DNA of 64,000 nucleotides from Liolophura sinensis (lineage: Eukaryota; Mollusca; Polyplacophora; Chitonida; Chitonidae). Below, in pieces: positions 1-64,000 of the stretch; within the stretch, counting starts at the first letter, position 1, and every line of letters begins with the position of its first letter. Where the stretch lies: contig NC_088301.1 in assembly GCF_032854445.1 (NCBI RefSeq), positions 54,237,187-54,301,186 of the forward strand. The letters run 5' to 3'. Below the pieces are notes generated by a model that saw nothing but the letters and a program-made list of their open reading frames with translations, was not told the origin of the DNA and ran no database searches. A program made the translations under genes and the position numbers.

Positions 1-3000
1 TGTGTCACACTCTCATAGTCTCAGCGAATCAATGACCACCAAGGTCCGGTCTCAACCCAGTTGACCATTTACAGACGTGGTCATTTTATTTGTGACTTAT
101 TTGTGACAGGAATGATGGATTTCCGTCTACGTGCCCTCTAAGTGCCCAGTTTCCCATGTAATGAAGACGTTTATACTCACTGAACCGAATAACTCAGGAC
201 GCCGGAGACACTTTGATCATTTACCTCTGTGACCCGCCTAGGTATTAACCTGACCGACGCTGCATTGGCCTTAAATTATCCCTGGATTTTCAATATACCT
301 TACAATTAGAACAGGACGATCTATCTGTTTACCGCACGTAGAAGAACTGACCAGACATTAATATTCCTCAAACGGTGGGTCCAAGGTAAGGAATTTAGCA
401 GCAATTAACAGGCAAATATAGAAAATCATTTACTGAAGAGGAAACGTCCGGCGTCGGCCCACCTTGACGACTCCAGAAGTGGTTATTCTCGGCTATAAGT
501 AAGTCGTTCCCTTCTCAGAACCTCGGAAGTGGAAAGAGAGATAGGCCTATCTCAGAATGGATGCTCGACTGTTATTAGCAGCTAGTGGTTCCAGAATCAC
601 GTCTAAATTAGACATTTAACCTATACATATATCTAAACTACACCATATTCCATGTGTTCGTGACGGTCGTTCCATAAAGTAATACTGAAACTTGCATACA
701 ATTGACTGGTAGCATGCATGTATGGGGCATGCTAACATAACATCGTTATCATGTTGCTACTTATGGATAATGCATTCCGCTGGAGTCTAGGAGGTGAATG
801 TCGGATGTAGTGCAGAAACACCTGAATCTGACCACTGATGCTTGGAGATTTCATGGGTGAATGGCATTGCAACATCCAGTAAACTGAACATGTAAGGACA
901 CTAGAAGTTGTATTTTTATAGCTCAAAAAAGTCATCACGATTGTTTACTAATGTTGCCTCCTAATTACATTGTACCGTTAACGTTGTATTCCAAGCACTC
1001 ATATACAATAATGTCTCTCGAATGCACACTTACTCTGTTTTCAGAGCTCTCTCAAAATATGCAGGGATTCTCTGAAAAAACTCCTTCGCGTGTACACTAA
1101 TAATATATTTACATATGAGAGTTCTAATCTCCAGATTGACATTTTCTTCATATTCTTCAAATGTACGAGTACGTAATCCTGTGGATCAGTCCGTTACAAA
1201 TCAGTTTTCCCGAGGTTTTTTAACCTCGTTTACCTCCAAGACCAGTTACATATCAAGTTCGAGTTTCGATACGTTTCGTCCATTTTCATCACAATTATGA
1301 CTGTTCATTAAAACAGCTAGATGTGTGTCCACGGAATTAATCACCATTTTTTAACGAAGTCTTTCTAATTTTATACTATGTACTTAGGCCTCTGCTTAGA
1401 AAAACTAACAGATTGCATATAGATATTTAAATGACCAGGCAGGAATGCCTGTAACTACAGTATATCATTCTGCACTAATCCTGATTCAGTGGGGACGGGA
1501 AATAAGTTACAATTACGTGTAAAATGTGTGAGAGTATCGCATATGTCTATTCTTAAGAGAATGAAGGAAATCCGATCGTCAGAAAGAATGGCGCCCTTCA
1601 TTCACCGCTTGAAAACAGCAAAACTTTTGTTCTCTCTGTTCATCACACACACACCCGTATTAAAGAAGAAAAAAATTTAAAAACAGGGCACTATAGGCTG
1701 AAAAGAGCACATATTTTTCTATCCGGTGGTGACTGCTGCATAATTTTGCGATTTTTTCTCGCCATACACGTGAAGTCTATAAACGGCAGAGCTGGCGTAA
1801 ATCGCTGAGTAGATCGCATCCTCCATCTTAAACACCCTGTAATTTATGCTGGGGGTGTGTTGTCTCTCAGCCAGTGAGAGTCGTTAAAACTGCCGGCTTG
1901 TTCGTGTAAACTCGGAACCTATGTCCAACATTCCGGTTTCCGGATCGTCAAGGGGAAAACGAACTGTACTGTTCGCTAGCTTCTGTGAAGAAGAGTTCTA
2001 CCGGAAAGGTACGAACTGCACTTCTTCGGTTTCCGACGGCAAGACTTCAGGACTAGTTCTTATCCAAAATGGAGTCGCCCACAGCGGATTTTGGATTTAT
2101 AATTTATCAACTTGAGGTACATATTAGAATTTTTGTATGGCATGCACCTGCGAAGAAAAGCATACTCTTTTCATTGGTATTTGATTGATTTTCAAATTTT
2201 CTTCTCCTTTAACGGAAGCCTTTGGTTGCCGTGGGAAGCATTGCAGCCGATAGGCCTACAGATCAGCGCATAAATCAGACAGATGTTTCTCTCAGCCTTT
2301 ACCACTCATTCTAATAGAAGGGGGTCCCTGTTTCGAGTTTGTACCATATTCTGAAGCACAGAACATTATGCGTCAAAAGTTTATGGTAGGCCTATGTCGT
2401 TATAATCACGACTGACCCGACCATTGACTTCTAAAGTTCCACGTTTAGCTGTATATTTCTTGGGTTTCGCCTTATGAAGAATTTGATGATTTACACGTCT
2501 ATCCAGTCACATGCAAATGTAACTATAGAGAAAGTAATTTACCATGTGGCGACACGTATTTTGTCCAAGCCTGACCACTGGTGAATCGATAGCTCTTACA
2601 AGTTTATTATTTCCATCGGATAACCTGGTTGAGGTTCGCCGACACATTGCCGACGTGTTGTTAATCCGCAATATTCCCTTTACTTTTATTACTGACCTTT
2701 CGAAACAAAATTATAAAGTCTGGTAATGTATATGAAATCCTGCAACATTGTCTTTTACCTTTAACCTTTCGCATAGATAATCCTTTTACCGCGTTATGGG
2801 GACCTAAATGAAGACATGCATGCGAAAATGTCTTAATTATAAACACAACCAGATTCTAGGTTTATATGGTTAAAAATATATCTATGTATTTCTTTCAGTG
2901 AATAGCGCTCTATGCGGCTGTAAATGTAGCCGTAAATTTCAGAATGGGTTACAAACATGAATATCGATAGGGATAATCATGCAGTCTCATAAGCGATCGA

Positions 3001-4811
3001 CTTAATAGTCCTTCGCTGTCTTTGATAGTCTATTTCCGTTTCACCAGAGTTTAAGAAGGAATTTATACACGAGTAGCATATTTTCTAGCTCTGAATTTTT
3101 TATTCCACGTGTTATGTCGTTTATTGCTGCTTCACATCACCAAAAACTCTATCAGATTAGGAAATATCAATTGTTTCATAATAAGTACCTATTTACCGAA
3201 GAGACAACGTGGTTGATGTAAGATTTGCAACAACATCGGATCTGGTTGGGGAAAGTCTGGTTTGTAAAATCATTATTTATAGTTCCACTAAACTAAAATC
3301 CTGTAAGCAATGATAGCCTTGGGCCAAAAGCTATCGTGCAATAAATCAGACAAATAGATTCATGGTGACCAAGTTTTTGAGGCTTGAAGAGTCGGGTTTT
3401 GGGCACACACTTGACCCCTTTTCTCTGCATGTTTAGACCAGTTTGATAAATCTGAAGCCTGTCATGCAGCACACATGAATCCTAGTAATTTGCTAAACCT
3501 TGAATTAATTAGAGCGTCCTAACGGAAACAGGGTATGATATTCGCGGAAATGTATCTATCGTCTCCGTGACAGTTGGTTTAAAGCCAATTTTTGAAGCTT
3601 TGTTGGTTAGTTCTAAGACCAAGCCTTGGAACCTTGAATTTGACTCCCCGAATCTCTAAACTGGTAAGGACAAATGAATTGAAAAATGACATAAATTCAA
3701 AACATTTGGTATATCATTTTAACAGACGTCACTTCGAAAAATTGGCTATCGCAAGCTGTAAAACGTTTTGACCAATGATCCAGATGATAAAAGTATAAAT
3801 GGTGATTGCGATTCTTTCAGATTTATTTTCCGTACATCTTCTGCAAGTGGAGTGAATCTGCTGACCAGTAAGATCAAACTGTTGTCCAATAGGACAATTC
3901 ACATGTTGGAATGCAGTCCCCCCTATTAGCTCAGTTGCATCAACTCATGTTTTCGTGACACAATTTCTTTAACTTCTGCATAATTTTCAATCCATCGCTG
4001 ATACATCATCCTGAATAGCAGCCCATTTTCTAAATTGTCATTCAACAAAATGACCTCAACACTCATCATTTTTATACCATTTTATACCAAAGGCAAAAGT
4101 CAACAATAATAAACAGCAGTCATATTGATCTTTTTTCCATCATGTATATAAGATACAAAACATGTACATTCAACAAAACAACAGCCATGCAGATGAACAA
4201 ATTCACACACCTGCTGATAATGAACACAGCTTTGGAAAAATTCTATTTTGTTTTACATTTGAACGAATGCATCAATGTTAAGTTCTGAAATTCAACAGAA
4301 AAAAGCAGAGACAAAAGAAAAATCACATGCTATCTTTCTTGGGACAATCATGCATACAGCTTTGTCAATACTCGAGGAATGTCCTTATGGCCGTTATCAT
4401 AAAAGAAATGTTGTAAGAATGGACCTCTTGAGAACAACATAATTATCAGTATCACAGTAACAAATTATTAACATGACTAAAACAAAAATAGTTTTTGAAA
4501 AACTTATGTTTATACAACAACATCCAGAAACAATTAAAGTTTTACAAGGGTACAAGGGCACATGATGTATAACATTGTTTTGTATACACTATGAACAATA
4601 CAAATTTTGTATACAGGAAAAATGTTTTTTTATGCTGTCCTTTTTATAAAAGTTACATACTTAAACACACGTAAACCAAAGACAAAAGTTGTTTTTTTTT
4701 TATAACACTGTGGGGCACCTGCACACCCTAATATGAAGCACCTAGAATAAGCTGGAGATGAAACAATGGCAAGAGCCAAGACAATGGCAGCACTTTCTGT
4801 GAGAGCAGTAT
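1..4811. other. Intergenic, no supported gene
   Basis: No gene, RNA gene or clear repeat is recognised here. The open frames are short and have no family resemblance. The one stretch worth noting is 1880-2116, which is richer in CpG than its surroundings. It contains an ATG at 2069 in a good initiation context, followed by 16 codons and a GTACAT donor-like site at 2117. This could be a first coding exon of a plus-strand gene, but no matching downstream exon was found. The 3' end of FBH1 lies somewhere below 4812; I see no convincing polyadenylation signal to fix it. Confidence 0.5.
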
Positions 4812-7800
4812 TTAACTCTCCTCTTCTCCTCCCTTGACACTGTTCCCAGGGAGCTGTCCCAGCAAGTCAGCCCATATGCCTCTTTCCAGCCGAACAGTTT
4901 CTGGGGAAAGCATTCCACCAGTTATCTTACTTCCATCACTCTGCCAACACATGGAAAATTTTCAGGTGTTTAATTTACTGGCCATTGAAATTAAGCAACT
5001 TCAAAATCCTGATATTAGCTTTTCGACTAGATATTCAACAGCTATATAAACCCAAAACAAGAGCAAAAGCAAAGATATATTAAAATTAAAATCTTTTTAT
5101 GATGTTGTAAATTTGACCAATGGTTTATGGAAATTTTAGAAAACTCCATCCACTGGTTCTTTACAAGATGTTTCAAGGTGTTGCTAGAAATCTATTAAGG
5201 CTACCATCTAAGTGATCTAGAAAAACAAACTTCAAAACCATTCAAGATAATATGCATGAGAATTTGGCTGCCGAATTTCAAACAGCTGGGGTTTGCAGTT
5301 TTCATATTAATTTATTTGATATTCAAGTATATTTCACTTGTACGACTACATCGTGGTGGGAGGCAAGCAAATCAGAGCCTGAGGAAAACTCAAGACCATC
5401 TGAAGGTTGCTGACAGACCTTCCTGCATACAGGTATAACCTGACAGGAAGCCAGCATGTGACAGATGAACTCACAGTAACCACACTGGTGAGAGGCTCCT
5501 AGGTCACTGTGCTATGCTAGCAGTGGTTAACCACTAAGCCAGGGTGGCTGCTGCTTGAACAATCTGTTTCAATTTTAACCACTCACATGCAAGTGATTTC
5601 TGTGACCCCAGAACGCATCTTTTTCTACTGACGTCATGCAAACCTGTTTTGTCCCCTAGGTCTGTTTCCGCCTCTCTTCAGAGATATAAACTATATTATT
5701 TGGTATCTTTTTCTTTTAAGACTTAAAACATTTCAGCACCCTGTACATTTGTTTACATTCAGAGTCTTACAGGTATGTAAATAATGAGCAATAATCATTA
5801 TTTTCACATCATTTCGCAAAATTTTCATTTTTACCCCGGTAAAAACTTTCTTTAGCAAATAAAAGATTCTTCATAAAAAAATGGACTCACCAAATGTAGA
5901 TCACTGACCATCAAAGTGAGAGCATTTGGCTGAAACGACTTCGCTGTTTCTGAACAAATAAACGGTTTCTTTTGCTGCCTCCAAATCTTTGCTGAAGGCT
6001 ATGTATTCAAAGTTTTCCTGAAGTAGGAACAGAAAATAATTTTTTTTACACATAATATGCAACTTAAAAGACTTGTGCAAATGCTTTTTAACAAATAAAT
6101 AAATCACAAATACAGGCAAATGTTTTTAATTTTTACTTCACATCCTCAGTGATGTCTGTACAAATGCATAGATATCCCTAGATGATAGATGCAGGGTGGC
6201 TAACAGATGATGGCTGGAGGATTGCTAAGGGATGCAGCCATCATCCATGCAATAAATTGGCACTCCAACTCCACCCAGAACATAATTCAGAAAATTAATT
6301 TGATTCGGGTTAATTCGTTTTCCATATTTTATGTACCATCCCATGTTAAAATTAGCAGGCTGACCAATGTCATATCGGAAAGGGAGGTCATTCAGTGGCC
6401 GCAACATTGTATCTCAAAATTTGCGTATCAGCTGAAAGTGTTGCTGACAATGCTCTGGTTAAATATTTAAAACATATTTTAAAAGTTATTGTATATGCAC
6501 TACATGTATATTTAATGTTATGTTCAAATGATAACTGATTTCTGCTTATTTCAGCTGCTTTTTAATTTAAAATGGAGCTGAAATCTGGTTTTGTATTTTG
6601 GACAAAATGTTTAATTTATTTGAGCCTTAAAGGAAACCTCTAAGAAAACATCAACTCAACTCTGACGACATTTTCCCCATATCATGCCTTACCTTACCTC
6701 ATAACAACTGATAAGATAAAACAAGGATTTAAAACTATTTGCCACAAATGCATAATCGTAATCTGATTTAAGATCATGGTCCAATTTAGAACTACATGTA
6801 TCTTCTTTAACAGGAAACAGCAAATAATAATTAGTTCAATAATAATGTCGTGTATGTATGTTTAAAGGTTGGACGTGGGCTTCACTTACCCCAGCAGCTT
6901 TAAGGATATCTCGTAGAGCAGGTGACACCTGCAGCACCCTCTGAGCCCTGGTAATTGCTACATACAGAAGATTCTTCTCATCCTCAGAAGGGGTGTATAA
7001 CGAATGCACTATAAACAGAAAATCAAGGCAGTAATATTTAAGCTTGTTATGTTCAGAGGTTACTGTTTCTTAACACAATGTCAAACAGAAATAAAATATA
7101 GCTTGCCATGTTCAAATTGCCACATCATAGTAGATTGAAGTCGTTTGAGAATGAGGCTTGTGGCCCCTCAATCTCAGACAGACATGTTGTCAAATATAGT
7201 CCAGTGGAAAACTCCGGCCTTCGGTGATCTGAACATGGCAAACTACGTTTTATTTCTGAAATAATGGCAGGTCCAGTCACCTAAAATCTCTGGAAATTTC
7301 CACCAACTAACTGTGAATTGTAGTACATAAAAATTATTGTGAAAAATCATGTGAAGTTATGAAATAGATGTACTGTTAATCATATTTCACAGAATATTTC
7401 ACCATCATAGTAAACACTAGGGCAACTAATTTGTGATAAAGTCCCTGAAATTATTTGTGATTTACTGTAAGCCCAGTATCAACTCTAGTGCCATTTTCTT
7501 ATCGTTGTCATTGACGATCAAATGAATACTTTGAAATCACAACATTTCAACTCTCGAAACGTAACAAGCCATGGCGTTTTGAGAAAATTATATAGACTGC
7601 CAGCTTTGCGTGGTTCATTTCTGAATTTCAGCGTACACCTATACAAAACAACAGAAAACCTAACATAACCATCATAAAATCATGGTTTACAAATTTACAG
7701 CTCCAGTTCTAAGACTAAACTAAAAGGTCAAAAGTCATCTCTAAAAGTAGGATTTCTCTCTAGGCTGTGGATCTTCTAACTGACACAGTCAAACTTACTA

Positions 7801-10800
7801 GAGCCATCGATCAGTTGTTGCACGGACGTCAGACAGGTTATGAAGTCAATGCCTAACCTCACTGCTGGAAATTCTAAACCCTTAGCCTTGTGTGCGGTGG
7901 TGAAGATAAAATCTAACACAGAAAAATGAAGAAACAACAAAAAAAAAGAATGTACTACATGATATGAGTGATTAACACCTAGGACCAGATGATGAACACA
8001 TAGGCCCGAGTGATAAACACCTGGGATCAAGTTAGGTTTAATGTTAACATGAAAATCAGTTCACAGATATAGCACAAGATACTAAACAAGCAAGTTTGCC
8101 CCAATATGAAAATAACTTTAATAACATCATAATAATTGTCTGTACATCTAGCAAACATGCCCATATAATGCTTTTCATCTGTTCACATATTCAGACAGTA
8201 GGTTTACAGGTGTGGTGTACCTCAGTACTTACCAGCTTTTGCCTCATCTGACACATGTCTCCACTGAATGGCATTAATACATGTGGGTAAATTGTGTTGG
8301 TAGCATCGGACAATCTTGACTTTGCCACTTAGCTCCAGGTCCATTGTATCCTTGGCATATTTCTCCAATGCTTCAATGGAACCAAGGTGTTTGAGAAGCT
8401 TGCTAGTTATAGTTCTCCCTGCTGTGAAGTCAAAATATAGCACACCAATTAAATATGTTATTTATTTATTTGAGTACTGTTTAAAGCCATATTTAATCTT
8501 AATCATATATAAAGACTGGGTGTACACCTGGCCTAGTTTTCAACTTGTGGAAGATTTAACAATAACGGTAACAGTTTTTTTGCCACGATACAAACTTAGA
8601 TCCATATAATGTATAAAACGAAACTCATTACCTTTCCTTCTTTCTTGATCAGACAGAGTTAGGGTATATATCTCTTGTATCATTGAAAATCCAAAGTTTT
8701 GAAAGCCCTAAAAAGTAAAACAAACCAAAATGATTTTCAGTAACTAGAAGATTGCATCAAGAATTTCCATAAAAGAAAATATGCAGGTTGCTGGTAGACC
8801 TTCCCACATACACCCGGAGAAGAAGCCAGACAAACTGTCTGTCAAAGGCCAATTCTGAACCTGAACCTCATGTGTTGTACCCATTCTGAACCTGAACCTC
8901 ATGTGTTGTACCCATTCTGAACCTGAACCTCATGTGTTGTACCAATTCTGGACCTGAACCTCATGTGTTGTACCCATTCTGAACCTGAACCTCATGTGTT
9001 GCACCAATTCTGAACCTGAACCTCATGTGTTGTACCAATTCTGAACCTGAACCTCGTGTGTTGTACCCATTCTGAAGCTGAACCTCATGTGTTGTACCAA
9101 TTCTGAAGCTGAACCTCATGTGTTGTACCCATTCTGAACCTGAACCTCGTGTGTTGTACCAATTCTGGACCTGAACCTCATGTGTTGTACCCATTCTGAA
9201 CCTGAACCTCATGTGTTGTACCAATTCTGGACCTGAACCTCATGTGTTGTACCCATTCTGAACCTGAACCTCATGTGTTGTACCCATTCTGAACCTGAAC
9301 CTCATATGCTGTACCCATTCTGAACCTGAACCTCATGTGTTGTATCAATTCTGGACCTGAACCTCATGTGTTGTACCCATTCTGAACCTGAACCTCATGT
9401 GTTGTACCCATTCTGAAGCTGAACCTCATGTGTTGTACCCATTCTGAAGCTGAACCTCATGTGTTGTACCAATTCTGAACCTGAACCTCATGTGTTGTAC
9501 CAATTCTGAACCTGAACCTCATGTGTTGTACCCATTCTGGACCTGAACCTCATGTGTTGTACCCATTCTGAACCTGAACCTCGTATGTTGCACCAATTTT
9601 GAACCTGACCCTCATGTGTTGTACCAATTCTGGACCTGAAACTCAAGTGTTGTACCAATTCGGAACCTGAACCTCATGTGTTGTACCCATTCTGAACCTG
9701 AACTTCATGTGTTGTATCCATTCTGAACCTGAACCTCATGTGTTGTACCCATTCTGGACCTGAACCTCATGTGTTGTACCAATTTCATTTCAAGCACATT
9801 TAACCAGTAGACCACGGCTCACTCCCCACCTGTTTTAATGGACAGCTTGTGGACTGTCATATTATTCTATTTTTCATGATTCACAAAGGCTGTTTATGAA
9901 TCATTTGTGAAGATTTATCTGTCTTTCCATTTGCTTGTCTATGACAGTGACATGAACAGGAACCTTTTTTTTTTTTCACGCTCAGTCTTCTATTTCCCAT
10001 ATTTTAAAACTGTCTGTTTTTGCATATCCATATTTTAGTATGAGCTGCATCTCTCTAAACAGCTTTGTATATTAAGACAAAAAAAAAAAAAAAACAAAAA
10101 AAAACAACTTAGGATCTCTTTCTATGTACATGTTATATTTAAAAAAAAATATGATCTGAAGTCTGTCAGTAATAGGATCTTCACATGACCAGTAATGAAC
10201 TCACATTCAGTTTCTGAAATAACAAACCTAAGTATACAAGAGAAATATATGTAGACAGCCAAATCTCTGATGATACCAATCACATTGCCACCATTTTCAA
10301 TCTCCTGCTTTTAGTACTTGGGCCCAGCCTATTTCAATTACTTGGAGCATCCCATTAATCCATAGCCCATGGACACAATGGCTCCTCCCAGAACAGTGCT
10401 TGCATAACTTACCCCGATTATATGTATTTTGTGCTCCTTTTCAGAATAGCAGCATTTTTTCACTGCTTCCGAGAACAACCCAAAATTTATGCGATTAATA
10501 ATACAAATTTGACCCACAGCATCATTGCACACGGAGCCTGAAAAAATTCAAAAATGAAATCACTTACACTATTGACCAAATTTTTTTTCAGGTAATGTTA
10601 CGGGTAAAAGGTAAAAAGAAAAGTTTTATGTAACAAAAACAAAGATGCTTTCTTGGAAAAAGTTGTAACAAAATGTTTATCATTTTATAGTAAATTGTGA
10701 AAACAAAAAAATTAATACATAGAGAATGATACAAAGAAATCAAAGTTTTCTGGCTTCACCTGGTGCATTACTTCCTACAAGGCATCTTCCTTCATTCTTT

Positions 10801-13800
10801 AAAAATTCTAGGCAAGTGGAAGCTACTCCTGCAATTTCAGCTCCAAAACGGAATGACTACAAATGAGAATATACAGTGTTATTTTGTTTACCAGTAATTA
10901 ATTTCACAACAAAATCTTAATACTACTACAATGTGGTGTATCAACAAGACATTTTCATCAAACATCACAAATTTTCAAACAATTTCCATATTTTTCATGA
11001 TATTTGACTTCAACAACTGCAAATTCCTCCTAAAAGTTTATGCACAGCAGAAATATAATAGAAATACAGATATTACAAAATCAGGACAGTTTGACCTTAC
11101 ATAGTAAAAGATAACTGACAGAACATGTGGATTGGGATGTTTGATCCATCAATATAAATCAAGTTATTTCTAGGCAATACAGCTAAAGAAAGGGTCTGAC
11201 CTGTGTAAGGTAGAAGACACGTGAAGCCTGGACTGAGGCAAGAGCATTCACCGCTCCACGGAAAGAGTAGATCTGCTGGTGAGGATCTCCTACCAGAATC
11301 TTACACTGATCTTGGCTCAGCAGAATGTCTGCGACAGCTGCGTCATAACAATGAGAACATTTTTCATTTAATGGTTAGTCTGGTATAGAGCAAAATATAT
11401 AACAACTAATAATCACTAACTAGTTCCTACCTACCTGGGTGATGCCATTTTGCCATGTAAGTTATCCAACATAACATTATATGCACCATGCATGTAACTC
11501 TGCGTACTAAATAACAAATGAGGTCTATGTCATCTGGCATGAAAACTTGATAAAGACAAATAGCCCATGCAAAAATTTCAGCTGAAATCAAGTAGTTCCA
11601 CCGATAAGTTTCACTAAATACACAAGTACATGTACCTACATATAGTTTAACTTGTCAGACCACAGTTGTTCAAAAGTCTATTAGCTCTTCAGTCCTATAT
11701 TAATTCACTCTGGACTTACATGTACATCACGTGAGATTTGTATTAGAATAACTTTTAATGCACTTTGGAACAGCCAGCCAATTTATAGTATATTACATCA
11801 TAAAGCCAAAATTCCCTAGCCCTATATCTCTGTCATTGTTGTCCAATTTATATCACTCTGATGGTAATAAAACAGAATGCTGAAATACTGAGTCAAAAGG
11901 TTGTGAGGTTGAACAAAAATGAATATTAAAATAGCACTGCAATCCGATACTTAGAATCCACACTAATAATCAAGAGCTGATAAGTATATTGGCGTCACAG
12001 CCAAATGTTTCACATGAAAGTTTCAATTCTAGTGGATGGCCAAGTCCAAATAAGCCTCTACAACATGGCTAGTCGGAGAGTATCATCTGTCAATGTCATA
12101 TCTGCAAAGCTGAATTCCACCCTCTCAGGTTTTGACCCTTCTCACTTCTTTTTTTTCCCTATGTATATATACATGTAATGGCAGACTTTATGTGCACTTT
12201 AACCACTACTACATCTTTCTCAACAAAAGATTCATGGCTTTTTTAACAGTGAATACACAAAGACATTTTGTTAACTTTTTCCAATATAAATGGTTTTCAT
12301 GCTTTTCACATATCTGTGGTTAAAAAAGCCTTCATAAATGAACCACTGGCTGCAGTTTTCAATGCTTAGGTAAATATCATGTGGCATAGAATGCCATTTA
12401 ACATTATACAGCAACATCAAAGCCTGAAATTCTCATACTGACATGCAAGTTAGGTGTACACTAGAAGTACATGTACCTGGTGTTAGATCCTGGGCCTCAT
12501 CAATCAGAATACAGTCAAAGTTTCTCAGCTTGGGATGTCTAAGTTGATACAGCTTCAGGTACCCGTCGTGTGAAATCTTCACCTCAGAGCATTTGATATC
12601 CTTCATCTTGTTCCACAGAAATTGAGCATCCACAACATAATTCTGCAATGTTAAATACCATATGGGGATATTAGTTATCTGATTATTTATACCAAGTGAG
12701 CATTTCATAACCCAAGTCTAGGATACATTGTTGCAATGCTTGCTTATACAGTTCTGGAGGCGTTATGCTCATAAGAGCTATTAAGAGAAGTCTAGCCAGA
12801 CACGTACAATGACTCTGCCACTCTCCCAAATTATCCCAACACCTGGGCATACTTCATGACAATGTGCTAATAAGACTGAGGAAGGGAAGGAAAAGTATTC
12901 AATTTGCAAGAACCACATGTACATTTGAGAAAAATGATGGAAATCATAACATACCTTCCTAAGATGTGGGCTAATGGGTGTCTTTAATCCCTGTTCTGAT
13001 AGCATATCAGCTGGGGTGTGATCAATGGTGATGTACTCATCAGCAGATGCCAGGAAAGTCCTTACAGTCTTCAGGACATGCTTAGAGCGAATGTACAAGT
13101 TCTCTCCCTTTCTTGGCGGTAAGATCTGAGCAACCTCATACACTTTCATATCACCTCCAAGCTTCTTAGCTGTGTTATATCTCCAAACAGATACAAAAAT
13201 AAGTATCTATGCATGTAGTCTGCTCATGTACAACCTTCTTTACACTAACCACCCTTAAATCACATCTTAATTCTGAAGATTATGAAATTTATACATTTAT
13301 TTATTTATTATTTGTTTGATTGTTGTTTTAAGGACATACTCAAGAATTTTCACTTATACGTAAACAATACTGGTCATAAGTTTTATAAGTGGAAGAAACC
13401 ACAGTACCTGGATTGAACTAGTGACCTTTAATAAATTAGCGAGGACCCTTCCTACATGTCATGTAAAGACATGCACTTGTTATGGGTGGAAGACAAGTGG
13501 TCTTAACTAATGTCTTTTTAAATCACAGGTGTTTCCAAGTATGATTTATGAGCTCACCTTCGTCCTACTGTTTCATAAGCTAAGGAATGCCCAGTTTTAC
13601 AACAGACATTGGGGGGAAATTTCTTGGCAGCATGAAACCTCATGGCCCTGCAAAATATCCATGAAATATGATAATGACAAGTTATTTACTTATCAAAAGA
13701 ACAAAATCTATTTCTTGTTTTCCATGACATGTTGTTTTTCATATTCGACACCTATTTTGCTAAAATAACTGCCCATCCTTTATATTTTTTGAAAATGATC

Positions 13801-16800
13801 TTCCACTTTATTATTTTTTCCTTATAATCCAATGAATATTGTAGAAAAAAATTTAGAACTCTTCAAGTGGCTCATTTTCACTCCAGAACTATTATACATT
13901 CTTGGAGAAAAGTCAAAATAGGAAATTACCTATGCTATGTTTACAAACCACTGCCTAGCCACTGAATTAAAGCTATTCAAGTACGGTATCAGAAATTATG
14001 CATACAGCTTGCTAACATAAAACTGGTCACAGGGAACCATTTCGAAATTGGGGAAAGAAAAAACTAACTTGTTGAAGACAACCAAGAGAAACCTCATGCT
14101 GGGTCTGATCTGTGTAAGTGCCAGTAGGGTGGAAGTCTTCCCTGTTCCTAGATAAAAAGAACAAAAACATCACTAATGACTGATTTTCTTTCTTCCACTG
14201 CACTTAAAGTCTTCACTTATATGAAAGGTAAGTCAAGAATGTGCTTGTGTACAAAATTGCCACAGAGCAGAATTTCTGAAGAAGCCAAATACTAAAAAAT
14301 CATCATAAAAGTAAAGCAAAACAATTTACCTTTCATATTCAGTCTTTAGCTGTAAGTGTTTTAAGTGGATAGATAACATTATTTATTTCATTTGATAGGT
14401 GTTTTATGCCGTGCTAAAGAACATTTCACTTATAAGATGGCGGCCAGCATTATGGTAGGAGGAAATTGGGCAAAGCCCGGGGGAAACCCACGACCATCTG
14501 CACGACCCATCATCTCGGAGACCTTCCCAAGTAGAGGCGGAGAGGAAGCCAGCATGAGCTGGACTTAAAGTCACAATGACCGCATTGGTGAGAGGCTCCT
14601 AAATCATTGTGCTGTTCTGGCATGCTAACCACTTCAGCTGAGGAGGCCCCCGGCTAGATAACAGAGCTAGTATCTACGTCGAAATGTTGCTAAAGAATAA
14701 ACAAGTTGTGAATCAAATAATTATGCATGGTTTTAAATCATGTTTACTGTAGACTCCTATGTATGTGTATAACAAGCTAAAAGTGACATACCTGCAAAAG
14801 CTACAATTTTAACAACTTCTCCATGCCTGATTTCATAGTTGCAAATTCGTAGCTGTTCGTTTGTGAGGCACAAATTTGAATCTCCTAATCTGTAGAAGAA
14901 TAAATTATACCAAATTATTCTGCTTTCATGTTTCAATTAATTGTACATGCGAGGCTGCTTAGACAACTAATACATACATTTACTCCTGAGAGAACATGAG
15001 CTTTCCAGTTCTCATTTCTAACCATCTACTGACCAGAAAAAAATGCAAGAAGAAATGATAGAGAGTTTGCATGATCTCACCGAAGATGCTGTTCCTTCAA
15101 ATTTCTTCTCAGCGAAGACTGGACATTGCCTTGGTTCCCTGCTGAGTTCTCGAATAAGTATAGCGCACAATACAGCCTGTAGTGCATTCTTGAGAAAATT
15201 AAAAAGAAAAGAAAAGAAAGTGTGAATATTAAAACTTTGGCATAATTACATGTGCTAGATACAGATGGTGTATATTCAGCATTTTGATCTGTACTTGTAT
15301 GTTCATAACTTTCATATCTTTTTCCGGATGCTGAGAATGGTTGACTGATATAAAAAATGGCTGTTAACAAAATTTGGTTTGCCTTCGATGTGACAGGTGA
15401 TTTGTGATATGTCTTTATTATTCATTGATAATAAGGTGACATAAAGTCAGAACTACTGTAGAATTAAGGAAACATTATGACGACAGCACACATGAAAAGG
15501 CTGAGTTAGTTAATGGAAGAGTACAGATCTGCATGCTTGAAAACTAAGCTGGGAAGAATGAGACATATCTTACATCCAAATTACAAAGTACAGTGACACT
15601 GGTCTAAGCAGATACAAGATTAAGCAGTGTAGGGTAGTGACAGAAAGGGTGAAAAAACTTTACTACCATCTGTGTTGCTGCTAAACTTCTGCAACCTATC
15701 ACAGCACTAAGGTTAATTATAAAAAAAAAATTGAAGCCTAAAATGTTGTCAATTAACTTCCAGATTTGCACCATCTTCATGTACAGGGAAAACAATGGGT
15801 TTTACCATACTCACAGGAAACTATTTTCAAAACTATTCACAAGATGACATAAAGCAAATAAACTCCAAGATGACTGCAAAAATAAAAACTATTACCAGTA
15901 GGATATATACTATATACATAACTTTATACATCCAAAGCCTTCTTCAGATCATTGTTCACTTGGGACAACATTGCATATTTGCAAAGTCTGATAATCTTTT
16001 AAAGGTTCTGCTCAACTGCACAGAAGTTCTACATTTACCACAAAACAATGCTGTACTGGTATGGCTTAGTAAAGGTCTAACTAAATTATTTATCTGATAG
16101 TTGCCTAAAACTATATTCAAAAATTTTATGCTCGTACAACTGTAGTCTGTTATATGGATGGAACCGGAGTGCCCACGGTAACCACTGACCTTTGACAAGT
16201 TACCAATGAGCTTTCCAACATGTGACCTGCAGATAAGCAAACCATACTAATGCAAGACAAATGATGTTCAATCCAATTTAAATGGCTACAAAAGTGTCAC
16301 AATTTGAATGGTAACAAGAGCATGACTGACTTGTTGATTTCACCAAGCATGCCACGGCCACAAGGACAGCACATAAGGGCATGAGAATATACAAATTCCC
16401 TTTGCAATGCCAGGTAAGATCTTGCCCCCTTTGGTTCTCTGCCTGGATTTAAGGGTTGGAATACTACTGCAGATTTCAACAATAAAACAACATATAATTA
16501 CACAATTACACATAATTAATTATTATAGGCAAATAGTGAGAATTAGAGTAGGTGCATTACCCATTAAAAATCCCATTGCGTACTCGTAACTTGAATGCCA
16601 AAAAAAATGTTGCCAGGCAGTATAATGCTTCCAGAATCATAATGGATGAGCACTTAGACTGTATGCTGAGTAAACTGGTCAAGAGATTGGACACATCCTT
16701 CACAGACTTTGCGATGACCACAAGAATAGCCAACACACATGCAGGATGGGGTTCCTGAATCAAATATAAAAACATATAATCTTTAACTCATGACTGTTAA

Positions 16801-19800
16801 TATCTAATTACCGCAGTCATCATGTAGATGCAATAAGATATCCACTACACAATAAAGTCATGCTGAAGATAAAAAGTTTCAATTTAGAGTTATTTGACTC
16901 TTGAGTATAACTTTAGATCAGCAATTAGAACACAGTAGAATGGATATCATTTACTCAGAGTATAAATGATACAGTATAGTTTTTAGTGAGAGCACATAGG
17001 AGCTATGAAGATAGGCTGTACATAGACTGATTTAACTTTCAAAATACAAGTACATGTACTTTGTACATGCTCTATGCAAATCTTACACCCCTACAGACTT
17101 CATATTGATTATTTAATACACAATCAGACTTGAGATAGCATTATTCTGTGAATTCAAAAAAGTTTATATATTCAGGCATTTTGTAAATATGGGTACAAAT
17201 AATGCACCAAATGCATTCACACTTTTTTTCTTGGCTCCTGACAGACATATTACTTACAGAAACAATATAAACTGGAGCCATTTATATATGCCAGTGTAAT
17301 GTGCTTTTTGTTCAAACAATACAATGGAACCCTCTTCCGTTTTAATGTTTAATTCTTCAACAAACTAAGATACCTTTATGTAGGTCATACTTCACTTACA
17401 AGATGGCAGCACAAATATTCACCCAAAGAGAGCTTAAAATATTAGCCATATCAGCGAAAGGCATGGGATCACCAGTCATGAAGACCACCTCACTTGAGCT
17501 ATGAGTGCTACAACATTTTATTGACACCCCAGGCAACATACCTGCAAACACTATCAAAACATTGTGAAAGTCAAGGCTTTGTTCATAACTCACTCCAAAT
17601 AGGAAACAATCCATGAATCTCTCATTCATCAAGGCAATGGCCCAATGGTATTTTGGGGTTTTCTGAAGGCATTCCAGAAGTCTATCAGAGTTCAACTGCT
17701 TGTGGTTCATCATGTGTCTAAAAACAAAACAAATCCCATTTAAGTGAAATGCTTAATAGTTAGAAAAGTCACAGGTGTTTTAAATGTACATTATTTTTCT
17801 GGAATTGGAGAGGATGACCCAGTGAAGATGCCAAAGAAAAGTACTGCACATTGTGAAGAATTTGACAATCATTCAATTAAGAAACAATCATATATGACAA
17901 TGATAAGCTAGTTGTAGAATATTTTGCATCCAACGTTATAAATGAAAAAGGTTTATCGATCTTCAGGTAAATCCAACTGTTTTCCTTCATAGCTGAGAAT
18001 GGTCTCAAGGCAGTCTGACCCTCAAAAGAGATGATCAAGCTGCAAAATTTGCAACGTCCATTAATATTGTTTTGAAATATCGTAAACAAACTTTTAAACA
18101 CATGCAGTATATGCATCCCTCTTAACTAGGAAAATTTGCAACAGCATTTAAGATACTGACCTATATTCACTTTTGATGGTAGCTACGAAAGCTCTTTTTA
18201 TAGCCACAATTTTACTTACTGATTGTGATTAAAGTTTTATCATGTTCCACATCCTGTTTCATCGCCAACATATTTAATATCAACACAACAGCACATTTAA
18301 TCTTACTCTTTAATCTCAAATAAACATACTGTGTATCACTTCATATAGCAAACATGTAATACAGAACTTCTACAGTACATGTATGTACTTATACCTTATT
18401 AACCCTGTGAGAAAGTCATTTTTCTCTGCCATTCCATTTTCCATTAGGAGTTCAATCATCTCACTACGTACAGAACCATAGCTTTTTGATAGCTGAAAAT
18501 ACTTCTTCTTCCAATGCAAAAACTACAATGCAAATAAATTAATAATAAGACAAGATACATGTAAGAACTATGTTGCTGTGTCCTGTAATGATATAAATGC
18601 AACAGAACCACTGCAGTCTTCTAATATTTCAAGTTTTCAAAATGGATATAAATCTATATCCACAACTAATAAACATTTTCATTTTAATTTACAACATTTT
18701 ACTCCTTACATGTATGTAACATGTTTAGCCTATATATTTTTAGAAGAACACAAATACAAAAGAAAAATTTCTTCAAGCCAAACCCCCAACACTTTAGATT
18801 CCAAATTTAAGTCTTAAAACCTACTCTCTCAACCATAAAATACATGTAGTACCTGGGGGTTTGATATGATTTGGTTCCAAGCTTTGCAAACTCTGTTTGC
18901 ATTCAGATACAAGTCTTGAACTGGCAGGAAGCAGAAAATATTTTCCATGACTTCAGCTGGTAAAAGTTCAAACGTGTTGGTTTTATCTACAGGATCACAT
19001 GGATATCTCCCGGAGCCCAAGAGTCCATACCTGTCTACCACATCTAGGAGATCATTGTCATTCATCTCGCTACTGCTGAAGGCATCTGAATCATCATCTG
19101 CATGCAACATTGTGGTGCTTTCAGTTTGAAGCACAGGCAGAATGCCATGGCTTTTAACATATGGAGTACAACTGCCAAGGACATTCCTAGACACTTTTTT
19201 TTTATCAGAGACTGAATCAGGACAGCACTCCACAACGTAAATTGAACTTTTTCCAACCTTTTTTAGAGGTGAAAACATTTTTGATGGTGTTCGCTGACTG
19301 CTCTGTGACGTAGATGGTGACATCTCCTGTGTGGAAAGCTCTGGTGTCCAAGCTCTCTCTTCACTGCCACTGGGGTTGCTTTGACTGTTTGTCATTTCCA
19401 TGTCACTTAATGCAGTTTGGCTAGTTTCTTTCTGGCAATTTTCACTTGAGAAATAATTGGTTATGAGGTTCATCTGAGTGGGTCTACACTTAGAGCAACG
19501 CTTGGGGCTAGGAGTGTTTTTTTTTTTGGCAGGTGATCTCTCTTTACTCTCAAAGGAGCAAGTAGGTGAAGGCATGTTTCCAGTATAAAGTTTCTTACTG
19601 GATACAAATTCATTAAGCCTACACTCTGTGCTCTCTTTCACATATCTAGGCCTGAGACCCTGATGCGGGTCTCGCGAACTCCGAACAACTGCTAATGGTG
19701 TAGTCAATGCTGCAACACCTGTTGGAGATTTGCTGTACTTCAAGCAGTCAGTTGTATCTAGGTGAATCTTTATCTTTTTGCAGCAAGGTCCCTTTGGTTC

Positions 19801-20031
19801 CTCCACACGACTAGTCATGTCAGGTGCTACCTTACTACCTGGGAGACAAAGCTGTTTTCTGTATGCCTCATCATCTTTAATGGTGCTGCTATAACTAGGG
19901 CTACCGACGTGGTTCTCACACCAAGGTTTCTCGTTCAAGTTGTTGTTGTTAAAACTTTCACGTTGTAAACACAGTGGGTTGCAATCTTTATCCGAATTTG
20001 AGCTTGTCGCTTTATGTGGATGCTCAGACAT
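4812..20031 (-). CDS. FBH1: F-box DNA helicase 1, 20 coding exons, 1174 aa
   Basis: UvrD/SF1A 3'-5' helicase and F-box subunit of an SCF ubiquitin ligase; in the nucleus the family unwinds DNA at stalled forks and displaces RAD51. Coding exons, in order: 20031-18853, 18522-18395, 17717-17594, 16754-16561, 15188-15081, 14889-14792, 14147-14069, 13647-13558, 13180-12955, 12642-12477, 11337-11201, 10856-10760, 10537-10413, 8707-8632, 8418-8233, 7912-7799, 7008-6890, 6017-5909, 5627-5587, 4940-4812. They sum to 3525 nt with every phase matching. Visible motifs: basic NLS-like stretch about 166-181, PIP-like MNLITNYF 187-194, F-box from about 354, Walker A AGTGKTS 610-616, Walker B DEAQD 790-794, [12 protein letters not shown] 814-825, QSFRFG 843-848, HKAKGLEF 1012-1019, YVAITRA 1058-1064. 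The ATG at 20031 (G at -3) is preferred over an in-frame ATG at 20097, which would add 22 residues in a poor context. Exon 19 (41 nt) is the least certain. Confidence 0.93.
5300..5555 (-). repeat. tRNA-derived SINE copy (AAAT-tail family)
   Basis: Reverse-strand, diverged copy of the element seen more completely at 33447-33729. Shared landmarks are the TTTATTTGAT tail, the blocks matching the GTGGGAGG and GAAGCCAGCATG segments, and the GTGAGAGGCTCCTAGGTCA block before the tRNA-like head. It lies in the last FBH1 intron, between the 41-nt exon and the terminal exon. Confidence 0.7.
8778..8850 (-). repeat. SINE fragment abutting a minisatellite
   Basis: The short block containing GGTTGCTGGTAGACCTTCC and GAAGCCAGA matches the middle of the AAAT-tail SINE in reverse orientation. 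The 31-bp minisatellite begins directly after it, so the array may have grown from the edge of the element. Confidence 0.5.
8849..9783. repeat. 31-bp minisatellite, about 30 copies
   Basis: Head-to-tail array of a 31-bp unit; its core is TGAACCTGAACCTCATGTG followed by TTGTACC. Copies differ by single substitutions, for example CCCATT/CCAATT and GAACC/GGACC/GAAGC, and are sometimes arranged in higher-order alternation. It lies in the FBH1 intron between exons 13 and 14. The open frame through it on the minus strand is a by-product of the periodicity. Confidence 0.95.
13285..13500 (-). repeat. Diverged SINE-like copy
   Basis: Begins with TTTATTTATTTATTATTTG and a block resembling the reverse complement of the SINE 3' end (GTTTTAAGGACATACTCAAG, then CACTTAT). 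The rest has diverged from the other copies and may be a separate subfamily. It lies in the FBH1 intron between exons 8 and 9. Confidence 0.5.
14370..14652 (-). repeat. tRNA-derived SINE copy (AAAT-tail family), near full length
   Basis: Reverse-strand copy in the FBH1 intron between exons 6 and 7. It reads TTATTTATTTCATTTGATAG, then GATGGCGGCCAGCATTATGG, GGAAACCCACGACCATCTG and GAAGCCAGCATGAGCTGGAC, and ends in GAGAGGCTCCTAAATCATTG and a tRNA-like head. Block order matches the copy at 33447-33729. Confidence 0.8.
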
Positions 20032-20589
20032 GACGCTTGTCTTTGTTGCTGACGGTGGCTGGCTACTCAACAGGAAGGCAACGCATAGCAGATACACATA
20101 TGTTCCTCTTGTCTCTTAGGTTAAGGTCTTGTCTTCCGTTTTCGTTTTCGCAGTTGGCATCTTATCACTGTCTCCAACAGCAACGAAAAAATCAAACATT
20201 TATCTTAATTAAAGTTAACAGGTTCACTGTAGAAAAATTAACATCTTTACAATACTATAATCGATGGCAATTAAGTGTAAGTGAGAGGAAATTATGTGAA
20301 TTGTCTACTTTGAATGTAGTTATTAATGGCTTAAGGGTCTTATTTGAATCTCAGCTTGCGCGGGGTTAGTCGCTGGCTGACTGATGTGCTCATATAGGAA
20401 GGATTATGAATCGGAAATAGACGGTTGCATCAATCGCCACCGTAGTTTTTCTTCAGTGAAAAGTTGACAGACCTTCTCTGAATTAGATCCATAAACTGTC
20501 ATCCTGGTAGCATAGTCTGCGAAGTTTAAATTAGTGTACATTACAAATACAAGCAAAAATCTCACTATGCCCTACCACACTGCATAATA
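20032..20589. promoter_or_regulatory. Probable bidirectional promoter of FBH1 and ANKRD16
   Basis: The 558 bp between the two divergent start codons must contain both 5' UTRs and both core promoters, unless an upstream non-coding exon exists. No TATA box is obvious. A small CpG-containing block (TTGCGCGGGG, about 20355-20365) lies between the genes. Promoter function is inferred from gene orientation and spacing, not from a recognised element. Confidence 0.6.
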
Positions 20590-34341
<13,752 letters not shown>

Positions 34342-36375
34342 CTCACAAGTCGAGTCTTACACTCCTGTGGCTAAATATCTGTGTTTACATGGGATACTTT
34401 AAAAATATATCATTGTGATACTACAGTAATTCGCAGCATGAAGCTATGACTAAATATATTTATATTTAAGAGAAAAAAAAGTTTTAGTATTTACCTTCAA
34501 GGTGTGGTTTTTGGTCCTGAAGACCATTTGCTCAAAGCTCAAAGGACTATCATACCACATTTAGGTGTAGACATGTACATGTACATAATGTAAATAACTT
34601 AATATGAGATACTGGAAAAATGTGATATTTTGTGACCTTTCATGTATCATTACATTACATCACAAAATTTATGACAGTGCCTCTTGTTTGTAAACAAGAG
34701 TGATATATCTAAAAGCATTGCATTTATTGTGCGGAGGTTTTTCATACATGTAAAGCTCAACATTACACCAGGGGGATGTTCCGTTGTTGATGTTTTGTTT
34801 GTAACTTATAAAATTAACAACTTAATCGCTAGTGTGTATTCTGTACATGTATTTAGCTCAAGCTTTGCATACATAAACTGCAATGACACGAAGAAGGTGT
34901 TCTTTTTCTTGAAGTTGCTAATTACCATCAGTAACAAAATTTATGACTTAGTTACTATTTTGTTACATTGTATATTAAGATATCTCAGAAAGTACTTTTG
35001 GATTACTCCCAACTTTAACATTCGTATGTTCTAAAGCTGAGTTTTTTGGTAGCCAAGCTTCTTTGCTTCAATAGACTTGCTACCTCTTCTATTTTTCATG
35101 TGTGTATTGCACACCTTCATTTAACTATGTGTCTGTTATCAGTTGTATGTAAGCCTATTCAGTATACAGTGTATTAGGCTACTACTCATAATATTATCTT
35201 CACCAGATGTCTCAAATCAAATCAGCAGGAAATATTAGCCCATGTTGCATAAGAGCAGAAACTGATTTGATGAGAGGGCATTGATGCACATGTACTTGGA
35301 CTTGGTGCCGTTATGGATGACCTGTTGTGAATTTTCACAGACAACAAAAGTATATCTATTTCACCAGTTATACATACATGTACATGTAATAGTAAATGAA
35401 TCTGCCAAGAGATTTTTTGCTTATACTAGGTTAGTCATGTTTTTTTTTTTTGTCATGGAAAGTTGAGTGCCTAGGGCTAACCACAGACCTTTTGCTATCT
35501 GCTGATGAACTTTCCCATGTGTGATGTAGGCCTACTATTGCAATAGGCTATGTTACATTTGATTTAAGTTACACCCTCTTCATAAAATAGGTCCAAGATA
35601 TGCATAACATTTTTGTTGACAACATGTTGTCAATAATCTATGCAAAAGTCCTATTGAATAGTAGAGAAATCTGTAAATTCCATGTTATATCAACATATTG
35701 CCAGGAATTAAATACATTTATGTTTATGTCTATACATGTATGTATTCCACACTGTATAAAGTTGTAAGGCTGCTCTGGTGGTGGACTTGGTTCCAAACAC
35801 TAAGATATAAACTAATATTCAGTTTTACAATTTGGATTTAATCCTTTGTACGGAAGTTTCTATTCGTAAAAGGTACAAATCTTTGGCCTGTTTTAAGTAC
35901 ATTCCTCCCTACAACCGGGCTTAGTTGTTCAATTTATGATAGTCCTGCTGAGTGAAGTGTGCACCAACTTTGGGAACAATACATCACAGTAAAGGAGTCT
36001 TGTTAAGGCTGTCATTATCTACCTCCTAAACCATGTATTTTTTATTTCATTGGCGATTTGTACTTATATCGTCCATAACCCTCCAGAGGTGATGTACAAG
36101 TACCGGTCATCATGTCCGTCGACAGATCTGTCTGTAATGATTTCTTGTTCACACAACTCTTTCCCCAGTTCTACCCAGACATTTGTAAGACTTATCAGTT
36201 ATAGTTGTCACCCTTTTGAAGAATCTGGATTTTGAGACCTTGTCAATGCAGATTCTCTCATTCTAATGGGATTCATGAATCTTAACAGATGTGTTTGGAA
36301 CATATAAAAAAGCGCTTTATTTTACGTGCACACCATATCTGATGCCTTTTGTCAGATGTATGCACACTCTTTTCA
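34342..36375. other. ANKRD16 3' flank, no gene seen
   Basis: AT-rich sequence after the ANKRD16 stop codon. It should contain the 3' UTR, but I could not pick a convincing polyadenylation site. Several TACATGTA palindromes occur. No open frame here resembles a known family. Confidence 0.5.
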
Positions 36376-37043
36376 AGACCTTTACCATTTGGCTAGTTAC
36401 TGACAAACTTTACCAATTGGCAAGTTACTGACGAACTTTACCGATTGGCAAGTTACTGACGAACTTTACCATTTGGCAAGTTACTGACGAACTTTACCAA
36501 CTGGCATGTTACAGACAAACTTCACCATTTGGCATGTTACTGACGAACTTTTCCGATTGGCAAGTCACTGACAAACTTTACCATTTGGCAAGTTAATGAC
36601 AAACTTTACCATTTGGCAAGTTACTGACGAACTTTACCATTTGGCATGTTACAGACAAACTTCACCGTTTGGCAAGTTACTGATGAACTTTACCGATTGG
36701 CAAGTTACAGACAAACTTTACCAATTGGCAAGTTACTGACGAACTTTACCGATTGGCAAGTTACTGACAAACTTTACCATTTGGCAAGTTACTGACAAAC
36801 TTTACCAACTGGCATGTTACTGACAAACTTTACCAACTGGCATGTTACAGACAAACTTCACCGTTTGGCAAGTTACTGATGAACTTTACCGATTGGCAAG
36901 TTACAGACTAACTTTACCATTTGGCATGTTACTGACGAACTTTACCATTTGGCATGTTACTGACAAACTTTACCATTTGGCAAGTTACTGATAAACTTTA
37001 CCGATTGGCAAGTTACAGACAAACTTTACCATTTGGCATGTTA
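36376..37043. repeat. 28-bp minisatellite, about 24 copies
   Basis: Unit GACGAACTTTACCATTTGGC followed by AAGTTACT. Recurrent variants are GACAAAC/GACGAAC, CCATTTGG/CCGATTGG/CCAACTGG and AAGTTACT/ATGTTACA; they appear in repeated combinations, so larger blocks have been duplicated. It lies between the convergent genes ANKRD16 and TAFAZZIN. Confidence 0.95.
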
Positions 37044-37138
37044 CATGAACAAAATTTTTTCGGCTGGAACCGTATGTCATGCTCTGAGTAAATTTTCAAA
37101 ACGTGCACATGTACCTGCATTACATACATTTACATCAG

Positions 37139-37262
37139 GTTCTAACACAAAAGTTTGAAAGGGACTAACACACGTGTGTAGGACAGGGTCAAACACAAGC
37201 ATGTAGGATAAGGTCTAATACAAACCTGTAAGACGGGGCTAACAATTTGTGTAGGACATTCC
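37139..37262. repeat. Degenerate ~25-bp tandem repeat, about 5 copies
   Basis: Imperfect units of the form CTAACACA, 5-7 variable bases, then TGTAGGACAGGGT. It follows the 28-bp minisatellite after about 95 bp. Confidence 0.6.
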
Positions 37263-38279
37263 TGGGTACACATAAGGGTAGTAAGGGGCCTATTAAAACA
37301 CACTGAAGCACAAACAAGAAATCCTAGAGAAAAATTCCATCAGAATCTTTATTCCAAAACAAAGTGAATGTGAATGAGTGGAGATTGGTTACTGTGTTAA
37401 AGTTATGCAAAATCAACTTACGGCCATGGGAAGTGGCGTACCTTGGCCAGCCTGTTGCCAGGAAAGATGTTATTATGAAAGACCACCTCACACTGAGAGT
37501 TAAATGTACCATAGGTTACATGTACTTAAATCTGAATTTGCAAGATCTACTTTGGTTTACCATGGAAAATACATGTTGCACCTGTGAAAAGACTAACATT
37601 TCATGAAATATGTTCAATATGGTATGCATCAGAGCTACAGGTAAAATATTAAAACTGCTTAGATAAACAGCTCTCCAAGCCTTGAACAATGCAAGTCAAT
37701 ATCTGAGCTTTTTAGTTTTACCTTTCTTAACGGCAAATATTTAAACCCAGCCATATGCACAGCAGAATGCCTGTGCTAATAACATTATCGTATCACGCCA
37801 ATAACATCTAACAGACTACAATGAACGGTCCCACAAGCATCATCAGCTGCTTACAGTGACAAAGACCCACAGACAGTGATAGTGGGCCAATTAAAGAGAG
37901 ATGAAGGCAACAGGATCCTGCAGGAATAAAGAGCATACATTTACATATTTTTCCCAGTGATTACCATGATGTACTTACATTTATCTAAGGCTTTGGAAAT
38001 TGTAAATATTGACTGTTGGAAAAGGTGATATACAGAGTAAGCTTGCACATTTCTTCAAGATATTCAACTTATACAAAAAATAAGTACAAAATGTGCTTTA
38101 TAGGTTAACATGAGTGTGTACAAAGTCTCTAACAACAAACTTTATACTTTTGCACAGAATAAATACCTGGAAAGAATGACACTTAAATTCACTACATGCA
38201 ATGTAACGTTTACCTCTAAGAAAGGGTCATCATAATCTTTTGTAAGCTTAAACAGAAGCAAAATTAGTATCTGGAAGAA

Positions 38280-38545
38280 ACAAAAAAAAATTGTCACAAA
38301 CTGTCAGAATCAAACTGCACTGTAAATTAACATCAGTCTTTGCAAGAAATGACAAATATTCAGTTGGACAAACTGCGAATCAAACTTCTGTGAGGGAACA
38401 TTGCGATGAAATGGCAGAAGTATGGATTGTGTCAAAACTGTTGGAATCCAACTGTACTGCCAAAGAACAATATCTCGGAGAATTGACAAAAACACCCATT
38501 GTATCAAGAACTGTCACAATCAAAAAGCACTGCAAGGGAATAACT
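38280..38545. repeat. Degenerate ~70-bp tandem repeat, about 4 copies
   Basis: Each unit begins with a variant of TGTCAGAATCAAACTGCACT, seen at about 38302, 38373, 38443 and 38512. The rest is poorly conserved. The array lies 170 bp beyond the TAFAZZIN stop codon; the plus-strand open frames across it are probably not genes. Confidence 0.6.
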
Positions 38546-38714
38546 GCTGCTGCCTATTGTTATTTCTTTTTTTCACTCAAATTTCATACATTACACAGCT
38601 GACAATTTCTGAAATCATGGACAGAAAATATTGATTGCTGGTGGATAACAGTGATGATCACAGCACAAAAAACGATTTCATGAAGTCACACACAATGAGC
38701 TTTGGCCTTTATTG

Positions 38715-41700
38715 TCAACTATTCCAGGCAGCATGAATTTGTTCTGCCTGTACCCTGAGAACTCTCAATTCCTCTTGAATGCAATCTGTGATGAACTTCC
38801 GTATTTCCCTCTGAAATAGAACATGAAACTGTCACACAGATGGTTTACTTTCTCAAAAATACATGGATATTTAATATTTCCATCAAAGTCAATGCAACCA
38901 TAATTTATAATCTTCAAAATAAATGTATACAAACACATATCAATCCTGTGGTGGGAATTATGCTCCATATATGCTGGTAGTGTTAAACACAATGGCACCA
39001 CACATTTTCATAGACTGAGAATTTAATGTACGAATGGCTATTTTCCATTGCTCAACCAGACGAATCAAATTTAATACATCTTTCGCAACCGTTTTAACCA
39101 ATCACTACCTTATGGCCACCAAGCAGTGCCTAGTACCTAAGAGAAAAGGAAGCTGGGGAACCTTAACATTCTCTGTCCAGATCGATAAACCTCACATGTG
39201 CATTTGATGGTCCCAGGATTTAAATGTAAGACATGCACAGTTTTTTCTTACTGAGAATAGATCCTAAACTGTACATTTGTTTAAAACTCGTAGATATACA
39301 ATGATATACAATGATACACTGCTCACTGTAGCTTATACTAAGCCATCACACAAACAGTAAAAGAGAGCATACAAGAAGATTCTTGATTATTAAATACATA
39401 TGTTTGTGGCTGACTTAAAATTCTATCTACACATTATAAAATATTCAGTTCAATATCTGTGAGACTTACTGGTGTTTTGTGAGCTTGTTTTAAATGACTG
39501 ATTTCCTCTGAGATCTCGATAGGCTCTCCAACAAGGACGGTCACTCTCTGTTAAATCAGATACAGATCTGTATATGGGATCTTACATCAACTTGTCTTGA
39601 ACATGCATGCAATTTTGTCCAAAGAACAACTTTAAGATTAGAGCTTACTTATTAATTTAAAAATTAAAAACATCTCCCTGAATATTGGGAAACATTAGTC
39701 AACACAATGACCTTCACAAATACTGAATTCTAATCTGTTAATACATGTACATACAAATATACACTGCATTAATATCTAACTGTCCATCATACCTTTCTTA
39801 TCCTGGGTATGTAAGGCTCTCTGTTCGGCAGAATATCATCAATACCTATAACATACCATAATTTATATTAAAAAAATATAATTTATTCTTGGAAGTACCA
39901 TTCCAGTCAAACACATTTTCTTCATTCTCCTCTTCATTCCATTGGTGTAGAAATCCCTCTATTCTTTGTTGTTTTTGCTCACACGATGATCTTGCTCACA
40001 ACAAAGCCATGGTCATTCCATCATTTATTTATGTAACTAAAAGATTTATACATGTACTTTGTGACTAAGACATGTATTTTCACATATTCAAGACTGCAGA
40101 CATTTGCTGTTACACTCATGCCATCACACTTTACTCTCAGACACGGTGGATGTAAACATGAATAACATTGGAAGTTAATACAAAACTCCATGTTTTCAAA
40201 TATCTGAATGTTTGCGGTCTTGAATATGTGAAAATACAAGTGTCAACTGAGTATTTGGCCCAATGTTACTCATTCCCCTAAACCTTCCTGTGGTATCTTT
40301 CACCTGATTGTCTGCTTACCATGGCATCATGCGAGTGAAGTGCTCCGAATATGTGGCCTGGAAAATATTAATGACTGCTAGTTGGCTGCACTGAAGAATT
40401 AATACTGCATTGGAACCCACCAAATATCAATTCCTATTAGAATATTATCTGGAGAATGTTAGCAATGTTCTTGGATATGTTTCTGACAATACTACACCAT
40501 ACTTACCCAAATGAAACATTGGTATGATGACTGGGGTGATGTTACATTCAGATATAAGTCGTCCTACTCCTGAAAGAGGAAATAAAACAGCTCTATAAAA
40601 CTTAAAGGGCTACAGGTACTTTAATTCAAAGAGAGACTGGGTGAAAATTTAACATAATATAAAGGGACACAAATGAAACAGAGCTAATGATAAGAATCCA
40701 CATACTAAGCTTCACTTCAATATGACAAATAGTTCTGGATAAGGTCAGAAAAAATGTTAAAAGTCCAAAACAGGACAACAGCTCTAATGCTGCTAAAAAT
40801 GGGCAAACACAATGAACTAGACGATGATCAGTAACTTGTCATATAACTTGTCAATAAAAAAAAATCAATGTGAAAAAGAAAAAAAAAAATCTGAGAAACT
40901 GATGTGTGTTGAGCCTATGTGATAAGAGGAATGACGAGGGGTAACCCTATAGTTTCCTCTGGTAGTGGTAAGGGATGGAATGAAAAATAATAAAATGGAT
41001 AACCATGACTGCACATACCCCATTTGAGTCGCAAATGTTCTTTGTTTAGGTTAACTCTCCCTGAAATAAATAAAGAGTACTTACACACTACTTTATTTAA
41101 TTTATTTTAAATTTTACAAAACCAATAAAAAATGGTATCGGTACTTTGAATTTCCACCTTTTCTATACATCTATACACTCTGAACATTCTGAAGGTATTG
41201 TCATCTAACTATCCAGTTAACTAATCTTCAGGTCCAGTCCTTTGAGAAATATTTACTTTCTAAAACTGTACAAACCTTTTAATCACTTCCAGTGAGACAA
41301 TACACATGTAGTTATCTCACCTTCTGGAAAAAAGTGCACCCAATGACCTTGTTTTAGCCTGTCTGACAGGAAGCCCATGCCTCGCTGATACACACCATCA
41401 CATCTACGAAGAGCTACACTCTTCCCAAGACTGAAAAACAAGGCGTGGATGTAATTGGTGTAGCATATGTTATGGGCTGCAGGTGACCATCGCATCAATT
41501 TGTGATTTACCAGATGCTTGCATTTCAACGTTCCTGTCAAATAAAATAAAAAACAGAGTAGTCCAAATACTTGAAAAGAGTATCCATGCATAGCAGAAAG
41601 TTGTGTTGTCTCAGGTATTTTACCTTTTTTACTTTTACTTCACAAACATCATGTAGAGAAGTGTTTACTACAATAAAAAACACTACAAAATGCAAATAGA

Positions 41701-43189
41701 TGTACGTATGTCACATAGATATGAAATAAAGACCTTTATGATAGTCCTAATTCATGACCTACCCCAAAGCAAAGGCTCATCAAAACAACTGTAATGGTTA
41801 GCAACTGTTATCAATCCTTGTTCTGGCAGACGATTTTCCAAAGCTTTATATAATAACTCCTTGTTGACTAAATTCAAAGAGTTGAATCCACCTGAAAGAC
41901 AATCACTTCATGTCTTCAAGAAAATACAGCTTGCAAAATGAAAAACAACATTATATATGTTGTAAATAGCTCAGCCCGATTTCTTCCATCATAATACTGG
42001 ACACTATTGTATAGCGGTAAGTGAAATATTCTTGAACCTGAAAGACAATCACTTTATGTCTTCAAGAAAACACAGCTTGCAAAATGAAAAACATTATTAT
42101 ATATGCTGTAAATAGCTCAGCCCGATTTCTTCCATCATAATACTGGAGACCATCGGTAAGTGAAATATTCTTGAGCACCACACAGCATAAAATACCAATC
42201 AAATAAATAAATAAGCATATTTATGTTTACAGGATTGCTAGCTTTAATACAAACAACCTACAGATCGCTGTTATTTTCTTATTTTATTGGAGTTTCACAT
42301 ACTTTATTTGTGTTTATTATTGACACCATATATTTGCATATCCTATCACTGAATCACCATGTAACGAATTTGTCATGCAAAGAACAATCAATTCAGTGCA
42401 GAAGACCAATGTATATGTGAATCGCTGCAGCGATGGGACCATTGTTGGGCCCCAACCAAGGGAGATAACCTACTCAGTAGACACATTTGACATCTGCAGG
42501 ATTCAAGAATATATCTGTACCCCACGTGACCCCATTGTTGCCCAATGAAAAGTGTATTTTGTCTCACGCATGATAAAGTGATATATTGGTACCATGCACC
42601 TTACAGCACATACATCTCATACATTCCCTTTACATCACTGCCACGTACGGCACAACTAGCAAATTTTTTAAAGAAATCTTGAACGTCACAGGGGTCACGG
42701 TGAGGAGGCAGGAAGTGATGTCAGACGACACAAACGCTCCGTTTCAACCTTTGTTTCTGATAATGACGATACTTGATACAAATCCATTCTCTTCATCTAA
42801 AGTATGAACAACAAGATTCTAACAAACACCGGAAACAATTTTATCAACGAATGTTAATTATTGTTCCGCGTGAGGATTTTAATGGTGAAGCTAAGCCTAC
42901 GGGCGTCACACAGGCTCCAAAGGTCAAGCTCTTCTAATGGTGGCAGTGATGTAAAGCGAAGGTAAAACCAACACATAGACGCCCTGGCGCTGCAAGGAGT
43001 ATGATACCGGTACATGTAATTTGTCTACTGCTCGGTCAGGCCTTCAAAAACACAGCCCATGGTACATTTACCTAACCAAAGTTTGCTGAGGAGACCCACT
43101 GTATAAACTGCAATTTTGCTGCCAATCATCCATAATCTTGTGCTATTTCGCGGATTTTGTATTTTCAGCCACCGTTGGTCATAACACAT
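38715..43189 (-). CDS. TAFAZZIN: Tafazzin, phospholipid-lysophospholipid transacylase, 8 coding exons, 263 aa
   Basis: Mitochondrial membrane-associated acyltransferase that remodels cardiolipin acyl chains (established family role). Coding exons, in order: 43189-43072, 41891-41763, 41533-41321, 41060-41019, 40569-40507, 39845-39793, 39547-39470, 38810-38715. They sum to 792 nt with all phases consistent, and the length equals the 262-aa functional human isoform within one residue. The HX4D acyltransferase motif is HYSCFD at 72-77. Other landmarks are LMRWSPAAHNICYT, CDGVYQRGM, HWVHFFPEG (147-154), VNLNKEHLRLKWG and GIDDILPNREPYIPRIRK. A hydrophobic N-terminal segment (about 20-39) matches the membrane anchor. 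There is no insert between LRR and CDGVYQ, so it corresponds to the human form lacking exon 5. An AATAAA lies 1 nt after the stop codon (38708-38713, minus strand). Confidence 0.95.
41891..42177. repeat. 146-bp tandem duplication in TAFAZZIN intron 1
   Basis: Two copies, 41891-42036 and 42037-42177, each starting CCTGAAAGACAATCACTT and ending GTAAGTGAAATATTCTTGA. They differ at few positions. Each copy holds a fragment of the AAAT-tail SINE (CATCATAATACTGG ... GTGAAATATTCTTG), and the second runs on to the AAATAAATAAAT tail near 42210. On the minus strand the first bases of each copy are a splice acceptor; copy 1 supplies the real acceptor of exon 2. Confidence 0.9.
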
Positions 43190-44134
43190 CTTTCATCTCT
43201 GATATCAGTGCCGTCGCTTCTTGTAGCTCAACAGTAGCGTCATCTAGTGGGAATTCCCCATCCTTACTAAACAAGGGTAGATAACTCAGCTTTACATGAC
43301 TCCGTGCCTGATGTACATGCGTTGACTAACATGATGCATCTGACGTGTTTAAAGCAAACCGTTTCCGTACATTTTGTATTTTTTTTTTTTATATTATACA
43401 GTGGTTTAGGAAACGGGAAGCTGGAGGTGGGTAGGGGTGGGGGTGGTGTTAGGCCCGGTTACCCTGCACTTTCATAAATGCGTGCGCGTGTTTTATAATT
43501 TGCAAAAATGGGCAATGTAAGCATTCAAACGGAATGAAAACGTGCACATCTGTTAATTCCTCCAGCAGACGCAGTGGGGGTATTTAAGCCTACGTTATTT
43601 TGTGGCTTATTTTCAGCAAGGTGATAATTCTCACTAAGCTAATGTTTTATGAAGCCATGCCTGCATGTTTTCTATCACATACAACGTTAGAATATGGAGG
43701 AGAACTATCTAGGATTTTATCCCAATGCTGAATAGGAATTCCAATAAAAATTGCGATCTTGCCATCTTAACACACAAATTTGAGAATTTTTCAAGTTAAA
43801 AAATTCCGTATATCTGCTGATATTTACTTTGAAAGAAAAGACTAAATGTATACATGTACCGATAAAAGGTCACACTTTGAGCTTAAAAAAGTAGGCTCCC
43901 GGTAATCGATATATCGAAATTTAAAGTAAGCAAAAACGGCCACGTTGGAAAAATGGAACGGGCTGCCATGCTTTCAGTTTTAACCAGTCAAGGGCGAGAC
44001 ATTTCAACCAGCCGAGAGGGCATCCGTCACCGGTTCCTTGTTCAACATTTTGCCATGTAGAAGTAGTGTTAAATTTGCTGTTTTCCTTCTCGTTACCGTA
44101 TACGGGACAATTGAGATATATTTTAATACCATTT
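43190..44134. other. TAFAZZIN upstream region with a G-rich tract
   Basis: 5' flank of TAFAZZIN. The plus-strand segment 43414-43447 is G-rich, with runs of 3, 4 and 5 G separated by one or two bases, and could form a quadruplex about 230 bp upstream of the start codon. A run of T precedes it. No core promoter element is clear. Confidence 0.5.
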
Positions 44135-44512
44135 TCAACGCGAAAGTGGTAGTGTAATATATATCTTGCGTTCTTCTCTCAACCAGACTGAGGACTCCAT
44201 AATGCGAGGCTTTCGGTTGTAATATGTAAGGGGGGCCGCAAAAGGGTCGAGTGTCTCGCCTCTTATACCGAAGAGGGTACGAATGACGCGACATTGTTTA
44301 TCCAGTTTCTCTAAAATGGTCTCGTGTAAGAATTCCAGATTAAAAGTTGATTTATAAATGTGACAGAGTAACTCCAGGCCAGCTCGTTTGGACTTTAGAA
44401 TCTTATTTTTATTGTAAAATTTAAAACAAAAGACAAACCCGAGAAAAAAAACCCCAGAAAAATAAAACTTGAGATTAGACATTGTCTGCATTGACAATAA
44501 CACACAATTCAC
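44135..44512 (-). CDS. Hypothetical 125-aa ORF with one membrane segment
   Basis: Uninterrupted ATG-to-stop frame. Residues about 12-32 (MSNLKFYF then SGVFFLGFVFCFKFY) form a hydrophobic segment, followed by a lysine-rich stretch and a mixed helical-looking region (LEFLHETILEKLDKQCRVIR). I do not recognise a family. It lies about 950 bp upstream of TAFAZZIN on the same strand. It could be a small single-exon membrane protein, an exon of an unseen gene, or chance. Confidence 0.2.
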   Translation of the reverse strand: MNCVLLSMQTMSNLKFYFSGVFFLGFVFCFKFYNKNKILKSKRAGLELLCHIYKSTFNLEFLHETILEKLDKQCRVIRTLFGIRGETLDPFAAPLTYYNRKPRIMESSVWLREERKIYITLPLSR

Positions 44513-47500
44513 ATACAGGCAGTGTTCATAACAGTAACTTGTAACTCAGGCTACAGTTCACAGTAACATAAATGTTGATAGGGTTTCTCTGCAGTCCACA
44601 AACATACATTACTACCGCAGTTATCATAAAGCTCACCAGTCTCATGAAACATTTGTGTCACAGTTACCATATAGGTTATCAGTCTCATGGCTCTGGTCAT
44701 ATAGAACTTTTAACACAATAATGCATGTACACGGTAAAATGATATTTACCCCCTGTGAATACCTGGCAGAATGCATACGGATTACATCATCACTGTCCCT
44801 GCCTCACATGTACTGTGACTTTACCAGAGCGTGTGCCTATCAATGCCACAAACAACGACATGTAATAAGAACATTTGCTATTCGTCGTGCCAGTCTAAAA
44901 TGCACGACTTGGCAGCTTTATTGTGAAACGTGATTCATCCTGTAATCTCTACACGTTAACATTGTGGAAATGACAACTTCCAAAGAATTATGTGAACAAA
45001 CTAAACTCTTAACCATGTTAACGACATACATATCCTATTTACACTAGAAAAAACAGTTGCTGTTGTTCCGCGTGCCATTATACGACCCCATGCACCAGAC
45101 CACCCCTCCACATCGCTGCCCATGGGCCTGAATGGTCATTGTATAACTAACATTGTTCAGTTTATCCGCATGCACTGTTCGAGTAAAGATTCTACAACTC
45201 ACATAGCACATATTTCAACAAAAAGTAAATAGATACATGTAAAGTATGGACGCGATCCGATAACCAAATTAGTGCCAAAATGGTGCTCTGTCCATATTTA
45301 CTTACAAGAGAAGTATACTCATTATAGAAATTTAGATTGATGGAATAACCTTGACACACCAGTTTTGCAGTAATAACCTTTGACTTTGACCGAAATCCTC
45401 AGCTAACACACAGGATCTAACACGTGCAACAAGGCGAGGTATGTACATGGAATATTCAGGAACTTCTGTATATTGCTGTCCAAGTAAGTATAATTTATAA
45501 TTTAAAAATTCAAACTAACCCTGTTGTCGTAAAGTCTGAGAGAAAGGAAACCGTTTTGGTCTTTGCACAAATATAGGTTCACATTAGAAGTGCCATCTGT
45601 GGTTTCTTTTAAATCCAGCGAATGTGGTTGTCTATCTTTCAAAGCCTTTACTACATGTGGATTGTATATAGTGTACCGTTTAGTTCATGAGAAAGATCGG
45701 GCCTGGTGAGGATTACTCCTTAACAGATTCTGCATATAGTCGTATTCATATGACAGCAGGTATTGGCGAAAGTTACCAACGGCGTGACATCCGAGTTGTC
45801 TCGTATGAAAAGAACAGGTGGCCAGGAAAATGGACGAAACTATGGTAGAACAAATCAACACAATCAGATCTGTTGTACATGGTGAAATAGCTGTACAGGC
45901 CACACTTACCACCGCTTGAACCACATTCAGGCATTCAGTTATGTTAAGAATCATCTCACCCTCAACATCTCAAGGTGAATTCACTTGTGAAGAAAATTCT
46001 AAAGCTTGATGACCTAGTGCTTACCATCCAAGCAGAGGAAGAATCTCCAAGTCATGACAGCACCAACACACAGACCCTATCGAGAGAAGAGCATCGACTA
46101 CGAGACTGCCGATCAAGGCACCAGTGCGATATAGACTTCAGTCCTGATCAAGATGTGTCTTCACGAATGAGAGACATTCACAAGAAAGCCAAGTACAATG
46201 AACTATAACTCCAATAAGTTTCTTTAAATTTCGGATTAACTTGTTATTTCTGGACTGCAGTTGTGTCATGAAGTGTTTTAAATGTGTTATGAATCTTATG
46301 CTATTGTTGAACAGCAAAGGGCAGCTATTTTGATGAGGAAGAAGGTAGTGTGACACCCACCTCCGCGTAAAGTCTAATTGTAAAAAAGGTCTTTCCCAAA
46401 TTGTGTATTTCCTGTGTTAAATTATGCGAAAAGGTGTTCCATTTTAATGTGAGATACGATGCATTTTTTACAAACCTATTTGTTTTTAAGGCTGTTTCAA
46501 TCCATGTTACCACTGCGGTAATCTAAATTAATCCATGTTTGTAGTTGTTTTCTAACGCTCACGATCGCCGAAGACGGCCATTTTGAATTCATCAGTAAAG
46601 TATTACTCTCACGTCCTTATGGAGGTTAAATCTTCTAAATTCTTATAATATTTCTGGTATGTATTTAATAACGGTTTGAACATGTTTGAAGCTGTTAATG
46701 ACATTTTATGCCAGTTAATTCTAAGCATAAACTATCACAGAATATTGGTACACAGCATTGTGGCATCAGTGATGAGTTAGAGAGCATCTTGTGATTCAGC
46801 AACTTTACCAGATGGCGCTGTACGTTCTAACTTGGCTTCCAACCAAATTAGGATTCTCACTATAGAGTGGCCGATACAGCACTGGTCACACCCTGAGTAA
46901 TCCCTGAATTATTATATGAACTGGTACCTCTTAATCTACGTTCTACTGGTGATACAAGCTATGGGTAACCTTACCTAGCAAATAATTTACGGGTAACTAA
47001 AGCTATATAAGGATGTTTGATTTCCCTGTAGGCCTAAAATAAACGATTGGTATATACCATCATCCATCTGAACTACTGACTCGCGGCGCTATAAGACGGG
47101 AAAGACACTGCCAGTATAAACGATACTGACCAGTTAGAATCTAGCCGTGATTTTATACCAGGGTATGGATCTCAACAACTAATAATAATTCTGGGTACCG
47201 ATATCAGGTAGGTGAATGGAAACGCCCGATCGGACTCACGAATACCCTCATATGTAAAATGGGACTTTGCTGTTAGGTAAAGAGCAGAAACAGAGGAAAT
47301 ATTATTCATACATATGATATGGTTTGGTGATGTTTATTTACACTGAAGAAATGCAAATAATAATCTGCTTAAACTAAAACCTGTGATGTTTGCCACATTC
47401 ATAAATCTTTTGTTACTGTTGTGGCGGCATTTTGAAAATCATCCGAATTATTCATTCCTGGAATGAAGGAATAACTATACATAGTCTGAAATAATGACTA

Positions 47501-47640
47501 TCAAATATCCTCTGATGGCTATAAATATCAGTGGCCTCATAACGGATTGATGTTTTCAACCACGGATTAATTCTTGACCAGACATTACCTTATGTGATTA
47601 AGTACTCGTTTGCCTGACACCCAGTCTCTAATTACATTGC
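44513..47640. other. Mostly featureless; two opposed ORFs of unknown status
   Basis: Two open frames stand out. At 45954-45685 (minus) an 89-aa frame has two hydrophobic stretches (VVQAVVSVACTAIS and DLIVLICSTIVSSIFLATC); a donor-like GTAAGT occurs inside it after residue 15. At 45975-46208 (plus) a 77-aa hydrophilic, charged frame ends in MRDIHKKAKYNEL and is preceded by a possible CTCAAG acceptor. Neither has a recognised homologue, and they cannot be joined into one gene because they are on opposite strands. Confidence 0.25.
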
Positions 47641-49285
47641 ATGTATATAAGGCGGAAATATCACGGAGATATTACTAGCAACACACAGAGCTCACCGGAC
47701 ATCGGCAGTGTAAAATCAGATTATAATTGTCTGTGGTCGTTACATTATACATTAGAGTACCAACAGAACAAGGAATACTGTGTGATAGTTGACGAATGGT
47801 TTGACGAAACCGGAGAAATCAGGCTATATTGTCAATTTTCCTCAGTCGAACGCTTAAACCAAGGCTGTGAAAGAAATATATCAAATTTCTCTTCGTTGGA
47901 TTTAAAAGGTAACCGCAAATTGTCTAGATGATATAGCTTAATTGTATATGGACAAAAACGCCAATATTTTCCTGTCAGGCAGACTTCATGAAAAAATCGA
48001 TGGCTACAATTTTGGCATTGTTAATTAACCTTATTTGGGTAGCAGTGAACCCACGAGTAAGTTAAGAGTGTAATGAAGGCTACATATCTCACCTTCGGTA
48101 ACATTTGCTATATTTCGTGTTGAGTGATGATTTCAATCAACGTCCCAAGTTATTACCACAAACACTGCTATCTCAGTAATGTTCCATCAAACGCCTTCAC
48201 CCAGTCTCTGTATTTTAACTTGTGTACAAATTTCTTGTCAGTTCATAATCCCTGGTGCATTACATAATATTTACCTTTGCCAAAGGCCATTATGTTTTTG
48301 CCGGCGTTTATTTGTCTGCCAGGAACTTTATCGCAAAACGTTATGCACGTAGTTTGGTGAAATCTTTGAACAGAATTTGCTCCTATGATAATGACCAATC
48401 TATTCAATTTTAATACTCATCAAGATTCAGGATTTGCTTTAACATGCTTTCACGTTACAGAGTAATACAGAGTATTGTCCCTTCGTTTTGATCAAGGTAA
48501 TTTGTGAACTCGGTTTGTACTCCCAGGATCTCATCTTGTCGGGTCTAATCCCCTATATCCGGCGATACTAATCACATCATGTTCAATTAAATTGCCTCTA
48601 TTAATATGTTCACATTTGAAATCAAATCGCAACTGAGACAGATATAAACTGATTAAGGACAACTTACTTAAAATGAAAGTTCATGATTTGGATTTTGCGG
48701 AATAGTTCATTTATTAAATCAGTCATAAAATATTTTTGCTATAAACTGCCAGCTGTAGTGTAGTTTTAAGTGTTATATCCATCTAAATGCCTCATATCAT
48801 CAGTGTGTAGGTATTCTGATGTGTACAAATTATGCGCCCCTTTCAGCTGATTTATACTTGTTCCTTACGAATACAACCATATGAAGAAATTATTAACAGT
48901 AATCTTCTCCAGACCCGATCTTTCTCATTCACTAATCGGCACTGATGATCGGTCAGCTTTAAACAACCTGTACTTGACACAGGCTGCGAAGGATATACAA
49001 GTATATCCTTCTTCCTTGCATTTAAATGAATGTAAAGGCTTTCCAGATGGAACATCTTATCTGGCTAGCATTTAAGACAAAACGGTCTCACATCTCGAAG
49101 ACTTTATGACAAAAGTTTCAATTTTGACATTGTAAATTATCCTTACTTGGGTAACAATATACCAAAGGGTACATATTTGGCCTTGTAGCATTTGTCAGAT
49201 CTTGTGTGTTATGTGACGATTTCAGTGAACGCTATTACTGCAAAAAACTGGTGTGTCAAGGTTATTCCATCAATCTAAGTTTCGG
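47641..49285 (+). repeat. Diverged ~1.1-kb tandem duplication with exon-like frames
   Basis: The segment 47981-48192 resembles 49097-49283: shared islands include TACTTGGGTA / ATTTGGGTAG, TAACATTTGC / TAGCATTTGT and TGATGATTTCAATCAACG / TGACGATTTCAGTGAACG. Just upstream of each is an open frame on the plus strand. In 47641-47931 it contains LNQGCERNISNFSSLDLK; in 48881-49075 it contains LTQAAKDIQVYPSSLHLN, which aligns in the same reading frame. The second is preceded by a good acceptor (CCCCTTTCAG, 48846). This may be an old exon duplication or an unclassified repeat. Confidence 0.3.
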
Positions 49286-49589
49286 AAGTTTTACATTAAG
49301 TATGATTCTTTTGTAAGTAAATGTGGACAGAGCGTCCAGAATCTCTGGCACTCTGCTTCATAATTGTTTCTCATTCCGCTTAACCAAGGACTGGGACAGT
49401 ACTCATCGCGTTGATTGAGATATATGCAAATGAAATACATATTTTACATATGATGTACTAACATAATACACGATTTGAATACTGATTTCACTCATTCGCC
49501 TAGAACATTCATTCATTACGTCCTTCCAACATCACTGATAATGGTTGACTGCTTCTCTTTGCATGGCCATGTCCTAATTTTGTGCTTTA

Positions 49590-49915
49590 AATACTTTCTT
49601 AGTTCTTTGGGCATTTATGTTAAACGTCATTTTGGGAATTCGTCTTGCGATTTTTGAGCCGGAACGTGCGCCAAGGTTAACGTGTGATATATATACGGAT
49701 GTCTGTTTTGACACATAGATTAAATGTTCATTTTGGTCAATTTTTCCAGATTTAGACATGCATGTACATGTTTTGATTATGGACAACATGATTCCGGCCT
49801 AATTTCGCAGTTTATATACTTTCTTGCGACCCGGATTGTCCGTTTTGGTTGACGTCTGGTATAAGAATGCCTGCTTCGACGCATAGATTCGATGTTCATT
49901 GTGGTAAATTAATCA
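49590..49915 (+). repeat. R175 repeat family, two tandem units
   Basis: Two units about 172 bp apart. Both contain a variant of GTCTGTTTTGACACATAGAT and a TTCATTTTGGTCAAT-like block. The first encodes a membrane-like frame (FLVLWAFMLNVILGIRLAIF then EPERAP). The second has an internal deletion but keeps CPFWLTSGIR. The same blocks occur inverted at 55690-55860 and 62287-62610. Confidence 0.55.
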
Positions 49916-50736
49916 TAATTTAGGGATTTAGGAACTGAACACTATCGCGTAACGTGTGTTAGTAAAAGTTTGTTGGACTGAGGAACCATAGGTTTTAGTC
50001 CGGATTTATCATTTCAGCAGAAACTTTTTTTAAGCACATAAGTTTGAAATCATAATTGATAATTTTTATAATTTTGTAACATGAGTAGTATGAAAAAATA
50101 CATACTTTCTTATGTGTGATGTGTCCATGTAGGTTGAGTTAAGGATATCCCCAACGTCTTTATTTGCAAACTAAATATTGGCTATAGGCCTACACAATAA
50201 TTATTTCACAAGCCTTGGACGTCCAGTATGTTGATTTGTAGTGCATGTCGTGTCGTGTGTCACTAACAAGAGGCAAGTTGGATTGTGAATGTGACTGATT
50301 ACACAAAGAGGTGAATACAGGCAAGAATTTAAAACTGAGAAACAGACTACAGACAATCGAAGCAATGCTTTATATTAAAAAAAGGAACCTTCCAAAAAAG
50401 AAATAAAGCTTGAATTAACTGAAAAGCGATTGGTAACTGAAAGAGGCTTCAAGGTACCGGCACCGGATACGCAACGGATACACCTAGACACAACGGTATC
50501 AGTGAGGTGAGAACTGAGACGGTGGGCTATCGCAGACTTGTAATCTTCGCGGCTAGCCTGCTGTTAGGGTCACACTTTACATGTGGTTTTGTAGATGCAA
50601 GTAATAACTTTGGGAGGGAAAAGTCTGGACATCATTTTTTCTTTTGTTTGGCTTCATTGTGGTAGATGTCAGTCCTTTCGGTTAAGTATACTTGGTTCAT
50701 TGATCAAGTGGAATGTCTCGTTCGAATCATCCGTAC

Positions 50737-51244
50737 GGACCCGTTCTCACGATGCAATTTGTATAACCAACTTGTAGCATTCGATTTGTAGTGTTCGACA
50801 AAAACCTCACGCCACTTGTCTCGGATATCGCGTGTTTCTCGTTCGGTTTCGTCGCTAAGGCCTGGCGTTGTTGTAGCACCTGTGTCCTGGTAAGTTCTTC
50901 ACTGTAATTTACGTGGTGTGTATGTCATAGTAGATCTTGACAGAGGGTAACAAACTGCTCAGTTTCAGTGAGCTCTAAAACCAGTCTGGTTTAACATTTG
51001 TATCGTCTGCTTTTTCTGATATGACTGTAGACAAGCTTTTGATGGATGACACAAAGGGGGAAAGTGGAAACATATGAAGCGATTTGATTGGCCAGTGTAT
51101 GCGTTTTGTAGCATGAAAACAGAGCACCATTTCTTTCGATTGGCTCACAACTCGTTGAATGCAATCAAAATCGAAATGATTCGAGTGTTCTACTAGGTTG
51201 TATGCTACAAGTTGTTACTACAATTCGCACCGTGAGAACGGGCC
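50737..51244. mobile_element. MITE-like foldback element A
   Basis: Terminal inverted repeats of about 70 bp. The left end starts GGACCCGTTCTCACGATGC. The right end is its imperfect reverse complement, ending CGTGAGAACGGGCC. Inner parts match as well (AACTTGTAGCATTCG on the left; reverse complement AACTTGTAGCATACA on the right). No open frame for a transposase is present at about 508 bp. Target duplication is unclear; TTAA follows the right end, but the left flank is GTAC. Confidence 0.6.
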
Positions 51245-51411
51245 TTAACCGTAGTGTGTTTCGAAGACATCTGGTCAATTTTTCTAAAGGCATGGCTTTA
51301 TTCGGCGATGCGTGTAACTGACAGTATCCTGCATTGTGTTATTACAGTCACAAACAAAACATCGGTGTGACAGGATTTCGAAATTAGTTGTAAAAGTAGA
51401 GATCGTCTACC

Positions 51412-51913
51412 GAAGCCCATTAGTGTCATGGTGAAAAAAATGGAGAGTAAAAACCTTAAATTTCGACTTTCCTTCTCGAAATTTCGACTTTTTCCTCGAA
51501 ATTTCAACATCTAATAAATGACACACTCTGACGACATACGGAGACATCGTATGAAGTACCACGCATAGTTTGCTCCAAATCGCGATATCAGGGCAATGAC
51601 AAAAGAAAATCTAAATTCCGGCTTTTCTGCAAATTTAGACGTTTTTCGAAATTCAGACCGTTGTCCATAAAATTTAGACTTTTTTCTCGAAATTTCTACT
51701 TCGTGTTAGGTCAATCACACACTCTGATGACACGCACACATAGTATACAGTAATACGCCGGACATGACAGGACATAAAAAAATTGGGTGTAAAATAGGCG
51801 ACATTTCGACATAGACAAGTCGAAATTTCGAGGAAAATGTCTATATTTCGAGAAAAAACTCGAAATTTCGACTTTTTTACACCTATTTTTTTAACGTGAC
51901 ACTAATGGGCTTC
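51412..51913. mobile_element. MITE-like foldback element B
   Basis: Ends are GAAGCCCATTAGTGTCATGG on the left and ACGTGACACTAATGGGCTTC on the right, a near-perfect terminal inverted repeat. The interior carries several copies of the perfect palindrome TCGAAATTTCGA and related forms in both orientations. About 502 bp, no transposase. It begins 168 bp after element A. Confidence 0.6.
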
Positions 51914-54900
51914 CATAATTGTCTCCTGTGGCCCGTGTTGTAAACAGTGCGACAGGTCCAGTGCCTTCAGCAGCTGACTGCCATAAAGGTCGGTACACCC
52001 GGATATGTGCTCTTGCCAGTAAAATTTTGGGTGTCGTGACTGAGGGCATTTTGGATTGAAGTTAAAACATTTGAGATTCATTTTCTCCAGAACACAATGT
52101 CCGATCGACTTGAAATTTAACACACAAAACAACCGTTTTCTGAACCCTATTTGGAAGGAGAAAGAATGCAATGTGTATGAAAATTAAGTGATGTCACATG
52201 AAAACAAAAAATGAATTTGAAGAATCTAAATATGTTATCCCACGTAGCTTGACGCCCTGATCACGAATCCGGTCTTATTGTTTTCCTGAGGTGTACATTT
52301 TTGCCGGAAATATATATGCTGTATATGTATACTGTATATATTCTGAAAATCGTTGAGTTGTGTTAAAAAATGCAGAGGACATGAACGCCCTCAAATACTG
52401 TTCAAAGGTCGATTTACTACTTTTGGCACATCTACATATACATACTATATAGTTTAGTTACAATGCACTAATTGTTGTTTATATATCAATGTATAGACAC
52501 AATTCCAGCAACCGAAATTGACATCGCACAGGCCGGAAATACCAGCTTGAAGCTCGGCATCGCTGCTTTAGCACCTATATTTACGGGTCTAAGCTAGTAT
52601 CCCAGCCGGACACCTCTTGCAATCGCTCAAATATTTATTATTCTTATTCAACTCGTAAAATTGCAACATCTCGAAATACTGGAGTCTTAATGAATAACAC
52701 ATGAAGCAACTTTTGTTGTTTTGTCCTGTTTCACCAGTTACGTGATATAGCAGCCATTTTGAATTTTATTGATACGCTAACAAATCTTCTTCTCCAAAAC
52801 GGCTGTACGTATCGAGATAAACTTTCAGTGTGCAGTTTTTAGGCGTTACCCATATTGTAAGAACTTAGATTGGTATGCAAATAAGGCAAAAAACTGACCA
52901 ATGAACTGGGTTCAAAAGTCAACTTTTACAACTGCTTAAATTCATTTAACAAACACACTGTCTGATTGCCCCTTGCTGTCACGATTACAAATCTGCAAAA
53001 ATTATTTTTTGTACTTTGTGTTGTTTTCATGTTATTACACAAAATCTAACAAAAATTTGACAAAACCCTTCTTTGTAAATAACCCGGGAGCTTTGTGCTA
53101 GACTGCATGAAAACATTGGCTGCAGTTTACGGCCTGAACCCGTCATCAGCTCTGCAGCAATGTATTCTTTCTGTCCTTTGCCCTCGGATATCAACTTTGC
53201 TACAATGTATTCTTTCTGTCTTTAGTGCTCGGCTGTCAGCTGAAGATCATAGGCGCTTATTCTCCATGCTAGTCTTCAGTAATTGGCCATTCCAGGGTTC
53301 AAATCCACTACGTTCCTTTCCATTTTTTTATATAGATAAATTTATAGATTTATAGATAAGTCTAATAACGTGGAACATGGCAACTCTGTTGGATAACAGC
53401 TTTAATTTTAATTGCAACTGATCTTCATGACACGATGTTAGTTAAACTAATGCCATATGGGGATGCTATACTCCTATGCTCTGTGAAAAATAGTGACCTC
53501 ACACCTGGCTGTACTTGTGTTGACCGCTGTTTTGGGCAGGAAACAAGGAAAATATTTTCAAGAGATTTAAGAGCGCACCTGCGACAGTCTGCAGACGTCT
53601 GAAACCGTGGGTGTCCGGTTCTAATTTCGAATATCCCGTTGTCTGCATGATGGCAACGATTATGGTTGAAAAGTCGCATATACCAAACTACAAGTCATAA
53701 AGTACCATCAAAACGTCAACCCACACATGGCCTAAGCTACAAATGAACACGAACTGTTCACATTTGAGTGCGTGTAGAGATACTGGCATCTTTCTGCTAT
53801 ATAGGATATAGGCCTACGGTGGTGCAGCACAGAAAAACAGCTCTGCAGTTCCATGCAGAAAATCTTGTTTAAACTAAAAGATCAATTACTATAAAACAAT
53901 TAAATTCGAGAGATGTGATTCGCGTTATTTGTATTATCGGAAGACAAAATTACTGTCAAAAGCAGATTTAGCTATCGGTATTTTAGACCCTTGTAAACCA
54001 TTTTGAAGTACCACGCTTGTTTACTGAATCATGTTTTTATGAATTGTGAAAAAAAAATATTTGTTTGGCCATTATATATAGGTGTATATTTACCATAACA
54101 GTCTAAAGTTATCAGCTACAGGCTTAGATGATATTTTCATGTCTGATCTCAAACTCTCACCCACCAAGGGCTCCACAGTCAACAAGATGGGCAGACGGTC
54201 TAACTTTAATTGGAACTAGTTAAAACAATATTTTTTTTAAATGCAGTTTACACTCACATAGCATAAATCTTGTGTCTAGGGAACATTCTGTGTGAAAATA
54301 AAGTCGTCGGGGATCTCCTTTAACAGCAGTTTGGTAATCAGCCTTAGCGAGATGGGGAAGATTTCCGATCTACGTGAAAGGGGTCTTTTTTGCGACTACA
54401 ACACCAGGCTTGACAATGGGATGTGAAAACCTTGCCTTTCGCTGGACAACCCGCAGGCGTCAATCCGTTGTGCAACAAGCTATAGCTGCACTGACTAAGC
54501 ATTGGGAAACTGCTAGCAGAACATTTTTGTGTATGTGCTGTTATTGCTAATCTGATTCATTTATATAAAAATAAGTTTATGCAATTTTAAAAAGTACAAA
54601 AGGAGGCAAAGCTGGGCTGTGTATACATCACGTTGAATAACATGGTCACGTCGCAGTCAACGCGTAACTGTGATATAATGTTGACATTTAAGGACAGCTT
54701 CCAAATCAGCATAGCACCTGATATGGGTGAAATCTATGCGCCTACAACATTCTGCGTATCTTTCGGACATCAGTGAACAATCAAGACTATATCAGAGAAT
54801 AATACCACAGGAAAGCGTGATTACAAATCTGTTTTCGCAATATACATGTATTGTAATATTTTTTTGGGTGGTAAGCGTGATATTAAAATCATGAAATCAT

Positions 54901-55081
54901 AAAAAATTGGGAAAGCAAACCTTTAAAGCGATGCTGTCAAAATACGAGTTTAAGAACCAAAATTAGTCTTATGCAGTCATATATTTAGACATTCATATTT
55001 TAAAAAATAAATACGTCGCATCCCAATACGCGTTTTGAAGGACGTCATCAGGTAAGGCCGTCACCACAGTCAATTTGTTTT
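51914..55081. other. No gene or repeat recognised
   Basis: AT-rich sequence with short open frames only. The doubled block TGTATTCTTTCTGTCYTT near 53160 and 53205 is a minor local duplication. I see nothing else I can support. Confidence 0.5.
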
Positions 55082-55237
55082 TTATTCAGTAACCTTGGAA
55101 ACGGAACATTTACATTTCGAATAAATAAACATGTCTCGTTTGGTTAAGCCGTGTAGTAGAATTTTGCAATTCCAGGACAATCTGTCCTTGGGGGCTGCCA
55201 GTGAATCACCACACTTGAACACAAGACAAGAAGGTGT
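55082..55237 (-). CDS. Exon-like frame, cysteine-rich, unknown
   Basis: On the minus strand a consensus acceptor (TTTAATTTTCAG) at 55238 is followed by 51 open codons and a stop: TPSCLVFKCGDSLAAPKDRL, a middle with another cysteine, and SKCKCSVSKVTE at the end. In-frame stops lie upstream in the putative intron. It could be a terminal exon. It lies about 500 bp downstream, on the same strand, of an R175 membrane-like frame at 55.7-55.86 kb. No family recognised. Confidence 0.25.
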   Translation of the reverse strand, partial: TPSCLVFKCGDSLAAPKDRLSWNCKILLHGLTKRDMFIYSKCKCSVSKVTE

Positions 55238-55689
55238 CTGAAAATTAAAGAAAAGTTTGTGCGATATATTTAAAAAGGTGGGACACCATGCAAATTAGAT
55301 CCATTCCATAATTAGTTTTATCCCATCAATAATTGCTGAATGCTTATAGCCTAGGCAACAATAAACGACTGCGTTTGGTATAGTTTGTATTTTACTGTAG
55401 TAACTGTTTTCTAAGTTACTTTATGCTAATAAATCTTCTTAAGGAACGTAAAATTCAAAACCTCGGTGTATGTTTAAATAACCATATGTTATTTAGTACC
55501 AAAAAAAACAAAAAAAAAAAACAAAAAAAAACGCATTTTCCACCATATCATGCAATACCGCCATTGTAATTGAGGTACCACAGTTCTTCACGAGTTTATA
55601 TGTCTACAGTATGATATCCATACGTTATTATAGCATTTCATAACTGTGCATAAACAACAAGTTAATTGAGTAAAGAAACTGCGTAAAAA

Positions 55690-55860
55690 ATATGGAGGAT
55701 AAAAATCTGTGCGTCGAAACAGATATTCATGTACCAGTGGTCAACCAGTAAGGACGTTCCAGGTCATTAATTGCATGGTTATTTCCCACAACGACGCATA
55801 ACACAAACCACCAAAGAACTATGAGAGTATGTAAAGAACGAAAATAGGACGGAATTTCAC
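55690..55860 (-). repeat. R175 repeat family, inverted copy
   Basis: The minus strand reads SLHTLIVLWWFVLCVVVG, then NDLERPYWLTTGT and a stop. It parallels the copies at 62.3-62.6 kb. Nucleotide similarity continues past the stop (CTGTTTCGACGCACAGATTT), which favours a repeat over a simple exon. Confidence 0.55.
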
Positions 55861-57059
55861 AGGTCGGCTAAAGACCCATGCTCAGTAGGCTAAACACCTT
55901 TACACCTATCTCCGACAGGCTGAGCAAGTTTTGAGATCACTTTTGAGATCTGTTTACTTAACAGAAAACACCAATCTACCATGGATTAGATACAAAAAGG
56001 TAATAAAAATAGATAACTGGAGTAGCTAACATGGTATTTTCCAGGTAATGTCTGCACTATACCATCCTTGCTCCTTATTCAAGATGGCGAGAGTCAGCGC
56101 CAGATTCCTACAAAGGCTATGAGCATTTATTGGTATGGCTATATGTACGTCTGCGCAACTTTTGAAATCGTATGGTTGACAACACTGTCTTGGAATATGT
56201 CTACTCCTTAAATCCAGCGTTATATGAGAGTTCAGGTCACTAGAATCTTCGTCAGATAAGTGATGTTGTGCCAGTGGCGTTCTGACAAGTAGTAGTCATG
56301 TTAACTGGCTGTAGCAAACTAGCTTCAGCTTAAGCCAAACACATACTATTAGACCTTATGCACAATAAAAAATATATTTTGGATGATGTATGCATTTTAT
56401 TTATATTTAATCCTAAGCATTAAAAAATCGAAATTTTCGGAAGAAAACCTTCAATAATAATAAAACAATATATATCATTTGGGGCGGAACCACATTAAGC
56501 TAAGAAATCATACATATGTTTCCCAAACACAGAAGAAATGCATTTGACTGAGGTTCCTTAACTGTAGTGTTTTCTGTAGTGTTTTGTGATGTAGGTCCCA
56601 GTTGGTACACAGCACACAATCACTGAAGGCGACGTGACAGTATGTCATGTATTGTTTGTGTAAGATATGAAAACGACATATAAACATAACCTTAAACGGC
56701 GAGATTTTATATCGCGTCTACTATATATGGATTGTACAGGAATATATATCATCAAGATACAGTTCGGTTAATGAACAAAGGCCGCGAAAAATGACTGTAT
56801 GTCTTCGTATTCATATGAGAACTGTTTAGATCTGCGAAAATGTGTGGGCAATTTGTGTTCAGTGGAATATATACTTGATTTGTGATATAACAGACGTTTG
56901 CAAAGGTATGAAAATGAATGATGAAAATACATCTGTATACTCTCACACAACTCAAGTTTAAACGCCCTAAATTCTCATTTGCGCTTTGTTCTTATGATTT
57001 TGCATCACGTTTCTCTTTATGAAACCTTAAATCCGGAACATACCGAAAACTAATGGTAC

Positions 57060-57312
57060 TTGTTGCTGCCTCGCTTGGCACTCAGCGCTTGCTGTAAGAG
57101 CAAGAAAACAGGACTGATTGGCCCGGTGTCAGTATAATGTGGTTGAGTGGGGTGTCATGTCTGGTGTCTTGGACATGATGCGTCAGTGGCGGCAGCATGG
57201 ACTTGCCCTGTCACAAGAAGACACACTATATGTACACACACCTAAAGACGCCTCGTCGTCATATGAATAAATCTTGTTAAGTACGATGTTAAACCCCAAT
57301 CGTACATACGTC
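57060..57312 (+). repeat. SINE copy, ATAC-tail variant
   Basis: 5'-truncated relative to the full SINE. It contains CTGCCTCGCTTGGCACTCAG, AGCATGGACTTGCCCTGTCA and GTACGATGTTAAACCCCAAT, then CGTACATACG. Closest to the copy at 31145. Confidence 0.75.
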
Positions 57313-57436
57313 CCCTTGTGTTACGGTTCATGATAACACTGATTTCTAGAAATTTTATCATTAAAATGTATTAGAAATTTTATTGGGTGGCACATTGCCA
57401 TATTATCCTTAGAGCTCTGTCATCCAATATTTCCTC

Positions 57437-57738
57437 GTGGGTCGAGTCACACCTAAGACTTCAAAAGAGGAAGTTGTAACTTCCTCGCTTGGCGTTCAGC
57501 ATGAAGGGGATAGTGCAACGACTGGTTGACCCGTATCAGTATAATGGCTCGGGGGTGGGGTGGGGGGTGGGGACTCAGTGAAGCAACACTAGATAAAAGA
57601 GCGGTGGAAATCCGTCCTACAACAAGGAGGTACCGGTACATTATATACACCCTATGGATTCCTTCGTCGTCATATGACTGAAAAAATGTTGAGCACGACG
57701 TTAAAACCCAAGCACTCATTCACTCAATCACTCACTCC
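57437..57738 (+). repeat. SINE copy (CACTC-tail family), 5'-truncated
   Basis: Starts at CGAGTCACACCTAAGACTTC, then matches the 25083 copy through GAGGAAGTTGTAACTTCCTC, GGTTGACCCGTATCAGTATA and the tail GCACGACGTTAAAACCCAAG. It contains an expanded G tract at 57552-57576 (runs of 5, 4, 6 and 4 G separated by single T), a strong quadruplex-type pattern not present in the full copy. Confidence 0.85.
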
Positions 57739-58599
57739 AATATCTATTTTAGATTGAACTCTGTGAGAGCTTTGGCTTCTAAAAGCGTGTAATTTTAGAC
57801 CTAATTTTACAGTAAATTGATAGATGGATAGTGGGCAAAACTATGTCTGTACTACATCGTAGTTCCTTGGTATATAGAGCGATTCCTAATACATCGTAAG
57901 AAAAGGCCTTGGTTGTCACAGAAAATAACCGCTTGACTCATGGAGACCTACTTAGTTCTACTAAGCTGGAAACTACTTTCCACAGATGGCTATGCGCTCC
58001 AAAACCATATTAATATAGGTTTGCTCAACAAAAGCAGATGGACTGTTGCCCACGCAATATCTTGTAGGAGACCATACATGGATAGCCCTATGTTAGCCAT
58101 GCTAAGTCAGAGATATGGCGCAAGGCGACCTCATCAGCCACAAATATAACGCTACATGAGTTCGAAAGAAATAATCCCAAGATTTTTTCATTTTGTCTCT
58201 AGTACACATGTACTGTCTACTATAACAGAGGCAATGCCAAAAGACTACGCTTACCCTTGGACAGACGTGTCGGATGTCGAATGAAGACGGCTTCAGACAA
58301 ATGGCCTTTTCATCAGGTCACATGTACAGACCGCTGCGCGAGGTATAAAGTAGGCTTTCATCAAACCATGCCCACCTGAGTATAAGATTACAGTGCGCCA
58401 GCTGGGCAGACTCTGATGGAGAAATATAGGGTATTGCGCAGGAAGATAATTCCAGTGATTTACTGAACGTGTTTTTTTGTACATCTCAACGTATGCGTTA
58501 CTTGATAAAGTCTTATCATTAACAGAATAATTAATTATACGACACCAATCACACAATGTTGGCGATATTTTAGTATGAAGAATTAATATGTAACATTTA

Positions 58600-59310
58600 T
58601 ACTGCACGCAATCGGTGAAATACAGTCCCTTAACAATTTACCATTTAACAAGTTAGGGTTTTATTTTAAATGCTCAGGTAAATTCTTAAATAGTAGCAAA
58701 TTACACGCCCCTGATACCTTGGCTTAAGCACAATTAGGCAAAAAAAAAATCAAAGAGAATTATGCAAAATGCTATGTTGCAATCACATTTAACATACAAT
58801 AACATTAAAGCAATGCTAATGGATCCTGCCTTGGGGATTCTCAGTTCACTAAAAGAATACTGGTTTATGCATTAATACAATATAATGCAGGAATACAAGT
58901 ACAACATAGAGAGTAAAACCAGATCAGTGACGATGCTGTGATAGCTGGCAAATTGGTCACTCGTAACCGGTGAAATATGGCAGCTTGTCAATTTACCCCA
59001 GTAAGGGTTTTATGTTAACTTTATGTAAATGTTTTACTGGTAGCAAATTACACGATGCCTAGTACCCTCGTTTGAGCAGAATTAAAAAAACAAATATAGT
59101 GATGTTAGGCTATATAGACGTCACTGGTTTACAATTACTCAAAATACTGTGTTGTTATCACGTTTAATATGTGATCACAATAAAGGACCACAGAATGGAG
59201 ATTATAACCTGAGTAGCGACGACCGTGTGACGACCTAGTGGTTTGCAAATACGTTACCAGTTAAGTGCGTCCTTTTTGACCCAGGTAAGGTTTTCTAACT
59301 ATTCATGTAA
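58600..59310 (+). repeat. R290 repeat family, three tandem units
   Basis: Units recur at about 58602, 58962 and 59246, marked by variants of GTAACCGGTGAAATATGGC, GTAAGGGTTTTATGTTAACT and AGTAGCAAATTACACG. The array is related in inverse orientation to 63015-63880. No consistent reading frame. Confidence 0.6.
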
Positions 59311-59821
59311 ATGCTTGTATACATGCAGTGTTGAGTATTAAGGGCTGCATTGAACATGAAAGTCGTATGCATTTAGGACGCGCTGTAATTCACATTCGTT
59401 CGTGTAGGCGCTGGTTGGAGGCGGCAGATAGAATTGCTGAAATCAGACATGTACTGCCTCACGCCCTTCTGAACACCTAGAGTAGGCTCTGTTTCACCCA
59501 CATCACCACGTTGATTCCTTTAACTAGGATATCACTGTGTAACCGTATTGAGTATTGTAGCTTTCTTAATCCATAAATAAGGAGGGTATATATACATATG
59601 GGTAAAAGCAATACACTTGTTGACAAATATGGACAGAGCTGTTAGGTTGCACATCATTCATAACTTTCTACAAATATATAAGTGAATGGTAGAATTCAAG
59701 ACGCGACAGAGATAAATATTTTTGTTTGAGTGCGACTTCATAACGATTTCTACAAAACAGATGATGATGGTGTATTTTAAACCTGGAACAACAACTATCG
59801 AGAGCGTCGACATCATTTTAA

Positions 59822-60010
59822 ATGGCTGACTTGCTCAAATTGTCTGATCTGTTTAAACAGACATCGGAGAAGTACAAGTTTACGGAAGGGGAGATTGACG
59901 AAATTGGGTTAAGGCCCATCCCATATCGTGGAGATAACCCAACTGATAGTCATGTAGGGGCATATTTCTATAGGGATCAGACTTCCCAAGACTGGAGAAG
60001 AGAAAAGTAG
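59822..60010 (+). CDS. Hypothetical 62-aa ORF
   Basis: The ATG is in a strong context (A at -3, G at +4). The hydrophilic product begins MADLLKLSDLFKQTSEKYKF and ends RDQTSQDWRREK. Codon use looks protein-like. A weak donor (GTAGTT) overlaps the stop, so it could be a first exon. No family recognised and no partner exon found. Confidence 0.2.
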   Translation: MADLLKLSDLFKQTSEKYKFTEGEIDEIGLRPIPYRGDNPTDSHVGAYFYRDQTSQDWRREK

Positions 60011-60765
60011 TTCCCCGTGCCATTAGACCCAAAGACATTAAATATGTCCACCCTTCATGGTTAATGTAACTCATGACATGTTTGAGGAAGGAAACACGAT
60101 ACTCAAATCCTGTCAGTAACCCGATGAGAAGGTTGGTATATTAATCAAGATAAAGAGTTTTATTTCAGATCTTCAAGTCTCTGCATTAACTCCACGTGGC
60201 TCTTATTAAAACTGTTAACTTTGCATTCATATAAGGCCATAAAAGCTGGGGAATGTTATTGATAATGCAACACGAGTCAATTTCTGTAAAGCGATAGATA
60301 TTTGCTTTCTTGGTATAAGCTCAGTGGTGCTCTGTTCTGAGGTATATCTTGCAACTGCATTATGTTGGCGTGTATGGCTACATTTGTTCTGGGCACATCC
60401 AATCTTCCTTTCAAAAATGATGTAGTAGGCTTGCTGCCTGTATTATAGATTTAAGTCCGGAGGTAGGACAATATTAAGTTACTGGAGAAGGGTGTTGGAT
60501 AGATATTGACTTTTTCCGATTGTAATCAGCATCCAACTAAATAAATAAATTATACGGGGACTGCAGAAGCTTGACGTTGACGGTTGTAATCCATTTCGTG
60601 ACCGTCCATTTTGTATAGTTTCTGTTTGGTAAATCTGTTTTACAGTAATTCAGTTGCGAGGAATCTTACTTATTTTAGTTATTTCACCTATCCACAGTTA
60701 TACAGTGGGTATTGTTTATAATACAAATATGAACCTTTCAATCTTTTAACATCAAGTGTTATGAA

Positions 60766-60831
60766 CTACTCGCTGATCTCTCCGGCATCATTGGAAAATG
60801 TTGACTGTTTCTGCTTCCAGACCTTCGCCCA
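60766..60831 (-). CDS. Exon-like terminal frame, unknown protein
   Basis: A good acceptor (TGTATATTTTTAG) is followed by 21 codons and a stop, beginning WAKVWKQKQS and ending NDAGEISE. A stop codon overlaps the acceptor in frame, so the segment makes sense only as a spliced last exon. Its charged composition suits a cytoplasmic tail. It lies 1.5 kb downstream, on the same strand, of the membrane-like frames at 62.3-62.67 kb, and the two may belong together. Confidence 0.25.
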   Translation of the reverse strand, partial: WAKVWKQKQSTFSNDAGEISE

Positions 60832-61494
60832 CTAAAAATATACACATATATTAAAGCGATCTTATAGTTTTATAAAATCTATCGGGTCTTTTGAGATTTT
60901 GAATTTGGATATTGTTTGTCGGTCGACGGCTTAAACTGTAGATACTTAGCTTACTTGTTTACAAATGGTGATTGTTTTATAGAGATGTTGTCTTATAGAG
61001 ACCCTGCAAAATACATCGCCATTGCAGTGGACATTTTGTGAAGATGCAGCGCGGTCCTTTACGGGTTAAAGGTAAAGCTCTCCTGATGCTGAAAGTACAT
61101 TCATTTTCACCTTCTTAAAAATTTTGTCCAGTTTATATACACACAACATTCAGTAAGTGCATGCATACATGAAAATGCCTTCCTCAGAGGGGTAAATTTA
61201 TGAATATAAAAGCGATTAGTATTATTGCATCATTCAGAATGTGGTGTGTTTCGTAGCTCAAAAGGGTACAACAGCGCAAACTTTAGGAATGAATACACCC
61301 TTGAGCTGTGCATCTACATTCCATATATGTTTAAATGACACATTTCACTGAATGCGTTTCTGTTATTGTATGTGTAACCGAAAAACATTTTAAATGACAG
61401 GACCCAAACGTGAGGAAAAACATAGGTAACACAAAAAAGAAATAAGTAGAAAGTATTCCTGTGAAATAATACAACCTAAGTCCAAACAGCTTAG

Positions 61495-61641
61495 TTAACA
61501 TCTTGAATCAAAAGTGGAATTCATCTGGAAATGCAAACAGTGCCCATCACCATATTTGCCGGTCATGCAATTGCCGTCTTTTATATGAACCCTTTGTTGA
61601 TTATTGTTGATACAATCTGTCGTATCGCAATTTTCACGCGA
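61495..61641 (-). other. Cysteine-rich open frame between two stops
   Basis: The minus strand is open for 48 codons, with cysteines in CDTTDCINNN, GNCMTGKYGDGHCLHF and DSRC, plus an NST sequon. This looks like an extracellular loop. It lacks a good acceptor and donor and does not join in phase to the 62295 donor, so it is only a candidate exon. Confidence 0.15.
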
Positions 61642-62286
61642 TTAATTACACTAAATCAGGATTAAAATTTACACGAAAAACATTTTTTGTTTACACATGT
61701 ATTATGCGGTAGTCCAGCGCCTTGTTTGTACCGAATATATGCGTGTAAGCCTGAGATTGTTGTACTATGTCTTATAAAGTTACTATGTCTTAAAAGTAAT
61801 ATAATATAGACTCTCAATAGTAAAGCCTGACTATGAAGATTCACTGGCAATGTTTTATGACATAGATCATATCGCGTCTCTCGTGTAGTGTAAGCCTAAG
61901 TAACAGAGCGAGGGTGAAATTGAAAGTTAGTAAGCCTAATATCCAGTGTGTGTTGATCTTGCTTGTAGATAACCGCTGCTCATTGAAACCCACAGATGAG
62001 CAAGAACCCATGCTCCCTCATTGATATGACCGTGGTGTGGGATGGTTGGGGCAGTTTTCAGGATTGTTCGAGGTGTATTAAACTCAGCATGCGTCGTTAA
62101 AAGTAGATTTCCAGGATATGTACCGTCACTTGTGCTTTGGAAATTGCTCTTAAGTCAAGCAAGTGCTACAATCGTGTTTCGATGATAACACATGAGCCGT
62201 GCAACTTTCTGTGGTGATAATTCTGTAGCAAATGTTCATTCATTTTTTTCGTTCATTTAACGCCAAGCGTGACATGACGTCATGTC

Positions 62287-62669
62287 TTCCTTACCTTCGT
62301 ATACCAGTCGCCAACCAATAAGGACGTTCCAGATCAATAATTGCAAGGCCAGTTCCCAACACAACGTTTAACACCAAGTACGAAAGAACTAAGATACAGG
62401 GTATATGAAGTATACACATAGGATTTTCAGTGATTGGAAATGTATGCCTCGAAACAGACATTCGTATAGGCCTACTAGCCGCCAACTGATAATAAGTGGG
62501 TTTCCAGGTCAATAATCAAAAAGCCAATTCCCAAAACGATGTATAACACAAGCCACCAAAGAACTAAGAAAGTATACAAACTATTTAAAATAAATGATGT
62601 CCTGTTAGAAATAACCTCAAAGTTCTCTTTTTTAGAGATCGTCTTTTCAACTGGTGGATGCTTTGGCAA
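62287..62669 (-). CDS. R175 membrane-like frames, two tandem copies; possible first exon
   Basis: Copy 1 (ATG at 62669) reads MPKHPPVEKTISKKE, a hydrophilic start, then LYTFLVLWWLVLYIVLGIG and a stop soon after IIDLE. Copy 2 reads LVLSYLVLNVVLGTGLAI then DLERPYWLATGIR, and runs into a GTAAGG donor at 62294. A hydrophobic helix followed by a PYWL-type loop is reminiscent of the first segment of four-pass claudin-like proteins, but this is only a resemblance. Copies are about 180 bp apart. Confidence 0.3.
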
Positions 62670-63014
62670 AGTAACTATCTAAATCAATTTCATAATTTAC
62701 ACAATTTTTACTCATTTTACGAACTAATTATGCCCATTCTTAAATATGGAGCGAAAGTTGGGTGGGGGGTGGGTCTTCAGAAACCATCAGATGTCGAAAG
62801 CGTCCATACCAAATATTGTAAAAATGACCTGAAATATTGCACGCAAAATGGTGTTGGAATACAGCAGACCATATTCTGCGATTCAAGTGTTTATTTGACA
62901 TTACTCATTTTTACGTGACTAAAGAAGTAAATATTGTACCAGTCGTCTAGCAACGTGAGTTTTTTTTAACATAATATAGCATTTTTTGTAACGTCCTGGA
63001 CAGCCCACATATCG

Positions 63015-63880
63015 TTGTGAACAGTTAGAATAAAACCCTGCCTGAGGTAAACTCACAAAAGGCCGTATTTCACCAGTTACGTGTGACCATTAGCCAGCTA
63101 TCACACTGTCGTCGCTGCTGTTTTAACTCCCTGTGCTGTACGTCTTTACTTATATCGTATTCCTGCATAAACCGGTATTCTGCTAGTGGACTAAGCATTC
63201 CCGAGGACGTCTAATAAATTGCAGTTATCATCAATGCATTTTTTTCACCTAATTCTGTTTGGGCCATGGTGTTAGGAGGCGAGTAAATTGCCACTATTTA
63301 TGCATTTACATGAACAATTAGAATAAAACCCTGACTGAGGTAAACTGACCAGGGGCCGTTTTTCACCGGTTACTGCCATTTGCCAACTATCACACTGTTG
63401 TCGCTGCTCTGGTTTTATTCTCTGTGCTTTACGTCTTTAATTATATTAGCTCCCTACACTTTACCTCTTATGACAAACCACCACAGTTGCTCGGACCCAT
63501 CCAAATACGACATTTTACCTACCAATTTCTGAATAAGACCACCTTTTCACGGAAAGTGTTTTTATTTTCTACTGGCCCATCCCTGAATGTAATACCAAAT
63601 CCACTGTACTTAGGCCAACACACCACTGCTTGTTACGAGTAGGCTTTGTATTTCTGCAGGCCTCTTCGCTGTTGGTGCTTTACGTATTTAGCACAATAAT
63701 GGATTTTCATGTACAATGTATTCTCTTCTGATTGCTGCATTTCTTTATTTAAGTTCGATTTACATTACAAATTATATAGTGCAACCAATGCACACAGCAA
63801 ATGAAACTATCTATATAAAACCAGTTAGTGTTACCATTTGGCAACTATCACACTATCGTCGCCGCTGTCTATGTTGTCAA
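63015..63880 (-). repeat. R290 repeat family, three units, inverted
   Basis: Units at about 63073, 63366 and 63818, marked on the plus strand by ACCAGTTACG, then variants of CAGCTATCACACTGTCGTCG and TAGAATAAAACCCTGCCTGA. Reverse-complement relatives of 58600-59310. The two arrays flank the 59.8-62.7 kb cluster of exon-like frames. Confidence 0.6.
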
Positions 63881-64000
63881 CTTTTTTATTACGTTCTTCA
63901 TAAAACTGACTTGATCTAAGTTTGTAGTCTGATTCTACATGAAATAACTAATTCTGTTTAAAACAAGCTAGTACAAAAATTACCTGTCTCATTCACGGTT

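Follow-up and report, generated by a model that had tools for sequence, protein, structure and literature searches.

Is the head-to-head arrangement of FBH1 and ANKRD16, two genes for which common synteny is reported from human, mouse, birds and frog (PMC9465101), an inherited feature where it occurs in a mollusc, and if so, what has held the two genes together? To address this question we analyzed a 64-kb stretch of chiton DNA (positions 54,237,187-54,301,186 of C7; C-numbers are the contig labels of this analysis), which we call the window and to whose first letter all unprefixed positions refer. The genome comprises 609,464,459 bases in 632 contigs; the assembly was published under the name Liolophura japonica (PMC11068029) and the species was corrected to L. 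sinensis (PMC12441733).

The two genes are adjacent and divergent, with FBH1 on the minus strand starting at an ATG at 20031 and ANKRD16 on the plus strand starting at an ATG at 20590. The distance of 558 bp between start codons given in the initial annotation is exact. The features of the locus are collected in Table 1.

Table 1. Features of the FBH1-ANKRD16 locus of L. sinensis, in window positions
Feature	Position	Strand	Basis or remark
FBH1 (FBXO18) orthologue, multi-exon	4812-20031	-	9xzj_F in order over three frames; human FBH1 blocks; low end inferred by eye
FBH1 exon 1, F-box at its end (18853-18969)	18853-20031	-	Pfam F-box; human FBH1
Further FBH1 exons	near 18522-18385 and 17720-17590	-	placed by eye only
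FBH1 Walker A block (GTGKTST)	14062-14154	-	9xzj_F; human FBH1
FBH1 block with DEAQD	12478-12678	-	9xzj_F; human FBH1
FBH1 block with [14 protein letters not shown]	11201-11338	-	67% identity to human, 46 aa
FBH1 block with [10 protein letters not shown]	6890-6988	-	9xzj_F; human FBH1
Probable last FBH1 exon	4961-4812	-	stop adjoins 4812; human C-terminus likeness by eye only
Interval separating both ATGs	20032-20589		558 bp; candidate shared promoter; unique; CpG o/e 0.77
ANKRD16 exon 1	20590-20921	+	joined frame
ANKRD16 exon 2	22205-22327	+	joined frame; 69% identity to human, 49 aa (stretch runs past exon end)
ANKRD16 exon 3	22913-23010	+	joined frame
ANKRD16 exon 4	23330-23481	+	joined frame
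ANKRD16 exon 5	26611-26769	+	joined frame
ANKRD16 exon 6	28138-28216	+	joined frame
ANKRD16 exon 7 including stop codon	34190-34341	+	joined frame

The minus-strand frame, which begins at its first ATG, carries within one gene an F-box (33.1 bits against the Pfam cut-off of 24.3) and, downstream of it, UvrD-type helicase blocks in the same order as in human 9xzj_F down to ~6890. The motifs GTGKTST, DEAQD and [14 protein letters not shown] are all intact; human FBH1 residues ~891-910 and 944-1010 have no counterpart placed in the chiton gene. Pfam UvrD matches on single FBH1 exons stayed below the cut-off, and a genome-wide search with PF00580 gave five matches, all on C3, the FBH1 locus being absent from the list because exon-wise searches miss FBH1. 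When a 209-aa FBH1 core was compared with the genome (which has N stretches), four of four matches fell at this locus and no second copy was found. On domain content and block order, we assign the frame as the orthologue of human FBH1.

Exon 1 of this gene also encodes MNLITNYF (19450-19473, minus strand), which resembles a PCNA-interacting box. The five C3 helicase matches form two clusters (C3:2205519-2403003 and C3:23467975-23586900) with open frames of 547 or 552 aa and perhaps represent a mobile element family. Minisatellites with units of ~31, 49, 25 and 28 bp occupy 8852-9784, 28380-29515, 32523-32952 and 36380-37057, in introns and downstream of the pair; PF06594 matches within FBH1 introns were discarded as an artefact of translating the 31-bp array at 8852-9784.

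The seven exons of ANKRD16, joined across GT..AG introns, make one frame of 364 aa (20590-34341, plus strand). Against a provisional human ANKRD16 sequence, the product shows 48% identity over 332 aa (294 bits), colinear over the full length, and exceeds other ankyrin proteins: 12 other chiton ankyrin frames, taken from the stronger ankyrin matches in the genome, scored at most 112 bits against this human sequence and at most 127 bits against chiton ANKRD16. In a tree with the same 12 frames the clade of human and chiton ANKRD16 has support of 100/99, as one of two well-supported branches among 11 inner ones. In a reciprocal search with single exons the best ANKRD16 exon ranked below six ankyrin frames of generic type (the highest at 73.8 bits, 32%), and three ANKRD16 exons were among the matches listed (64, 47 and 50% identity). 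Judged by identity and tree, the chiton gene is the ANKRD16 orthologue, so that both gene identities proposed in the initial annotation hold for true orthologues.

The surroundings of the pair were compared with human 10p15-p13, where we take the GDI, KIN, PFKFB, CDC123 and MCM10 families to lie. On C7 a multi-exon GDI gene is found 617 kb from the pair, KIN 3.2 Mb and PFKFB 10.3 Mb away; CDC123 is off C7, its main match being on C9 and a weaker one on C11, and MCM10, for which a search of the genome gave no match, was dropped from the family count. Three of the four detected families (five were tried) have a C7 locus, with a chance of 0.0035, a value that was computed after seeing the result and that counts GDI by its multi-exon C7 locus, though an intronless C11 copy scores higher. 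It seems that the pair is on its ancestral chromosome, and that its neighbours have dispersed while FBH1 and ANKRD16 stay half a kilobase apart. Chiton genomes are reported to be heavily rearranged (PMC12005716).

The GDI frame on C11 (C11:16407187-16408494) and the CDC123 frame on C9 (C9:26697750-26698634) are uninterrupted and full-length, and these intronless copies look like processed gene copies. A tafazzin-like gene (38733-41883, minus strand) stands tail to tail with ANKRD16; six tblastn blocks are in order against human tafazzin (best E 6.8e-26), and its Pfam acyltransferase match is below the cut-off. Pfam searches of 12 frame stretches between 34.4 and 64 kb gave one weak match, also below the cut-off. 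This neighbour and GDI1, presumably at human Xq28 as is FAM50A, prompted a search for a wider block shared with Xq28, which was rejected: FAM50A is on C6, with no match in the window.

Elsewhere in the assembly, seven COX1 matches on C99 at ~15.5-kb spacing look like a mitochondrial concatemer, and COX1 of the mitochondrial contig gives a sensible translation when ATA is taken for Met and AGA/AGG for Ser. The order of mitochondrial genes and tRNAs, partly named by eye, is that of the chiton Katharina; ARAGORN listed 26 tRNAs in mitochondrial mode, some surely false, and no mitochondrial tRNA in bacterial mode.

A search of the genome with the interval between the start codons, by a method that skips very common words, returned one match, the interval itself, which leaves its reading as a mobile repeat unsupported. 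Rfam gave no match over the 64-kb window, interval included, and none of 12 promoter motifs (ETS, NRF1, YY1, NFY, E2F, SP1, TATA, Inr, DRE, CRE, DPE and TCT) was found in the interval above the level of 300 shuffles. CpG o/e is 0.77 in the interval (0.82 in the bin 20001-20500) and 0.53 in ANKRD16 exon 1, against 0.24 in ANKRD16 exons 2-7 and, for FBH1, 0.33 in its first exon and 0.28 in those that follow; the CpG depletion that runs across both gene bodies thus lifts at the interval. Its value is reached by 1.8% of 558-bp segments inside the gene span (overlapping segments counted) and by 24% across the whole window.

Most bins at ~4.0-42.5 kb (block 4001-42500, with FBH1, ANKRD16 and the tafazzin-like gene) are CpG-low, and the flanks are CpG-richer, with bins of 0.44-1.34. 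Two other peaks lie within the gene span, one at 28.5 kb (0.94) in the 49-bp tandem array and one at 25.0 kb (0.80; 25001-25500), which falls within an ANKRD16 intron and is without explanation.

A CpG profile such as that of the interval would be expected if gene bodies are methylated in the germline and a promoter lying between the two genes is not; the 24% of segments across the whole window and the two other peaks within the gene span speak against this reading. Given the spacing and this profile, a shared promoter is likely, and we infer that the interval is unmethylated, that its elements are shared and that both transcripts start within it.

What was observed at the locus (the orthology of both genes, their orientation and spacing, the scattering of some human neighbours and the CpG profile) leads us to a reading that we consider probable. 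The divergent pair would go back to an ancestor shared by molluscs and vertebrates, and the interval would most likely be one open, CpG-unmethylated promoter region with two core promoters firing in opposite directions, which as the simplest model would hold for mouse and chiton alike. Breakage of the pair would strip one gene, or both, of promoter sequence, and the small gap would be a small target for breaks, so that the pair could have survived while its neighbours scattered. Counting against this reading are the lack of motif signal, the whole-window CpG figure, the positions of CDC123 and FAM50A off C7, the missing MCM10 match and the higher-scoring GDI copy on C11.

A real rival, though in our judgement a much less likely one, is that the pair was inherited and its half-kilobase gap simply rarely broken, no shared element being under selection. 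In a crude exponential model, the 0.558-kb gap survives neutrally with a probability of 0.88-0.96, provided that genes separated by 20 kb remain adjacent with a probability of 0.01-0.20; a study of 64 genomes reports for Metazoa, unlike fungi, no special conservation of short-distance divergent pairs (PMC2871058). Since neutral survival is so high and a short-gap effect is not reported for Metazoa, strong selection is not needed for retention, and while the shared promoter of the initial annotation stands as likely, its further suggestions, that this promoter cannot easily be split and that the two genes may be co-expressed, are not supported. The lack of motif signal in the interval fits such inertia as well. 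Against it, the gap is short in both lineages, while divergent metazoan pairs have a mean gap of 34,912 bp (PMC2871058), which argues for some constraint; the same study finds convergent pairs much rarer among conserved pairs than divergent or co-directional ones, and the CpG profile fits an active promoter.

Selection for co-expression, which would tie the need for a replication/recombination helicase to that for a translation-fidelity factor, appears improbable to us. We know of no pathway shared by FBH1 and ANKRD16, and the literature on functional linkage of divergent pairs is mixed. Conserved divergent pairs of Metazoa are reported to be functionally related more often than poorly conserved ones (PMC2871058), and human divergent pairs to be alike in molecular function and cell component; in biological process, however, the latter are given as not closer than random (p = 0.06; PMC3815023). 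The stable expression reported for chicken Ankrd16 in heart, liver and spleen (PMC9514876) suggests a housekeeping role rather than coupling to S phase.

That the chiton lineage re-created the pair by chance is hardly credible. With the 28,010 genes of the assembly (PMC11068029), the probability that one named gene ends up as divergent 5′ neighbour of another is ~1.8e-5, or 1.8e-4 given the same chromosome. Among the 864 human divergent pairs (1,728 genes) reported in PMC3815023, 0.015 chance cases would be expected; the 64-genome study puts at 0.002-0.01 the chance that any pair found in one species turns up in a second with its orientation unchanged (PMC2871058). The claim that a vertebrate-like pair has been retained is supported, with the divergent layout described for mouse (PMC7901872) and with descent favored over chance.

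The chiton locus adds a mollusc to the record of a gene pair documented as bidirectional in mammals. A literature search over titles and text passages did not find the FBH1-ANKRD16 pair in any invertebrate, and a scan of bacterial and archaeal contigs for relatives gave 17 pattern matches, none confirmed.

It is the age of ANKRD16, more than the promoter, that lends the locus its interest. A 2020 review calls ANKRD16 vertebrate-specific (PMC7373986), and two others assign it to vertebrates with reference to Vo et al. 2018 (PMC10234152, PMC6918089). The sequence of the chiton gene, its place in the tree and its locus contradict the term vertebrate-specific, as they point to a mollusc orthologue at a conserved locus. 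Such locus-anchored evidence would make ANKRD16 at least as old as the mollusc-vertebrate ancestor.

We take the acceptor lysines for misactivated serine in human ANKRD16 to be 102, 135 and 165; in an alignment with the provisional human sequence, they correspond to R108, K141 and D171 of the chiton protein, which has extra lysines near the acceptor positions, at 107 and 173. We tentatively suggest, as an idea that may well fail, that serine proofreading of alanyl-tRNA synthetase via ANKRD16 did not arise with vertebrates but goes back to the bilaterian ancestor, the gene already standing head to head with FBH1. The chiton protein would have kept the scaffold, while of the three acceptor lysines a single one is exactly in place, and the capture chemistry would either have been tuned later or tolerate shifted lysines. 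The greater age of ANKRD16 would allow comparisons between species to address the origin of its serine capture, since the reported acceptor lysines have natural variants.

Three known systems invite comparison. The ancient metazoan microsyntenic pairs of Irimia et al. 2012, as described in PMC5429095, are alike in that two neighbours are kept adjacent across distant animals; those pairs are accounted for mostly by regulatory elements of developmental genes that lie inside their neighbours, whereas the chiton pair is tight, divergent and of housekeeping type. Closer is the bidirectional promoter of mouse Fbxo18/Ankrd16, with the same two genes, divergent and tightly spaced. In mouse, R-loop signal is reported on opposite strands and the start sites were measured to be 294 bases apart (PMC7901872), whereas the 558 bp of the chiton pair is a distance between start codons. 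Finally, vertebrate ANKRD16 is described as a co-editor of alanyl-tRNA synthetase (PMC7373986). The chiton protein is like it in being a full-length colinear ankyrin protein with the same gene neighbour. It appears to differ in that, in the alignment used, the three acceptor lysines face one lysine, one arginine and one aspartate.
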